Made by a program: the position numbers and the translations under genes
In this document: positions 1 through 64,000 of the stretch, in pieces
How the letters are laid out: each line of letters begins with the position of its first letter
Position numbering within the stretch: position 1 is the stretch's first letter
The notes under the pieces: generated by a model
The model's database searches: none
What the model saw: only the letters and a program-made list of their open reading frames with translations
What the model was told of the DNA's origin: nothing
NCBI RefSeq assembly: GCF_024171735.1
Contig: NZ_JAMTCH010000003.1
Coordinates: 1,166,841-1,230,840 of the forward strand
Origin: Prauserella alba
GTDB lineage: Bacteria > Actinomycetota > Actinomycetes > Mycobacteriales > Pseudonocardiaceae
DNA: 64,000 nt
Reading direction: 5' to 3'

Positions 1-339
1 GCGCACGACTCGGCCGTCGAGGAGTACGGCGAGGGCCCACGCGCCCACCGCACGGCGTTCGCCGCACTGAAACGCGGCTACGAGAAGGTCGGCGATCGCT
101 GGAGGGCCAAGCGCGACCACGGGCCCTCGGACACCCAGGCCGAGCGGGGCGGCGCAGGAAGGAAGCAGTACGCGACAGCCGGTGGCGTCGACGCGCGGGC
201 GGCCAAACGGCACCTGTACGAGCGCGCCAAGCAGCTCGACATCCGCGGCCGTTCCTCGATGACCAAACAGCAGCTCGTCAACGCGCTGCAGCGGGCGAGC
301 AGGCGCCGCACCGCCCGCTCGCGCGACCGTTCGGACTGA
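1..339 (+). CDS. ChaB family protein with C-terminal SAP/Rho-N-like domain (5' end cut off)
   Basis: An open frame runs from the first base to a TGA at 337-339, giving at least 112 residues; the start lies outside the window. The first ~34 residues (AHDSAVEEYGEG, then FAALKRGYEKVGDRW) resemble the end of the ChaB fold. After a basic, Gly-rich linker, the last ~45 residues (ARAAKRHLYERAKQLDIRGR, then SSMTKQQLVNALQRASRR) look like a SAP/Rho-N-terminal helix-extended-loop-helix that binds nucleic acid. In actinobacteria such ChaB-Rho_N proteins are often annotated as DNA-associated proteins of unknown role. It ends 32 bases before the convergent ligD polymerase gene, so it may belong to the same repair neighbourhood. 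The domain reading is fairly secure; the function is not. Confidence 0.7.
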   Translation, partial: AHDSAVEEYGEGPRAHRTAFAALKRGYEKVGDRWRAKRDHGPSDTQAERGGAGRKQYATAGGVDARAAKRHLYERAKQLDIRGRSSMTKQQLVNALQRASRRRTARSRDRSD

Positions 340-371
340 CCCTCCGGCTCACGCGGTGGTCTCCGCTCCGA

Positions 372-1403
372 TCAGGTCTTCTTCGCCCTGCTCGGTGCCA
401 CTCGTGGGGGTTCGCCGGGCTGTTTGGGATACACCGGCGGCCACGGCGCGTCCATCAGGCCCGCCGCCAGGTCCCGCCGCGACATCTCCAGCAGCGGTTC
501 GAGGGACTGGAGCCGCTCACCGATGCCCGCCCACGGGTCGCCGCGCTCGGCCAGCAGGCCGGGAACGGTGGCGATCGTGAGTTCACGCGGATCGACGTCG
601 GCCAGCTCGTCCCAGGTGATCGGCGCCGACACGCGAGCGCCGGCGACCGGGCGGACGCACCACGCGCCGAACACCGTCTTGTGCGGTGCGTTCTGATTGA
701 AGTCGACGAACACGCGCGCCCCGCGTTCCTCCTTCCACCACTGCGCGGTGATCAGCTGTGGATGGCGCCGTTCCAGTTCGCGCGCCAGGGCGACGGCGGC
801 GGCGCGCACGGCGTAGCTGTCCCACCGCGGCTCCAGGCGCACGTACAGGTGCAGTCCGCGCGAGCCCGTCGTCTTGATGACCGGTTCGATGCCGAGTTCG
901 CCGAGCAGCGCACGCGCCCGCACGGCCGCCTCCCGCACCTGGGAGAACGTGACCCCGGGGGACGGGTCGAGGTCGATCCGCAACTCGTCGGCCACCTCGG
1001 GAACCGCGGCGAGGTAGGGCCAGACGTGGAAGCCCAGACACCCCAGGTTGACCGCCCACAGCACGTGCGCCAGGTCGGCGGCCACGAGCGCGTCGCTGGT
1101 CGTACCGTTCGGCGTCGCCACCACGGTCGTGGTGAGCCAGTCCGGAACCGAGGTCGGCACCCGCTTCTGGAACCACGATTTCCCGCCTGCACCGTTCGGA
1201 TAGCGCTCCATGAGCAACGGCCTGCCGCCGAGCGTGGCCAGCAACGGCCCGGCCACCGCCTCGTAGTAGCGCACCAGGTCGAGTTTCGTCTCGCCGCGCT
1301 CGGCGAAGAAGACCTTGCCCGGACTGGAGATCGTGACCGGGGTGTGGCGCCCGTCCGGTCCCGGCACCTCGAGCGTCACGGAGTCCTTCGCCGCCGGGCT
1401 CAT
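372..1403 (-). CDS. ligD: Non-homologous end-joining polymerase, LigD POL domain (stand-alone)
   Basis: 343 residues, an archaeo-eukaryotic primase-type polymerase. Candidate metal-binding acidic residues are D144 and D146 in RIDLDPSPG and D234 in VFVDFNQN; SRGLHLYV carries the conserved His of the nucleotide site. Family knowledge: LigD POL fills and adds (ribo)nucleotides at broken ends during Ku-dependent end joining. In mycobacteria POL, nuclease and ligase form one protein; here POL is its own gene. The ATG at 1403 overlaps the ligase stop codon by 4 bases (ATGA), so the two are translationally coupled and likely work together. No Ku gene or nuclease domain is inside the window. A longer upstream frame exists but overlaps the ligase gene and is not used. 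Confidence 0.93.
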   Translation of the reverse strand: MSPAAKDSVTLEVPGPDGRHTPVTISSPGKVFFAERGETKLDLVRYYEAVAGPLLATLGGRPLLMERYPNGAGGKSWFQKRVPTSVPDWLTTTVVATPNGTTSDALVAADLAHVLWAVNLGCLGFHVWPYLAAVPEVADELRIDLDPSPGVTFSQVREAAVRARALLGELGIEPVIKTTGSRGLHLYVRLEPRWDSYAVRAAAVALARELERRHPQLITAQWWKEERGARVFVDFNQNAPHKTVFGAWCVRPVAGARVSAPITWDELADVDPRELTIATVPGLLAERGDPWAGIGERLQSLEPLLEMSRRDLAAGLMDAPWPPVYPKQPGEPPRVAPSRAKKT

Positions 1404-2485
1404 GCCGGGGTCGCCTCGTCGAACAGCGCCGTCAGCTCGGCGGGCGGCACTTCCTCCAGCTGGGAGTAGGTGCACGACGCCGGGTCGCGGTCGTCCCGGA
1501 ACCGCACCAGTCTGCCGCCGTGCCGGAACCGGCCCGCCTGGAGGTGCTCGTACCGCACCTCGGCGACCCGTTCGATGCGCAGCGGCTCCCACGAGAGGTC
1601 CTTGCCTGCGCTCCACCTGCTCTGCCCGCCCGGCATGCGGCCACCGTGGGCGGCCTGCGCCGCCGGATCCGCCCAGTCGCGCCACGGATGCCCTTCGAGC
1701 GCCCCTGACCGGAGCGGTTCCAGCTCACCGGCCAGTTCCCGCCTGCGTGCGGCGGTGAAACTGCTCGCCACGCCGACGTGATGCAGTCTGCCCGCCTCGT
1801 CGTGGAGCCCCAGCAGCAACGAGCCGACGCCCTCGCCGTCGGAGTGCCAGCGGAATCCGGCCACCACGCAGTCGGCCGTGCGTTCGTGTTTGACCTTGCG
1901 CATCGTCCGCTTGTCCTGCCGGTACGGATCGTCGGCCGCCTTGACCATGACCCCGTCGAACCCGGCGCCCTCGAACCGGGTGAACCAGTCCTCGGCGACG
2001 TCGGCGTCGCCGGTCACCGGCGTGAGGTGCACGCGGGCGGGCGCGGTGTCGAGGATGTCCTCCAGGCGTGCGCGGCGCCGGGAGAACGGCTGCTCGGTCA
2101 GGTCCTCGTCCCCGAGCGCGAGCAGATCGAACGCCACGAATCCCGCGGGTGTCTCCTCCGCGAGCTTGCGTACCCGCGAGGCCGCCGGGTGGAGCCGTTG
2201 CTGCAGCGCGTCGAAGTCCAGTCCGGCCTCGCCGACGATGACGATCTCCCCGTCGACCACGCAGCGCGGCGGCAGCGCGTCGGCCAGCAACGTGACCAGC
2301 TCGGGAAAGTACCGGGTGAGCGGGCGGTCGTTGCGCGAACCGAGTTCGATCTCGTCGCCGTCGCGGAACACGATGCACCGGAATCCGTCCCACTTGGGCT
2401 CGTAGCACAGGCCGGGGTCGCGGGGGAGTTCGCGCACGAGAGTGGCGAGCATCGGCCGGACCGGTGGCATCACAGGCAGCTGCAC
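1400..2485 (-). CDS. ligD: ATP-dependent DNA ligase, LigD LIG domain (stand-alone)
   Basis: 361 residues from a GTG at 2485. The adenylation-domain nucleotide-binding motif EPKWDGFR places the catalytic lysine at about residue 31; SRND (motif Ia region), DGEIVI (motif III), FDGVMVKAADDPY (motif IV) and KVKHERTADCVV (motif V) follow in order. The last ~120 residues form the OB-fold domain. Family knowledge: LigD-type ligases seal double-strand breaks with Ku. Its end overlaps the start of the polymerase gene (1400-1403), an operon. Longer upstream starts read through Pro/Arg-rich sequence without similarity, so the start just before the conserved PVMPPVRPMLA block is preferred. Confidence 0.92.
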   Translation of the reverse strand: MQLPVMPPVRPMLATLVRELPRDPGLCYEPKWDGFRCIVFRDGDEIELGSRNDRPLTRYFPELVTLLADALPPRCVVDGEIVIVGEAGLDFDALQQRLHPAASRVRKLAEETPAGFVAFDLLALGDEDLTEQPFSRRRARLEDILDTAPARVHLTPVTGDADVAEDWFTRFEGAGFDGVMVKAADDPYRQDKRTMRKVKHERTADCVVAGFRWHSDGEGVGSLLLGLHDEAGRLHHVGVASSFTAARRRELAGELEPLRSGALEGHPWRDWADPAAQAAHGGRMPGGQSRWSAGKDLSWEPLRIERVAEVRYEHLQAGRFRHGGRLVRFRDDRDPASCTYSQLEEVPPAELTALFDEATPA

Positions 2486-2605
2486 ACCAGCGATCGTAGA
2501 GCGGCGGCGGCCGTCCGGCACGGTGTCGAACCCGGGCGGCCGGTCCCGCGCAGCCGCCCGCACGCCGGCGCGGGGGGACGCCGAGTCGAGCGGTGGCGGC
2601 AGCGC

Positions 2606-2622
2606 GGCCGGCTCAGCCGGCC
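2606..2622. terminator. Hairpin whose loop is the sigma-factor stop codon
   Basis: A perfect inverted repeat, GGCCGGC-TCA-GCCGGCC, where the 3-base loop (2613-2615) is the TGA stop of the minus-strand sigma gene. There is no T-run. It could act as a weak terminator or mRNA 3' stabiliser between the sigma gene and ligD. Confidence 0.4.
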
Positions 2623-3674
2623 CAGGCCAGCAGCGAGCCGTGGTTCTCCGCACGGAGCCGGGACAGGCCGCGCTCCTCGAGCGAGCGCACGCGCTTGCGC
2701 GTCAGCCCCAGCCTGCGGGCGATGTCGGGCACGGTGTGCGCATCGCCGTCGGTGAGGCCGTATCGCAGCGCCAGCACCGTCGCCTCCTGCGCGGGCAGTG
2801 TCTCCAGCGCGGCGTTGAGTTCGCCGACCATCGAGGAGTGCTCGAGCGACTCGCTCACGCCGGGCACCGATCCGGCGGTGACCAGGTCACCGAGGGTGAG
2901 TTCGCCCTCGTCGTCCACCGGGACGTCGAGACTGGCCGTGCTCTGCCCGGCCTGCCGCAGCGCCAGCACCCGTTCGACCGACATGTCCGCGGCCTGTGCG
3001 AGTTCGTCGACCGAGAGGTTGTGCTGCCCCTGCGCCTCGAGCGTCCGCTGCAGCCGGTCGAGCTTCGCGATCTGCTCGGCGGTGTGCATCGGCAGCCGGA
3101 TCGTGCCGCTGAAGAACGCGTTGCCGCGCTGGATGGCCTGCCGGATCCACCACATCGCGTACGTGGAGAACTTGAAGCCCTTGGCGTAGTCGAACTTCTC
3201 CACCGCGTGGATCAGGCCGAGGTTGCCCTCCTGCACGGCGTCGAGCAGCGACAGGTTGGAGTTGCGGTTCTTGCGGGCGGCCGTGACCACCAGCCGCAGG
3301 TTGGCCTGCACCATGTGATCCTTCGCCGCCTCACCGTCCCGCGCGATCTCCTGGAGATCCCTGCGGTCGGCGGGCAGCTCGGCGGCACCGGACGGCAGCG
3401 TCGGGGCGGCGCTGCCGTCGTGGCCGGCCGAACGGGAGCCGGTGCTACTGCCGTCGGCGCTGTCGTGACCGTCGCCGGCACGGTCGGCCCTGCGGAGCAA
3501 CTCGGTGGCGTAGACGCCCGCCTCGATGCGCTTGGCCAGGTCGATCTCCTGCTCGGCGGTCAGCAGCGGCGTCCTACCGATCTCGTCGAGGTAGACACGG
3601 ACCAGGTCGGCGTCTGCCTCGCCGCTGCCCGGTGCACGCGTGCGGCGGGTCGGGGTCTTGGTGGCTTCTGCCAA
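2613..3674 (-). CDS. Group-2 (SigA/SigB-like) RNA polymerase sigma-70 factor
   Basis: 353 residues. Region 1.2 lies at ~22-53 (DLVRVYLDEIGRTPLLTAEQ), followed by a ~45-residue Ser/Gly-rich low-complexity insert, region 2 (HMVQANLRLVVTAARK; KGFKFSTYAMWWIRQAI contacts the -10), region 3 (LPMHTAEQIAKLDRLQ), and region 4 with the -35 helix-turn-helix (VPDIARRLGLTRKRVRSLEE). It is shorter than a primary SigA and lacks a full region 1.1, so it is likely an alternative group-2 factor used in stress or stationary phase (inference). The start is TTG at 3674: an AGAGGTGA Shine-Dalgarno sits 6-7 bases upstream and no ATG/GTG is better placed. It begins only 34 bases after the AraC-type gene, so readthrough is likely. 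The Shine-Dalgarno lies inside an inverted repeat. Confidence 0.92.
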   Translation of the reverse strand: MAEATKTPTRRTRAPGSGEADADLVRVYLDEIGRTPLLTAEQEIDLAKRIEAGVYATELLRRADRAGDGHDSADGSSTGSRSAGHDGSAAPTLPSGAAELPADRRDLQEIARDGEAAKDHMVQANLRLVVTAARKNRNSNLSLLDAVQEGNLGLIHAVEKFDYAKGFKFSTYAMWWIRQAIQRGNAFFSGTIRLPMHTAEQIAKLDRLQRTLEAQGQHNLSVDELAQAADMSVERVLALRQAGQSTASLDVPVDDEGELTLGDLVTAGSVPGVSESLEHSSMVGELNAALETLPAQEATVLALRYGLTDGDAHTVPDIARRLGLTRKRVRSLEERGLSRLRAENHGSLLAWAG

Positions 3675-3675
3675 T

Positions 3676-3711
3676 CGTTGTCACCTCTTTCCGTTATGAC
3701 AACGCTTGTCA
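3676..3711. promoter_or_regulatory. Triple TTGTCA/TGACAA inverted repeats over the sigma-factor translation start
   Basis: CGTTGTCA (3676-3683) pairs perfectly with TGACAACG (3697-3704), and TGACAA (3697-3702) forms a second dyad with TTGTCA (3706-3711) over a 3-base spacer. In the minus-strand mRNA the first pair forms a stem with the AGAGG Shine-Dalgarno in its loop; the second overlaps the AraC-type gene stop. It could be a protein operator or a translation-control hairpin; the sequence alone does not decide. Confidence 0.45.
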
Positions 3712-4725
3712 GTCGTGTGGCATTCCGCCCCGGAACGTGGCGCGGTACACGCCCGGGGAGACACCGAGCACATCACGGAAGTGTGCCCGCAGCGAAGCGC
3801 TCGTGCCGAATCCCACGTCGCCTGCGACGGTGTCGACGGGCCGGTCGGTCTCTTCCAGCAGGACACGGGCCCGTTCCACCCGCTGCTGGGTGAGCCATCG
3901 ACCGGGTGAACAGCCGGTCTCGGCGCGGAACCGGCGCGTGAACGTGCGCACACTCATCGACGCGTGTTCCGCCAGCTGCGACAACGACACGGGCCGGTCG
4001 AGCCGCTCCAAGGCCCATGCCCGCGCCGGTGCGGTGGACGTGCCGGCCGCATCGGGCACCGGCTGCGGCACGTACTGGGCCTGCCCACCCTCGCGGTACG
4101 GCGGCACGACGGTCCTGCGGGCGACGTCGGCGGCCACCGCTGCGCCGTGGTCGCGCCGGATCAGGTGGAGGCACAGGTCGATGCCGGCCGCCTCACCCGC
4201 GGACGTGAGGACGTCGCCGCCGTCGGTGAACAGCACGTCGGGGTCCAGCGCGATGTGCGGGAACCGCAGGCGGAAGGCGTCGGCGGACCGCCAGTGGGTC
4301 GTGATGCGGCGGCCGTCGAGCAGCCCCGCGGCGGCGAGCACGAACGCGCCGGTGCAGATCGAGGCGATGCGGGTGCCGGGCCGGACACGGGCGAGTGCGG
4401 CCGCCAGCGCCGGGCCCAGCGGACCGCCGGTCTCCGGCTGGCCGGGCTCTCCCGACGCCGGCACCAGCACCGTCTCCGCGTCGTCGATCACCTCGGGCCC
4501 GTGGGGGACGTGGATGGGGAAATCGGCGTCGGTCGGCAGCCGGCCGGGCTCGGTCGCGCACGTCACGACGTCGTACAGCGGCGAGCCCACACCCGGTCCG
4601 GACTGACGGCGGGCCGAGCCGAACAGCTGGTGGACGAGGCCGAGTTCGAGCGGCATGACGCCGGGGCGCACGAGCACGGCCACGCGGTGCGGCCGGTCGC
4701 GGCGCAGTTCCGCCTCGGATGACAT
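3709..4725 (-). CDS. GlxA/FtrA-type transcriptional regulator (DJ-1/PfpI domain + AraC HTH)
   Basis: 338 residues. Residues ~12-200 form a class I glutamine amidotransferase-like DJ-1/PfpI fold (HRVAVLVRPGVMPLELGLVH; nucleophile-elbow Cys in SICTGAFVLAAAGLL; THWRSAD). Residues ~235-330 form the double helix-turn-helix AraC domain (SLSQLAEHASMSVRTFTRRF; TGCSPGRWLTQQRVERARVLL; DTVAGDVGFGTSASLRAHFR). Family knowledge: these proteins sense small molecules and activate nearby catabolic or detoxification genes; the DJ-1 part is usually not catalytic. It ends 34 bases before the sigma factor gene on the same strand. The ligand cannot be inferred. Confidence 0.92.
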   Translation of the reverse strand: MSSEAELRRDRPHRVAVLVRPGVMPLELGLVHQLFGSARRQSGPGVGSPLYDVVTCATEPGRLPTDADFPIHVPHGPEVIDDAETVLVPASGEPGQPETGGPLGPALAAALARVRPGTRIASICTGAFVLAAAGLLDGRRITTHWRSADAFRLRFPHIALDPDVLFTDGGDVLTSAGEAAGIDLCLHLIRRDHGAAVAADVARRTVVPPYREGGQAQYVPQPVPDAAGTSTAPARAWALERLDRPVSLSQLAEHASMSVRTFTRRFRAETGCSPGRWLTQQRVERARVLLEETDRPVDTVAGDVGFGTSASLRAHFRDVLGVSPGVYRATFRGGMPHD

Positions 4726-4832
4726 GGCCGGATTCTTTCACATGGTGGCCTTTCGGTCACCTATTCCGGTGCCGGGCACCGCGCATCCTGGCGCGGGACA
4801 CCTACCGACGACGATCCGTGAGGAGACATGCG

Positions 4833-5057
4833 GTGATCGCACTTCTGTTCGTGGCGGGCCTGGTCCTCGTGTTGGCTGGAATCGGGCGGACGGTGTGCCA
4901 CCCAGGGCTTCCCTTCGAGGTGGAGCCGGCCTTCGCCCGCCACGTCGTGACGGGCATGGCGGTGCTCTGGCGTATCGGGCTGGCCGGCAGCGAGGCCCAT
5001 GACAGGGCCGGCAGCGCGGGGGCGCGGCGTCGCGCGACTCCCGACGATATGGCTTGA
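4833..5057 (+). CDS. Small single-pass membrane protein, paralogue A
   Basis: 74 residues from a GTG at 4833, with AGGAG 7 bases upstream. An N-terminal hydrophobic helix (ALLFVAGLVLVLAGIG) is followed by a conserved block, GRTVCHPGLPFEVEPAFARH, and VVTGMAVLWRIG, then a hydrophilic tail. The minus-strand protein at 6160-6375 shares GRTV-PGLPF-VEPAFARHVVTG and the preceding CCGTGAGGAGAC leader bases. I do not recognise the family. It lies 64 bases upstream of the quinone-reductase-like gene in the same direction, suggesting a shared membrane redox role (inference). The tail after residue ~52 differs from the paralogue. Confidence 0.7.
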   Translation: MIALLFVAGLVLVLAGIGRTVCHPGLPFEVEPAFARHVVTGMAVLWRIGLAGSEAHDRAGSAGARRRATPDDMA

Positions 5058-5083
5058 TTCTTTTGAAGACTGTCTATCCGGTC

Positions 5084-5108
5084 ACTGGACTGGAAAAGTG
5101 GACCGGTC
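5084..5108 (+). promoter_or_regulatory. TGGACT-box operator upstream of the NAD(P)H dehydrogenase gene
   Basis: ACTGGACTGG at 5084-5093, with TGGACCGG 13 bases further on (5099-5106), lies 14-38 bases before the start codon. The same 10-mer occurs before the MocR-type regulator (6438-6447) and early in its coding region (6517-6526), so this is a candidate MocR binding site. Confidence 0.55.
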
Positions 5109-5121
5109 GAGGCTGGTGGGC

Positions 5122-5889
5122 ATGAACGTACTGTGGATTCACGCTCATCCGGAACCGCGGTCGCTGGGCGGCATGCTCGCCACCGAGGGCAGGCGCGCGC
5201 TGGTCGAGTCCGGCCACGCCGTGATCGTGTCCGATCTGTACGCGATGCGCTGGAACCCCGTGGTCGACGCGGCCGACTTCGGGCACGACCCGGCCCGCAG
5301 GCTCCACGTGGGCGCCGCGTCCCGGCGTGCCTACGACGCGGGTGAACTCGGCGCCGACATCGCTGCCGAACACGAGAAGCTGCGCTGGGCGGATGCCGTC
5401 GTGCTGCAGTTCCCGTTGTGGTGGCTCGGTCCGCCCGCCATCCTGAAAGGCTGGCTGGACCGCGTACTGGTCCACGGTTTCGGGTTCGGGGTGACCGACC
5501 CGGCGACCGGCCGGGTGCGCCGCTACGGCGACGGGGAACTGGTGGGCAAACGCGGACTGGTGGTCACGACGATCGGGGCGCGGGAGAGCTCGTTCGGCCC
5601 GCGCGGGATCCACGGTCACCTCGACGATGTGCTGTTTCCGCTGCACCACGGTGTGTTCTGGTACACGGGGATGGAGGCGTTGCCGCCGCTGGCCGTCTAC
5701 GGTGCCGATCGCGCGGACGAGGGCACGGCGGACCGGGCCGTCGCCGGGCTCCGACGCCGCCTGGCCGGACTGGCCTGCGACGAGCCGCTGCCGTTCCGCA
5801 GCGAGCACGGCGGCGACTACGACACCGATCTCGTGCTCCGTCCGGGCCTCGCCCGGGGAAGGTCAGGTCCGGCGCTCCACTATCGATGA
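5122..5889 (+). CDS. NAD(P)H dehydrogenase (quinone)-type flavoprotein, NQO1/KefF/MdaB family
   Basis: 255 residues. A flavodoxin-like fold: the start VLWIHAHPEPRSLGGMLA holds the FMN/FAD phosphate loop, then DLYAMRWNPVVD, WADAVVLQFPLWWLGPPAI (flavin ring pocket), LKGWLDRVLVHGFGFG and GKRGLVVTTIGARESSFGP. Family knowledge: two-electron reduction of quinones or electrophiles with NAD(P)H, preventing semiquinone cycling; some members regulate K+ efflux. The ATG at 5122 precedes the conserved strand directly. Neighbours are two small paralogous membrane proteins and a MocR regulator sharing the TGGACT-box, so the gene is probably induced by that regulator. The exact electron acceptor is unknown. 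Confidence 0.88.
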   Translation: MNVLWIHAHPEPRSLGGMLATEGRRALVESGHAVIVSDLYAMRWNPVVDAADFGHDPARRLHVGAASRRAYDAGELGADIAAEHEKLRWADAVVLQFPLWWLGPPAILKGWLDRVLVHGFGFGVTDPATGRVRRYGDGELVGKRGLVVTTIGARESSFGPRGIHGHLDDVLFPLHHGVFWYTGMEALPPLAVYGADRADEGTADRAVAGLRRRLAGLACDEPLPFRSEHGGDYDTDLVLRPGLARGRSGPALHYR

Positions 5890-6159
5890 GCTCCGGCCCG
5901 CTGTGAGGGCGGTCTGCCCGTGCGCTCGCGGCGGGCTCGGCCGTGGTGAGGCCGGTCCGCCGCCTGTCCGGTTCTCGTGACGGTGGCAGTCACGTCGAAC
6001 GAGGGCCGGGGCGGGAAGGCCGTGGTGGGGGAAGGGTGTTGCGGCGTCGATCGCCGCGGGTACCTGCGCGGCACGGCGGTGGACCGCGCAGGCGGGGTGC
6101 AGGCCGGCGGCGGAGTCGGCGCCGTGGGCGGGCCGCCCGCCGCACGGTGCCTGCGGGCG

Positions 6160-6375
6160 TCAGCGGGTGATCGGGGTCCGGTCGCCGGCCTGCTCGGTGC
6201 GGTCCAATCGGTCGGCATTGGCCCGGCCGATGTGCCAGAGGATCACGATGCCGGTCACGACGTGGCGGGCGAACGCGGGCTCCACGTCGAACGGCAGTCC
6301 CGGGTAGTGCACCGTCCGCCCGATCACTGCCAGAACCAGGATCAGGCCTGCCGCGAACAGGAATGTGGTCACCAT
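6160..6375 (-). CDS. Small single-pass membrane protein, paralogue B
   Basis: 71 residues from an ATG at 6375 (an adjacent in-frame GTG aligns with the start of paralogue A). Hydrophobic helix TTFLFAAGLILVLAVIG, then GRTVHYPGLPFDVEPAFARH and VVTGIVILWHIG, nearly the same as the protein at 4833-5057 but encoded in inverted orientation about 1.1 kb away. The Shine-Dalgarno GAGGAG and its flank are also conserved. It is divergent from the MocR gene, with a TGGACT-box pair between them. Family unknown. The 270 bases between the flavoprotein gene and this gene (5890-6159) show no convincing ORF. Confidence 0.7.
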   Translation of the reverse strand: MVTTFLFAAGLILVLAVIGRTVHYPGLPFDVEPAFARHVVTGIVILWHIGRANADRLDRTEQAGDRTPITR

Positions 6376-6417
6376 TGCGTCTCGTCTCCTCACGGGTCGT
6401 GCTCGGTATCGGTGTCA

Positions 6418-6449
6418 TGGACTAGAATCCCCGCCATACTGGACTGGAG
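6418..6449 (+). promoter_or_regulatory. Two direct TGGACT-boxes, 22 bp apart, between divergent genes
   Basis: TGGACTAGAA (6418-6427) and TGGACTGGAG (6440-6449) are direct repeats offset by 22 bases, two helical turns. The second overlaps the GGAG Shine-Dalgarno of the MocR gene, so bound regulator could block its own synthesis. Direct-repeat operators are typical of MocR proteins (family knowledge). Confidence 0.6.
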
Positions 6450-6458
6450 TAAGTACCA

Positions 6459-7955
6459 ATGGCACGAGAATTGGACCGTTTTTCCCGCGGGGGCGACCTG
6501 GTCGCCGTGCTCGGTGACTGGACTGGTGGGGACGGGCCGCTGTACCGCAAGCTGGCGGACGCGGTGGCCAGGGCCGTCGACGAGGGTGCGCTCGCGGCGG
6601 GGCGCCGCCTGCCGTCGGAACGGGAACTGGCCCGGCTGCTCGCGGTCAGCCGCGCCACCGTCGTCGCCGCATACGAGGAACTCGAAGCCCGTGACCTGCT
6701 CGAACGGAAACAGGGCAGCGGGACGCGGATCAGTGACGTGGCCCGCGCCGTACCCGCCGACGGCCGGGTGAGCGGGGGCCGGGCGGCGGCGACGTTCCAG
6801 CGGCTCATCGACGGTCCCGGATCGGTCATCTCGCTCGCGTGCGCCGCCGACGCCGGCGTGCCCGAGGTCGCCGAGGCGCTCGACGAAGTGGCCCGCTACG
6901 ACCTGCCAGGCCTGCTCGGTGACCCCGGCTACCAGGTGCGCGGCCTGCCGGCCCTGCGCGAGGCCGTCGCCGACTACTACACCGGCCAGGGGCTGCCGAC
7001 CTCGCCGGACGAGATCATGATCACCAACGGTGCTCACCAGGCGCTCGTGCTGCTGTCGGAGGTGTATCTCCGGGGCGCCGCGACCGTGGCGGTGGAGGCC
7101 CCGAGCTGGCAGCCGTGTCTCGACGTGTTCCGCGACGCCGGTGCCGGCGTCGTGCCCGTGCCCCTCGACGACGAAGGCATCGACGAGCGGCGGCTCGCCG
7201 CGGTGCTCGCCGAGTACCGGCCCTCGGTGCTGTACGTGATGCCGACCTTCCACAACCCCGCAGGCGTCCTGATGTCCGACCGCAGGCGCCGCCGCGTCGC
7301 CGAGCTCGCCGCGCGCTACGACGTCGCCGTCATCGAGGACAACGCCTACGCGGGGTGCACCCTGGCCCGCGAGGACGCCCCCGAGATTCCAGCCCCGCTG
7401 TCGGCGTACCTGCCTTCCGGGGTCGAATCGGTTGTCGTCGAGTCGCTGAAGGCGGTGTGGGGCGGACTGCGGATCGGCTGGATCCGCGGGCCGCGAGGCC
7501 TGCTGCAGCGGTGCGCCCGCCGCAAGGCACTCGCCGACCTCGGCGGTCCGCTCATCGAACAGGCCGTCGCGGCGCGGCTGTTCCCGCGGTTGCCCGAGAT
7601 CGTCAAGACCGGCTCGGTGGAACGCGCCGAGCGGTGCGAGCAGGCGGAGCGGCTGATCACCGAACATCTGCCCGGATGGACCTGGCGCACGCCCGACGGC
7701 GGGTCCTCGCTGTGGCTCGCCCTGCCCGAGCGGGACGCCGACGTGTTCGCCCAGATCGCGCTCCGCCACGGTGTCGAGGTCATCCCCGGCTCGACGATGG
7801 ACCCGACCGGCGCGCACGACAACTACCTGCGGCTGCCGTTCATGCAGGAACCGCAGGTACTCGACGAACTCGTGCGCCGCCTCGCCGACGCGTGGGGAGA
7901 CCTCGTGCGGCACGGTCCCGGCGAGGAGGAGCCGCGGGCGCGCACCATCGTGTGA
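6459..7955 (+). CDS. MocR/PdxR-family regulator (GntR winged helix + class I aminotransferase fold)
   Basis: 498 residues. The N-terminal ~85 residues are a GntR winged helix (GPLYRKLADAVARAVDEGAL, RRLPSERELARLLAVSRATV, QGSGTRIS). From ~120 on there is a fold-type I PLP domain: NGAHQALVLLSEVY, YVMPTFHNPAGVLMS (Asn-Pro-Ala-Gly), VIEDNAYAG (Asp for the pyridine N), ESLKAVWGGLRIGWIRG (Schiff-base Lys candidate) and DNYLRLPF. Family knowledge: these regulators bind PLP or PLP-amino acid adducts and usually control an adjacent divergent gene. The ATG overlaps the predicted operator region. A third operator 10-mer lies inside codons ~20-23. Likely targets are the flanking mini membrane proteins and the flavoprotein gene (inference). 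Confidence 0.9.
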   Translation: MARELDRFSRGGDLVAVLGDWTGGDGPLYRKLADAVARAVDEGALAAGRRLPSERELARLLAVSRATVVAAYEELEARDLLERKQGSGTRISDVARAVPADGRVSGGRAAATFQRLIDGPGSVISLACAADAGVPEVAEALDEVARYDLPGLLGDPGYQVRGLPALREAVADYYTGQGLPTSPDEIMITNGAHQALVLLSEVYLRGAATVAVEAPSWQPCLDVFRDAGAGVVPVPLDDEGIDERRLAAVLAEYRPSVLYVMPTFHNPAGVLMSDRRRRRVAELAARYDVAVIEDNAYAGCTLAREDAPEIPAPLSAYLPSGVESVVVESLKAVWGGLRIGWIRGPRGLLQRCARRKALADLGGPLIEQAVAARLFPRLPEIVKTGSVERAERCEQAERLITEHLPGWTWRTPDGGSSLWLALPERDADVFAQIALRHGVEVIPGSTMDPTGAHDNYLRLPFMQEPQVLDELVRRLADAWGDLVRHGPGEEEPRARTIV

Positions 7956-8065
7956 TCCGCCCCGGTCCCGGCCCGCCCCGATCCGGTCGCCCCGATCCTG
8001 TCGCGCCGTGCTCGCGGCCCGTGCCGTGCTCGCGGGTCGCGTGTGGACGTACGGCACCGCTCCCG

Positions 8066-8091
8066 GGAACCGAGCGTGGCTCCGCGACGTT
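8066..8091 (+). promoter_or_regulatory. ECF-sigma-type promoter (GGAAC-N18-GTT)
   Basis: GGAAC at 8066-8070, 18 bases, then GTT at 8089-8091 within CGTTG. This matches the SigE/SigR-class consensus of actinobacteria and lies about 95 bases before the MBL-fold gene start, inside an otherwise gene-free stretch (7956-8185). Confidence 0.5.
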
Positions 8092-8185
8092 GCACGGGCG
8101 GGCCGACGGGGCACCCTGCTGCCGATCCGCACGGGAGCGCCGCCCGTGCCACGACATCCGTCCGTCACGTCCGAGGAGCCGCCCG

Positions 8186-9265
8186 GTGCCGAGCATCGTC
8201 CGCCCGATGGGATTCGCGTTGGCCGTGGCCGCCGCCCTCGCCGCCGCCGATGTCGCTTCCGCGTTGGGTGGCAGGCCCGGCCCGTACCGCGGGTCGCCGC
8301 AGTTCCGGGACGGTGCCTTCCGCAATCCCGAACCGGTGCGCTGGGTGCCGCCGGGAAGCGTGCGCGAAGCGGTCGGCGACATGGTCCGTGGCCGCCGCCG
8401 GCGTCGCCCCGCCGGTCCGGTGCCGCAGCGGCGGCTGGCGGGCGCCGCGCCCGCGGACGGGCTGTACGTGACGTGGTTCGGCCACGCGTCGACGCTCGTG
8501 GAACTCGACGGCGTGCGGGTGCTGATCGATCCGATGTGGAGCGACCGCGCCTCGCCGTCGCGCGTCATCGGCCCCCGCCGGCTCTTCGCCCCGCTGCAGG
8601 AACTGGCCGAGCTGCCCGCCCCCGACGTGGTCGTCGTGTCCCACGACCACTACGACCACCTGGACATGCGCACCGTCGGGCTCCTCGCGAGCCGGACCGC
8701 CGCTGCGTTCGTCGTTCCCCTCGGCGTGGGTGCCCACCTGCGCCGGTGGGGCGTGGCGGCCGACCGGATCACCGAACTCGACTGGCACGACGAGACATGC
8801 CTCGGCGGCCTCCGGATCACCGCCACGCCCGGGCTGCACTTCTCGGGAAGGGCGGTCGCGCGGAACAACACCCTGTGGGCGTCCTGGGTGCTGGCCGGTG
8901 ACCGGCACCGCGTGTTCTACAGCGGAGACACCGGCTACTTCGACGGTTTCACCCGCATCGGCGCAGACCACGGCCCGTTCGATGCGACCCTCATGCAGCT
9001 GGGCGCCTACGCGCCGAGCTGGCCGGACGTGCACATGACCCCCGAGGAGGCGGTGGCCGCGCACGTCGACGTCGGCGGCGGACTGCTCGTGCCCGTCCAC
9101 TGGGGCACGTTCGACCTCGGCCCGCACGGCTGGGCCGACCCCGTCGACCGGGCGCGCAAGGAGGCGGCTGCCCTGGGCGTCGCGCTCACGGTGCCGAAAC
9201 CGGGGGAGCGGGTCGACGTCGCGGCCCCGCCCGAGTTCGACCCGTGGTGGGAACCCCTCGCCTGA
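8186..9265 (+). CDS. MBL-fold metal-dependent hydrolase (UlaG / NAPE-PLD-like)
   Basis: 359 residues from a GTG at 8186 with GAGGAG 7 bases upstream (an in-frame ATG at 8207 is the alternative). The N-terminus PMGFALAVAAALAAADVASA could be a membrane anchor. Metallo-beta-lactamase motifs: TWFGHASTLVEL, VLIDPMWSDRASPSR, VSHDHYDHLDM (HxHxDH), GLHFSGR, FYSGDTGYF, LMQLGAY and PVHWGTFDLG. The family is related to NAPE-hydrolysing phospholipase D and bacterial RomA-like proteins, so a phospholipid or N-acyl substrate is plausible but unproven. The ECF-type promoter upstream suggests envelope- or thiol-stress control. Confidence 0.88.
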   Translation: MPSIVRPMGFALAVAAALAAADVASALGGRPGPYRGSPQFRDGAFRNPEPVRWVPPGSVREAVGDMVRGRRRRRPAGPVPQRRLAGAAPADGLYVTWFGHASTLVELDGVRVLIDPMWSDRASPSRVIGPRRLFAPLQELAELPAPDVVVVSHDHYDHLDMRTVGLLASRTAAAFVVPLGVGAHLRRWGVAADRITELDWHDETCLGGLRITATPGLHFSGRAVARNNTLWASWVLAGDRHRVFYSGDTGYFDGFTRIGADHGPFDATLMQLGAYAPSWPDVHMTPEEAVAAHVDVGGGLLVPVHWGTFDLGPHGWADPVDRARKEAAALGVALTVPKPGERVDVAAPPEFDPWWEPLA

Positions 9266-9380
9266 CAGCCCCGCAGGTCGCAGTCCCCGGGCGCATGTCC
9301 TGCGCTCCGACGCGGAGTGCTGCCTCCGGACAGGGTTGGTGCGGGTGTCGCCGCGGTGGGTGTGCGGGGCCGCGAGGGGG

Positions 9381-9782
9381 TCAGGAGGGCCCGCGGAGGT
9401 CCCACCGGTTGCCGGCGACGTCCCACCACACCGCGACCCGGCCGTACGGCTCCGCCCGGGGAGGGCTGACGAACTCGACACCCGCGGCGCGCATGCGCGC
9501 GTAGGTCGCATCGAAGGTGTCGGCGTCGTCGACGTCGAGGAACAGGCCGACGCGCCCGGCGAACTGCTCGCCGACCGCGGCACGCTGTTCGGCGCCGTCG
9601 GCGCGCGCGAGGAGGATGCCGCTCTCGGCGTTCGGCGGGCGCACGACCACCCAGCGTTTCGGCCTGCCGTCGTTCGTGGTCGCGGGCGAGTCCTCGACGA
9701 GTTCGAATCCCACGGCGCGTACGAAGAAGTCGATCGCCTCGTCGTAGTCCCGGACGATGAGCGACACGAGTCCCAGCCTCAT
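9381..9782 (-). CDS. VOC family protein (glyoxalase / bleomycin-resistance fold)
   Basis: 133 residues with the paired beta-alpha-beta-beta-beta modules of the vicinal-oxygen-chelate fold: LGLVSLIVRDYDEAIDFFVR, then GFELVEDSPATT, GRVGLFLDVDDADTFDATYA and GVEFVSPPRAEPYGRVAVWW ending in DVAGNRWDL. The pattern matches stand-alone VOC proteins of unknown substrate. It is isolated, convergent with the MBL gene, and starts just before a 21-bp-period repeat array. The function cannot be told beyond the fold. Confidence 0.85.
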   Translation of the reverse strand: MRLGLVSLIVRDYDEAIDFFVRAVGFELVEDSPATTNDGRPKRWVVVRPPNAESGILLARADGAEQRAAVGEQFAGRVGLFLDVDDADTFDATYARMRAAGVEFVSPPRAEPYGRVAVWWDVAGNRWDLRGPS

Positions 9783-9800
9783 GGACCGAAGAGTAGGACA

Positions 9801-9882
9801 GCAGGTGACACGGCGTTCCGAGCGCAGAACACGTGGGGCCGGGTGCAGGACACACGTCCCCGGGCGCAGGACACGCGGCCGG
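9801..9882. repeat. Intergenic tandem array, ~21-bp unit with core GCAGGACAC
   Basis: The GCAG cores occur at 9801, 9824, 9845 and 9866; the last three are exactly 21 bases apart (GCAGAACACGTGG, GCAGGACACACGT, GCAGGACACGCGG). A single inverted unit lies at 9293-9305 (GCATGTCCTGCGC). The same 21-bp period and core recur at 46206-46240. Confidence 0.7.
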
Positions 9883-9952
9883 TTCGGGCCGCGGCACTGC
9901 TGTTAGCGTCCCGCTCGTCACAGGCGGTCCGGAACTCGGGACGGGGGCGACC

Positions 9953-10522
9953 GTGAGCGAATCGGAGACCAACGAATCGGAGACCGGCGCAGGGGTGACC
10001 GGCGCAGGGCGATTCGGAACAGGCGACGGCGGGACGCTGCGGTTGCGGCCACCGGCACACCGCGTGAACCGCACGGCCGTGACGTGGTGGCGCTCGCGGA
10101 TCCTGCTCACCGGTGGTGCGGTCGTCGCGGTGCTGGTCGTGCTCGCCCTGGTGCTGCCGGGTGGGGCGCGGTTCTGGCTGCTGGCGCCCGCGGCCGGGTT
10201 CGCGGTCGTGACCGTGGTGGCCGCCGTGGGAATGCCGCTGTGGTGGTACCGCGTGCATCGCTGGGAGGTCACCGGCGACGCCGTGTACACGCGGACCGGC
10301 GCGCTGTGGCAGGAATGGCGCGTCGCGCCGATGTCGCGCATCCAGACGGTCGACAGCGAACGCGGCCCGCTGGAACAGGTCTTCGGCCTCGCCACCGTCA
10401 CGGTGACGACCGCATCGGCGAAAGGGGCACTGACGATCCCCGGCCTGGACCGTGACCTCGCCGCCGACCTCGTGCACGAACTCACCGAGACCACCCAGGC
10501 GACGCCGGGCGACGCGACGTGA
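9953..10522 (+). CDS. PH domain-containing membrane protein (YdbS-like)
   Basis: 189 residues from a GTG at 9953; a TAGCGT -10 candidate lies at 9904-9909. After a Ser/Glu/Thr-rich N-terminus there are two transmembrane helices (~48-70 and ~75-98), then a bacterial PH (bPH2) domain: VHRWEVTGDAVYTRTGALWQ, RVAPMSRIQTVDSERGPLEQ, VFGLATVTVTTASAKG. Family knowledge: YdbS/YdbT pairs are membrane proteins with extramembrane PH folds; one pair confers resistance to bacteriocin or stress, and most are uncharacterised. The stop overlaps the next gene start (GTGA), so it is translationally coupled to the multi-PH protein. Confidence 0.88.
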   Translation: MSESETNESETGAGVTGAGRFGTGDGGTLRLRPPAHRVNRTAVTWWRSRILLTGGAVVAVLVVLALVLPGGARFWLLAPAAGFAVVTVVAAVGMPLWWYRVHRWEVTGDAVYTRTGALWQEWRVAPMSRIQTVDSERGPLEQVFGLATVTVTTASAKGALTIPGLDRDLAADLVHELTETTQATPGDAT

Positions 10523-12201
10523 CCGGCCGCGACGACCCGGCTGCCACGGACGCCGCCGCCACCGGTGTCGAGGCGGCCGGCACCACTGCGTCCGGCACCA
10601 CTGCGTCCGGCACCGCTGCGTCCGGCACCGCTGCGTCCGGCACCACTGCGTCCGGCACCGCTGCGTCCGGCACCGCTGCGTCCGAAACCACCGAGCCCGG
10701 CACCGCTGCGCCCGACGCGGAGTGGCGGCGGCTCGACCCGCGTACGGTCCGCGTCAGTCTGCTCACGGTCGCCGGGATCTGCGTGGCCGCCGGCGTGCCC
10801 ACCGGGTTCGGGATCGCCTCGACGTCGCTGTTCTGGGCACTGATCACGGTCCTGCCCGCGTCGGCGGCGGCCCTGGCCGGCACCGTCGTCGTCGAAGGTG
10901 TGCGGCTGCGCCGGACCCGCTACCGCGTGCTCGCCGACCGGCTGGAACTCACGAAGGGCGTCCTCGTGCGTACCCGCCGGTCGGTTTCCCGTGACCGCAT
11001 CCGCACCGTCGATCTCACCGCGGGCCCGCCCGCCCGGCTGTTCGGCATCGTCACCGTGAAGATCGACACCGGGGAGCAGGGCGGGTCCGGCGCGAGTTCG
11101 GTGTCGCTCTACGCGGTCGCACGCGGCGAGGGGGAGCGGCTGCGCGCCGAACTGCTCGACCGTGGACGCGGCGACGGCCGGCCCGCCACCGGCGGCAGGC
11201 TCGCGACGTTCGATCCCCGGTGGGTGCGGTACGCGCCGCTGTCGATCGTCACCCCGGCGCTCGGCGCGGCCGCCTACGGCGGCGTACTGCAGGTCGCCGA
11301 ATGGTTCGGCCTGCAGTCGGGCGTGATCAGGTGGGCCATCGACCTGCTCGGCGGACTGGGGCTCGTCGGCGGCGTGGCCGTCGTGGCCGTCGTCGGCGTG
11401 GTGATCGGGGTGCTCGGTTCGCTGGCGCTGTTCGTGGAGATGTGGTGGAACTTCCGGCTCGATCGCGAGGCGGGCGGCACGGTGCGGGTCCGTCGTGGAC
11501 TGCTGACGGTGCGTTCCATCTCGCTCGAGGAGCAGCGACTCCGCGGCGTCGAACTGGTCGAACCGCTGGGGGTGCGCACGGCGGGTGCGGCGCGAGTGGA
11601 CGCCGTCGCGACCGGCCTGCGATCCCAGGGCGACGAGGACAAGGGCGATCGCAAGACCCTGCTGCCCGCCGCGCCGCGCGGCGAGGCCGACCGTGTCGCC
11701 GCGGCCGTGCTGCGGGAGGCCGCAGGGCCGACGTCGGCCGAGCTGACGCGGCATCCGATCGCCGCCCGCGGCAGGCGGATCCGCCGGGCACTGGCCGCCG
11801 CGGCCGCACCCGTGGCGGTGCTGGCCGGGTGCTGGTGGCTGTTCTCGTCCCCCGTGCTGCTGCACCTGACGTGGATCGGTGCCGTCGCCGGCGTGCCGAT
11901 CGCGCTCGCACTCGCCGTCGACGCGTACCGGAATCTTGGCCACGGCCTCAGCGGTGACTACCTCGTGGCCCGCCACGGCAGTGTGCGCCGCAGTACCGTC
12001 GCCCTGCAGCGCCGCGGCGTCATCGGCCTGACCGCCCGGCAATCGCTGTTCCAGCGTCGCCGCGGGCTGATGACGATCACCGCCACGACCGCGGCGGGAT
12101 CGGGCGCCTACTCCGTCCACGACGCCGACGCCGCCGAGGGGCTGGCCTTCGCGGACGAGGCCGTCCCCGGATTGTTCGGCCCGCTGTTCGAACGCGGGTG
12201 A
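10519..12201 (+). CDS. Multi-PH-domain membrane protein (YdbT-like)
   Basis: 560 residues, GTG start overlapping the previous stop. Residues ~20-65 are a Thr/Ala/Ser/Gly repeat (see the repeat feature). Then come helix pairs and three bPH2 modules: near 115-190 (RYRVLADRLELTKGVLVRTR, RDRIRTVDLTAGPP), near 310-385 (VRVRRGLLTVRSISLEEQRL) and near 475-555 (DYLVARHGSVRRSTVALQRR, ARQSLFQRRRGLMTITATT). Transmembrane pairs separate them (~75-120, ~240-310, ~425-470). This is the usual YdbT layout. With its coupled partner it probably forms a membrane complex; ligand and role are unknown. Confidence 0.88.
   Translation: MTGRDDPAATDAAATGVEAAGTTASGTTASGTAASGTAASGTTASGTAASGTAASETTEPGTAAPDAEWRRLDPRTVRVSLLTVAGICVAAGVPTGFGIASTSLFWALITVLPASAAALAGTVVVEGVRLRRTRYRVLADRLELTKGVLVRTRRSVSRDRIRTVDLTAGPPARLFGIVTVKIDTGEQGGSGASSVSLYAVARGEGERLRAELLDRGRGDGRPATGGRLATFDPRWVRYAPLSIVTPALGAAAYGGVLQVAEWFGLQSGVIRWAIDLLGGLGLVGGVAVVAVVGVVIGVLGSLALFVEMWWNFRLDREAGGTVRVRRGLLTVRSISLEEQRLRGVELVEPLGVRTAGAARVDAVATGLRSQGDEDKGDRKTLLPAAPRGEADRVAAAVLREAAGPTSAELTRHPIAARGRRIRRALAAAAAPVAVLAGCWWLFSSPVLLHLTWIGAVAGVPIALALAVDAYRNLGHGLSGDYLVARHGSVRRSTVALQRRGVIGLTARQSLFQRRRGLMTITATTAAGSGAYSVHDADAAEGLAFADEAVPGLFGPLFERG
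10576..10710 (+). repeat. In-frame 15-bp tandem repeat, nine units
   Basis: Nine consecutive 15-base units, mostly TCCGGCACCACTGCG or TCCGGCACCGCTGCG, encode a Thr-(Thr/Ala)-Ala-Ser-Gly linker at the N-terminus of the multi-PH protein; units 8 and 9 are diverged. As a 15-base unit it can change copy number without shifting frame. Confidence 0.9.
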
Positions 12202-12242
12202 CCCCGTCGGCTGCGGTGGGGGTGTCTCCGGCTCCCGGCGCG

Positions 12243-12248
12243 TAACGT
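12243..12248 (+). promoter_or_regulatory. -10 hexamer TAACGT, leaderless start
   Basis: TAACGT ends 7 bases before the ATG at 12256, the spacing expected if transcription starts at or next to the A of the start codon. Confidence 0.5.
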
Positions 12249-12255
12249 GTCGATC

Positions 12256-13296
12256 ATGAGCGCTTCCCGCCGCCACGCTTTCGGTGCCGCATTCGACGTG
12301 CCGGCCGGGTACGTCAACACGCCGAGTATCGGCATCCCACCCGCGACGGTGGCCGACACCGTCGCGGCGGCCGTCGACCGGTGGCGGACCGGTGCCGACG
12401 ACCCACCGGACTTCACGGCCGCCGTCGACGCCTCGCGCGCTGCGTTCGCACGCCTGGTGGGCGTTCCCGCCGAGCGGATCGCGGTCGGCGCCACCGTGGC
12501 GGGGTTGCTCGCACCGGTCGCGGCGGGCCTGCGCGACGGTGCGCGTGTCCTGGCGGCGACGGGCGAGTTCACCAGCGTCACGTTCCCGTTCGCCGCGCAG
12601 GAGCATCGCGGGGTGACGGTCGACACGGTGCCCGTCGCCGAGCTCGCGTCCGCGGTGGACGGGCACGACCTCGTGGTCGTGAGTGCGGTCCAGTCCGCCG
12701 ACGGCACCGTTGCCGATCTCGCCGCGCTGCGTGCCGTCACCGCCGAGGCCGGGATCCCCGTGGCGCTGGACGTGACGCAGGCGGCCGGATGGCTGCCGCT
12801 CGACCTCGACTGGGCCGACTGGGTCGTCGGCGCGGGCTACAAGTGGCTGCTGAGCCCCCGCGGCGCGGCGTGGCTGGCGGTGCACCCGCGGGCGCTCGAC
12901 CGGGGCAGGCCCGTGGGCGCCAACTGGTACGCGGGGGAGAACCCGTGGGACACGGTGTACGGCCTGCCGCTGCGGCTGGCCGCCGGCGCGCGCCGCTTCG
13001 ACGCCTCACCGGCGTGGCTGGCGTTCATCGGCGCCGCCGCGGCACTCGACCACCTGGCATCGCTCGACCTCCGTGCCGTGCACGCGCACTGCACCGGTCT
13101 GGCCGACGCGCTGCGGGGCGAACTCGGCCTGTCTCCCGCGGGCAGCGCGATCGTGGCGGTCGACACCGACGTCGCGCCGGAACGGCTCGCTCGCGCCGGG
13201 TTGCGCGGCAGCGTGCGGGCGGGCCGGCTCCGCATGGGTTTCCACCTGTACAACACGTGGGAGGACGTCGATCTGGCGGTTGCGGCCCTCCGCTGA
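12256..13296 (+). CDS. Aminotransferase class V-fold PLP enzyme
   Basis: 346 residues. Fold-type I PLP protein of the class V/cysteine desulfurase-kynureninase group: an N-terminal NTPSIGIPPATV segment, the phosphate-binding AVGATVAGLLAPVA, DVTQAAGWLPLDLDWADWVV with the pyridine-ring Asp, and the Schiff-base lysine in VGAGYKWLLSPRGAAWLAV. The C-terminal domain follows (GLRGSVRAGRLRMGFHLYNT, WEDVDLAVAALR). At ~350 residues it is shorter than SufS (~400-420) and lacks an obvious catalytic Cys loop, so a desulfurase role is unlikely. The substrate is unknown. The ATG at 12256 follows a leaderless-type -10. Confidence 0.85.
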   Translation: MSASRRHAFGAAFDVPAGYVNTPSIGIPPATVADTVAAAVDRWRTGADDPPDFTAAVDASRAAFARLVGVPAERIAVGATVAGLLAPVAAGLRDGARVLAATGEFTSVTFPFAAQEHRGVTVDTVPVAELASAVDGHDLVVVSAVQSADGTVADLAALRAVTAEAGIPVALDVTQAAGWLPLDLDWADWVVGAGYKWLLSPRGAAWLAVHPRALDRGRPVGANWYAGENPWDTVYGLPLRLAAGARRFDASPAWLAFIGAAAALDHLASLDLRAVHAHCTGLADALRGELGLSPAGSAIVAVDTDVAPERLARAGLRGSVRAGRLRMGFHLYNTWEDVDLAVAALR

Positions 13297-13308
13297 CTCG
13301 CGATCGGC

Positions 13309-13314
13309 TACCGT
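13309..13314 (+). promoter_or_regulatory. -10 hexamer TACCGT, leaderless start
   Basis: TACCGT with 8 bases to the GTG at 13323. Confidence 0.45.
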
Positions 13315-13322
13315 CACGGGCC

Positions 13323-14216
13323 GTGCCAGGACAGCAGTCGCAGTTCCCCGGAACGAGTGGGCCGCCCGCCGCACCGGTGTACGGACATCACGGACCGCAA
13401 TCGCAGTGGCCCGGGGTGTCGGCGGGTCCCCCGGCTCCTGCGGCGCCGCAACCGGGTGCAGGGCCGACGAGCGCAGCGCCGACGGGTGCAGGGCCGACGA
13501 GGCAGGGGCCGGTGGGTGCGAGGCCGGCGGGTCCCGGGGTGCCTGCCGCGTCCACGGCACCACAGCCGGCAGGAGCCGCACCGCACGGACAGCAGCCACC
13601 GCCGAACCGGCCGGGACGATCCGGACCGTCCGGGATGTCACCGCGGACGCGGACCGCGCTGCGGGCCGGTGCGCTGATGGCGGTCGCGCTGGTCTCCGGC
13701 CTCGTCTGGTGGCTGATCCGCTACGAACCGGCGGACTCGGGCACGGCCGCGGCGCCGCAGCAGAATCCGCTGACCAGTGGCGAGTTCGACTACACGCGGG
13801 TGGCGGGCCCGGAGATCTCGGCGGGTTGCGCTGCCAACGCCTACGGCGACGTCGTCGGCTGGTTCCGCCGGCACCCCTGTGAGCAGGTGCACCGCTCGCT
13901 GTACGAGACGCGCGCGCAGGACGCCCGCGCCCTCGTGTCGGTGGTGGTCGTGACGATGCCGGGGCAGACGGGTGCCAAACAGCTGAAGGTCACCACCGAC
14001 ACCGAGGGCACCGGCAACGTCAACGACCTCGTCCGCGACGGCACCGCCAACCTTCCTGGCGCGCCCAACGTCGCCACCGGCGAATACGCATCCCGGGTGG
14101 TCGGCAACCGGCTCACGATCGTCGAGACCCAGTTCTTCGCCGACTCGGCGGGCTCGCCGGACCTGCTGGGCGAGATCGCCCACGACGCGCTGCGCCTGTC
14201 AGCCGCGGCCCGGTAA
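13323..14216 (+). CDS. Pro/Gln/Gly-rich single-pass membrane protein with C-terminal extracytoplasmic domain
   Basis: 297 residues from a GTG at 13323 behind a TACCGT -10. Residues 1-105 are Pro/Gly/Gln/Ala-rich, disordered and presumably cytoplasmic. One transmembrane helix lies at ~112-132 (RAGALMAVALVSGLVWWLI). The ~165-residue outer domain has two Cys (EISAGCAANAYGDVVGWF and RHPCEQVHRSLYE) that may pair, then VVTMPGQTGAKQLK and VVGNRLTIVETQFFADSAG. This architecture is common among actinobacterial envelope proteins of unknown function. Its 3' end overlaps the convergent lipoprotein gene by 18 bases. Confidence 0.82.
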   Translation: MPGQQSQFPGTSGPPAAPVYGHHGPQSQWPGVSAGPPAPAAPQPGAGPTSAAPTGAGPTRQGPVGARPAGPGVPAASTAPQPAGAAPHGQQPPPNRPGRSGPSGMSPRTRTALRAGALMAVALVSGLVWWLIRYEPADSGTAAAPQQNPLTSGEFDYTRVAGPEISAGCAANAYGDVVGWFRRHPCEQVHRSLYETRAQDARALVSVVVVTMPGQTGAKQLKVTTDTEGTGNVNDLVRDGTANLPGAPNVATGEYASRVVGNRLTIVETQFFADSAGSPDLLGEIAHDALRLSAAAR

Positions 14217-15170
14217 CGCGATCGCGGCGGGCGTCGCCCCCGCGTCGAGCCGCCAGCTCGTGCACCGGGTCGCCGATCCGACGAGCGCCTGCGTGGCGAC
14301 GCCGCGCAGGCCCGGATCCTCCGTCCGTTCCAGCACGCCGTGCCAGGAACGGGTCGCGTCCGTCTCGGCGCCGACGACGAGCCGCACTGCTGAATCCTGG
14401 TCGGACACCGGGTTCTCCGTGGTGTACGCCGGTTCGGCGGTGCGCGGGGTGGCACCTGCCGCGCGCAGCAGCCGCTCGCACGCCAACCTGCGATCCCGAT
14501 GCGCCTCGCCGCCCTCGGTCAGCCCGTTGTCGTAACTGCCGGGCAGGAACGCCGTCACCGTGGTGTACACCCATTCCGCCGCGTGCTCCGTGGCCAGGGC
14601 CTGCTGCAGGGCACCGACGGCCGGCTCGTCGAGCGGCCCGGCCGACACCCGCTGCAGCGGGCCCGGTTGCCCGGCGCCGAACGCCTCGTCGAGCTGCTGC
14701 GCCGCGGCGCAGCCCGCGGCGACCGCGCCGGCCAGGCCCGCGCGGTATGCGGGCAGCCGTGGCACGAGCCGGACGGCGCGGTCGCGTGCGTCGCCGAGCC
14801 GCTGCCCCAGCTCCTCCGGACCCCCGGCGGTGGTGGGCGGCGCGGACGTCGCCGTGGCCCGTGGCCGGTTGAGCCGGTTCACCTCGCGGCGCAACGCCCT
14901 GGCCTGCGCCGCACGGACGGCCGCGACCTGCTCGGCAGCCGAGCCGCCGAGCGCGCGGGCGGCGGCCGTGTCGGCCTCGGCGGCGTTCAACAGGGGAAGC
15001 AGCGCGTCCGGACTGTCGTCGTAGTCCGTGCAGCCCGCGACCGCACCGAGGCCCGCGACGGCCGGGAGGGCCAGCGCGGCGCCGCGGAGCACGGCACGAC
15101 GGTTGGGAAGGGACACGGGATTCGGTGAGGACACCGGCTTCGGAGGGGAGACCGGTCGGCGGAAGGTCAC
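14199..15170 (-). CDS. Tat-exported lipoprotein with ferritin-like (DUF4439-type) domain
   Basis: 323 residues from GTG 15170; a GTG at 15116, giving SLPNRRAVLRGAALALPAVA as a cleaner signal sequence, is an equally plausible start. The twin-arginine motif NRRAVLRG, hydrophobic core and lipobox GAVAGC indicate Tat export and a lipid anchor. The mature part is helical and Ala-rich; the helix pair EHAAEWVYTTVTAFLPGSYD and AETDATRSWHGVLERTEDPG matches the DUF4439 ferritin-like domain found in actinobacterial lipoproteins. Family knowledge gives no enzymatic activity. It overlaps the end of the convergent membrane-protein gene (14199-14216) and is divergent from rimP. Confidence 0.78.
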   Translation of the reverse strand: MTFRRPVSPPKPVSSPNPVSLPNRRAVLRGAALALPAVAGLGAVAGCTDYDDSPDALLPLLNAAEADTAAARALGGSAAEQVAAVRAAQARALRREVNRLNRPRATATSAPPTTAGGPEELGQRLGDARDRAVRLVPRLPAYRAGLAGAVAAGCAAAQQLDEAFGAGQPGPLQRVSAGPLDEPAVGALQQALATEHAAEWVYTTVTAFLPGSYDNGLTEGGEAHRDRRLACERLLRAAGATPRTAEPAYTTENPVSDQDSAVRLVVGAETDATRSWHGVLERTEDPGLRGVATQALVGSATRCTSWRLDAGATPAAIALPGRG

Positions 15171-15249
15171 GAGACGCCATCCTGCCAGGCGATCGGGCAC
15201 CGCGGCTCGCGCGGACCCCGCTGGTCGGCGGACGGCGGCGGCGACACGA

Positions 15250-15415
15250 TAAGCTGGACCACCCCTGTCCGGCGGCACGAGCGGCCGGACTCGCCGTACA
15301 TTCGGACGACCCCCACTACACCGCAGGACGCCGATACACCCCACGACCACACCGCACGACCTCGACACACCCCCGACAAGATCCGTACCCAGACAAGACC
15401 CATAGACAACAGCAA
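15250..15415 (+). promoter_or_regulatory. rimP-nusA promoter candidate and C-rich, G-poor leader
   Basis: TAAGCT at 15250-15255 fits an actinobacterial -10; no clear -35. From ~15305 to 15415 the leader is strongly C- and A-rich with few G (for example ACACCCCACGACCACACCG), unstructured, and ends near the GGGAG Shine-Dalgarno at 15421. C-rich, G-poor RNA is the profile of Rho-utilisation sites. Confidence 0.4.
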
Positions 15416-15432
15416 CTCACGGGAGCATCACG

Positions 15433-15999
15433 GTGCCCAACGAACTCGCCAGCCGGCTGGAGCCCATCGTGGCCGAGGCCGTCACGGCCGCGGGTTTCGA
15501 TCTCGACGCGCTCGACGTGCAGCAGGCCGGGCGGCGCAAACTCGTCAAGGTCGTCGTCGACAGCGACGACGGTGTCGGCCTGGACGAGGTCGCCGACGTC
15601 AGCCGGGTCCTGTCCGAGACGCTCGACCAGCACGAACACCTCATCGCGGGCGCCTACACCCTCGAAGTCACCTCGCCGGGCGTCGACCGGCCCCTGACCA
15701 CGCAGCGGCACTGGCGCCGCGCGAAGTTCCGCCAGGTGCGGGTGACCCCGACCGAGGGGGCCGAGTTCACCGGGCGGGTGGGCCGGGCCGACGAGACCGC
15801 CGTGCGCCTGCTCGTCGACGGCACCGTTCGCGACGTGCGCTACGCCGATGTCGCGAAGGCCGTGCTCGAGGTCGAGTTCAAGCAACCGCCCGCAGGTGAG
15901 CTGAAACTGCTGGAACAGGACGCAGGCGAGGCAGCCGAGGGCGACAACGACAACAGCGAGGGTGCCGCGGCGGCAGCACCGGAGGAGGAGCCGAGGTGA
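15433..15999 (+). CDS. rimP: Ribosome maturation factor RimP
   Basis: 188 residues. N-terminal domain: [20 protein letters not shown] with [20 protein letters not shown]; then [19 protein letters not shown]; the signature [20 protein letters not shown]; and a C-terminal SH3-like barrel ([19 protein letters not shown]). An acidic tail (~155-188) extends beyond the fold. Family knowledge: RimP binds the 30S subunit and assists S12 and central pseudoknot assembly. GTG 15433 has GGGAG 7 bases upstream. It is the first gene of the rimP-nusA-ylxR-infB operon; its TGA overlaps the nusA GTG. Confidence 0.97.
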
Positions 16000-17057
16000 A
16001 CGTCGACATCGCCGCGCTGCGGGCCATCGAGGCGGACAAGGACATTCCGTTCGAAGCGGTGCTCGAGGCCATCGAGTCCGCACTGCTCACGGCCTACAAG
16101 CACACCGAGGGCCACCAGCCCCGCGCCAAGATCGACATCGATCGCAAGACCGGGTACGTGCGGGTGCTGGCCCACACGCTCGACGAGAACGGTGAGATCG
16201 CCGAGGAGTGGGACGACACCCCCGAGGGGTTCGGGCGGATCGCCGCGACGACCGCGCGCCAGGTCATCCTGCAGCGGTTGCGCGACGCCGAACAGGAGAA
16301 GACCTACGGCGAGTTCTCCGCGAAGGAGGGCGAGATCGTCGCCGGTGTGATCCAGCGGGACGCCCGCGCCAACGCCCGGGGCATGGTCGTGGTCGACATC
16401 GGCGGTGACACCGAAGGTGTCCTGCCCGCCGCCGAGCAGGTGCCGGGGGAGGACTACCCGCACGGCGGCCGGGTCAAGGCGTACGTGTGGCAGGTCGCCC
16501 GCAGTGCCCGCGGCCCGCAGATCACCCTCTCGCGCACACACCCGAACCTGGTGCGCAAGCTGTTCGCACTGGAGGTGCCGGAGATCGCCGACGGCACCGT
16601 GGAGATCACGGCGGTGGCCAGGGAGCCCGGCCACCGGTCCAAGATCTCGGTGCGTTCCACCGTGGCCGGTGTGAACGCCAAGGGCGCCTGCATCGGGCCC
16701 GTCGGCGCGCGCGTGCGCAACGTCATGAGCGAGCTCGGTGGTGAGAAGATCGACATCATCGACTACTCGGACGATCCGGCACAGTTCGTCGGCAACGCAC
16801 TCTCGCCCGCGAAGGCCGTGTCGGTCACCGTCGTCGACGAGCGGACGAAGACCGCGCGGGTGGTCGTGCCGGACTTCCAGCTGTCGCTGGCGATCGGCAA
16901 GGAGGGCCAGAACGCCCGGCTCGCGGCGCGGCTGACCGGCTGGCGGATCGACATTCGCAGCGACGCCGCACCCGATGCCGGACCCCAGCAGGAGGCGTCT
17001 CCAGACCCCCAGCCGGAGGACTCACCGCACACTGCGGTAACCGGTTCCACCGAGTGA
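15996..17057 (+). CDS. nusA: Transcription termination/antitermination factor NusA
   Basis: 353 residues, GTG overlapping the rimP stop (GTGA). N-terminal RNAP-binding domain ([36 protein letters not shown]), S1 domain (~125-195), then KH1 and KH2 ([60 protein letters not shown]). It lacks the C-terminal acidic repeats of E. coli NusA, as is normal in actinobacteria. Family knowledge: modulates pausing, hairpin termination and rRNA antitermination. The last ~25 residues are Pro/Gln/Glu-rich. Confidence 0.97.
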
Positions 17058-17069
17058 CAGGTCACGGGC

Positions 17070-17075
17070 TAAACT
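17070..17075 (+). promoter_or_regulatory. -10 hexamer TAAACT before ylxR
   Basis: TAAACT lies 8 bases before GTG 17084, suggesting an internal leaderless promoter inside the nusA operon. Confidence 0.4.
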
Positions 17076-17083
17076 GGGAGCCG

Positions 17084-17365
17084 GTGCAACGCCCGACGTC
17101 GATGACCGGCCCGATCCGTACGTGCGTCGGTTGCCGTCGACGGGCGTGCAGCGACGAGTTGTTGCGGTTGGTCGTGACAGGTGAAGGGCTCGTCGCCGAC
17201 GAACGGCGGCGGCTCCCCGGACGTGGTGCCTGGGTGCATCGCGATCCGGCGTGCCTGGTCAAGGCCGAACGGAAACGAGCGTTTCCCCGTGCGCTGCGCG
17301 TGTCCGGTCCGCTGGACACGTCGGCCGTGCGGGGCGTCGTGGAACGGCTCGCCACCGGAGTATGA
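17084..17365 (+). CDS. ylxR: YlxR family RNA-binding protein
   Basis: 93 residues from GTG 17084; alternatives are GTG 17054 (overlapping the nusA stop) and ATG 17102 just before the conserved core. The core PIRTCVGCRRRACSDELLRL, DERRRLPGRGAWVHRDPACL and KRAFPRALRVSGPLD is the YlxR/DUF448 fold. Family knowledge: a small nucleic-acid-binding protein nearly always found between nusA and infB, reported to bind RNase P RNA or affect transcription in some bacteria. Start choice is uncertain; identity is not. A strong hairpin starts at the last base of its stop codon. Confidence 0.92.
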   Translation: MQRPTSMTGPIRTCVGCRRRACSDELLRLVVTGEGLVADERRRLPGRGAWVHRDPACLVKAERKRAFPRALRVSGPLDTSAVRGVVERLATGV

Positions 17366-17389
17366 GAGCCCGGGACCTCCCCGGGCTCT
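17365..17389 (+). terminator. 10-bp perfect hairpin directly after ylxR
   Basis: AGAGCCCGGG (17365-17374), loop ACCTC, CCCGGGCTCT (17380-17389). No U-run follows, so it is an attenuator or pause hairpin ahead of infB rather than a classic intrinsic terminator. A TACTGT -10 candidate for infB lies at 17478-17483. Confidence 0.55.
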
Positions 17390-17511
17390 GTCGGAAACAA
17401 GGAAGCAGGTCGACCCGTCATGAGTCAGCCGTGAAGCTGAAGCCATGAACGCGCGACGATAAGACGAGGTCAGCGGGTACTGTGCCTGCCTGGCCTCAGT
17501 TGAGGAGAGCA

Positions 17512-20492
<2,981 letters not shown>

Positions 20493-20493
<1 letters not shown>

Positions 20494-20561
20494 AACGGAC
20501 ACGGCCGGTGGGGCGGGGCACAGCTCCGCCCCACCGGCGTGGTCCGTTCCGGTGGGGCGGT
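20493..20561 (+). terminator. Long hairpin after infB with an alternative pairing to the DUF503 RBS
   Basis: Outer arms GAACGGAC (20493-20500) and GTCCGTTC (20542-20549) enclose GGCCGGTGGGGCGG / CCGCCCCACCGGC (20503-20516 / 20525-20538). A third copy, CCGGTGGGGCGG at 20550-20561, directly before the DUF503 GTG, can pair with the same middle segment. The two pairings exclude each other. Confidence 0.6.
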
Positions 20562-20864
20562 GTGGCGGTGTTCGTGGGGTCGTTGGAACTGGACGTGCTC
20601 CTCGGGGACGTCCATTCGCTGAAACAGAAGCGCTCCGTCGTGCGGCCCATCGTGGCCGAGTTGCGCAGGCGGTTCGCCGTCGCCGTCGCCGAGGCCGGGC
20701 AGCGGGACCTCTACCGTCGCGCCACCATCGGTGTGGCCGCGGTTGCGGCCGACGGCGCGCACGTGCGTGACGTGCTCGATGCCTGTGAACGGTTCGTGGC
20801 CGAGCGTCCCGAGGTCGAGCTGCTGTCGGCAGGCAGGCGAGTGCACGGCGCGGACGACGACTAG
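20562..20864 (+). CDS. DUF503 family protein (YlxP-like)
   Basis: 100 residues from GTG 20562 (GTG 20568 is an alternative). VFVGSLELDVLLGDVHSLKQ, KRSVVRPIVAELRRRFAVAV, LYRRATIGVAAVAADGAHVR and ERPEVELLSAGRR match the DUF503/YlxP family in length and order. The gene sits between infB and rbfA as in most actinobacteria and firmicutes. Function is not established; the ferredoxin-like fold and position suggest a role in translation or ribosome assembly. The G-rich Shine-Dalgarno region takes part in the alternative hairpins described for 20493-20561. Confidence 0.9.
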   Translation: MAVFVGSLELDVLLGDVHSLKQKRSVVRPIVAELRRRFAVAVAEAGQRDLYRRATIGVAAVAADGAHVRDVLDACERFVAERPEVELLSAGRRVHGADDD

Positions 20865-20963
20865 GACCGGGCCGCCGGCGCCGCGCGGGCCGGGGCCGGA
20901 ACATCAGGGTGCTGCGCCGGGTCCGTAAGGTGCCGGTGCGATCGGACGAGTGAGGGGATGGCC

Positions 20964-21413
20964 GTGGCTGACAAGGCTCGGGCACGCAGGCTGGCGAAGC
21001 GGATCGCGCAGATCGTCGCGTCCGCGATCGAACACGAGATCAAGGACCCGAGGCTGGGCAATGTGACGATCACCGATGCCCGGGTCACCGGGGACCTGCG
21101 TGACGCCACCGTGTACTACACCGTGCTTGGCGAAACCCTCGACGCGGCGCCGGATCTCGCCGGTGCCGCCGCCGCGTTGGAGTCCGCCCGCGGGGTGCTG
21201 CGGACGAAGGTGGGGCAGGGCACGGGTGTGCGGTACACGCCCACGCTGACGTTCGTCGCGGACAACATTCCGTCCGAGGCCCGCAACATCGACGAACTCC
21301 TCGCCAAGGCCCGCGAGGCCGATGCCGAGGTCGCCCGTCAGGCCACCGCGGCGCAGCCCGCGGGCGAGCCCGACCCGTACAAGCCCGCCAAGTCCGACGA
21401 GGACGAGGAGTAG
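20964..21413 (+). CDS. rbfA: Ribosome-binding factor A
   Basis: 149 residues. GTG 20964 is preferred over ATG 20958 because GAGGGG is 7 bases upstream and the product then starts with [20 protein letters not shown], matching actinobacterial RbfA. KH-like fold: [58 protein letters not shown]. An acidic tail ends it. Family knowledge: binds 30S near helix 1 of 16S rRNA during cold-sensitive maturation. The usual downstream nrnA (DHH phosphoesterase) is absent; a minus-strand methyltransferase follows. Confidence 0.96.
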
Positions 21414-21426
21414 GCCCGCCGCGTGC

Positions 21427-21446
21427 CACCGGCCGACGCGCCGGTG
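21427..21446. terminator. 7-bp hairpin between convergent rbfA and methyltransferase genes
   Basis: CACCGGC (21427-21433) and GCCGGTG (21440-21446) around a 6-base loop, 14 bases after the rbfA stop. GC-rich without a T-run; it could serve either strand. Confidence 0.4.
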
Positions 21447-21486
21447 AGGCGATCCGCCCACGGCTCCGGGGTAGGCCGCGCTTCCG

Positions 21487-22527
21487 TCAGGCGTCCTTCG
21501 TCGCGATGAGGATGTCGCGGACGATCGCCTGGTCGACGCGATGGGCGAGGGTGTCGTAGGGACTGCCGTCGCGGACCGTCAGCCCGGCATCGGCCAAGAG
21601 TCCGGCGAGCTCGTCGCGCGGCACGACGTGGGTGTTCCACGACAGGCCCAGGGCGCCGCCGCGCCGCAGCACCCGCGTCCATCCGGGAACCGCCGCGGCC
21701 AGCAGGTCGCGGGGGCTGCGCGCGGGCGCCCGCTCCGGTGTGCGGCTCCCGTGCTGTACGCCGTAGGGCGCGTCGGTGACCACGAGGTCGACCGAGCCGG
21801 GGCGCACCAGCTCGTCGGTGTGCAGCGTGTCGCAGTTGAGGTAGTCGAGCGTGCGGGTCTCGCCCGCCTTGTACCGTTCCTTCGACGCGGCGTACTCGAT
21901 GTCCAGCCTGCGCCCCAGCCGTGTCTTGTGGTGGCGCAACATCCCGGCCTCGGCCTTGTGCTTGACCCGCTTGGTGCGCAGCCACGTCTTGATGAACTGC
22001 TGGTACGCCTCGAAGTCCTTGCCGTCGAGCTCCACACCGGTGGCGTCGAACCCGTACATCATCGCCTGGCCCAGCGTCGTTCCCCTGCCGCACAACGGAT
22101 CCAGCAGGCGCAGGCCGCCCTCGACCATCGCCCTGGGGCGGTCGGAGGCCAGCACGGTGAGGTTCAGCAGCAGTTTGGTGAACAGCTCGTTGGTCTTGCC
22201 GCTGTACTTCTGGATGGTGAGCAGGTCCGAGTCGAACACGTCCGCCGGGGAGAGCGTCAGCGGCCGGAGCAGCTCGCCGGTGATCTCGAACAGGACGTAC
22301 GCCGACGACAGGTTCGACAGCAACGCGATGTCGTCGCCGGTCAGCGGAACCGGTGTGCTGAACGTGACGTAGGAAGCGCCGCCGATCGAGCGGGTACCCG
22401 CGTCGCGCACCTCGGTGGACAGCACGGCCTCGCCGAACGCGGTCAGCTCGGCCTGCAGCAGCCGGGGCGAGGTGTCGGTGTAGACCCGGTTGGCCGACGG
22501 CAGGATCAGAATGGCGTACTCGGACAT
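21487..22527 (-). CDS. TRM11-family SAM-dependent RNA methyltransferase
   Basis: 346 residues from ATG 22527, which follows a TACTCT -10 by 7 bases (leaderless). The N-terminal ~150 residues (EYAILILPSANRVY, IGGASYVTFSTPVPLTGDDI) form a substrate-recognition part. The Rossmann methyltransferase follows: LDPLCGRGTTLGQAMMYGFD with the SAM loop, ATGVELDGKDFEAYQQFIKT, and the catalytic (D/N)PPY-type motif as VVTDAPYGVQHG. Family knowledge: Trm11/TrmG10 enzymes make N2-methylguanosine in tRNA, usually with a THUMP domain; none is obvious here, so the RNA target is uncertain. It lies between rbfA and the NmrA fusion gene, facing rbfA. Confidence 0.85.
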   Translation of the reverse strand: MSEYAILILPSANRVYTDTSPRLLQAELTAFGEAVLSTEVRDAGTRSIGGASYVTFSTPVPLTGDDIALLSNLSSAYVLFEITGELLRPLTLSPADVFDSDLLTIQKYSGKTNELFTKLLLNLTVLASDRPRAMVEGGLRLLDPLCGRGTTLGQAMMYGFDATGVELDGKDFEAYQQFIKTWLRTKRVKHKAEAGMLRHHKTRLGRRLDIEYAASKERYKAGETRTLDYLNCDTLHTDELVRPGSVDLVVTDAPYGVQHGSRTPERAPARSPRDLLAAAVPGWTRVLRRGGALGLSWNTHVVPRDELAGLLADAGLTVRDGSPYDTLAHRVDQAIVRDILIATKDA

Positions 22528-22534
22528 CGGCGTA

Positions 22535-22540
22535 AGAGTA
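22535..22540 (-). promoter_or_regulatory. -10 hexamer TACTCT, leaderless start
   Basis: Read on the minus strand, TACTCT is followed by 7 bases and the ATG at 22527. Confidence 0.5.
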
Positions 22541-22619
22541 GGCGAGCCCCACCTGCCGCGTGCGGGCACGGGGCAGGCGGGGCGTCCGGCACCGCCGCGG
22601 GATCACCGAGGCGGGCCTG

Positions 22620-24161
22620 TCACCGGGCGGGCGGTCCGTACACGGTGCGGTACGGCACGAACCGCTGGAACCCCACTGCTTCCAGTCCGGGTGTGCGTTC
22701 CACGAGCTGCGGGACGTCGTCGTCGGCCTGGAGGTGCTCCGCCACGACCCGTTCGTGCGCCGCCACGGTGGTGAACTCCGCCCAGTTGAGCATCCGGCTG
22801 CCGTCGACGGCGATGTGGAAGTGGTTTCCGGCCATGCCCTCCGGCGCCGGTGCGCCGGTGGTCACGGGATGCCGCCGGATCAGCTCGTCGACGAACCGCT
22901 CGCCGGTGGCGGCGGCGTCGGTGCGGAACGACACGAGCACGACGGCGCCGGGCTCGAACGGCCGGTCGGGCACCGCCTCGCGGTAGAGCCGGTAGCCGAC
23001 CGCGTCGAGGCGTTCGATGCCGGGAACAGCCCCGTCGATGGTGTCGTTGCGGGCGTCCCTGCCGGTGCTGCGGAACGTCTCGAGCGCCTCCTCGCCGGTC
23101 CATTGTGAATAGTGCACCAGGGTGTGGCCGTCGGTGCCGAGCAGCACGCTGTGCGCCAGCAGGCCCGTCGGCCACGGCCGGTCCCGCCACTCGTCGATCG
23201 CGGCCGCCGCGGCCGCGCGCTGGGACCCGGTGTCGGCGACCCGCCAGGTACTGACGAGGACGTATCCGACGTCGGTGGTGCGCGAGACCGGGGGCAGGGG
23301 GCCGGTCAGCTCGTGGGTGTGCGCCTCGACCCAGTCGCGGTACGGGTGTGCCGGCCTGCCGGTGACATGGGCGACGGTGTCGGTGCGGGCAGGCTCGCGG
23401 TCGGTGAGATCGGCGACCATCCCGGCGATCACCTCGTCCGGGGTTTCCGGCCCGAGCAGCGAACGGGCCCATTCCTCGACCGGCTGTTCCTTCCACGGGA
23501 CGTGCCTGCCGGTGACCTCGCCGATGATCTCCAGCTGACGTGCCGGGGTGATGAGCTCGGGCCCGGTGAGTTCGTAGCGGGCGCCGTCGTGGCCGTCCTC
23601 GGTCAGGGCCCGCACGGCGACGGCGGCGATGTCCCGCTCGTCGACCGGCGCGGTGGGCACCTCGGGGGCGACCGCCGTGACGGGCTGCCGGGAACGGATC
23701 GCCGGTGCCCAGCTCAGCGAGTTGGCTGCGAACCCGTAGGGCCGCAGGAACGTCCACGACACCCCCGTGGCACGGATCGCCTCCTCGACGGCCGCGTGCG
23801 CGTGGGCGATGGGCCCCGGCTGATCCCGGGTGGACACGTCGTCGCGCACCGCGCCGGAGGACAGCAGCACCACGTGCCGGACGCGTTCGCCGATGACCCG
23901 CACGCTCGCCGTGAGGGTGTCGAGGTCGAAGTCGGGAAGCATGAACAGCACCGCCGACACGCCGTCGAGCTGCCGCGCCAGCCCTGCGGGGTCGAGTTGA
24001 CTGCCCGCCACCACGTCGACGCTACCGGGCAGGCCGGCCGTGTCCGGGTCACGGGTCAGCGCCCGCACCGCCACCCCGGCGTCGAGCAGACCGGCCACGA
24101 CGTGCCGTCCCACCTGTCCTGTCGCCCCTGTCACCAGCACCGTTTCGTTCGTCTCGTCCAT
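22620..24161 (-). CDS. Fusion: NmrA-type NAD(P)-binding domain + two antibiotic-biosynthesis-monooxygenase-like domains
   Basis: 513 residues. Residues ~7-285 are an atypical SDR/NmrA domain: VLVTGATGQVGRHVVAGLLD (GxxGxxG), ALTRDPDTAGLPG, HVVLLSSGAVRDD, VEEAIRATGVSWTFLRPYGF, GARYELTGPELITPARQLEI. Residues ~305-400 (YVLVSTWRVADTGSQRAAAA, SVLLGTDGHTLVHYSQWTGE) and ~410-505 (VVLVSFRTDAAATGERFVDE, NHFHIAVDGSRMLNWAEFTT) each look like an ABM dimeric ferredoxin-like domain. Family knowledge: NmrA-like proteins sense or use NAD(P)H; ABM proteins oxidise quinone precursors without cofactors. Their fusion suggests a quinone or polyketide oxidoreductase, but the substrate is unknown. It sits in a translation cluster where nrnA is usual. 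Confidence 0.82.
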   Translation of the reverse strand: MDETNETVLVTGATGQVGRHVVAGLLDAGVAVRALTRDPDTAGLPGSVDVVAGSQLDPAGLARQLDGVSAVLFMLPDFDLDTLTASVRVIGERVRHVVLLSSGAVRDDVSTRDQPGPIAHAHAAVEEAIRATGVSWTFLRPYGFAANSLSWAPAIRSRQPVTAVAPEVPTAPVDERDIAAVAVRALTEDGHDGARYELTGPELITPARQLEIIGEVTGRHVPWKEQPVEEWARSLLGPETPDEVIAGMVADLTDREPARTDTVAHVTGRPAHPYRDWVEAHTHELTGPLPPVSRTTDVGYVLVSTWRVADTGSQRAAAAAAIDEWRDRPWPTGLLAHSVLLGTDGHTLVHYSQWTGEEALETFRSTGRDARNDTIDGAVPGIERLDAVGYRLYREAVPDRPFEPGAVVLVSFRTDAAATGERFVDELIRRHPVTTGAPAPEGMAGNHFHIAVDGSRMLNWAEFTTVAAHERVVAEHLQADDDVPQLVERTPGLEAVGFQRFVPYRTVYGPPAR

Positions 24162-24231
24162 GTCCGAGACGCTAGGCGGCCGGTGATGATCACGGCATCC
24201 GTCAGATGACCGGGTTGTCGGTGGGCCCGTC

Positions 24232-24237
24232 TACGCT
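24232..24237 (+). promoter_or_regulatory. -10 hexamer TACGCT, leaderless start
   Basis: TACGCT ends 6 bases before GTG 24244 of the MATE transporter. Confidence 0.45.
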
Positions 24238-24243
24238 CGGTGC

Positions 24244-25560
24244 GTGGTCGAGGTGACGGAGGAGCGCGCCCCGGCGCGCACGGTCTTCGGGCTCGCCGTT
24301 CCCGCGCTCGGCGTGCTGGCGGCGGAACCCTTGTACGTGCTGGTGGACACCGCGGTGGTCGGGCATCTGGGCGCGCTGCCGTTGGCGGGACTGGCGCTGG
24401 GCGGAACACTGCTCTCGCTGGTGTCGACGCAGCTCACGTTCCTGTCCTACGGCACGACCTCGCGGACGGCGCGGCTGCACGGCGCGGGCAGGCGCGGCGA
24501 AGCCGTTGAGGAGGGCGTGCAGGCCACGTGGCTGGCGCTCGCCGTGGGGTTCGTCATCGTGGCGCTCGGCCAGCTCCTGGCCCGGCCCGTGGCGAGCATG
24601 ATGTCGGGGGACGAGGCGATCACCGACGCGACGGTGTCGTGGTTGCGGATCGCGCTGTGCGGCACGCCGATGATCCTCGTGACGATGGCGGGCAACGGAT
24701 GGATGCGCGGGGTGCAGGACGCCGTGCGCCCCCTGCGGTACGTGCTGGCCGGCAACGGCCTGTCGGCGGTGCTCTGCCCGGTCTTCGTGTATCCGCTCGG
24801 ATGGGGACTGGAAGGGTCGGCGATCGCCAACGTCGTCGCGCAGACCGTGGCCGGCGGGTTGTTCCTGCGCGCGCTGGCGAAGGAACACGCCCGGCTGCGT
24901 CCGCACCCGGGCGTGATGTGGGCGCAGCTGATTCTCGGCCGCGACCTGGTGTTGCGCAGCCTCGGTTTCCAGGCGTGCTTCCTGTCGGCGACCGCGGTCG
25001 CCGCGCGGACCTCGACCGAGGCGGTCGGTGCCCACCAGGTGGTGTGGCAGCTGTGGACGTTCCTGTCGCTCGTGCTCGACTCCGTGGCGATCGCGGCCCA
25101 GTCGCTGATCGGCGCCGCGCTGGGGGCCGAATCGAGGCGGCGTGCGCGGGGGATCGCCGCGCAGATCGTCCGGTACGGCCTCGTCCTGGGGTGCGGCCTC
25201 GGCGTCGTGTTCGCGGCGGTGTCGCAGGTGCTGCCGCTGGCGTTCACCAGCGACGCCGGTGTGCTCGGCGAGATCCCGCACGCCTGGTGGTTCTTCGTCG
25301 CGCTCCAGCCCGTGGCCGGTGTCGTGTTCGCGCTCGACGGCGTGCTCCTCGGCGCTGGTGACGCGGCCTATCTGCGCAACGCCACGCTCGGCAGCGCGCT
25401 GCTGGGATTCCTGCCGCTGATCTGGGCCTCGCTCGGCTTCGGCTGGGGACTGGCCGGCATCTGGACGGGACTGACCGTGTTCATGCTGCTGCGCCTGGGA
25501 TTCGTCGTGGTGCGCTGGCGTGGTGGCCGGTGGGCGGTGACCGGCGCGGTCCGGACCTGA
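24244..25560 (+). CDS. MATE family efflux transporter (DinF-like)
   Basis: 438 residues with ~12 hydrophobic helices. Signature segments: FGLAVPALGVLAAEPLYVLV, DTAVVGHLGALPLAGLALGG, GNGWMRGVQDAVRPLRYVLA, STEAVGAHQVVWQLWTFLSL, AIAAQSLIGAALGAE. Family knowledge: DinF-group MATE proteins export organic cations or oxidised compounds using H+ or Na+. A MATE gene between rbfA and truB is common in actinobacteria. GTG 24244 follows a leaderless-type -10. Not overlapping with neighbours; the 79 bases before it separate it from the divergent NmrA fusion. Substrate unknown. Confidence 0.92.
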   Translation: MVEVTEERAPARTVFGLAVPALGVLAAEPLYVLVDTAVVGHLGALPLAGLALGGTLLSLVSTQLTFLSYGTTSRTARLHGAGRRGEAVEEGVQATWLALAVGFVIVALGQLLARPVASMMSGDEAITDATVSWLRIALCGTPMILVTMAGNGWMRGVQDAVRPLRYVLAGNGLSAVLCPVFVYPLGWGLEGSAIANVVAQTVAGGLFLRALAKEHARLRPHPGVMWAQLILGRDLVLRSLGFQACFLSATAVAARTSTEAVGAHQVVWQLWTFLSLVLDSVAIAAQSLIGAALGAESRRRARGIAAQIVRYGLVLGCGLGVVFAAVSQVLPLAFTSDAGVLGEIPHAWWFFVALQPVAGVVFALDGVLLGAGDAAYLRNATLGSALLGFLPLIWASLGFGWGLAGIWTGLTVFMLLRLGFVVVRWRGGRWAVTGAVRT

Positions 25561-25701
25561 CCCCGCGACAGGCGCCGGCCTGTGGGCAACTCCACTGCGG
25601 TCACGGGGCCCGTACGGGTGCCGACCCGGCAGGCGATGCACTAGAACGTACGGGGACGGCCGCCTGAGCCTGTCCGCCCATCGATCCGACCAGGAGGACA
25701 G

Positions 25702-27015
25702 GTGCCGACCAGCGAACCGGTGAACGCCCCCTCACCCGGCCGGGCGTGGCTGGTCTGGGGCGTCGGTGCGTTCGTCTACCTGCTCGCCCTGTTCCACCGG
25801 GCGTCCTTCGGCGTCGCCGGACTGGACGCGGCCGAGCGGTTCGGTGTCGGTGCGGCCGCACTGGGTACGTTCACGGTGCTGCAGGTGGGCGTCTACGCGG
25901 CGATGCAGATCCCGACCGGGCTGCTGGTCGACCGGTACGGCCCGCGGGCCGTGCTGACCGCGGCCGCGCTGATGCTCGGTTCCGGCCAGGTGCTCCTCGC
26001 GCTCGTCGACACCTATGCGCTCGGCCTGCTCGCCCGCGCCGTGCTGGGCGTCGGCGACGCGCTGGCCTTCGTGTCGGTGCTGCGGCTCGCGGCCAATCAC
26101 TTCCCGGGACGGCAGTACGTTCTCGTCACGACCCTCACCGGTTCGCTCGGGTTCGTCGGCAACCTCGCCGCGACCCTGCCGCTGGCGCTGTTGCTGTCCG
26201 GTCCCGGCTGGACCCCGACCTTCCTCGTCGCAGGCCTGGTCACGTTGGCCTACGCCGCCGTGGTGTTGGTCGCGGTGCGGGACACACCCGAACGGCGCAC
26301 GGCCTCGGCCGAGGCCAGGTCCCTCTCCGAGGTCGGCGGCGACCTGCGGGCCGCGTGGCGGGTTCCCGGTACGCGGCTCGGTTTCTGGACGCATTTCTCG
26401 ATGCCGTTCAGCCTCAACGTGATGACCCTGCTGTGGGGCGTGCCCTACCTGGTCGAGGAGCTCGGGTACACGGAGACGAGTGCGAGTTCGCTGCTGATGG
26501 TGTTCGTCGTCGGCGCGATGCTGTCCAACCCGCTCGCGGGCGGGTTCTTCAGCCGCAGGCCGGACCTGCGCATGCCGACCGTGCTCGGGTACGGCGCGCT
26601 GCTCACCCTGACCTGGGCGGTGCTGCTCGCGTGGCCGGGTCAGGTGCCGATCGCGGTACTGGTGGTCGCGTTCGTGCTCATGTCACTCGGCGCGCCGGTC
26701 TCGTCGGTCGGGTTCGCCCTGGTGCGCGACTACAACCCGCTGCCGCGCGTCGGCACGGCCACGGGCGCGGTCAACGTCGGCGGGTTCTGCGCCACGACCG
26801 CGGCCTCGCTGCTCGTCGGTGTGCTGCTCGAACTGACCGGCCGCGAGTACCGGATCGCGTTGCTGGCGATCGTGGCCGTGCTCGTGTTCGGCACGTCGCG
26901 GGTGGTCGTGTGGTTCCGGCGGGCACGGGCGGCGGTGCTGGCCGCGCAGGAGCGCGGCGAGGACGTGCCGGTGCCGGTCACGCGCACCCGCTGGGACCTG
27001 GCCTCGGCGGCATAG
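25702..27015 (+). CDS. Major facilitator superfamily transporter
   Basis: 437 residues from GTG 25702 with AGGAGG upstream. Twelve helices; MFS motif A between TM2 and TM3 as GLLVDRYGPRAVL; TM1 AWLVWGVGAFVYLLALFHRA carries the FHR pattern common to nitrate/sugar-phosphate-like MFS permeases in actinobacteria; TM7-TM8 include TRLGFWTHFSMPFSLNVMTL and GGFFSRRPDLRMPTVLG. Likely an exchanger or exporter; substrate not deducible. It lies between the MATE gene and truB; the 141-base upstream gap (25561-25701) should carry its promoter but no clear hexamers stand out. Confidence 0.88.
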   Translation: MPTSEPVNAPSPGRAWLVWGVGAFVYLLALFHRASFGVAGLDAAERFGVGAAALGTFTVLQVGVYAAMQIPTGLLVDRYGPRAVLTAAALMLGSGQVLLALVDTYALGLLARAVLGVGDALAFVSVLRLAANHFPGRQYVLVTTLTGSLGFVGNLAATLPLALLLSGPGWTPTFLVAGLVTLAYAAVVLVAVRDTPERRTASAEARSLSEVGGDLRAAWRVPGTRLGFWTHFSMPFSLNVMTLLWGVPYLVEELGYTETSASSLLMVFVVGAMLSNPLAGGFFSRRPDLRMPTVLGYGALLTLTWAVLLAWPGQVPIAVLVVAFVLMSLGAPVSSVGFALVRDYNPLPRVGTATGAVNVGGFCATTAASLLVGVLLELTGREYRIALLAIVAVLVFGTSRVVVWFRRARAAVLAAQERGEDVPVPVTRTRWDLASAA

Positions 27016-27026
27016 CCGGCGCTCGC

Positions 27027-27032
27027 TACAGT
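27027..27032 (+). promoter_or_regulatory. -10 hexamer TACAGT, leaderless start
   Basis: TACAGT is followed by 8 bases and the truB GTG at 27041. Confidence 0.5.
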
Positions 27033-27040
27033 CGGCGGCC

Positions 27041-27931
27041 GTGTCCAGACCGCCCGCGCCTCCTCCCGGCCTGCTGATCGTCGACAAGCCCGCAGGCATG
27101 ACCTCGCACGACGTCGTCGCCAAGGCACGCCGTTTCCTCGGCACCCGCAAGATCGGCCACGCCGGCACGCTCGACCCGATGGCCACGGGCGTGCTCGTGC
27201 TCGGCGTCGAACGTGCGACGAAACTGCTCGGCCATCTCGCGCTCGACCGCAAGACCTACCTCGCCACGATCACGCTCGGCGCCGCCACGACGACCGACGA
27301 CGCGGAAGGCGAGCTCCTCTCCGAGGCGGATGCCGGTGCGGTCACCGACGGGGCGATCGCCGCGGGCATCGTCGGCCTGACCGGCGACCTGCAGCAGGTG
27401 CCCAGTGCCGTCAGCGCGGTGAAGGTCGACGGGAAGCGGGCCTACGCGCGTGTACGCGACGGGGAGGACGTCGACCTGCCGCCGCGGCCGGTCACCGTGC
27501 ACCGCTTCGACCTGCTCGCGACCCGCAGGGAGGGCGACCGGGTCGCGCTCGACGTGATGGTCGACTGCTCGTCGGGCACCTACGTGCGCGCGCTCGCCCG
27601 CGACCTGGGCGCGGCGCTGGGCGTGGGCGGGCACCTCACGCAGCTGCGCCGTACCACCGTCGGCCCGTTCACACTGGCCGCGGCGCGCACGCTCGAGGCC
27701 GTCGAGGCCGAGCCGGGGCTGTCGCTGAACCTCACCGAGGCCGTGGCCGCGGCGTTCCCGCGCCGCGACGTCGATGTCGCCGAGACGCGGGCCGTGCGGC
27801 ACGGCCAGCGGCTGCCCGCGGCCGGCATCGACGGCGTGTACGGCGTGTTCGGCCCCGACGGCGAGGTGATCGCGCTCGCCGAGGACCAGCGCGGTGCCGC
27901 CAAGCCCGTGGTCGTCCTGCTCCCGGCCTGA
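27041..27931 (+). CDS. truB: tRNA pseudouridine-55 synthase TruB
   Basis: 296 residues. LLIVDKPAGMTSHDVVAKAR, the catalytic block KIGHAGTLDPMATGVLVLG (Asp nucleophile in GTLDP), KTYLATITLGAATTTDDAEG, VPSAVSAVKVDGKRAYARVR, VDCSSGTYVRALARDLGAAL and GHLTQLRRTTVGPFTL, plus a C-terminal PUA-like portion (~230-296). Family knowledge: makes pseudouridine 55 in the T-loop of most elongator tRNAs. GTG 27041 follows a leaderless -10. It precedes ribF as in most actinobacteria. Confidence 0.97.
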   Translation: MSRPPAPPPGLLIVDKPAGMTSHDVVAKARRFLGTRKIGHAGTLDPMATGVLVLGVERATKLLGHLALDRKTYLATITLGAATTTDDAEGELLSEADAGAVTDGAIAAGIVGLTGDLQQVPSAVSAVKVDGKRAYARVRDGEDVDLPPRPVTVHRFDLLATRREGDRVALDVMVDCSSGTYVRALARDLGAALGVGGHLTQLRRTTVGPFTLAAARTLEAVEAEPGLSLNLTEAVAAAFPRRDVDVAETRAVRHGQRLPAAGIDGVYGVFGPDGEVIALAEDQRGAAKPVVVLLPA

Positions 27932-28023
27932 CACGGCGGTGACCGAGCGGGCCGCAGCGGCTTCGCGACACGCGGGACGGCGCCCGCTCCCGCCCGGCTG
28001 ACCCCGGCCGCGCGCACGGTCGT

Positions 28024-28029
28024 TAGGCT
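28024..28029 (+). promoter_or_regulatory. -10 hexamer TAGGCT, leaderless start
   Basis: TAGGCT is followed by 8 bases and the ribF GTG at 28038. Confidence 0.5.
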
Positions 28030-28037
28030 GCTGCACC

Positions 28038-28997
28038 GTGCAGCGTTGGCGCGGTTTGACAGATCTGCCCGGTGGCTGGGGGCGTTGCGTCGTCACCATC
28101 GGGGTGTTCGACGGGGTGCACCGGGGACACCAGGTGCTCATCGACCGGACGGTGGCCACGGCCGCCGAGCTCGGGGTGCCGTCCGTGGTCCTTACCTTCG
28201 ACCCGCACCCGTCCGAAGTGGTACGTCCCGGTTCGCATCCCGCCCAGCTCACGACGTTGCGCCGCAAGGCGGACCTGGTCGAGCAGCGCGGTGTCGACGT
28301 GTTCTGCGTGCTGCCGTTCACGCCGGAGCTGTCCCGGCTCGAACCCGACGAGTTCGTGCACGAGATCCTCGTCGACAAGCTGCACGCCGCGGCGGTGATC
28401 GTGGGGGAGAACTTCACCTTCGGGCGCAAGGCGGCGGGCGACGTCGAGACGCTGGAGCAGCTGGGCAAGCGCTTCGGTTTCACCGCGCAGGGCGCCACCC
28501 TGCAGGGGACGGCGTTGCCGGGCGGGGCCCGCGAGGCCGACCAGATCACGTTCTCCTCGACCTACGTGCGTTCGTGCATCGACGCGGGTGACGTGGCGGC
28601 GGCTGCGGAGGCGCTCGGCAGGCCACACCGGCTCGACGGCATCGTCGTGCGCGGGGACGGCCGGGGACACGACCTCGGCTACCCGACGGCGAACCTGTCG
28701 CCGCCCCGGTTCGCGGCGATCCCGGCCGACGGCGTGTACGCCTGCTGGTTCGTCCGTGCGGGCGGCGCCCGGCTGCCCGCCTCCGTGTCCGTGGGCACGA
28801 ACCCGACGTTCTCCGGCAGGGAACGCACCGTCGAGGCCTTCGTGCTCGACGTCGACGAGGACTTCTACGGCCAGCAGGTGTCGCTGGACTTCGTCGGCCG
28901 GATCCGCGGTCAGATCACGTTCGACGGCCCGGACGAGCTCGTCGACCAGATCGCCGACGACGTGGTGCGGACCAGGCGCCTGCTCGGCGTCGCCTGA
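28038..28997 (+). CDS. ribF: Bifunctional riboflavin kinase / FAD synthetase
   Basis: 319 residues. FMN adenylyltransferase half (~1-180): VVTIGVFDGVHRGHQVLIDR (nucleotidyltransferase GxFDGxHxGH), VLTFDPHPSEVV, ILVDKLHAAAVIVGENFTFG. Riboflavin kinase half (~185-319): FSSTYVRSC, GHDLGYPTANLSPPRFAAIP (PTAN motif), GVYACWFV, SVGTNPTFSGRERTVEAFVL and DFYGQQVSLDFVGRIR. Family knowledge: converts riboflavin to FMN then FAD. GTG 28038 follows a leaderless -10. No FMN riboswitch precedes it. A GC palindrome (GCGGGCCCGC) follows the stop. Confidence 0.97.
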   Translation: MQRWRGLTDLPGGWGRCVVTIGVFDGVHRGHQVLIDRTVATAAELGVPSVVLTFDPHPSEVVRPGSHPAQLTTLRRKADLVEQRGVDVFCVLPFTPELSRLEPDEFVHEILVDKLHAAAVIVGENFTFGRKAAGDVETLEQLGKRFGFTAQGATLQGTALPGGAREADQITFSSTYVRSCIDAGDVAAAAEALGRPHRLDGIVVRGDGRGHDLGYPTANLSPPRFAAIPADGVYACWFVRAGGARLPASVSVGTNPTFSGRERTVEAFVLDVDEDFYGQQVSLDFVGRIRGQITFDGPDELVDQIADDVVRTRRLLGVA

Positions 28998-29158
28998 CGC
29001 GGGCCCGCGCACACGTCGGCGGTGGTGGGTCGCCGACGCGAGTGCAATAGTGAACAGCCGGTCCGTTCCGTCCCGACTGCCGGGTAGGGCCTGGCAGGAT
29101 GCCGGGAGGGTCGCCGGGGGGTCCGGTGGCCGGACATTCGAGGGGAGCAGGGGCTGAC

Positions 29159-29641
29159 GTGGAGGACCACAAGATCGTCCAGCGCAACGTCTCGTTGCAG
29201 CGCGAGTGGTACGGGGAACCGCTCGGCGACCGCGTGCGCAGGCTCGTCGTGGCCTTCGACGTGTCGCAGGCCTACCTGGCGGAGGTACTGGGGATCAGTG
29301 CACCGATGCTGAGTCAGGTCATGAGCGGCAGGCGCGCCAAGATCGGCAATCCGGTCGTGCTGGCGCGGCTCATCATGCTGGAGCGCAAAGTGCTGTTGCC
29401 CGAGGTGGCGGGCGGTGGCAAGGAGGCCATTCAGGCGGCACTCGAAGACGTCAAGGAATCCCGGCCGACGGTGAGCAGGGACAGCATGCCGCTGGCCGCA
29501 GGCCCGGACGACCAGCAGGTGCTCAACGCGCTGCGCGAGGTCGCGGAGGGGGAGAACCTGATCGACGCCGCCGAGCGGCTCGACGCGGACTTTCCCTCGA
29601 TCGCCGACCTGCTGCGGAGGGCGGGCAAGGACCCGCGGTGA
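29159..29641 (+). CDS. Helix-turn-helix DNA-binding protein
   Basis: 160 residues from GTG 29159. QREWYGEPLGDRVRRLVVAF leads into an XRE-like helix-turn-helix: DVSQAYLAEVLGISAPMLSQ, VMSGRRAKIGNPVVLARLIM. The C-terminal ~80 residues are helical and hydrophilic (VLNALREVAEGENLIDAAER). This family of single-HTH proteins is widespread next to ribF or rpsO in actinobacteria; no target is known. It ends 25 bases before the cyclic phosphodiesterase gene, so the two may be co-transcribed. The upstream gap (28998-29158) contains a possible -10 (TAGTGA near 29048) and an AGGGG-rich ribosome-binding region. Confidence 0.82.
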   Translation: MEDHKIVQRNVSLQREWYGEPLGDRVRRLVVAFDVSQAYLAEVLGISAPMLSQVMSGRRAKIGNPVVLARLIMLERKVLLPEVAGGGKEAIQAALEDVKESRPTVSRDSMPLAAGPDDQQVLNALREVAEGENLIDAAERLDADFPSIADLLRRAGKDPR

Positions 29642-29666
29642 CGGCGGGCGACCGGGGAACGTAGAC

Positions 29667-30191
29667 ATGGGCGTGCGGCTGTTCAGCGCGCTGCCGGTGC
29701 CGCCGGCGGCGGCCGACGCACTGCGTGCTCGGCTGGCCGAGTGTCCGGCAGCGGGTGCCGAGGACCTGCGCTGGACGGATCCGCACGGGTGGCACATCAC
29801 GCTGGGGTTCTACGGTGACGACGAGCCGCAGGCGCGGACCGCGTGGCTGACGCGGCGCCTCGACGGCCTGCAGGCGCCGGTGCTGCGACTCGCGGGCGCG
29901 GGCGTCTTCCCCGGGGTGCTGTGGGCGGGGGTGACCGTCGAGTCCGGCCGGCTCGACCCGCTCGCCGAGGCCGTGCGGCCCGACGGGGAACGGCGCCGAT
30001 TCCGCGCACACGTGACGGTGGCACGCGGCGGCCCGCGTGCGGGCCTCGACGAGCTGGCCCATGAGCTGGCCGGTCATCGCGGTCCGGCCTGGCGGCCTGC
30101 GGAGGTCCTGCTGCTGCGCAGCGACCGGGGGCCCACGGGTCCGGTGTACACGCCGGTTTCCCGCTTCGGCCTCGGCCGTGCGCTGCAGTGA
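29667..30191 (+). CDS. thpR: RNA 2',3'-cyclic phosphodiesterase (2H / ThpR family)
   Basis: 174 residues with the two HxTx motifs of the 2H phosphoesterase fold: HITLGFYGD (~42-50) and HVTVARGG (~112-119). VRLFSALPVPPAAADALRAR and DLRWTDPHGW precede the first. Family knowledge: hydrolyses RNA 2',3'-cyclic phosphate to 2'-phosphate and ligates tRNA halves in vitro with 2'-5' linkage. ATG 29667. It lies between an HTH gene and rpsO, possibly co-transcribed with the former. Good match in length to the family (~180). Confidence 0.9.
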   Translation: MGVRLFSALPVPPAAADALRARLAECPAAGAEDLRWTDPHGWHITLGFYGDDEPQARTAWLTRRLDGLQAPVLRLAGAGVFPGVLWAGVTVESGRLDPLAEAVRPDGERRRFRAHVTVARGGPRAGLDELAHELAGHRGPAWRPAEVLLLRSDRGPTGPVYTPVSRFGLGRALQ

Positions 30192-30204
30192 CCGCGACCG
30201 CTGA

Positions 30205-30210
30205 TAGGCT
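30205..30210 (+). promoter_or_regulatory. -10 hexamer TAGGCT for rpsO
   Basis: TAGGCT lies about 78 bases before the rpsO start; no convincing -35 at 17 +/- 1. AAGGAG at 30278-30283 is the Shine-Dalgarno. Confidence 0.4.
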
Positions 30211-30287
30211 GGACAGTCGAGTCCGGCTGCAGTCCGTGGCGGCCGGTACCGACATGACATCACGGCACTGAACACAAGGAGTGACGA

Positions 30288-30557
30288 GTGGCGCTGTCCA
30301 CCGACGAGAAGAAGGCGATCCTCACCGAGTACGGCTTGCACGAGTCGGACACCGGTTCGCCCGAGGCGCAGGTCGCCCTGCTGACCAAGCGGATCACCGG
30401 GCTCACCGAGCACCTCAAGACCCACAAGCACGACCACCACTCGCGTCGTGGTCTGCTGCTGCTGGTCGGCCGTCGTCGTCGGCTGCTCAACTACGTGATG
30501 AGGGTCGACATCGCGCGGTACCGTTCGCTCATCCAGCGACTCGGCCTCCGCCGATGA
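30288..30557 (+). CDS. rpsO: 30S ribosomal protein uS15
   Basis: 89 residues, the standard length. [80 protein letters not shown]: full S15 signature including the 16S helix-22 binding residues ([10 protein letters not shown]). GTG 30288 with AAGGAG upstream. Family knowledge: early 30S binder; in several bacteria S15 represses its own mRNA through 5' leader structure, but I see no clear mimic here. A hairpin follows the stop and pnp lies downstream, the conserved rpsO-pnp arrangement. Confidence 0.98.
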
Positions 30558-30565
30558 CATCGTGA

Positions 30566-30600
30566 CGAAGGGGAGTGGCCCGGCGGGTCGCTCCCCTTCG
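30566..30600 (+). terminator. rpsO terminator-like hairpin
   Basis: CGAAGGGGAG (30566-30575) pairs perfectly with CTCCCCTTCG (30591-30600) around a 15-base loop, 9 bases after the rpsO stop. No U-run. Confidence 0.6.
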
Positions 30601-30857
30601 CTCCATCGGAGCCGCACTAGGCTTCGTTCGGACACGCGAGCCGGCACAGCACCGGCCTGCGCGGTCCGGAACACACTTACAGAGAGTTTTCGCAGGCGAT
30701 ACGCGCCGCGTGTGGGGACGCCGCAGCCGGTCCTCGGTAGTGGCTCCCGGGAGTTCCTCCCGTGGGCTTCGATCGATGGCCGGCCTCGTACCCGGACGGG
30801 CCCCGAAGGGCGGGGAAGTGCGTGTCGCGTGCGGCAGTACGAGGAGTAGTTACTTTC
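30601..30857 (+). promoter_or_regulatory. pnp promoter and structured leader (candidate Actino-pnp RNA)
   Basis: There is no gene in this stretch. TAGGCT at 30618-30623 is a -10 candidate, giving a ~230-base leader. Within it CTCCCGGGAG (30744-30753) is a palindrome, and CCTCGTAC (30784-30791) pairs with GTACGAGG (30837-30844), whose end overlaps the GAGGAG Shine-Dalgarno (30841-30846). A conserved RNA called Actino-pnp is known upstream of actinobacterial pnp; membership is inferred from position, not from a covariance match. Confidence 0.45.
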
Positions 30858-33113
30858 ATGACAGATGCAGACACCGTGCAGGAAACCGAAGCCGTACTGG
30901 ACAACGGCCGGTTCGGCACGCGCACGGTGCGCTTCGAAACGGGCAGGCTGGCCAAGCAGGCCGCCGGCTCCGTCGTGGCGTACCTGGACGACGAGACCAT
31001 GCTGCTGTCGGCCACCACGGCCTCCAAGCAGCCCAAGGAGCACTTCGACTTCTTCCCGCTGACGGTGGACGTCGAGGAGCGCATGTACGCCGCCGGCCGT
31101 ATCCCCGGCGCGTTCTTCCGCCGCGAGGGTCGCCCGTCGACCGACGCGGTGCTGACCTGCCGGCTGATCGACCGGCCGCTGCGCCCGTCGTTCGCCGACG
31201 GTCTGCGCAACGAGATTCAGGTCGTCATCACCGTGCAGAGCCTCAACCCCGAGGACCCGTACGACGTGCTGGCGATCAACGCCGCGTCGGCCTCGACGCA
31301 GATCGGCGGCCTGCCGTTCTCCGGCCCGATCGGCGGCGTGCGTGTCGCGCTGATCGAGGACCAGTGGGTCGCGTTCCCGACCTGGTCGCAGCTGGAGAAG
31401 GCGACGTTCAACATGGTCGTCGCGGGCCGTGTCGTCGGTGACGGCGCTGGCGACGTCGCGATCATGATGGTCGAGGCCGAGGGCACCGAGAACACGCTCG
31501 ACCTGGTGGCCGAGGGCTCGACCGCGCCGACCGAGACGACGGTCGCGCAGGGCCTGGACGCCGCGAAGCCGTTCATCCGCGCGCTGTGCGAGGCGCAGCA
31601 GCGGCTGGCCGAGGTGTCGGCCAAGCCGACCGGCGACTACCCGGTGTTCCCCGCCTACCAGCAGGACGCCTACGACGCCGTCGCCGCGATCGCGACCGAC
31701 GAGCTCACCAAGGCGCTGGCCATCGGCGGCAAGCAGGACCGCGACGAGGCGACCGACGAGGTCAAGGCCTCGGTGCTGGAGCGGATCGGCCTCGGTGAGG
31801 GCGAGGCCTTCGAGGGCCGCGAGAAGGAGGTCGGCGCGGCGTTCAAGTCGCTGACCAAGCACCTCGTGCGCCAGCGCATCCTGCGGGACCAGGTTCGCAT
31901 CGACGGCCGTGGCCTGACCGACATCCGGCAGCTGGCCGCCGAGGTCGCGGCGATCCCGCGGGCGCACGGTTCGGCGCTGTTCGAGCGCGGCGAGACCCAG
32001 ATCCTGGGTGTCACCACGCTGAACATGCTGCGGATGGAGCAGACGCTGGACACGCTCTCGCCCGAGACGTCGAAGCGCTACCTGCACCACTACAACTTCC
32101 CGCCCTTCTCCACCGGGGAGACGGGCCGCGTCGGTACGCCGAAGCGGCGCGAGATCGGCCACGGCATGCTCGCCGAGCGTGCGCTGGTGCCGGTGCTGCC
32201 GAAGCGCGACGAGTTCCCGTACGCCATCCGCCAGGTCTCCGAGGCGCTCGGCTCGAACGGCTCGACGTCGATGGGCTCGGTCTGCGCATCCACGATGAGC
32301 CTGTACAACGCCGGTGTGCCGCTGAAGGCGCCGGTTGCGGGGATCGCGATGGGCCTGGTGTCCGACCAGGTCGACGGGGAGACGCGCTACGTCGCCCTGA
32401 CCGACATCCTGGGAGCCGAGGACGCGTTCGGCGACATGGACTTCAAGGTCGCGGGCACCAAGGACGTCATCACGGCGCTGCAGTTGGACACCAAGCTCGA
32501 CGGCATCCCGTCGGACGTGCTGGCCGCGGCGCTGAACCAGGCGCGTGACGCCCGGCTGACGATCATGGACGTTATGTCCGAGGCGATCGACGAGCCGGAC
32601 GACATGAGCCCGTACGCCCCGCGCGTGACCACGGTGAAGGTTCCGGTCGACAAGATCGGTGAGGTCATCGGGCCGAAGGGCAAGATGATCAACACCATCA
32701 CCGAGGAGACCGGCGCCGACATCTCGATCGAGGACGACGGCACCATCTACGTCGGCGCGGCCGACGGCCCGTCCGCCGAGGCCGCGATCGACAAGATCAA
32801 CGCCATCGCCAACCCGCAGCTGCCGAAGGTGGGCGAACGCTTCCTCGGCACCGTCGTGAAGACGGCCGCGTTCGGTGCGTTCGTCTCGCTGCTGCCCGGC
32901 AAGGACGGCCTCGTCCACATCTCGAAGCTGGGCAACGGCAAGCGCATCGGCAAGGTCGAGGACGTCGTCAACGTCGGCGACAAGCTGCGCGTCGAGATCG
33001 CCGACATCGACCAGCGCGGCAAGATCAGCCTGGTCGTGGTCGACGAGGACGGCGAGAGCGACGGCGACAACGACGGCGCTGCGCCGGAGGAGGCCGAGTC
33101 CGCCGACGCCTGA
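30858..33113 (+). CDS. pnp: Polyribonucleotide nucleotidyltransferase (PNPase / guanosine pentaphosphate synthetase)
   Basis: 751 residues. First RNase PH domain ([40 protein letters not shown]), helical linker, second RNase PH domain ([40 protein letters not shown], catalytic region; [17 protein letters not shown]), KH ([18 protein letters not shown]) and S1 ([20 protein letters not shown]). An acidic tail ends it. Family knowledge: phosphorolytic 3'-5' RNA decay and RNA tailing; actinobacterial members can also make pppGpp-type nucleotides. ATG 30858 is preceded by GAGGAG 11 bases upstream, partly masked by a predicted stem. A strong terminator follows. Confidence 0.98.
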
Positions 33114-33148
33114 CCGGCGCCGGTACGGACACGGACGAACAGACACGA

Positions 33149-33190
33149 CGGCGACCCGCCGACGGCACCTGCTGCCGCGGCGGGTCGCCG
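33149..33190 (+). terminator. Strong hairpin after pnp
   Basis: CGGCGACCCGCCG (33149-33161) pairs perfectly with CGGCGGGTCGCCG (33178-33190), and inside it CGGCA (33163-33167) pairs with TGCCG (33173-33177). It is an 18-bp stem with one bulge and a 5-base loop, 35 bases after the pnp stop. Confidence 0.75.
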
Positions 33191-33216
33191 TGTGACATGG
33201 GGCGTTGAACAGGTTG

Positions 33217-35776
<2,560 letters not shown>

Positions 35777-35788
<12 letters not shown>

Positions 35789-35840
35789 CACCGCCGTTCG
35801 CTGACCCTGCCGTTGGCTGACGCCGCCGACCGCTGACTCC
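35777..35840 (+). repeat. 16-bp tandem repeat, four units, beginning inside the upstream gene's stop
   Basis: GCCGACCGCTGACACC, GCCGTTCGCTGACCCT, GCCGTTGGCTGACGCC, GCCGACCGCTGACTCC follow each other exactly (35777-35840); a decayed fifth copy begins at 35841. Each carries CGCTGAC or GGCTGAC; unit 1 supplies the TGA stop of the TPR-like gene. Confidence 0.85.
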
Positions 35841-35879
35841 GCGGTTGTGCGCGGTGCCGCCGTGCTCGCGGCCGGGTCG

Positions 35880-36419
35880 CTAGAGCGAGATGCCGAGCCA
35901 GCCCGCGGCGACGGCGGGGGAGGCGGCGAGGAGGCTGAACCGGACGAACCGGCCGGCCAGGCCCGCACCCACGAACAGCGACGGCCGCATGTTGACGAAC
36001 CCGGCCAGCACGACGGTCGCCATGTACGGCGGCAGCCCGACCACGGAACTGACGCCGTAGGTGCTCGCCATCCAGTGCGGGTGACGGTGGCAGCGCTCGC
36101 GCAGTGCCTCCAGCCAGCCCCGCACCCGTTTGGTGCGCCGGCGCCAGCGTTCCCGGCGCGGGGTCGGCGGCCGCTCCTGCCGGTGGCGGTGCAACCGCTC
36201 GTGCAGGAATCGCGGCAGATGGATCGAACCCCGCGCCGCGAGGTAGTACGGCAGTTTGCCGACGACCTGGCCCGCCGCGACGACGGCGCCCATGAGCAGC
36301 CAGGGAATCGTCTCGCTCTCGCCGGTCATCACCGTGATGAGGAAGAGTTCGACGCTGACCACCGGAAGGAGCGCGGAGCCGACGGCGACACCGAAGGCGA
36401 CGCACAGCCAGGTCAGCAC
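35880..36419 (-). CDS. VTT/SNARE-associated-like (DedA-related) membrane protein
   Basis: 179 residues from GTG 36419. Hydrophobic segments at ~1-25 (LTWLCVAFGVAVGSALLPVV), ~28-60 (ELFLITVMTGESETIPWLLM, GAVVAAGQVVGKLPYYLAAR), ~118-145 and ~150-178, with a strongly basic loop between (~65-112). GAVVAAGQVVGKLPYYLAAR resembles the GxxxGxxxxY region of YqaA/DedA-type VTT proteins. Family knowledge: VTT proteins are lipid scramblases or flippases in some cases. Half the usual DedA length, closer to YqaA. Function by homology is tentative. Confidence 0.72.
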   Translation of the reverse strand: MLTWLCVAFGVAVGSALLPVVSVELFLITVMTGESETIPWLLMGAVVAAGQVVGKLPYYLAARGSIHLPRFLHERLHRHRQERPPTPRRERWRRRTKRVRGWLEALRERCHRHPHWMASTYGVSSVVGLPPYMATVVLAGFVNMRPSLFVGAGLAGRFVRFSLLAASPAVAAGWLGISL

Positions 36420-36767
36420 AGTGTCTCCGCAGGCGGTCGGGGTCGGTGGTCGGATCCGGTGGGGCCGGAGGCGGCGGGGCCGGCGGCCGTGGCGCCCTCA
36501 CCAGGGTCACCGCTCGGCCGCAGCATCGCAGCGGTCGTGTGTCGGGCGGGTGAAGGGCTCACCGGATCGGTGCGGTTACAGGGACGGCTCGACTATGACA
36601 GATACCGCCGCCGCGATGTGACCGCTCGCACCGATTCGCCGCCGGTTTCCGGGCCGGGCACGCGTCCGGGTTCGTGGACCGGTGCCGGCTGGTTGTGGTG
36701 GGCGGCCGTGCCGCTCGGGCCGTGCCGCCGGGTTCTGCTGTGGTCGTGACCGGCCCGGTACCGGGCG
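36420..36767. other. Gene-free stretch between divergent-to-convergent genes
   Basis: 348 bases with no ORF that carries a credible start, coding periodicity or similarity. It should contain the promoter of the minus-strand VTT protein at its left end. A locally AT-richer patch near 36575-36605 (GGTTACAG, GACTATGACAGATAC) is the most promoter-like part, but no hexamer pair is convincing. Confidence 0.5.
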
Positions 36768-37328
36768 TCAGCGGTCGAATCGGACGTCGAGTCCGCCGGT
36801 GAGGCGGAGCTCCCGCACCGTCCGTTCCCCCGTGTCGAGGGTGCGCACCGTGCCGTCCGGGTTCCAGCCTACGGCGCGGAAGAACGACAGGGCCGCCGAA
36901 TCGGATTGCGAGACCCAGGTCACGCCGCGGCTGTGGCCCATCGCCCGCAGGTCGGTGGCGGCCGTGCCGAACAGCCTGCCGCCGTGCCCGCGCCGGCCCC
37001 AGCGGGGTTCGACGAGCACCGTGGCGATCAGCGCCACCTCGGCGGCGTCCGCGGGCGGCGAGCCGTCGGCCGCCGCGGTGTCGTCGGCGGGGGCCGGGCC
37101 TGCGGCGCAGAAGCCCACCGTCGTCGTCCCTTCACGGGCCACGTAGACCGTCGAGGCCGGGTGTTCGACGGCACGGGCCCATTCGTCGGTGAGCGCCGCT
37201 TCGTCGAGCGCATCGACGGTGGCCTGGCCCAGCGCGTCCGCGTACGCCGTGCGCCACGTGCGCACCTGGATGGCGGCGATGTCGGCGGCGTCGTCGGGGC
37301 CCGCGACGCGGACCGTGGCGTCCGTCAT
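36768..37328 (-). CDS. GNAT family N-acetyltransferase
   Basis: 186 residues. N-terminal VRVAGPDDAADIAAIQVRTW, TAYADALGQATVDALDEAAL; acetyl-CoA loop in VLVEPRWGRRGHGGRLFGTA (R/Q-x-x-G-x-G/A variant RRGHGG); C-terminal VTWVSQSDSAALSFFRAVGW, NPDGTVRTLDTGER. The segment AAGPAPADDTAAADGSPPAD is a Pro/Ala/Asp-rich surface insert in the middle of the fold, unusual for the family. Substrate unknown. Divergent from the AlkX-like gene, 52 bases apart. Confidence 0.87.
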   Translation of the reverse strand: MTDATVRVAGPDDAADIAAIQVRTWRTAYADALGQATVDALDEAALTDEWARAVEHPASTVYVAREGTTTVGFCAAGPAPADDTAAADGSPPADAAEVALIATVLVEPRWGRRGHGGRLFGTAATDLRAMGHSRGVTWVSQSDSAALSFFRAVGWNPDGTVRTLDTGERTVRELRLTGGLDVRFDR

Positions 37329-37380
37329 ACCGGCACCCTACTGGCCGGTGACGGCGGAATCGTCGGGGGCGGCTGGCAGC

Positions 37381-38610
37381 ATGCCACGGGTGAGGACCAT
37401 CAGCCTGCCCGTCGCACGTCGCACCGCCCTCGCAGCGCAGGGGTTCACCGACCCGCGGCCGTCGACGGCACCGACCCGCCGGCACCTGCGCCGCGTCCTG
37501 TCGCGCACGAAACTGCTGCAGCTCGACTCGGTGAACGTGGCGATGCGGGCCCACTACGCCCCGCTGCTGTCCCGGCTCGGGCCCTACGACCCCGCACTCG
37601 TCGACGATGCCGCGTGGCGCGACACCGCCCGCAAACCCCGGCTGCTCGTCGAGGCCTGGGCCCACGAGGCGAGCCTGATCCCCGTGGCGGACTGGCCGCT
37701 GCTGATGTCCGGGGCGAAGCGCCCTGGCTGGTGGCGGGGGTATGCGCGGCTCGCCGAGGAGGCCCCCGGGCTGGTCGACGACGTGCTGGCCGTGGTCAAG
37801 GAACTCGGACCGGTGGGGGCCGGCACCGTCGAGAAGGAACTGACCGGTGGCGAGCGCCGCACGCCCGGCTCGTGGTGGGAGCGCTCGGAGGTGAAGAAGA
37901 TCTGCGAGTGGCTGTTCGGCACGGGCGAGCTGACCACGGGTACGCGCCGGGGTTTCGAGCGCTGCTACGACCTCACCGAACGGGTCGTGCCCGCCGACGT
38001 CCGGCAGCGGCGCGTCGCCCCCGACGAGGCCGCTCGTCGACTCGTCGCCGCGTCGGCCGAGGCACTCGGTGTCGCGACCGAGACCGATCTGCGGGACTAC
38101 TACCGGCTCGGCCCTCCCGAGACGCGCACCGCTGTGGCCGAGCTGGTCGAGGGCGGCACGCTGGAGCCGGTCCGGGTCGACGGCTGGCGGCAGCAGGCGT
38201 ACCGCCACACCGCGGCCGCGACGCCGCGCACGGTGACCGGCAGTGCGCTGCTGTGCCCGTTCGACCCGCTCATCTGGGAACGTGACCGCACCGAGCGGCT
38301 GTTCGGCTTCCGCTATCGCATCGAGATCTACGTGCCGGCGCAGCGCCGTGAGTACGGCTACTACGTCTTCCCATTCCTGTGTGACGGCAGGCTGGTCGGC
38401 CGGGTCGACCTGAAGGCCGACCGGGCCGCGTCGGTGCTGCGCGTGCCCGGTGCGTTCACCGAGCCCGACGTCGACCAGGGCCGGGTCGCCGCGGAGCTGG
38501 CCGCCCGGCTGCGCGAGACGGCGGACTGGCTCGCGCTCGACGGCATCGAGGTCGGCGAACGCGGTGACCTGGCGTCCGTGCTGCGCCGCGAGGTCAGCCC
38601 GCGGCGGTGA
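37381..38610 (+). CDS. Winged-helix DNA glycosylase of the YcaQ/AlkX (HTH_42) family
   Basis: 409 residues from ATG 37381 (GTG 37390 also possible). The family-defining start SLPVARRTALAAQGFTDPRP, then LSRTKLLQLDSVNVAMRAHY, YAPLLSRLGPYDPALVDDAA, HEASLIPVADWPLLMSG, GTVEKELTGGERRTPGSWWE, RSEVKKICEWLFGTGELTTG, and LLCPFDPLIWERDRTERLFG, FRYRIEIYVPAQRREYGYYV. The Q47-L48-D49 triad matches the Gln-hydrophobic-Asp motif of the AlkX/YcaQ branch rather than the Gln-x-Gln of AlkZ. Family knowledge: these glycosylases unhook DNA interstrand crosslinks, often from self-made or rival genotoxins. Not in a biosynthetic cluster here, so probably housekeeping alkylation repair. Confidence 0.9.
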   Translation: MPRVRTISLPVARRTALAAQGFTDPRPSTAPTRRHLRRVLSRTKLLQLDSVNVAMRAHYAPLLSRLGPYDPALVDDAAWRDTARKPRLLVEAWAHEASLIPVADWPLLMSGAKRPGWWRGYARLAEEAPGLVDDVLAVVKELGPVGAGTVEKELTGGERRTPGSWWERSEVKKICEWLFGTGELTTGTRRGFERCYDLTERVVPADVRQRRVAPDEAARRLVAASAEALGVATETDLRDYYRLGPPETRTAVAELVEGGTLEPVRVDGWRQQAYRHTAAATPRTVTGSALLCPFDPLIWERDRTERLFGFRYRIEIYVPAQRREYGYYVFPFLCDGRLVGRVDLKADRAASVLRVPGAFTEPDVDQGRVAAELAARLRETADWLALDGIEVGERGDLASVLRREVSPRR

Positions 38611-39493
38611 CGAGGGCTCCGGTGACGAGGACGTCGCCCGCGCCCGTGCGGGCGCGCACGGCGAGGGGCACGTCCCGGTCGGGCGCCATGTCAGCCACGT
38701 CCAGTTCGCTGCGCACCCGCCCCGACCCGGACGACAGGTCGATCTCGGCGGCCACACCGGAACGGACGCCGATGCGGATCGTGCCGGACCCCGTGGTCGC
38801 CTCGACCGATCCGGCCGCCGCGTCGGCGACGGTCACGTCACCGCTGCTCGTGCGGACCAGGACGGCACCGGACACCTCGCCGAGGCGGACCGCGCCACCG
38901 GCCGTCGTCACACTGCCGGTGGCGGGCAGGGCGGCGACCGCCACGTCGCCCCGGCTCGTCCGCAGCTGCAGACCGCCGCGAAGCGCACCGGCCGTGACGT
39001 CACCGCCGCCAGCCCGGATCGTCGCCGGGCCGTCGGCGTCCCCCACACGTACCTCGCCGGAGCCGGTGGTCAGCTCGAGCCGGTGTGCCGTCCCGGTCAC
39101 CGTGACGGGGCCCGCGGCCGCGCGGACCCGTACGGCCGACCCCTCGGGCGCGTGCACCGTCACCGCGAGCGGCACGCCGTGCAGCGGCAGTGCCTGCGGC
39201 CCGCGCACGACCAGAGCCCGCGACTCGTGCTCGATGCGGCACTGCGCGATCGCCTCCTCCGGCGAGCCGGTCAGGTCGCCGGTGCCGAACCTGTCGCCCA
39301 TCCAGCTGAGGATGCCGGCAACACTCTCGGTCCACGGCAGATGCGCGGCCGGGTCGTGCCGGAGCTCTACCGAGCCGGGTTCACCGCCGAGGTGCACGGC
39401 CACCCGCCCGAACGGGATGTCGATGTCGATGTCCACCGGGCCGGTGGCGTCGAGCGCCTCGGTGCGCACCGGTTCGGACGGCTGCTCGTTCAT
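38594..39493 (-). CDS. DUF4097 beta-repeat protein
   Basis: 299 residues from ATG 39493 (a TTG two codons upstream overlaps the HicB-like stop; GGAAGG favours the ATG). After ~110 residues come repeated short strands ending in GDV, GEV or GTI: TTGSGEVRVGDADGPATIRA, GGGDVTAGALRGGLQLRTSR, GDVAVAALPATGSVTTAGGA, VRLGEVSGAVLVRTSSGDVT, VEATTGSGTIRIGVRSG. This is a DUF4097 right-handed beta-solenoid. No signal peptide. Family knowledge: function unknown; often with a HicB/RHH-like gene upstream in actinobacteria, as here. Converges with the glycosylase gene with a 17-base overlap. Confidence 0.87.
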   Translation of the reverse strand: MNEQPSEPVRTEALDATGPVDIDIDIPFGRVAVHLGGEPGSVELRHDPAAHLPWTESVAGILSWMGDRFGTGDLTGSPEEAIAQCRIEHESRALVVRGPQALPLHGVPLAVTVHAPEGSAVRVRAAAGPVTVTGTAHRLELTTGSGEVRVGDADGPATIRAGGGDVTAGALRGGLQLRTSRGDVAVAALPATGSVTTAGGAVRLGEVSGAVLVRTSSGDVTVADAAAGSVEATTGSGTIRIGVRSGVAAEIDLSSGSGRVRSELDVADMAPDRDVPLAVRARTGAGDVLVTGALVTAAG

Positions 39494-39495
39494 GG

Positions 39496-40161
39496 TCAAC
39501 CTTCCACCCAGCCGTGCAGATGTGATCGGGTCGTGTGGTCGGAGCGGCCGCCGGGGCCGCAGTCGCCGCGTTGGCCGGCCCTGCCGGGGTCACGGGACTC
39601 GTCGGCGCCGCGCCGCCCTGCGTGGTGACCGTGCAGGCCGCCGCGTACCGCCTGCTGCACCGCTTGCGCGACGAACGCGTTCAGCGACTGTCCCTGGGCC
39701 GCGGCTGCCTGTTCGGCCTGCGCCTTGATCTGCTCGACGATGCGCAGTGTGATGCGGCTGATGTCACCACCTGCTGCGTCGCCGAAGGCGCCGGCCGCAG
39801 CTCCGTACCGGCCGGCACCGGTGTCCGCCCCGCCGCCGGCGTCACCGGTGACGTCATCATCGCCCGCCGCCCGGTCGCCGGCAGGACCGCCGTTCGCCGG
39901 GCCGGCCGGTCCGGGCCGCTCCGGTCCGGTCACGACGACCCGGACGTCACGCCCGTCGAGACGGACGTCCACGACTTGGTCGTGCAGGTGAGCGGTGACC
40001 TCGGCCGCCATGTCGGCGAGGGCGTTCATGAGGGTCAGCCGGGCCGCGGGTTCGAGGGCGGCCGACAGCACCGCGGCGGTGCGCTTCATGTCCTGATCGC
40101 CCGCCGAGACGCTCGTGGCGAGGTCCTCACGGAGGCGGTCGAGATACGGCGTGAGATCCAT
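39496..40161 (-). CDS. HicB-like protein with C-terminal ribbon-helix-helix (Arc-type) DNA-binding segment
   Basis: 221 residues. Residues 1-80 (LTPYLDRLREDLATSVSAGD, LTLMNALADMAAEVTAHLHD, VVDVRLDGRDVRVVVTGPER) resemble the small HicB-like N-terminal part. A Gly/Ala/Asp-rich linker (~82-125) follows. Then SRITLRIVEQIKAQAEQAAA, AQGQSLNAFVAQAVQQAVRG is a classic ribbon-helix-helix. The tail is basic and His-rich. No HicA toxin is adjacent, so this is not a standard toxin-antitoxin pair; it is more likely a regulator of itself and the DUF4097 gene, to which it is coupled (TGA overlaps a TTG). Phased direct repeats lie just upstream. Confidence 0.82.
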   Translation of the reverse strand: MDLTPYLDRLREDLATSVSAGDQDMKRTAAVLSAALEPAARLTLMNALADMAAEVTAHLHDQVVDVRLDGRDVRVVVTGPERPGPAGPANGGPAGDRAAGDDDVTGDAGGGADTGAGRYGAAAGAFGDAAGGDISRITLRIVEQIKAQAEQAAAAQGQSLNAFVAQAVQQAVRGGLHGHHAGRRGADESRDPGRAGQRGDCGPGGRSDHTTRSHLHGWVEG

Positions 40162-40170
40162 GACTCCACT

Positions 40171-40225
40171 GTGGCGTCATGCATGACATCGCGCAACCCC
40201 GGTGTGGTGTCATCGTGGTGTCATC
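40171..40225. promoter_or_regulatory. 11-bp-phased GTGGYGTCATS operator array
   Basis: GTGGCGTCATG at 40171, GTGGTGTCATC at 40204 and again at 40215; the offsets are 33 and 11 bases, i.e. whole helical turns. An inverted copy (CATGACATCGC) occupies 40182-40192, so GTCATGCATGAC (40176-40187) is a perfect palindrome. The array sits 10 bases before the HicB-like ATG and upstream of divergent thyX. RHH proteins typically bind such phased repeats (family knowledge). Confidence 0.65.
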
Positions 40226-40406
40226 CGTTCGGTGAAAGAGGGCGGTACCCCGGCGGTGCAGTCCCGGCGGTGCAGCCGGGGCGTGCGGATCGCACGCGGC
40301 GGCTCACCCGGGAACGGGGCGACCGGCCCGGTCCGACAGGATCGTCGGGGGCGGGCAGTACGCTGCCCCAGGCAGGACAACGCGGGGAGAGAAGAGGGAG
40401 TCGGAC

Positions 40407-41159
40407 GTGGCCGAAACGGTGTCACCGCAGGTACGCGTGATCGCGAAGACGGAGTTCTTCCCACCGGAGGACGTGGCGTGGAGCACCGACGCCGACGGCG
40501 GGCAGGCGCTCGCGGAGTTCGCCGGACGGGCCTGTTACCAGTCGTGGCAGAAGCCGAACCCGAAGACCGCCACGAACGCCGGCTACCTCGACCACATCAT
40601 CGAGGTCGGCCACCTGTCGGTTCTCGAACACGGATCGGTGACCTTCTACATCACCGGTATCTCGCGGTCGTTGACCCACGAGCTGATCCGGCACCGGCAC
40701 TTCTCGTACTCGCAGCTGTCGCAGCGCTACGTGCCGGAGAAGGACGCCGCGTTCGTCGAGCCGGACGTCATCGCCGAGGACCCCGAGCTCCACGAGAAGT
40801 TCGTCGCCGCGGCCCAGGCCAGCGTCGATGCCTACAGCGAGCTGCTGGCGGGACTCGAGGAGAAGTTCGCCGACACCCCGAAGGCCACGTTGCGCCGGAA
40901 GCAGGCCCGTCAGGCCGCTCGGGCGGTACTGCCGAACGCCACCGAGACGCGCATCGTGGTGACCGGGAACTACCGCGCGTGGCGGCACTTCGTCGGCATG
41001 CGCGCCACCGAACACGCCGACGTCGAGATCCGTGAGCTGGCGGTCGCCTGCCTGCGGGAGTTGCAGAAGGCCGCGCCGAACGTGTTCGCCGACTTCACGA
41101 TCTCCGAGCTGCCCGACGGCACCGAGGTCGCCACCAGTCCGCGCGTCGCGGAAGGCTGA
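40407..41159 (+). CDS. thyX: FAD-dependent thymidylate synthase
   Basis: 250 residues, the normal length. [34 protein letters not shown], the signature [17 protein letters not shown] (RHRxxSxxxxSQR), [20 protein letters not shown] and [20 protein letters not shown]. Family knowledge: makes dTMP from dUMP using methylene-THF and FADH2, replacing ThyA. GTG 40407 behind GAGGGAG. It heads the conserved actinobacterial block thyX ... dapA-rnj. The divergent operator array upstream could influence it, but it is ~180 bases away. Confidence 0.97.
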
Positions 41160-41168
41160 GGGGGACGC

Positions 41169-41570
41169 GTGCGCCGGCTCGCCATCGACGTCCAGCCGGG
41201 GGAGTACACGGTCGCCCGTTTCGATGCGGGTGCGCCGGTGCCCGCCGCGCTGCTCGACCCGACGGGCGGGGAGTTGGTCTCGGTCGTGCGCACGGCCGAG
41301 GAGCTGTCCGTGGTGGGGCCGTCGGCACGCATGCCCGCCACCGACCGTGCCGAACCGGGGTGGCGGCTGCTGACCGTGCGCGGTCCGCTGGCGTTCAGTC
41401 TCACGGGCATCGTGGCGGCCCTGTCGAGCGAACTGGCCGCGGCCGGGGTGGCGCTGTTCGCCGTCTCGACCTTCGACACCGACCATTTCCTGGTCGCGGC
41501 CGGTGATCTCGACCGTGCGGTCGACGCGTTGCGATCCGGAGGGCACGAGGTGCACCACGCCGACGTCTGA
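41169..41570 (+). CDS. ACT domain-containing protein
   Basis: 133 residues from GTG 41169, 9 bases after thyX with GAGGGGG between. The C-terminal ~70 residues form an ACT-like fold: WRLLTVRGPLAFSLTGIVAA, LSSELAAAGVALFAVSTFDT, DHFLVAAGDLDRAVDALRSG. The N-terminal half resembles the CASTOR/ACT_7 partner domain. Family knowledge: such small ACT proteins bind amino acids; specificity unknown. Its position between thyX and the kinase, upstream of dapA, hints at amino-acid sensing, but this is inference. Confidence 0.82.
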   Translation: MRRLAIDVQPGEYTVARFDAGAPVPAALLDPTGGELVSVVRTAEELSVVGPSARMPATDRAEPGWRLLTVRGPLAFSLTGIVAALSSELAAAGVALFAVSTFDTDHFLVAAGDLDRAVDALRSGGHEVHHADV

Positions 41571-41625
41571 CCGGGTGATGCGCCGCTAGGATGCGGCACG
41601 CACCGTGAGGACGAAGTGAGGGCGT

Positions 41626-43167
41626 GTGACCGAGAACTCCGAGCAGCAGACCGATTCGAGCACCCAGGCCCACGCGGCGTTGCGCACGGTGGCGGGGCGC
41701 TACGCCCTGCTGGAGGAACTGGGCCGCGGCGGCATGGGTGTCGTCTGGCGGGGCGAGGACACCGTGATCGGCAGGCACGTGGCGGTGAAGGAACTGCGGC
41801 TGCCGGACGGTGCCGAAGACGCGGGCGTGTTCTCCGAGCGCATCCTGCGTGAGGTGCGCACCGGCGGTCGCCTCAACGACCCGGCCGTGGTGACCGTGTT
41901 CGACGTGGTCGCCGACGGTGACGCGACGTTCATCGTCATGGAGCTGGTCGAGGCACCGACCCTGTCGGACCTCGTCGACCGGCGGGGCCCGCTGCCGGCG
42001 CACGAGGTGGCGCGTATCGGTGAGCAGGTGCTGTCGGCACTCGAAGCCGCGCACCGGGCCGGGATCGTCCACCGGGACGTCAAGCCCGGCAACATCATGG
42101 TCGCGCCGAACGGCAGGGTGAAGCTGACCGACTTCGGCATCGCGCAGGCCGTCGACGATCCCCGGATCACCACGAGCGGCATGCTCGTCGGCTCGCCGGC
42201 GTTCATGGCTCCGGAGCGGGTCGCGGGACAGGAGGCCCTGGCCGCGTCCGACCTGTGGTCGCTGGGGGCGACGCTGTACTTCGCCGCCGAGGGCATGCTG
42301 CCGTTCCAGCGCTCGACCACGGCGGCGACGCTGCACGCGATCATGCACGAGATGCCGCCGCTGGCCCGGGCCCACGGCCCGCTGGCCCAGGCGATCATGG
42401 GCATGCTGACCGCGGCGCCCGAGGCGCGGCTGCCGGCCGGTCAGGCGCGGGGCCTGTTGACCGCCGCAGCGCAGCCCGGCGTGGCACAGCCGGGGCCGCC
42501 GACCCCGCCCGGCGGTGACGCGCAGGCGACGGCTGTGCATCACGGCGGCCCGCCCACCCTCGCCGCGAGACCGGGCGCCGGCCCGGCAGCCGGTGGCCGG
42601 ACGCGCCGCAGGCTGCTGACCGCCGGCGGGGCCGTCGCGGCGGTGGCACTGCTGATCGGCGGCTTCTTCGCAGGCAAGCCGTTCTGGGGCCCGGCGGTCG
42701 ACGACGCGATGGCCGAGACGCTGACCTACGGCAGCGGCGGCGACATCGAGAACTACGACATCGACGGCAGCTCGAACTACTGTGTCAACACGCCACTCGC
42801 GCGCGGCAGGGCACTCGCCAGCAGCAACTGGGTCGATTGCGAGGACGAGGCCCACGACGCGCAGCTGTTCGAGGTCGCCTCCGCGGTGCCGGAGTCCAGC
42901 GATTCCGACGCCGCGGACGCGACGTACCCGGGTGAGGACCGGCTGCGCGCGTTCGCCGAGGCCAAATGTGCCGCGACGTTCCACACCAATCGGGTCCAGG
43001 ACGACGAGCGGCCCGGGCTGCGATTCCTGGCGCTGGTGCCGACCGAGGCCGAGTGGAACCGCGAGCCCGCCGACGACTACGACCCACCGGTCCGCGGGGT
43101 GCTGTGCTTCCTGGTACCCGCCGACAGCGGCAGGCTCGAAGGGTCGGCGACCCGGGGAATCGTCTGA
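41626..43167 (+). CDS. Transmembrane Ser/Thr protein kinase with extracellular septum-formation-like domain
   Basis: 513 residues from GTG 41626; a TAGGAT -10 candidate lies near 41588. Kinase ~25-285: glycine loop LGRGGMGVVWRGED, VAVKELRLPDG (catalytic Lys), HRDVKPGNIMV at ~148, LTDFGIAQ, SPAFMAPERVAG. A Pro/Ala/Gly-rich juxtamembrane linker precedes one helix at ~330-350 (RRRLLTAGGAVAAVALLIGG). The extracellular ~160 residues hold four Cys (SNYCVNTPLARGR, VDCEDEAHDAQLFE, EAKCAATFHTN, VLCFLVPADS) like the actinobacterial septum-formation domain. Family knowledge: PknA/B-like kinases control growth and division; the ligand of this one is unknown. Confidence 0.9.
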   Translation: MTENSEQQTDSSTQAHAALRTVAGRYALLEELGRGGMGVVWRGEDTVIGRHVAVKELRLPDGAEDAGVFSERILREVRTGGRLNDPAVVTVFDVVADGDATFIVMELVEAPTLSDLVDRRGPLPAHEVARIGEQVLSALEAAHRAGIVHRDVKPGNIMVAPNGRVKLTDFGIAQAVDDPRITTSGMLVGSPAFMAPERVAGQEALAASDLWSLGATLYFAAEGMLPFQRSTTAATLHAIMHEMPPLARAHGPLAQAIMGMLTAAPEARLPAGQARGLLTAAAQPGVAQPGPPTPPGGDAQATAVHHGGPPTLAARPGAGPAAGGRTRRRLLTAGGAVAAVALLIGGFFAGKPFWGPAVDDAMAETLTYGSGGDIENYDIDGSSNYCVNTPLARGRALASSNWVDCEDEAHDAQLFEVASAVPESSDSDAADATYPGEDRLRAFAEAKCAATFHTNRVQDDERPGLRFLALVPTEAEWNREPADDYDPPVRGVLCFLVPADSGRLEGSATRGIV

Positions 43168-46065
<2,898 letters not shown>

Positions 46066-46070
<5 letters not shown>

Positions 46071-46168
46071 GCCCGAGCAGGTGTAGCCCCGAGCCCCGAG
46101 CCCCGAGCCTCGTAGGCCCGAGCCCCACAGACCCGAGCCCCGTAGGCCCGAGCCCCGTGGGTCCGGGC
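46066..46168. repeat. Tandem CGTAGGCCCGAGCCC-type repeats after rnj
   Basis: About seven imperfect units built on (C/G)GTAGGCCCGAGCCC and shorter CGAGCCC steps fill the space after rnj; the rnj TAG stop is inside the first unit (GTGTAGGCCCGAGC). Spacing is irregular (about 7-21 bases). Confidence 0.75.
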
Positions 46169-46199
46169 GCCCTGCACCCGGGTGCCGTGGGCTGGGCTC

Positions 46200-46242
46200 C
46201 GGGGTGCAGGACACGTGTGCAGGAACGCAGGACACGCGCGGT
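46200..46242. repeat. Second copy of the 21-bp-period GCAGGACAC repeat
   Basis: GTGCAGGACACGTG with its GCAG at 46206 and CGCAGGACACGCG with its GCAG at 46227 are exactly 21 bases apart, plus a partial GTGCAGGAA at 46218. Core and period equal those of the 9801-9882 array. Confidence 0.7.
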
Positions 46243-46246
46243 GGGG

Positions 46247-47281
46247 TCAGTCCGTGGCGGGGAGCGGTTCGCCCACGGGTTGTTTCCGCGGTGACGTCAG
46301 CTGCACCAGTGCGGCACCGCCGAGCAGGATCCCGGCGCCGAGGACCTGCGACCAGGTGAGCGCTTCGCCGAGGAGCAGCCAGGCCAGCCCGGTCGCGATC
46401 AGCGGCTCCATGAGCGCCAGGACACTCGCCGCGGCCGCGGGGAGATGCCGCAGGGATGCGGTGCCCGCGCTGTAGGCCAGCACGGTCGACAGCAGGGCGA
46501 CGGCCAGCAGCAGCACCCATACCGGCGGCTGCCAGGGTCCGAGTTCGGCCGGTGCGGTCACGATGTCAGCGGGCCAGGTCCACGGCGGTGCGACGGCGCA
46601 CACCGCGACGGCACCGACCGTCATGCCCCACGTGACCATCCCGAGCGGGTGCTGGTCGGCGACACCGCGTTCGCCGAGCAGGAAGTACGCCGCCGAGCAC
46701 AGGGCCGCCCCCGCGCCGGCCAGCAGCCCGACCGCGTCGAGGCTGAGGCCCGCTCCGATCTGCGCCACCATGGCGAGCCCGGTCAGTGCGAGTGCGATGC
46801 CGAGCCACATCGGCCACGGCAGCCGGACCCGCCGGACGAACCGCACCCACAGCGCCACGAGCACGGGCGAGGTGAACTCCAGCAGGATCGCCACGCCAAC
46901 GGGGATCCGGGAGGCGGCCACGAAGTACAGCAGCTGCACGCCGGCGACGCCGAGCAGGCCGTAGGCGACCAGCAACCGCCACTGCCCGCGGCGGACCCGC
47001 AGCAGCGACGGGCGCAGCAGCGCGACGCACGTGAGCATCACGACTGCCGCGATGCCGATCCGCGCGGCCGCGACCTGTTCGGGACCGAGGCCCGCGGTCA
47101 TCGCGGGTTTGCCGATCACGCCGGAACTGCCGAAACAGAGCGAGGCCACGATCAGCAACAGCACCCCGCGGCCGGCGTGCGGGCGCAGCGTGGTGGCCGC
47201 CGTGGTGGGGGGCGCTGCGGTGGTGGGTGGGGTGGGGGCGGCGTCGCCGCCGGCCTGCTGTGCGGGCCGGGTCGTGGTCAT
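46247..47281 (-). CDS. EamA family (DMT) transporter
   Basis: 344 residues from ATG 47281. A ~35-residue Thr/Ala/Pro-rich N-terminus is followed by ten helices in two EamA repeats: GVLLLIVASLCFGSSGVIGK, AARIGIAAVVMLTCVALLRP, VAYGLLGVAGVQLLYFVAAS, GVAILLEFTSPVLVALWVRF; second repeat GLLAGAGAALCSAAYFLLGE to LMEPLIATGLAWLLLGEALT. Family knowledge: exporters of amino acids or metabolites (RhtA-type). Divergent from an Lrp-family regulator with an operator between them, the usual Lrp-exporter arrangement, so it likely exports an amino acid under that regulator's control (inference). Confidence 0.9.
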   Translation of the reverse strand: MTTTRPAQQAGGDAAPTPPTTAAPPTTAATTLRPHAGRGVLLLIVASLCFGSSGVIGKPAMTAGLGPEQVAAARIGIAAVVMLTCVALLRPSLLRVRRGQWRLLVAYGLLGVAGVQLLYFVAASRIPVGVAILLEFTSPVLVALWVRFVRRVRLPWPMWLGIALALTGLAMVAQIGAGLSLDAVGLLAGAGAALCSAAYFLLGERGVADQHPLGMVTWGMTVGAVAVCAVAPPWTWPADIVTAPAELGPWQPPVWVLLLAVALLSTVLAYSAGTASLRHLPAAAASVLALMEPLIATGLAWLLLGEALTWSQVLGAGILLGGAALVQLTSPRKQPVGEPLPATD

Positions 47282-47374
47282 GCGCAGCGGTCCTCGTCGA
47301 GGTCGAACGGAAGGGGATACGGCAGACGGTAATCGGGATCGCGGTGGGGCCGATTGAAAATTGTCCCGGTGCCG

Positions 47375-47389
47375 CGCAACATTATTGCG
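47375..47389. promoter_or_regulatory. 15-bp dyad CGCAA-N5-TTGCG overlapping the Lrp-type start
   Basis: CGCAACATTATTGCG at 47375-47389 is a 15-base dyad with an AT-rich centre, the size and style of Lrp/AsnC operators. It overlaps the GTG start of the regulator (47389) and, on the minus strand, contains TAATGT (47380-47385), a -10 candidate for the EamA gene. Confidence 0.6.
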
Positions 47390-47910
47390 TGACCGATCTG
47401 ATGCTGGACGACGTGGACCACGATCTGCTTGCGCTGCTGCAGCGGGACGCATCGCGGACGCTGCGGGACCTCGGCGACGAGGTGGGACTGTCGCCGAGTG
47501 CGGTGCTGCGGCGGGTCCAGCGCTACCGGTCGGGCGGACTGCTGGGGCACAACGTCGCGGTGCTCGACCCTCGGCACGTGCCCGAGGTGATCCTGTCCGT
47601 ATGCCTCGTGACCATCGAGGACGACACTCCCGAGGAGGGCCGCCGTTACCGCGCGCGGCTGCTGGAGGCGCCGGAGGTGCAGCAGGCCTATGAGGTCTCC
47701 GGCGACTACGACTACGTCGTGGTGCTCGCCTGCGTGGGCATGCGGCACGAGAACGAGGTGGCCAAACGCCTGTTCCAGCAGGATCCGAACGTCAAGCGCT
47801 ACACCACGTTGTTCGTGCTCGACCCCGTGCGCACCGGGGTGGCGCTGCCGACCCGTGAGCCGCCGCGCGGCCGGGCATCGGCCGAGGAGGTCAGGGGCGC
47901 CACGGACTGA
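47389..47910 (+). CDS. Lrp/AsnC family transcriptional regulator
   Basis: 173 residues from GTG 47389. N-terminal HTH: LDDVDHDLLALLQRDASRTL, RDLGDEVGLSPSAVLRRVQR, YRSGGLLGHNVAVLDP. C-terminal RAM/AsnC ligand domain (~80-150): VILSVCLVTIEDDTPE, LLEAPEVQQAYEVSGDYDYV, VVLACVGMRHENEVAKRLFQ, YTTLFVLDPVRTGVALP. Family knowledge: octamers that bind amino acids and control transport or metabolism. Divergent from the EamA exporter, with a shared dyad operator. Its 3' end overlaps the convergent acyltransferase gene by 20 bases. Confidence 0.93.
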   Translation: MTDLMLDDVDHDLLALLQRDASRTLRDLGDEVGLSPSAVLRRVQRYRSGGLLGHNVAVLDPRHVPEVILSVCLVTIEDDTPEEGRRYRARLLEAPEVQQAYEVSGDYDYVVVLACVGMRHENEVAKRLFQQDPNVKRYTTLFVLDPVRTGVALPTREPPRGRASAEEVRGATD

Positions 47911-48715
47911 CGGTGTCCGTGGGCCGCGTGGGATCGCGGAACCGCGGGACGTCGGGTTCGTCGCGGCGCAACGGGACGAGGCCGTCGGTGATCGTCTGCA
48001 TGATCTTGGCGTGTGCTTTCACCGCGTGACCCGGTGTGGCCGCGTCGAACTCGCCGAGGTCGACCGGGTCGCCGAAGTGCACCCGGAACGTGGGCCTGCG
48101 CAGCGGCGCGGTGAAGCCGGACCGGGCCAGCGGAACCACGTCGCCGAAGCCGCTGACCGTCTCGGTGCCCCAGTAGACGGCCTCGTGCGCGCCCCACTGG
48201 CTGATCGGCACGACCGGCACGCCCGAGCCCAACGCGAGCCGGGCCAGGCCCGTTTTGCCGCGTTCGGGCCACAGGCCGCGGTCGTGGCTGATCCGGCCCT
48301 CGGGGTAGACGATGATCGGAGCGCGCGTCGAGGTGAGTTCGTCGACGGCGTCGGCGAACTGCTGGACCGCCGAGGCGGATCCGCGGTCGACGCGCAGATG
48401 GCCGCTGGCCTTCAGCGCGCTGCCGAGTACCGGTGCGTCCAGGAGGCCGCCCGCGAGCATGAACCGCGGGGCGAGCCCGAGCGACCGGCACGCGGCCATC
48501 AGCACGAACGGGTCGAAATTGCCGATGTGGTTCGCCGCGATGAGCAGGGGCCTGCCGCGCAGCCGCTGCGGCACGGAGCCGGTGACCCGCAACCGGCCCG
48601 CGACGCGGACGAGGTTGTGGTCCGCGGCGAGCATCGCACGCCAGATGGCTGGCGTCCCGCCACCTCGTGACGGAGAGTGGTCGTGGGTGTGACTGCCGGT
48701 CGTACCGCTCAGCAT
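47891..48715 (-). CDS. 1-acyl-sn-glycerol-3-phosphate acyltransferase family protein
   Basis: 274 residues. PlsC signatures: block I LLIAANHIGNFDPFVLMAAC (NHx4D), block II near FMLAGGLLDAPVLGSALKAS, GHLRVDRGSASAVQQFADAV, block III IIVYPEGRISHDRGLWPE (PEGR), block IV VPVVPISQWGAHEA. Family knowledge: acylates lysophosphatidate to phosphatidate at the membrane. An N-terminal His-rich stretch (SHTHDHSPSRGGG) precedes the fold. Its promoter should lie in 48716-48870 shared with ftsK. Which of several paralogues it is cannot be told. Confidence 0.92.
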   Translation of the reverse strand: MLSGTTGSHTHDHSPSRGGGTPAIWRAMLAADHNLVRVAGRLRVTGSVPQRLRGRPLLIAANHIGNFDPFVLMAACRSLGLAPRFMLAGGLLDAPVLGSALKASGHLRVDRGSASAVQQFADAVDELTSTRAPIIVYPEGRISHDRGLWPERGKTGLARLALGSGVPVVPISQWGAHEAVYWGTETVSGFGDVVPLARSGFTAPLRRPTFRVHFGDPVDLGEFDAATPGHAVKAHAKIMQTITDGLVPLRRDEPDVPRFRDPTRPTDTVSPWRP

Positions 48716-48858
48716 GTCCAGAAGGATGTCACGCGCACGGATGAGTGCGGCCGCCCGGTCGCCCGTGTAGGCGCCGCAGGGGCCGGGCTGCGGTGTGACC
48801 TCGCCGTTCGTGACGCGCGGGCCGCGTGTGGCGGCTGGGACGCAGGTGGTGATCCGGT

Positions 48859-48864
48859 TACCGT
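48859..48864 (+). promoter_or_regulatory. -10 hexamer TACCGT before ftsK
   Basis: TACCGT followed by GGAGAC and the ATG at 48871; a very short or leaderless transcript. Confidence 0.45.
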
Positions 48865-48870
48865 GGAGAC

Positions 48871-51570
48871 ATGGCGAGTGGGTCGGTGACGAAAGGCCGA
48901 GGCGGCGCGGCGCGTGGCTCGGGAAGCTCCGGCGCCAAGTCCGGCGGGTCCCGGCGTTCGGGCGGTGGTTCCGGTGCTCGCGGGTCCGGCGCGGGGACGG
49001 GCGGCGGGACGAAGCGTGCCTCGTCGTCGCGCACCAGGACCGCGTCTTCCTCGCGGACCCCGGCCAGGAAACCCGCTACGGGCGGCAAGGGCGGCGCGGC
49101 GAAGTCCGGGGCGAAGGGCCGTTCGGGCGGCACCGCGGGCTCGGCCGTGCGCGGCGGGTGGAACCTCGCGGCGAAGGCCGTCGGCGGTCTCGCCCGCACG
49201 GTCGGCCGGACCCGCGACCTCGAACCGGAACACCGCAGGGACGGTCTCGCGCTCGGGTTGATCGCCCTGGCGCTCGTCACGGCCGTGGGCGTGCTGTGGG
49301 AGAGCGCGGGACCGATCGGTGAGATCGTCACGATCGGTATGCGCACGGTCTTCGGCGCCGGTTCGGTGGCGATCCCGCTCGTGCTGCTGGTGCTCGCCGT
49401 CGCGTTGATGCGCTCGGAGCCGAATCCGGAGACACGGCCGCGCCGGGTCATCGGCGTGCTGCTGATGGGCCTGGCCGTGCTCGGCCTGCTGCACCTGATC
49501 AACGCGCGCCCGCAGGGTCACGAAGGGCTCATGTACGCAGGCGGCGGTCTCGGCTGGTTCTCGGGCGACCTGCTTGCCCGCGGCGTCACCGTCTGGGTGG
49601 CCGCTCCACTGCTGGTACTGGCGCTGGTGTTCGGCGTCCTCGTGTTCACCGGCACCCCGGTGCGGGACATTCCGCAGCGGCTCAGCGAATGGGGCACCGA
49701 GCCCGACGACGCCGTCGATGCCGACGGTGAGGCGGAGCGCGGGGGCGGCGATCCGGTGGCCGAGGGCGACCCGTCGGCGGTGCGGTTGCGGAAACCGTCG
49801 CGGCGGCGGCAGTCCTCCTCGGGGGCCGCGTCGACGCTGGACGAGATGCTCGACGGCGAGGCCGCCGACGGCACTGCGTCGACAGCGGCAGGGCAGGCCT
49901 CGTCGGCCGCGGCCGCCGCCCGTCCGAAGGCCGCCGACAAGGCCGTCGACAAGGCTGCCGACAAGGCGACGGAGAAGGCCGGGGGGAAGGCCGCGGCGAA
50001 GGCGGAGGCGAAGTCCGACGCCGCGCAGGCCGAGCCCGCGCTGGCGATCACGCGCACCGTCGACGGCGACTACACCCTGCCGCCGCCGGACCTGCTCACG
50101 CTCGGCGACCCGCCGAAGGCCCGCAGCAAGGTCAACGACGCCATGATCGAGTCGATCACGGGGGTGCTGGAGCAGTTCAACATCGACGCCCAGGTCACCG
50201 GCTTCGTCCGCGGTCCGACGGTGACGCGCTACGAGGTGGAACTCGGCCCCGGTGTGAAGGTCGAGAAGATCACGGCGCTGACCAAGAACATCGCCTACGC
50301 CGTGGCGACCGACAACGTCCGGTTGCTCGCGCCGATCCCCGGCAAGTCCGCCGTGGGCATCGAGGTGCCGAACTCCGACCGCGAGATGGTCCGGCTCGGT
50401 GACGTCCTCCGGTCGTCCAAGGCCGCCAAGGACACGCACCCGATGGTGATCGGCCTCGGCAAGGACATCGAAGGCGACTTCGTGACCGCGAACCTCACGA
50501 AGATGCCGCACCTGCTCGTCGCCGGTTCCACCGGTTCCGGTAAGTCGAGCTTCGTCAACTCGATGCTCGTGTCGCTGCTGGCACGGTCGACGCCCGACGA
50601 GTGCCGGATGATCCTCATCGACCCCAAGATGGTCGAGCTGACCCCGTACGAGGGCATCCCGCACCTGATCACGCCCATCATCACCCAGCCGAAGAAGGCG
50701 GCCGCGGCGCTGGCGTGGCTGGTGGAGGAGATGGAGCAGCGGTATCAGGACATGCAGGCCAACCGGGTGCGGCACATCGACGACTTCAACGAGAAGGTCC
50801 GCTCCGGCGAGATCACGGCCCCGCCCGGCAGTGAGCGCGAGTACCGGCCGTACCCGTACATCCTCGCCATCGTCGACGAGCTCGCCGACCTGATGATGAC
50901 CGCGCCGCGTGACGTCGAGGACGCGATCGTCCGCATCACCCAGAAGGCACGCGCCGCCGGTATCCACCTGGTGCTGGCGACGCAGCGGCCGTCGGTGGAC
51001 GTCGTCACCGGCCTGATCAAGACGAACGTGCCCTCACGGCTGGCGTTCGCCACGTCGTCGCTGACCGACTCCCGCGTCATCCTGGACCAGCCGGGCGCGG
51101 AGAAGCTGATCGGTATGGGCGACGGCCTGTACCTGCCGATGGGCGCGGGCAAGACGATCCGCATCCAGGGCTCGTTCATCGGCGACGACGAGATCCAGTC
51201 GGTCGTCGACTTCACCAAGCAGCAGGCCGAGCCCGAGTACACCGAAGGCGTCACGCAGGCGAAGGCCGACGAGAAGAAGCAGATCGACGAGGACATCGGC
51301 GACGATCTCGACGTGCTGCTGCAGGCCACCGAACTCGTGGTGACCTCGCAGTTCGGGTCGACGTCGATGCTGCAGCGCAAGCTCCGCGTCGGGTTCGCCA
51401 AGGCAGGGCGGCTGATGGACCTGCTCGAAAGCAGGGGAGTCGTCGGCCCGTCGGAAGGGTCGAAGGCCCGCGACGTGCTGGTCAAACCCGACGACCTGCC
51501 CGCGACGCTCGCGTTCATCCGCGGGGACGATCCGCCGCAGCCTGCCGAGGACCCGGCCCCCGAGGAGTGA
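48871..51570 (+). CDS. ftsK: DNA translocase FtsK/SpoIIIE
   Basis: 899 residues. A ~100-residue Gly/Ser/Arg/Lys-rich N-terminus, four transmembrane helices (~125-265), an Ala/Lys-rich linker with AADKAVDKAADKATEKA repeats, the alpha domain, then the motor: LVAGSTGSGKSSFVNSMLVS (Walker A at ~552-559), YILAIVDELADLMMTAPRDV (Walker B), VLATQRPSVDVVTGLIKTNV, and the gamma winged helix LLQATELVVTSQFGSTSMLQ, RKLRVGFAKAGRLMDLLESR. Family knowledge: hexameric pump that clears chromosome DNA from the division septum, guided by oriented octamers bound by gamma. A large palindromic element follows the stop. Confidence 0.97.
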   Translation: MASGSVTKGRGGAARGSGSSGAKSGGSRRSGGGSGARGSGAGTGGGTKRASSSRTRTASSSRTPARKPATGGKGGAAKSGAKGRSGGTAGSAVRGGWNLAAKAVGGLARTVGRTRDLEPEHRRDGLALGLIALALVTAVGVLWESAGPIGEIVTIGMRTVFGAGSVAIPLVLLVLAVALMRSEPNPETRPRRVIGVLLMGLAVLGLLHLINARPQGHEGLMYAGGGLGWFSGDLLARGVTVWVAAPLLVLALVFGVLVFTGTPVRDIPQRLSEWGTEPDDAVDADGEAERGGGDPVAEGDPSAVRLRKPSRRRQSSSGAASTLDEMLDGEAADGTASTAAGQASSAAAAARPKAADKAVDKAADKATEKAGGKAAAKAEAKSDAAQAEPALAITRTVDGDYTLPPPDLLTLGDPPKARSKVNDAMIESITGVLEQFNIDAQVTGFVRGPTVTRYEVELGPGVKVEKITALTKNIAYAVATDNVRLLAPIPGKSAVGIEVPNSDREMVRLGDVLRSSKAAKDTHPMVIGLGKDIEGDFVTANLTKMPHLLVAGSTGSGKSSFVNSMLVSLLARSTPDECRMILIDPKMVELTPYEGIPHLITPIITQPKKAAAALAWLVEEMEQRYQDMQANRVRHIDDFNEKVRSGEITAPPGSEREYRPYPYILAIVDELADLMMTAPRDVEDAIVRITQKARAAGIHLVLATQRPSVDVVTGLIKTNVPSRLAFATSSLTDSRVILDQPGAEKLIGMGDGLYLPMGAGKTIRIQGSFIGDDEIQSVVDFTKQQAEPEYTEGVTQAKADEKKQIDEDIGDDLDVLLQATELVVTSQFGSTSMLQRKLRVGFAKAGRLMDLLESRGVVGPSEGSKARDVLVKPDDLPATLAFIRGDDPPQPAEDPAPEE

Positions 51571-51586
51571 CGCCCCGGGGTTCTGA

Positions 51587-51639
51587 GCCCCCAGGGGCAC
51601 TTTGGTCGCACTCAATGCAACGAAAGTGCCCTTGGGGGC
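51587..51639. repeat. 53-bp palindromic element between convergent ftsK and phospholipase genes
   Basis: Arms 51587-51603 (GCCCCCAGGGGCACTTT) and 51623-51639 (AAAGTGCCCTTGGGGGC) pair with a single mismatch; the centre (51604-51622, GGTCGCACTCAATGCAACG) is itself partly self-complementary (CGCA/TGCA). It ends in no T-run on either strand. It can terminate both convergent genes, and its compact REP-like form suggests a dispersed element. Confidence 0.7.
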
Positions 51640-51660
51640 ATGCCCGGCGGTGTGCAGTGG

Positions 51661-52101
51661 TCAGCTCGCGCCGAACTGCCGGACCGCCTGGTAGTAGGTC
51701 CAGGCCGCAGCGTTGCACGCCGAGGCACCGCCGCACTGGTGCCGCATGTCGTCGTAGAAGTTGTCGTCGATGCGCAACCGGGCGGCCTCGGTGAAGCGGC
51801 CCTGCCGCTTGTAGTTGCGGTAGCCGAAGTCGTGCCGGTGGCAGGCCGGGGTGAAGTCGTAGCCGAGCGGCCGGTCGGGCGACCAGGAACAGGCGTCGGA
51901 CGACCAGTCGAGCTGGTCGGGGTAGGGCTGCTGGGCGCGGATCGCGCCGAACTGTGACAGCGACGTGTCGAACAGGTACTGATCGGTGATCGCGGGGGCG
52001 TCCACCGCCTGGGCGGCGGGAGCACCGACGACGACGGCCGCTGCGACGGCGGACGAGGCGACGACGCCGCGCAGGACACGCTTCAGGGACGCGGAGGTCA
52101 T
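51661..52101 (-). CDS. Secreted prokaryotic phospholipase A2
   Basis: 146 residues. Sec signal peptide: KRVLRGVVASSAVAAAVVVG, cleavage after PAAQA. The mature part carries DWSSDACSWSPDRPLGYDFT, then the catalytic dyad region ACHRHDFGYRNYKRQGRF (His-Asp) and LRIDDNFYDDMRHQC, ACNAAAWTYYQAVRQFGAS. Four Cys could form the two disulfides of this family. Family knowledge: bacterial PLA2 (Streptomyces violaceoruber type, ~120-residue mature enzyme) hydrolyses the sn-2 ester of phospholipids with Ca2+. The tail of the gene faces ftsK across the palindromic element. Confidence 0.92.
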   Translation of the reverse strand: MTSASLKRVLRGVVASSAVAAAVVVGAPAAQAVDAPAITDQYLFDTSLSQFGAIRAQQPYPDQLDWSSDACSWSPDRPLGYDFTPACHRHDFGYRNYKRQGRFTEAARLRIDDNFYDDMRHQCGGASACNAAAWTYYQAVRQFGAS

Positions 52102-52331
52102 ACCGGGGGCTCCTCACGGTCGTGGGTGACAGCGAGGAACAGCGTCGCGGAAAGTGGTATGGACCACTACCGCCTTCGGTAGGACAGCCGGTGAACGGTC
52201 GGCTACGCATCGTCGGGTGGTGTGCCGCCGGACTCACGCGCCGGCACGGTCAGGCGTCGGCACGGTCACGCCGTGGACTTGCACACGACCCGATCGGCAC
52301 CGGGCGCCCGACGGGGCAGCAGGTAGGGGTC

Positions 52332-52829
52332 TCAGAGCTCGAGGAGCATGCGGGTGTTGCCGAGCGTGTTGGGCTTGACGAAGGGCAGGTCGAGGAACTC
52401 GGCGACACCCGTGTCCGGCGAGCGGCGCATCTCCTCGTAGACCTCCTCGGGGACGGGTGCGCCGTCGATGGCGCGGAAGCCGTGCCTGCTGAAGAAGTCG
52501 GTCTCGAACGTCAGCACGAACAGGCGGGGGAGGCCGAGCCTGCGCGCCAGGTCGATCAACGCCGACACGAGGGCGTGCCCGATGCCGTGGCCGCGGGCGG
52601 TGTGGTCGACCGCGACGGTGCGGATCTCGGCGAGGTCCTCCCACAGCACGTGCAGGGCACCGCAGCCGACGACGTCGCCCTCGAGCTCGGCGACCCAGAA
52701 CTCCTGCACCGCCTCGTAGAGCGTGACCAGCTCTTTCTCGAGGAGTACCTTGCCCGCGTCCGCGTCGACGAGACGCTTGATCGCGGCGACGTCGGCGATA
52801 CGGGCGCGGCGGATGATCGGTGACTCCAC
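52332..52829 (-). CDS. ArgA-like amino-acid N-acetyltransferase (GNAT)
   Basis: 165 residues from GTG 52829, 7 bases after a TAGCGT -10. [60 protein letters not shown] (acetyl-CoA loop RGHGIGHAL), [19 protein letters not shown], and the C-terminal [20 protein letters not shown]. Length and position beside ftsK and rimO/pgsA match M. tuberculosis Rv2747, a short glutamate N-acetyltransferase feeding arginine synthesis. Annotated as ArgA-like on that basis; activity unproven here. Confidence 0.88.
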
Positions 52830-52836
52830 CGCACAA

Positions 52837-52842
52837 ACGCTA
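52837..52842 (-). promoter_or_regulatory. -10 hexamer TAGCGT, leaderless start (argA-like gene)
   Basis: On the minus strand TAGCGT is followed by 7 bases and GTG 52829. Back-to-back with the rimO promoter 39 bases away. Confidence 0.5.
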
Positions 52843-52880
52843 GCGGCCGGGTTGCGCGGACACATCGATGGCCTGGTCGT

Positions 52881-52886
52881 TACTCT
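52881..52886 (+). promoter_or_regulatory. -10 hexamer TACTCT, leaderless start (rimO)
   Basis: TACTCT is followed by 7 bases and ATG 52894. Confidence 0.5.
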
Positions 52887-52893
52887 TGTCGGG

Positions 52894-54360
52894 ATGTCTT
52901 CCGCAGATTCCTCGCCCGGCCGCAGGGTGTCCCTGCTGACCCTGGGCTGTTCCCGTAACGAGGTCGACTCCGAGGAACTCGCGGGGCGACTCGCCGCGGG
53001 AGGCTGGGAGCTGGAGAGCGACCCCGCAGGCAGCGACGTCGTCGTGGTCAACACGTGCGGGTTCGTCGAGTCGGCGAAGAAGGACTCGGTGGACACGCTG
53101 CTGGCCGCGTCCGACACGGGCGCGAAGGTCGTCGCCGTCGGCTGCATGGCGGAGCGCTACGGCGAACAGCTCGCCGAGAGCCTGCCCGAGGCCGACGCCG
53201 TGCTGGGCTTCGACCACTACGCGCAGCTCGCCGAACGGCTCGACGACGTCGCCGCGGGCAGGCAGGTCGCCTCGCACACGCCCGCGGACCGCAGGAAGCT
53301 GCTGCCGATCAGCCCCGTGGAGCGGCAGGACGCCGCCGAGGACGTCGCGGTGCCCGGGCACGCGGGGTGGGGGCCGCGCGTGCTGCGCACGCGGCTCGAC
53401 GACGCGCCGGTCACGTCACTGAAGATCGCCTCCGGCTGTGATCGCCGCTGCTCGTTCTGCGCCATCCCGTCGTTCCGCGGCTCGTTCGTCTCCCGGCACC
53501 CGGACGAGATCGTGGCCGAGGCGGAGTGGCTGGCCACGCAGGGCGCGCGGGAGCTGTTCCTGGTCAGCGAGAACTCGACGTCCTACGGCAAGGACCTCGG
53601 GCGTGAGCTGGGCGGCACGCGGGCGCTGGAGGCGCTGCTGCCGCGGCTGGCGGAGGTCGACGGAGTCGAACGGGTGCGTGTGTCGTACCTGCAGCCCGCC
53701 GAGACGCGTCCCGACCTGGTGAAGGCGATCGCCACGACCCCGGGTGTGGCCGACTACTTCGACCTGTCGTTCCAGCACTCCAGCGAGGCCGTGCTGCGGC
53801 GGATGCGGCGGTTCGGCTCGACCGACTCGTTCCTGGCCTTGGTGGACCAGATCCGGGAGTACGCCCCCGATGCGGGCATCCGCACCAACGTGATCGTCGG
53901 GTTCCCCGGGGAGACCGAGGACGACGTGGCGGAGCTGGAGCGCTTCCTGACGGGCGCGCGGCTCGACGCCGTCGGCGTGTTCGGCTACTCCGACGAGGAC
54001 GGCACCGAGGCCGAGGGGTACCAGGACAAGCTCGACGAGGACGTGATCGCCGAGCGCGTCGCCCGTGTCTCCGCGTTGGTCGAGGAGCTGACGGCGCAGC
54101 GGGCCGAGGAGCGCATCGGCACCGTCGTCGACGTGCTGATCGAACAGCCGGGCGGCGCCGAGGGCGACGGCATCGAAGGGAACGAGGTCACGGGGCGTGC
54201 CGCCCACCAGGCGCCCGAGGTCGACGGCGAGTGCGTCGTGCTCGACGCCGGGGCCGTGGAGCGGGGCGCGCTGATCCGCTGCGAGGTCGTCGACACGGCA
54301 GGCGTCGACCTGATCGTGCGCCCGGCCGAGCGCGCCGGCGGTGAGGACGCCGCGCCGTGA
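52894..54360 (+). CDS. rimO: Ribosomal protein uS12 methylthiotransferase RimO
   Basis: 488 residues. N-terminal UPF0004 domain with the three Cys of the auxiliary cluster ([51 protein letters not shown]). Radical-SAM CxxxCxx[21 protein letters not shown]. Then [59 protein letters not shown], and a C-terminal TRAM domain (~415-485). Family knowledge: beta-methylthiolates Asp88 of ribosomal protein S12. Its TGA overlaps the pgsA GTG. Leaderless-type promoter. Confidence 0.96.
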
Positions 54361-55025
54361 CCGGCGCAGCCGGCGGCGAGGGCGCCTCGGGGGGCGCGGG
54401 CGGTGCCGGCCCGCCCGACGGTGCCGCCCAGTCGGGCACGGTGCCGGTGCCCACGTTGAACATCGCCAACCTGCTGACGATCTCGCGGCTGGTGCTGGTG
54501 CCGCTGTTCGTCGTCGCCCTGTTCGCGAGCAGTGCGGGCGAGGCCGAGGGTGACGGCAGTGCGATGTGGCGGTATGTCGCGGCGGCGCTGTTCGCGCTCG
54601 CGGCGCTGACCGACAACGTCGACGGCTGGGTCGCGCGCAAGTACGACCTGATCACCGATTTCGGCAAGATCGCCGATCCGATCGCCGACAAGGCGCTGAT
54701 CGGTGCCGCGTTGGTCGGCCTGAGCATGCTCGGCGAGCTGCCGTGGTGGGTGACGATCGTGATCGCCGTCCGGGAACTGGGGATCACGCTGCTGCGGTTC
54801 TGGGTGATCCGGCACGGGGTGATGGCGGCGAGCCGCGGCGGCAAGGCAAAGACGCTCGCCCAGGTGGTCGCGATCGGGCTGTTCCTGCTGCCGTTGCCAG
54901 CGGCGCTGGACGTCGTGAGCTGGGCGGTGCTGGTCGTGGCCCTGGTGCTGACGGTCGCGACCGGGCTCGACTACGTCGTCCGTGCGCTGCGGCTGCGTGC
55001 CGCCACACCGGGCGGGGCGTCGTGA
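54357..55025 (+). CDS. pgsA: CDP-diacylglycerol-glycerol-3-phosphate 3-phosphatidyltransferase
   Basis: 222 residues from GTG overlapping the rimO stop. A ~30-residue Gly/Ala-rich N-terminus, then [20 protein letters not shown] and the CDP-alcohol phosphotransferase motif [20 protein letters not shown]...IAD (DGxxAR-x8-GxxxDxxxD, ~88-110), followed by four more helices ([40 protein letters not shown]). Family knowledge: makes phosphatidylglycerophosphate, precursor of PG and cardiolipin. Equivalent in position to M. tuberculosis pgsA3. A complete, conventional member. Confidence 0.95.
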
Positions 55026-55093
55026 CCGACGCCCGCGTGGTGAACGGCGGGGTGTGATGATCGGCAGGTGTGCGTGATCGGCAGGGTGTGGTC

Positions 55094-55570
55094 GTGACCG
55101 AGCAGGGTGGTCTGGCGCGGCGCGTCGTCGAGTTGTTGACGGGTGCGGGGCAGACGGTGGCCGCGGCCGAGTCGCTGACGGCGGGCCTGGTGTGCGCGAC
55201 GCTGGCCGAGGTGCCGGGGTCGAGTGCGGTGCTGCGGGGCGGTCTGGTCGTGTACGCGACGGAACTGAAGCACGAGCTGGCGGGTGTGTCGGCGTCGCTG
55301 CTGGAGACCGAGGGCGCCGTGCACCCCGAGGTGGCCGCGCAGTTGGCGGCCGGGGCGCGGGAGCGGTGCGGTGCCGACTGGGGGCTCGGCCTGACCGGTG
55401 TCGCCGGCCCTGCGGCGCAGGACGGGGTGGCGCCGGGGACGGTGCACGTCGCCGTGTGCGGCCCGGACGGCCGCCACGCCCGGACGCTGGAGCTCGCGGG
55501 GGATCGCGACGCCGTGCGCACGGGCGCGGTCGGCGGGGTTCTCGTGCTGCTCGCGGAACAACTCGGCTGA
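55094..55570 (+). CDS. cinA: CinA C-terminal-domain protein (nicotinamide-nucleotide amidase family)
   Basis: 158 residues from GTG 55094 with AGGG 7 bases upstream; in-frame GTGs at 55070 and 55088 are alternatives. [100 protein letters not shown]: the stand-alone CinA C domain (PncC-like), lacking the MocF-like half. Family knowledge: deamidates NMN to NaMN; historically called competence/damage-inducible. Between pgsA and clgR, as in other actinobacteria. Confidence 0.93.
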
Positions 55571-55670
55571 TTCCGGCGTTGTACCTGGACACAGCCCGCC
55601 CGGAGGTGCCGGGTGTGCCGCCGACGATCGTCGCCGACGCCGCGGTGACGTCCGGTCCGGGAGGCCGGTC

Positions 55671-55687
55671 GTTCGCCGATGGCGGAC
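55671..55687 (+). promoter_or_regulatory. ClgR operator upstream of clgR
   Basis: GTTCGCCGATGGCGGAC fits the corynebacterial ClgR core CGC-Y-N-A-N-R-GCG exactly (CGC 55674-55676, GCG 55682-55684) with matching outer GT/AC. It lies 72 bases before the clgR ATG; TACCGT at 55727-55732 is a -10 candidate between them. Confidence 0.65.
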
Positions 55688-55758
55688 GGGCCGCGCTAAT
55701 CCCTGTGCGGTGTCGGTCCCGGTCGGTACCGTGGGCGGTGGTTGAAGGGAGGCGCGTG

Positions 55759-56241
55759 ATGACCGTGCTGCTACGTGAGGCGATCGGTGACCGGCTCCGC
55801 CATGCCCGGACCACGAGGCAGCGGACGCTGCGTGACATCTCGCGCGTCGCGAGGGTGAGTCTGGGATACCTGTCCGAAGTCGAACGCGGGCAGAAGGAGG
55901 CGTCCAGCGAACTGCTCGCCTCGATCTGTGAGGCCCTGGATCTTCCCCTGTCGGATCTGCTGGTCAGCGTCGCCGGTGACGTGTCCGCGCTGGACAGCGT
56001 GGACGCCGTCGGAGGCGTGGACGCACCCGTCGAGCCCGCTGTCGACGGGGCCGACACGACCGCCGATCGTGGGGCCGATGTCGGTGAGGCGCACGCGAGC
56101 GCTGCGAGCGGCCGTGAGGGTTTCGAAGGTGGGTCGCTCGTGACGGGTCCGGTCGGCGACGAGCTGACCGACCTGCAGCTGTCGCCGGTGCTGCGCACGA
56201 CGATTCATCAGCCCGAGGCCAAGGCCGCGCTGGTGGCCTGA
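55759..56241 (+). CDS. clgR: Clp-gene regulator ClgR (XRE-family HTH)
   Basis: 160 residues; ATG 55759 has GGAGG 6 bases upstream (a GTG directly before it is worse placed). HTH in the first 75 residues: [60 protein letters not shown]. The middle is Asp/Val/Ala-rich; the end [23 protein letters not shown] is conserved in ClgR and looks like a ClpP degron. Family knowledge: ClgR activates clpP1P2, clpC and envelope-stress genes, is stress-induced and Clp-degraded. The operator upstream suggests autoregulation. A U-rich terminator separates it from pspA, whereas in mycobacteria the genes form one operon. Confidence 0.94.
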
Positions 56242-56291
56242 CTCCGATCACCTGCCGAGATCATCCGTTCGTTCGGTGGAGGCCGGTGAAA

Positions 56292-56311
56292 ACCCCGAAA
56301 TCCTTCGGGGT
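56292..56311 (+). terminator. Intrinsic terminator between clgR and pspA
   Basis: ACCCCGAA (56292-56299), loop ATCC, TTCGGGGT (56304-56311), preceded by an A-run and followed by CTTG. It is the most classical terminator in the window. Confidence 0.7.
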
Positions 56312-56344
56312 CTTGTGGAATGACCGTGGCCGACCTGACACGAT

Positions 56345-56371
56345 GGAACCCAACACCGGGGGTTGCACGTT
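56345..56371 (+). promoter_or_regulatory. ECF-sigma-type promoter of pspA (GGAAC-N19-GTT)
   Basis: GGAAC at 56345-56349 and GTT at 56369-56371 (in CGTTG), 19 bases between. This fits the SigE-type consensus; in mycobacteria the clgR-pspA system is under SigE control (established). Transcription would start near 56378, ~65 bases before the pspA ATG. Confidence 0.6.
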
Positions 56372-56443
56372 GCCAGGTCGACGGCCAGCGGTGACAACAC
56401 CGGACCAGTAAGCCCGTGGGACGTGGAGAAGGCAGGCGGAAAG

Positions 56444-57310
56444 ATGGCCAACCCTTTCGTGAAGGCATGGAAGTACCTCATGGCGGCGTTTTCGGCGAAG
56501 GTCGATGAGAACGCCGACCCGAAGGTGCAGATCCAGCAGGCCATCGAGGAGGCGCAGCGCAACCACCAGCAGCTGTCGCAGCAGGCCGCCTCGGTGATCG
56601 GCAACCAGCGGCAGCTGGAGATGAAGCTGAACCGCCAGCTCGGCGAGGTGGAGAAGCTGCAGTCGTCGACCCGGCAGGCGCTCACACTGGCCGAGGAGGC
56701 CCGTGCCCGCGGCGACGAGCAGAAGGCACAGGAGTACGAGACGGCCGCGGAGGGGTTCGCCGCCCAGCTGGTCACCGCCGAGCAGAGCATCGAGGACCTC
56801 AAGACGCTCCACGACCAGGCGCTGCAGGCGGCCGACCAGGCGAAACAGGCCGTCGAGCGCAACGCCAGCATGCTCCAGCAGAAGCTTGCCGAGCGCACCA
56901 AGCTGATGTCGCAGCTCGAGCAGGCCAAGATGCAGGAGCAGGTCTCCTCGTCCCTGAACCAGATGACCGAGCTGGCCGCCCCGGGCAACACGCCGTCCCT
57001 GGAAGAAGTCCGCGACAAGATCGAGAAGCGGTACACCACGGCCGTCGGTTCCGCTGAGCTGGCGCAGAACTCGGTGCAGGGCCGCATGATGGAGGTCCAG
57101 CACTCCACGACGCAGCTCGCCGGGCACAACCGGCTGGAGCAGATCCGTGCCTCGATGGGCGGCGGTGCCGTGGCTGGCGAGGTGACCGACGGTTCCGCGA
57201 CGTCCGGTACGTCCTCGGCCGGTGCCGCGCAGCCCGCGGCATCCAGTTCGGACATCCAGAACGAGATCCAGCAGCGGGTGCAGGCCGAACAGCAGAAGAA
57301 CCAGGCCTGA
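56444..57310 (+). CDS. pspA: PspA/IM30 family protein (35 kDa antigen-like)
   Basis: 288 residues from ATG 56444. [20 protein letters not shown] is the N-terminal amphipathic membrane helix; the rest is a long coiled coil rich in Gln/Glu/Ala ([60 protein letters not shown]), with an Ala/Ser/Gly-rich C-terminal extension (~245-275) before a last helix. Family knowledge: ESCRT-III-like membrane-stabilising protein; in mycobacteria it partners ClgR and Rv2743c. Transcribed separately from clgR here, from an ECF-type promoter (inference). Confidence 0.95.
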
Positions 57311-57356
57311 CCCGGTCGGATCAGGCCGGTTCACGAGTGTCCGGGAGGCGGCGTTC

Positions 57357-58337
57357 ATGGCGGGGAAGTCGGGCGGACGAGATTTCAGCGAGCTGACGGC
57401 GAAGCTCGGCAAGCACGTCGAACGCCTGCCCGACTACGCGCAGAAGGCCCAGGAAAAGGTCCAGAAGTACCTGCCGCCGGAGGACCAGCGGACATCCGGC
57501 GGCAGGGAGCGAACCCCGGACCCCGCGGACGGGGCCGAGGAGCCGGCGGCCGACCGCGCGCGTGCCGGCGGACCGTCCGTGCCGCGGCCGAAGGTGGACC
57601 TCACGGTCGTGACGGACATGCGCGACAAGATCGTCGCGTGGAATTCGCCCGAGGCCAAGCATGCGCGGCGGGTGCGCTGGACCCGCCGCGCGTTCACGTT
57701 GTGGACGGTGCTGACGCTCCTGGCGGTGCTCTGGGCGGTGGCGGGCTACTTCGGGGTGATGGGGGCGTACGAGGGGGTCGAAGGCGCCTTGACCGGCGCG
57801 GCGGGCACGGTCGTGTTCGGCGCGCTCGCCGTCTCGTCGGGCACGAAACTGCGCAGGCTGCGCAAGGTCGAACCGCCACGGCCCGACCCGGCGTCGACGT
57901 TGCCGCCCGCCGGTTCGGCCGCACGGGCGCCGATGGAGAAACTCGTCGACAGCGAACGGACGCTGACCGACCTGCTCGACCAGCTGGCATCACCACAGCA
58001 CGGCGCGCCCTCGGGTGCGACGGGCTTCGACGTCGAGGACGCACGGGCCACGGCGATGGACGCCTCGGTGGCCCTGCGTGGGCTCGCGGCGCGGCTCGAA
58101 TCGATCGAACGTGCTCGGGACGCCGCGCCGGCACGGGAACGCGACGGACTGGATTCGGCGGTGACGGCACTGCGGGAGCAGCTCGACGAGGGCCTCGAAG
58201 GCTACGGTGCGCTCGTCGCCGCAGCAGGCAGGGCGGTCGCCGCGAGCAGCGACGGCGCGAGCCCGGCGAAGGACGCGCTCACCGACGCCACCGACCGGCT
58301 CGCCGGCCTGGCCGTGGCCCTGCGCGAACTGTCCTGA
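57357..58337 (+). CDS. Phage-shock membrane partner (Rv2743c/PspM-like)
   Basis: 326 residues from ATG 57357. Cytoplasmic N-terminus with FSELTAKLGKHVERLPDYAQ, KAQEKVQKYLPPEDQRT; KVDLTVVTDMRDKIVAWNSP just before two transmembrane helices (~112-132 RAFTLWTVLTLLAVLWAVAG; ~138-158 GAAGTVVFGALAVSSG); and a helical C-terminal half (ERTLTDLLDQLASPQHGAPS; AAARLESIERARDAAPARE region). Position, size and topology match M. tuberculosis Rv2743c, the integral membrane member of the PspA-ClgR system. Sequence similarity to it was not computed. 46 bases after pspA, likely one transcript. Confidence 0.85.
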   Translation: MAGKSGGRDFSELTAKLGKHVERLPDYAQKAQEKVQKYLPPEDQRTSGGRERTPDPADGAEEPAADRARAGGPSVPRPKVDLTVVTDMRDKIVAWNSPEAKHARRVRWTRRAFTLWTVLTLLAVLWAVAGYFGVMGAYEGVEGALTGAAGTVVFGALAVSSGTKLRRLRKVEPPRPDPASTLPPAGSAARAPMEKLVDSERTLTDLLDQLASPQHGAPSGATGFDVEDARATAMDASVALRGLAARLESIERARDAAPARERDGLDSAVTALREQLDEGLEGYGALVAAAGRAVAASSDGASPAKDALTDATDRLAGLAVALRELS

Positions 58338-58400
58338 GCAGGCGGCGATTCCGGTGCCGCGGCACCTCGCCCACCCGCGGCCCCTCGCCCACCCGCAGTC

Positions 58401-59450
58401 TCAGTACCCGGAGGGCCAGCGGGCGTGCTCGGCGGCGAGGCTCCGGTTGACCGAGCGCACCACCGACGGGCCGTGCAGCGCCAGCGCGGTGTACAGCTGC
58501 ACCAGTGCGGCGCCCGCGTCGAGCATCGCCTCGGCGTCGGACGGCCCGCAGATCCCGCCGACGCCGATGATCGGCAGCGCGCCGCCGGTGCGTGTGTGCA
58601 CGAATCGCACCACCTCGCGGGCCCGCCGCGTGAGCGGTCTGCCGGACAGGCCGCCGGTCTCGGCCGACGCGGCGGCGTCCGAGACCGCCAGGCCGTCGCG
58701 GCCGAGGGTGGTGTTCGTGGCGATGACGCCGGCGACGCCGTGGTCGGTGCACACCTGCAGCAGCTCGCCCAACGCGGCGTCGGTCAGGTCGGGTGCGACC
58801 TTCACCAGCAACGGCGTCGTGGGGGCGAGGGCGCGCAGCGCCGCGAGGATCTCGGTGAGGGAGTCGCGATCCTGCAGACTCCGCAGACCCGGCGTGTTGG
58901 GTGAGCTGACGTTGATCGCGACGTAGTCGGCGAACGGGTGCAGGGCGCGCAGGGACGCCTCGTAGTCGGCCACGGCCTCGTCGATCGGCGTGACCTTCGA
59001 CTTCCCGATACTGATGCCCAGCGGCACGTCCGGTGCGCCGTCGTGAGCCAGCCGCGCGGCGAGTGCCTCGGCGCCTGCGTTGTTGAAGCCCATCCGGTTG
59101 ATCACCGCGTCACTGTCGGGCAGCGCGAACAGCCGGGGGCGGGGATTGCCGGGCTGGGCACGTGCGGTGACGGTGCCGACCTCGACGAACGAGAACCCGA
59201 ACGCGGGCCAGGCGTGCAGCGCGCGCCCGTCCTTGTCCATGCCGGCGGCCAGCCCGACCCGGCCGGGAAACCGCAGTCCGAAGGCGGTGACGGGCGTGTC
59301 GGCCGCGTAGGCGCGCCGCAGCGCCGCCCGGACCGGGGCGGGCGCGGCGCTCAGCAGGCCGAGCGCACCGACCGTGCGCTCGTGAACCCGCTCGGCGTCG
59401 CCGCCGTGCAGCCGGTACAACGCGGGCCGGAGCAGACTGTCGAAGAGCAC
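58401..59450 (-). CDS. pyrD: Quinone-dependent dihydroorotate dehydrogenase (class 2)
   Basis: 349 residues from GTG 59450. N-terminal membrane-associating helices ([20 protein letters not shown]), then the TIM barrel: [90 protein letters not shown] (catalytic Ser), [24 protein letters not shown] and [20 protein letters not shown]. Family knowledge: oxidises dihydroorotate in UMP synthesis, passing electrons to the quinone pool. The 260 bases upstream hold direct repeats and a tiny ORF with its own promoter. Confidence 0.96.
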
Positions 59451-59527
59451 GGCTGTTCATGGTGCCGTACGTGCGCTCGGGCCGCCCGCGCCGGGCCGCC
59501 GGGAGCGGCGCAGCGCACACCGCACGG

Positions 59528-59576
59528 GGACACAACGGCGCGGACACACAACGGCGCGCGGACACACAACGGCGCG
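59528..59576. repeat. Three GGACACACAACGGCGCG direct repeats
   Basis: GGACACAACGGCGC at 59528, GGACACACAACGGCGCGC at 59542 and GGACACACAACGGCGCGG at 59560: offsets 14 and 18. They are followed by an A-run and GGGGAAACCCCC near 59585-59602. No coding potential on either strand. Confidence 0.75.
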
Positions 59577-59721
59577 GCCTGGACAAAAAAGGGGAAACCC
59601 CCGACGCGACTCCCGGACGTCGTCAGCCGTCCGGGCCCGTGGTGGACCGGTCCTCGGGAGCGTCGGGGGCCGGTGACCGCCTGGTATTCGCTGGGCGGCA
59701 CGCGGTGGTCCGCATACCGTC

Positions 59722-59760
59722 CTAGCGGACGGCCACCTCACGAGTCCTGTAGTTCTTCAC
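59722..59760 (-). CDS. 12-codon ORF with complete anti-16S Shine-Dalgarno
   Basis: GTG to TAG on the minus strand, encoding MKNYRTREVAVR. AGAAAGGAGGTG (59769-59780 complement) is complementary to essentially the whole 3' tail of 16S rRNA, 10 bases before the GTG. A well-formed promoter lies just upstream. The end of the ORF and the bases after it can fold: GGTGGCCGTCCGC against GCGGACCACC. Downstream on the same strand, ~270 bases on, is pyrD, so it may be a leader peptide or an independent micro-transcript. I do not recognise it. Confidence 0.5.
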   Translation of the reverse strand: MKNYRTREVAVR

Positions 59761-59792
59761 TGTCGGACCACCTCCTTTCTCGTGTACCCGCC

Positions 59793-59822
59793 ACGCTAGG
59801 CGCGCGCGCCCGCGGTCGGCAA
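59793..59822 (-). promoter_or_regulatory. Promoter for the 12-codon ORF (TTGCCG-N18-TAGCGT)
   Basis: On the minus strand TTGCCG (59817-59822) and TAGCGT (59793-59798) are 18 bases apart, a good housekeeping-sigma match. Transcription would start near 59786, a ~25-base leader. Confidence 0.6.
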
Positions 59823-59930
59823 CGTGTTTTCCGCGGCGTGCGTGTGCGCCTCATCGGCGGCCGGTTCGGTGGCGGCCGGGAGCGTCCCCGTCGCCGACGT
59901 GCGCCGCGCGCCGAGCCCTGGCCAGGACGG

Positions 59931-59978
59931 CGCAACCGGGATGGCGCAAACCGGCGGGGCACAACCGGGATGGCGCAA
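59931..59978. repeat. 29-bp direct repeat, two units
   Basis: CGCAACCGGGATGGCGCAA (59931-59949) and CACAACCGGGATGGCGCAA (59960-59978) differ at one base and are 29 bases apart. The surrounding stretch (59823-60051) has no gene. Confidence 0.75.
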
Positions 59979-60051
59979 CCGACGGAGCAGCCCGGACGGA
60001 GCCACTGGGCGGAGCATCTGGGACGGGCGGACGGCCAGGGCGCTCCCGGCG

Positions 60052-60903
60052 TCAGTGTGGTGGCGCCGGGCCGTGTTGGCACCGCGGGCAGAACCAGGTC
60101 GGCCTGCGTTCGATCCCGGGACCCTGGTCGGCCACCCGGACCGGACCGCCGCACCGGAAACAGCCCCGGCGGGTGCGGTCGTACACCCAGGTGCGCCTGC
60201 CCCGGGCGAGTTCGCCGGTGGTGCTCTGTTCCCAGCGGGTCGCATTGGCGCGCAACAGCCGCCGTGCCAGGGCGACGGCCCGCGGTATGTCCACATCGGA
60301 TACCGGGGTCCACGGCGTGACACCCGACAGGAAGCAGATCTCGACCTTGTACAGGTTCCCGATGCCTGCCAGTGCGGTCTGGTCGAGCAGGGCGCTGCCG
60401 ATCTCACGTCCGGGGTCGGCGGTCAGTGCGGCGACGGCGCGTGCGCTGTGGTCGTCGGTCCATTCCGGATCGAGGAGATCGGGTCCGAGCCGTCCCACCC
60501 AGCGGTGCTCGTCCGATGTGGACAGCAGGGCGAGGTCGTGTACCCGCACGCCGACGACCTCCACGTCGCCGGCGGCCAGCACGACCCGCACGTGGTGGGC
60601 CGGTACCCGTCGCCGTCCGCCCGGACGGCCCGTCCGCCAGGAGCCGTCCATCCGCAGGTGGCTGTGCAGGCTCAGGGCACGCCCTGCGGCATCGGCGCCG
60701 CCCCGGGTGCCGGTTCCGCGGCCGACGTCGCGGAACCGGAAGAACAGATGCTTGCCCACGGTGCGCACCCCGGCGAACTCGGCTCCGGCGAGGTCGGCGG
60801 TCGCCAGGGCCGGGACCCGGAAGTCCGTCCTCGTCAACGTCCTACCGGTCAACGCCCTGTCGACGAGTGCGGCCGTGAGGAAGACCGTGTCGCCCTCGGG
60901 CAC
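60052..60903 (-). CDS. nei: Endonuclease VIII-type DNA glycosylase (Nei2)
   Basis: 283 residues from GTG 60903. PEGDTVFLTAALVDRAL places the catalytic Pro2/Glu3 at the N-terminus; VRTVGKHLFFRFRD carries the conserved Lys; SHLRMDGSWR; helix-two-turn-helix SALLDQTALAGIGNLYKVEI (Asn-Leu-Tyr-Lys); and the C-terminal zinc finger RGCFRCGGPVRV ... TWFCPRCQHG with four Cys. Family knowledge: removes oxidised pyrimidines and nicks DNA by beta/delta elimination. Starts 3 bases after the ParA-like gene stop, so co-transcribed with it. Confidence 0.95.
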   Translation of the reverse strand: MPEGDTVFLTAALVDRALTGRTLTRTDFRVPALATADLAGAEFAGVRTVGKHLFFRFRDVGRGTGTRGGADAAGRALSLHSHLRMDGSWRTGRPGGRRRVPAHHVRVVLAAGDVEVVGVRVHDLALLSTSDEHRWVGRLGPDLLDPEWTDDHSARAVAALTADPGREIGSALLDQTALAGIGNLYKVEICFLSGVTPWTPVSDVDIPRAVALARRLLRANATRWEQSTTGELARGRRTWVYDRTRRGCFRCGGPVRVADQGPGIERRPTWFCPRCQHGPAPPH

Positions 60904-60906
60904 GGC

Positions 60907-61752
60907 TCACGCCGAGTCGGGCTGGGCGGACGGGTCGTCGGCCGCGCCGGGCAGCCGGTGCCTGCCGGCGCGACTGGAGCGCAGGATCTTGGCCAGCACC
61001 ATGTTGAACGTCAGCCCGATCTCGTGCGCCCCCGGCGACTTCCACTCGTGGATCGGCAGGCACGCACCCTGTGCCTGCTGGATCGCGAGCCGATCGGGGA
61101 TCGCCGTCGGCATGACGGCCCTGCCGAACGTCTCCCGCAGTTCCTCCACGCGGTAGTGGTGTTCGTACGAGCGCGGGCGCATCCGGTTCACCAGGACACC
61201 CGCCGACTGCAGCCGCGGGTTGGGGCCCTGCCGGACGGTCTCGATCGCCTCGAACGCGCGCTCGGCTCCCGCCACGGCATACATCGTGGGCTCGGTCACC
61301 AGCAGTGCCGTGTCGGCCGCCAGCAGCGCCGACCGGGTGAGCCTGCCCAGGGACGGCGGGCAGTCGAGGATCGCCACCTCGTACGGCCGTTCGCCCTGCG
61401 GCCGGGCGCGCAGCTCGTCGAGTGCGCGGGCGAGGTTGTCCAGCCGCCTGCTGTCGGGGCCGGGTTCGTTGAGCAGCTCCAGGTCCTCGGAGCTGACGAG
61501 AACGTCCAGCTCGGGTCCCCAGCCGCTGGGAGCGAGCGCATCGGCGATGACCGCCTCGCGCGGGGTGTCCAGCACCGCGGTCAGGGACGCCGTGGTCATC
61601 GGCGGATTGAGGGTGGCCGTGGCGTTGCCCTGCGGGTCCAGGTCGGCGACCAGGGTGCGGGCGCCCCGGCGCAGCGCGGCCGAGGCCAGTCCGAGGGCGA
61701 CCGTCGTCTTGCCCACGCCTCCCTTGAGACTCAATACCGCGACCGTATGCAC
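60907..61752 (-). CDS. ParA/Soj family ATPase
   Basis: 281 residues from GTG 61752, 6 bases after TACGCT (leaderless). Deviant Walker A: VAVLSLKGGVGKTTVALGLA; RTLVADLDPQGNATATLNPP; Walker B-like YEVAILDCPPSLGRLTRSAL; SAGVLVNRMRPRS; the C-terminal IPDRLAIQQAQGACLPIHEW. No ParB partner or parS is next to it, and it is not at the chromosomal parAB locus (no gidB/rnpA neighbours), so this is an orphan ParA, perhaps positioning a protein complex or acting in septum/chemosensory placement. Cotranscribed with nei2. Function uncertain. Confidence 0.9.
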   Translation of the reverse strand: MHTVAVLSLKGGVGKTTVALGLASAALRRGARTLVADLDPQGNATATLNPPMTTASLTAVLDTPREAVIADALAPSGWGPELDVLVSSEDLELLNEPGPDSRRLDNLARALDELRARPQGERPYEVAILDCPPSLGRLTRSALLAADTALLVTEPTMYAVAGAERAFEAIETVRQGPNPRLQSAGVLVNRMRPRSYEHHYRVEELRETFGRAVMPTAIPDRLAIQQAQGACLPIHEWKSPGAHEIGLTFNMVLAKILRSSRAGRHRLPGAADDPSAQPDSA

Positions 61753-61758
61753 GCGCCC

Positions 61759-61764
61759 AGCGTA
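61759..61764 (-). promoter_or_regulatory. -10 hexamer TACGCT, leaderless start (ParA-like gene)
   Basis: TACGCT on the minus strand, 6 bases before GTG 61752. Confidence 0.5.
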
Positions 61765-61895
61765 TCGGCTCGCGGAGTGTCACGGGGTGGTGCCGCGATC
61801 ACAGGGGAGATCCCTCACTCGGGTGGTCGCCGGGTGCGGGGCGTCGTCGTCGGCGTGTCCCGGCGGCGGGGCGCGCGGGCCCGGACGGCCGTGAC

Positions 61896-61901
61896 TACGC
61901 T
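61896..61901 (+). promoter_or_regulatory. -10 hexamer TACGCT, leaderless start (methyltransferase)
   Basis: TACGCT followed by GGGCGCCC and ATG 61910. Confidence 0.5.
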
Positions 61902-61909
61902 GGGCGCCC

Positions 61910-62671
61910 ATGCGAACGGAGTACGCGGCCGGCCACGGGTCCCCGGCCGTACGGCGAGTGCTGGTGGACGAGCTGGCGCAGGCGCGCGAGCGGAGGTCCG
62001 GCAGGCCGCGGGTGATCGACGTCGGCGGTGGCACCGGCGGCTGGGCGGTACCGCTGGCCGGGCAGGGCTGCGACGTGACGGTCGTCGAGCCGAGTCCGGA
62101 TGCCGTGGCCACGCTCCGCCGCCGGGCCCGCGAGGTGGGCGCCGACGACCGGATCACGGTCGTGGCCGACGACGTCGACGCGCTGGCCCACCGCCTTCCG
62201 GAGGGGGCCGCCGACCTCGTGCTGGCCCACGGGCTGCTCGAGGTGGTCGACGACCCCGCCGCCGCGGTACGCGCCTTCGCCGCGGTGACCGCGCCCGGTG
62301 GGGCCGTGTCGGTGCTCGTCGCCAACCGTCACGCCGCGGTGCTGCACCGCGCGCTGGCCGGCCGCATCGCCGAGGCGACCGCCCTGCTCACCGCGCCGGA
62401 CGGGGTGTTGTCCGGCGACTCGGAGACGGTGCTGCGGCGGTTCGACACCTCGGGCCTGGAACTGCTGCTGGGCGGCGCGGGTCTGGCCGTGGCGCTGATG
62501 CAGGGCGACGGTGTGGTGGCCGACGTGGTGCACCAGCTCGATGCGGACGCCGAGGGTGCGGACGCCGATCGGGAGCGGGAGGTCACCGAGTTCGAGGACC
62601 GGGCCGCCGTGACGCCGCCGCTGCGGGACATCGCGAGCAGGCTGCACGTCCTGGCCCGCAGGCCGGTCTGA
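61910..62671 (+). CDS. Class I SAM-dependent methyltransferase
   Basis: 253 residues. Motif I PRVIDVGGGTGGWAVPLAGQ, motif II acidic end VTVVEPSPDAVATLRRRARE, VVADDVDALAHRLPEGAADL, motif IV VLAHGLLEVVDDPAAAVRAF, and APGGAVSVLVANRHAAVLHR. The C-terminal part (FDTSGLELLLGGAGLAVALM; EFEDRAAVTPPLRDIASRLH) resembles the CmoM/SmtA group: similar length (~260) and ending, with RHAAVLHRALAGRIAEA matching that group's nucleotide-binding region. Substrate in actinobacteria is not known; a tRNA wobble modification is possible by analogy. Upstream of dinB, as in several relatives. Confidence 0.87.
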   Translation: MRTEYAAGHGSPAVRRVLVDELAQARERRSGRPRVIDVGGGTGGWAVPLAGQGCDVTVVEPSPDAVATLRRRAREVGADDRITVVADDVDALAHRLPEGAADLVLAHGLLEVVDDPAAAVRAFAAVTAPGGAVSVLVANRHAAVLHRALAGRIAEATALLTAPDGVLSGDSETVLRRFDTSGLELLLGGAGLAVALMQGDGVVADVVHQLDADAEGADADREREVTEFEDRAAVTPPLRDIASRLHVLARRPV

Positions 62672-62721
62672 GGCCTCCCGGCGGTCGCGCCGTGACTCCC
62701 GTGATCGTCGGTGGTGGCGGC

Positions 62722-62727
62722 TAGTCT
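62722..62727 (+). promoter_or_regulatory. -10 hexamer TAGTCT, leaderless start (dinB)
   Basis: TAGTCT is followed by 6 bases and GTG 62734. No LexA-type GAAC-N4-GTTC box is visible nearby. Confidence 0.5.
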
Positions 62728-62733
62728 GGCGCC

Positions 62734-63987
62734 GTGGGACGTAATGCGCAGCTGCCCGGCGGGCACGAGCGGTTCCTGGTGCGGACCGGCACACCGCGTG
62801 ACGTGTTGCCGGACGACACCGGGTGCGGGGTGCTGCATGTCGACATGGACGCCTTCTACGCGGCGGTCGAGTTGCGCAGCCGTCCCGATCTCGTCGGCAG
62901 GCCGGTCGTCGTGGCCGGTGCCGGCCCGCGGTCGGTGGTGCTGTCGGCCACGTACGAGGCACGGCGTTACGGCGTGCGTTCGGCGATGCCCGCCGCGGCG
63001 GCGCGGAAGCTGTGCCCGGACGCCGTGTGGCTACCGCCCAGCAGGGACGCCTACCGCGAGGTCTCCGACGGGGTCATGGCCCTCTTCCGCGGGATCACGC
63101 CACTGGTGGAGCCGCTCAGCCTCGACGAGGCGTTCCTCGACGTGAGCGGCGCGCTGCGCAGGCTGTCGGCGACACCGGCCGACATCGGTGCGCGGATCCG
63201 CGAGCGGGTGGCCGCCGATCACGGGATCACCTGCTCGGTCGGCATCGGCAGGGCGAAATTCGTCGCCAAGCTCGCGTCCGGCATGGCGAAACCGGACGGC
63301 ATGGTCGTGGTTCCCGCCGCGGAGACCCTGTCGTTCCTGCACCCGCTGCCGGTGTCGGCGCTGTGGGGTGTCGGCAGGCGCACCGAGGAGGCACTCCGCA
63401 GTCACGGGTACGCCACCATCGCCGACGTCGCGGCCGCTCCGGTGGAGCGGCTCCGCCGCAGCGTCGGCGCCGCGGCGGGTGAGCACCTGTACGCATTGGC
63501 CCACGGCCACGACGACCGCACGGTGGTGCCGGAGTCGGAGGAGAAATCGGTCGGGGCCGAGCACACCTTCGACGCCGACGTCCGCGATCTCGGCGCGTGC
63601 GAGCGTGAGCTGCTGCGGTTGTCCCAGCGGGTCGCCGGGACGCTGCGCAGAAAGGGCCTCAAGGGCAGGACGGTGTCGATCAAGGTGCGGTTCTCCGATT
63701 TCCGAACGATCACCAGGGCCCGTACCCTGCCCGCAGCCACCGACGTGGCCCGCGAGGTCCACGCCACCGCGACCGAGCTGATGCGCGAGGCCGTGTCGGG
63801 TGTGGCGGTGCGTCTCGTGGGGGTGCGGGTCGAAGGGCTGGCGGCCGGTGACGCCGCGGAACAGCTCAGTTTCGACGCGCCCGAGCCCCGCTGGCGGGAC
63901 GCCGAGGTCGCGGCCGACGACGCGCGATCGCGATTCGGGGCCGCGGCCGTGCGGCCGGCGTCGCTGTTGTCACCCGATGAGAGGTGA
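62734..63987 (+). CDS. dinB: DNA polymerase IV (Y-family, DinB)
   Basis: 417 residues from GTG 62734. A ~30-residue N-terminal extension precedes GVLHVDMDAFYAAVELRSRP (metal Asp), RSVVLSATYEARRYGVRSAM, VEPLSLDEAFLDVSGALRRL (SLDEA with Asp-Glu), ITCSVGIGRAKFVAKLASGM, SALWGVGRRTEEALRSHGYA (HhH thumb) and the little-finger domain (HTFDADVRDLGACERELLRL; GRTVSIKVRFSDFRTITRAR). The near-C-terminal EQLSFD is a beta-clamp-binding motif. Family knowledge: translesion synthesis past minor-groove lesions, error-prone. Ends 13 bases before the window end. No SOS box seen, so it may be constitutive. Confidence 0.96.
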   Translation: MGRNAQLPGGHERFLVRTGTPRDVLPDDTGCGVLHVDMDAFYAAVELRSRPDLVGRPVVVAGAGPRSVVLSATYEARRYGVRSAMPAAAARKLCPDAVWLPPSRDAYREVSDGVMALFRGITPLVEPLSLDEAFLDVSGALRRLSATPADIGARIRERVAADHGITCSVGIGRAKFVAKLASGMAKPDGMVVVPAAETLSFLHPLPVSALWGVGRRTEEALRSHGYATIADVAAAPVERLRRSVGAAAGEHLYALAHGHDDRTVVPESEEKSVGAEHTFDADVRDLGACERELLRLSQRVAGTLRRKGLKGRTVSIKVRFSDFRTITRARTLPAATDVAREVHATATELMREAVSGVAVRLVGVRVEGLAAGDAAEQLSFDAPEPRWRDAEVAADDARSRFGAAAVRPASLLSPDER

Positions 63988-64000
63988 TGCCGGTCGCGTT

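Follow-up and report, generated by a model that had tools for sequence, protein, structure and literature searches.

The 12-codon reading frame that stands before pyrD in this window (the whole 64-kb stretch of DNA analysed here) is part of an RNA family that is already catalogued, Rfam RF02471 (Ms_IGR-5), an “Actinobacteria sRNA”. Comparison of homologous loci shows complementarity between an extended Shine-Dalgarno sequence (SD1) and the 16S rRNA tail, a short ORF, two helices (P1 and P3), a regular spacing between a second SD (SD2) and the stop codon, and no constant tie to pyrD, all as judged from sequence. The element may be a free-standing small RNA that captures, or “parks”, ribosomes and is opened by the 16S tail, a reading we hold to be evenly balanced between right and wrong. 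The anatomy is well supported, and the cellular role is one that we infer from it.

An Rfam search of the 64-kb window gave a full-length match to RF02471 on the minus strand at 59785-59589, spanning model positions 1-184 of 184 and scoring 87.8 bits against a curated cut-off of 45 bits. The whole RNA element is placed at 59585-59785 on the minus strand on the basis of this match, with putative transcript start and end points. On re-reading, all of the minus-strand parts that the initial annotation had named were found at 59822-59722: a promoter with a −35 element TTGCCG (59822-59817), an 18-nt spacer and a −10 element TAGCGT (59798-59793); the SD sequence AGAAAGGAGGTG, located within a 16-nt block at 59780-59765; and an ORF that starts with GTG (59760-59758), runs for 12 codons (VKNYRTREVAVR, with the start read as M) and closes with a TAG ending at 59722. 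Two further RNA features were seen elsewhere in the window, an Actino-pnp RNA (RF01688, 69.7 bits) at 30726-30784 on the plus strand and a tRNA-Ala(ggc) call at 8401-8497 on the same strand, which at 97 bases is long for a tRNA-Ala and may be questionable.

Two sets of homologs were compared. Set 1 consists of 141 loci, 81 from searches and 60 picked from different families, with 121 loci from within the class and 20 from outside it. Set 2 consists of at least 119 stretches from named genome contigs, collected with a pattern that fixes GAAAGGAGGTGGTCC and GGAGGTG and neither the start nor the stop codon; the titles of the 80 listed out of 119 are mostly Acidimicrobiia, Thermoleophilia and other actinobacterial bins. 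Promoters could be compared in 119 of the 121 class-level homologs of set 1, two with short flanks having been dropped. All 119 have TANNNT at the −10 place, at the same distance as in the window, and 97 of them have T[T/A]G at a spacing of 17-18 nt, versus 0.4 after shuffling. Outside the class, the full promoter pattern was found in none of 20 homologs and TANNNT alone in 10 of the 20. The element is more than a chance arrangement, because it scores 87.8 bits against a cut-off of 45, contains the single 16-nt SD block of its kind in the genome, and has a promoter of a pattern that recurs among the class-level homologs.

The family is widespread. At E up to 0.001, the Rfam model matched 79 of 100 genomes sampled from the family, 212 of 249 from the order, 249 of 394 from the class and 70 of 396 from the phylum, 35 of the last being above the cut-off; these genome-wide searches used strict filters, by which weak matches are lost. 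A model-free pattern, consisting of SD1, SD2 and a stop at a set distance, matched 243 of 394 class genomes (reversed control, 3 of 394), and a looser version matched 136 of 396 in the phylum, in part evidently by chance (reversed control, 21 of 396). The initial annotation would have been refuted, by its own terms, had conservation ended at the species; instead, homologs extend across the order, the class and the phylum. Positive genomes carry one copy, as does the draft genome of the window itself (5.6 Mb, 11 contigs), and among the genomes listed, G618, G770 and G986 carry two. No match was found in any sampled genome of the families we label f9, f111 and f117, and the RNA is therefore dispensable. 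In one genus of the window's own family (g274), none of the seven listed genomes has a match. The groups with no match (g274, f9, f111 and f117) could be lineage losses, suitable for comparison with their relatives. An origin in a mobile element was considered and rejected, as no phage record was matched and the single record from a plasmid collection is a 2.66-Mb replicon of Nocardia farcinica. None of 17 pattern matches in viral contigs looked like the element by eye, most being repeats of GGAGGTGG-like units.

IGR-5 presumably originates from a screen for sRNAs in Mycobacterium smegmatis that made use of Hfq from Escherichia coli. A screen of this kind is described in a section of PMC4109619. 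An Ms_IGR-5 transcript in M. smegmatis is reported in a passage of PMC10454040, RNA-seq support in Streptomyces lividans in one of PMC8079986, and an Ms_IGR-5 transcription unit in S. avermitilis in one of PMC8780764. Homologs in M. abscessus and M. smegmatis yielded ribosome-protected reads, according to part of a profiling paper (PMC4974804), which also warns there that noncoding RNAs commonly give footprints. The literature found on Ms_IGR-5, all of it other than the original M. smegmatis paper, describes no ORF, 16S-tail match, SD2 or mechanism. A search of an M. smegmatis ribosome-profiling paper (PMC4633059) for the terms IGR, sRNA and MSMEG_5794 matched only its reference list.

The most striking part of the element is SD1 (AGAAAGGAGGTGGTCC, 59765-59780, minus strand), which complements the 16-nt 16S tail GGAUCACCUCCUUUCU with one G-U pair. 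The predicted duplex has an energy of −27.8 kcal/mol in the window, and the mean for the 141 homologs is −27.3. Pairing is possible along the full 16 nt in 130 of the 141 homologs and at 15 of 16 positions in the other 11, which makes it a new and well-supported finding, at the level of predicted pairing, that SD1 is able to pair with the whole free 16S tail in most homologs. SD1 was anchored by script at GG[A/G]GGTG (positions 6-12), which is present in all 141 loci. Of the 1269 letters that the nine free positions contribute, all but 11 preserve standard or G-U pairing: position 2, opposite a C, is G in all 141; positions 1, 3, 4, 5 and 13, opposite U, are A or G with 11 exceptions, nine of them at position 1 and a single one at each of positions 3 and 13; position 14, opposite A, is U in 141; and positions 15 and 16, opposite G, are C or U. 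The homologs came from a model that contains the SD1 block, which biases its presence, while the preference for substitutions that preserve pairing is not built in; the GUCC of SD1 is additionally constrained by P2 (see below).

A check of genomes for the sequence of the 16S tail located it in 13 of 15, at 1-6 copies each, and in both loci scanned it forms the end of the SSU rRNA; it was not found in the window's own draft assembly or in the other two of the 15. The degenerate SD 16-mer RGRRRGGAGGTGRTYY occurs once in the 5.6-Mb draft genome. Among window 16-mers containing GGAGG, AGGAG or GAGGT, SD1 is the strongest pairer with the anti-SD. The best-case SDs of 47 putative window genes, taken from a gene list made by rough ORF choice, reach −19.5 kcal/mol at the strongest, with a median of −12.2. 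Part of an earlier study (PMC5303271) associates the highest translation efficiency with anti-SD pairing of intermediate strength and indicates that the strongest pairing may lower it.

Downstream of SD1 lies the ORF, which with its stop occupies 59722-59760, and near the end of this is SD2 (GAGGTGG, 59733-59739), from which the stop is separated by 9 nt, counted from the end of GAGGTG. Among the homologs, an in-frame start and stop are retained beyond chance, as befits a translated short ORF. An ORF of 12-14 codons is kept in 129 of the 141 loci of set 1, and an in-frame stop stands exactly five codons past the start of the GAG in 139 (TAG in 117, TGA in 18, TAA in 4). Between +5 and +12 after the GGTG of SD1, an NTG is found in frame 0 in 130 loci, in frame 1 in seven and in frame 2 in three; the restriction to this interval was made because an earlier, unrestricted start-codon control was uninformative, the GTG of CGTGAGG being counted in frame 1 in 127 of 141 loci. 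The distance from start to GAG is 21 nt in 114 loci, 24 in eight, 27 in seven and 18 in one, so that 21, 24 or 27 nt account for 129 of 141, and the distance from SD1 to the GAG takes 12 values between 22 and 38. The start is TTG in 79 loci, ATG in 34 and GTG in 18, one of which (L139) is spurious; ten lack all three, and several of these have ATT, ATC or CTG instead, by eye.

Set 2, which is independent of set 1, gives a similar picture. A start, and a stop 4-14 nt after SD2, are present in 113 of 119 stretches and in 5 of 200 shuffled controls, and six of the 119 pattern-picked stretches have no such ORF. When NTG was taken first and ATT, ATC or CTG otherwise, the starts were TTG in 34, CTG in 33, ATG in 22, GTG in 14, ATC in nine and ATT in one. 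Within the 4-14 nt allowed, the distance from SD2 to the stop is 9 nt in 100 of 100 stretches read in frame 0, 8 nt in seven of eight read in frame 1 (11 nt in the eighth) and 7 nt in five of five read in frame 2, of which four are nearly identical. A second SD thus stands 7-9 nt ahead of the stop in 112 of 119, across three reading frames. The frame fixes this distance modulo 3 and does not fix the choice of 9 over 6 or 12. Since the stop spacing is alike in three frames, it is the distance from SD2 to the stop that is conserved, and not the frame or the peptide.

The initial annotation had offered a new micropeptide as one of its options, in which case a conserved product, M-x-x-x-R/W-T-R/C-E-V-A-A/V-R, would be what the RNA is for. 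This now looks very unlikely. Thr is found at codon 6 in 96 of 97 distinct 12-codon ORFs despite a free third position, and Glu and Val are invariant, though the alignment of the ORFs was itself anchored on GAGGTG. The conserved residues, however, are encoded by the bases that form P2, P1 and SD2. Variation affects every position of codons 2-4 and mainly the first position of codons 5, 7 and 12, and lineages that read the motif in a shifted frame give unrelated peptides. Conservation of amino acids with freer third positions, the mark of a conserved micropeptide, is seen at codon 6 alone. The finding that an ORF of 12-14 codons is conserved while its peptide seems not to be is new and well supported by these comparisons.

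The ORF also bears on the view that Ms_IGR-5 is an ordinary base-pairing sRNA, in which the ORF and SD would be incidental or merely stabilise the RNA. We consider this unlikely. The presumed origin of the family in the Hfq-based screen of M. smegmatis would suit an sRNA; yet the 16-nt complementarity is maintained via wobble-type changes, the length changes in-frame, and the stop keeps a fixed spacing in three frames.

The RNA is predicted to fold into five stems. P1 is formed by CACGAG (59779-59784) and CTCGTG (59739-59744, in codons 6-8), all coordinates here being on the minus strand. P2 pairs the 3' end of SD1, GTCC (59765-59768), with GGAC (59744-59747, in codons 5-6), at predicted pair probabilities of 0.99-1.0 in the window; the first C of the 3' arm of P1 is pairable in either P1 or P2. 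Of 260 sequences, 235 have a P1 helix of at least 4 bp, whatever its register, and 25 do not; the many compensating forms include CACGAG/CTCGTG, CACA/TGTG, CCAG/CTGG, CTTC/GAAG and CGTA/TACG. In 89 distinct arm pairs, the covariation score is 11.33 versus 8.57 for swapped arms (sd 0.24, maximum of 300 swaps 9.29). A covarying 5' hairpin, P1, that encloses SD1 is thus a new and well-supported feature of the predicted structure. Rfam's consensus helix, between GGUGGU of SD1 and codons 10-11, was set aside, as the SD1 strand hardly varies and therefore cannot show covariation.

P1 and P2 both appear in the fold of 59785-59672. In the full-length fold, 59793-59565, SD1 pairs with the U-rich 3' tail and displaces P1, but this was not taken to be general because the U-run, a U6 at 59585-59590, is missing from four same-genus relatives. 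In predicted ensembles of the isolated 5' domain, P1 is above threshold in 88 of 141 homologs and the SD core is unpaired with an average probability of 0.63.

Further along, P3 is predicted to join GGTGGCCGTC (59728-59737), which overlaps SD2, to GGCGGTCACC (59672-59681), an anti-SD-like strand, with pair probabilities of 0.99-1.0 in the ensemble of 59793-59565. It corresponds to GGTGGCTGNCC, containing SD2, paired with a strand that ends in CAGTCACC. The two arms covary: with 141 loci reduced to 90 distinct pairs, the score is 20.14 versus 17.09 for swapped arms (sd 0.31, maximum of 200 swaps 18.07). An earlier test, in which a loose box search missed 33 of the 141 loci, had given a weak signal (6.83 versus 6.64, sd 0.057). 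The pairing of a second SD before the stop with an internal anti-SD-like strand is likewise new and, as a predicted helix, well supported. Within P3 lies a predicted hairpin, P4 (CGGTATGCGG/CCGCGTGCCG, 59696-59719), in a region that varies among homologs, and beyond P3 the predicted P5, a long, GC-rich and terminator-like stem (59596-59671), precedes the U6.

The initial annotation had drawn its 3' hairpin differently, between GGTGGCCGTCCGC and GCGGACCACC. These can be drawn as a fold, but the first four pairs have a probability of about 0 in the ensemble of 59793-59565; GCGGACCACC is kept in all four same-genus relatives fetched. In the same-genus locus L285, a C to T change in the 3' arm of P3 is matched by a G to A, a compensation that falls in P3 instead of the fold drawn. 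Of the translated micro-transcript that had been proposed, the promoter, the exceptional SD, the ORF and a 3' structure thus stand, and the particular 3' fold does not.

P3 also lends itself to another reading, by which the RNA would be a regulator gated by translation: reading of the micro-ORF would open P3 and free the conserved GAAUNCCNGGCAGUCACC to pair with mRNAs or bind a protein, the ORF being the sensor and the output acting in trans. This is possible, and we regard it as distinctly less than probable. It agrees with the covariation of P3, with the resemblance of its 3' strand to the 16S anti-SD, with an AAU..ACC box found in 108 of 141 homologs by a loose search, and with the lack of a constant neighbour gene among the 141 loci. 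The 3' half of GAAUNCCNGGCAGUCACC, however, is constrained by P3, so its conservation requires no target.

The neighbourhood bears on the third role that had been suggested, that of a leader or attenuator of pyrD. In the window, the gene downstream of the element is pyrD, a quinone-dependent dihydroorotate dehydrogenase scoring over cut-off, and upstream are an endonuclease VIII-like gene and a ParA-like gene, both under their equivalog cut-offs. Repeated GGACACACAACGGCGCG-like units are visible by eye at 59520-59580, between the end of the RNA and pyrD. The arrangement recurs in this and some related genera, with pyrD downstream in 6 of 141 homologs (up to 1.5 kb), all in the window's own family, and in the same direction in four of four further same-genus relatives. 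Against this, pyrD is not seen in 135 of 141 loci within up to 1.5 kb (some loci being shortened by contig ends), and a terminator-like stem stands before pyrD. The neighbours are diverse: 261 proteins from the 141 loci fall into 141 clusters, the largest with 30 upstream genes, including those of mycobacteria, as chosen by a crude neighbour picker that in the window mistook an antisense frame of 487 aa for the upstream gene. An upstream position conserved with respect to pyrD is therefore not found, and pyrD leader as a general role is highly improbable. In M. smegmatis, pyrD is, we assume, MSMEG_4198. IGR-5 overlaps ncMSMEG15794c in that species, according to a passage of PMC10454040, and the latter is near MSMEG_5794, to judge by its number.

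Of the three roles offered at the outset, a ribosome-trapping RNA is the best fit to a maximal SD1, an ORF kept without its peptide and an SD2 before the stop. In this mechanism, the element would be transcribed from its own promoter into an RNA of about 200 nt, the 5' end of which would fold as a hairpin of P1 and P2, leaving the SD core GAAAGGAGGUG in an open bulge and the start codon within a closed loop. Pairing of the free 16S rRNA 3' tail would begin at the bulge and then extend across P2, which is possible because GUCC pairs with either the GGAC of the RNA or the GGAU of 16S. Since the last four bases of SD1 are common to P2 and to the 16S pairing, a fully paired tail would have to open P2 and the start loop. 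The opening of P2 would expose the start codon, making the element a natural toehold triggered by the 16S tail.

The ribosome would then translate about 12 codons. At the stop, SD2 would lie 7-9 nt behind, where the 16S tail could pair again, provided that P3, in which the anti-SD-like strand holds SD2, is open. At termination the last sense codon would be in the P site, with SD2 ending a short way upstream, in a position similar to that of SD1 relative to the start codon. The need for P2 to open under full pairing and the geometry of SD2 and the P site follow from the sequence, and the ribosome would presumably dwell there. A maximal SD, frequent non-AUG starts and an SD near the stop may together keep a ribosome at its start codon, its stop codon or both, with the peptide itself being irrelevant. 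Later profiling, covered in a section of a review (PMC7829197), finds no general pausing at SD-like sequences within ORFs, and for this reason SD2 might instead retain the ribosome after termination. The invasion of P2 by the tail and the parking of ribosomes are putative, as is the role, which would be to titrate ribosomes or to sense free mature 30S subunits; titration would require the RNA to be abundant. Several of the results above weigh against this reading: the frequency of footprints on noncoding RNAs, the prediction of P1 in just 88 of 141 isolated 5' domains and its displacement in the full-length fold, the 25 sequences with no 4-bp P1, the six stretches of set 2 with no such ORF and the ten homologs with no ATG, GTG or TTG start, the dispensability of the RNA, and the genomes in which the 16S tail was not found.

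The RNA is nearly always single-copy, has been reported from streptomycetes and mycobacteria, and is without a described function in the literature found. If it does park or count ribosomes, it would represent a new coupling of cell state to ribosome supply. Even otherwise, a family filed as an sRNA appears to be translated and to have a conserved layout with two SDs. More tentatively, and on balance somewhat improbably, it may be the best-conserved case of a hitherto unrecognised group of RNAs for which the ribosome is the ligand, with a natural toehold that the complete 16S tail opens, a minimal ORF with an irrelevant peptide and an SD that holds the ribosome at the stop codon; in Actinomycetota such RNAs would gauge or buffer free 30S subunits, and similarly built counterparts would exist in sequences with the labels Planctomycetota, Gemmatimonadaceae and Truepera, and perhaps in CC2171 of Caulobacter.

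Pattern matches bearing the titles of other phyla include Planctomycetota (L186, L204 and L215), Gemmatimonadaceae (L207), Truepera (L173) and Candidatus Eisenbacteria (L212). The titles given to metagenome bins are in some cases open to doubt, since L213 (Chlamydiae by title) has the same sequence in the printed match as L166 (Actinobacteria by title). The extended SD, the short ORF and an SD2 near the stop are retained in L207, L186 and L215, and a 4-bp P1 is missing in L186 and L207. L186 (4409-4456) is nearly identical to L185, L204 and L248, all having an extended SD, the ORF MIVRGSIRRWVR and an SD 7 nt ahead of the stop, in the third reading frame; the titles of L186 and L204 are Planctomycetota/Planctomycetia. 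In L207 (4147-4189), an extended SD is followed by a 12-codon ORF starting with GTG and a second SD 8 nt before the stop. These matches could reflect either convergence on the same plan or distant kinship.

Rfam files RF02471 as “Gene; sRNA”; the helices for which covariation was detected here are P1 and P3. CC2171, a Caulobacter sRNA (RF01867), likewise carries an extended SD, GAAAGGAGGUGAUCC, at its 5' end. Its model was matched in a control genome of Caulobacter vibrioides; the window scores 15.9 bits against its cut-off of 75, and the window's own genome has no match at E up to 0.001. CC2171 could be an analogue of the window RNA, judging by the extended complement to the 16S tail that its consensus carries as well, and does not appear to be the same family. 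Leader peptides encoded by uORFs, and attenuators such as the WhiB7 leader, also consist of a short translated ORF in a structured RNA, but the family described here has neither a constant downstream gene nor a conserved peptide. In synthetic toehold switches, an open toehold allows strand invasion and the release of a hidden start codon. The plan of the Ms_IGR-5 RNA is alike, but here the trigger of the putative invasion would be the ribosome's own 16S tail.
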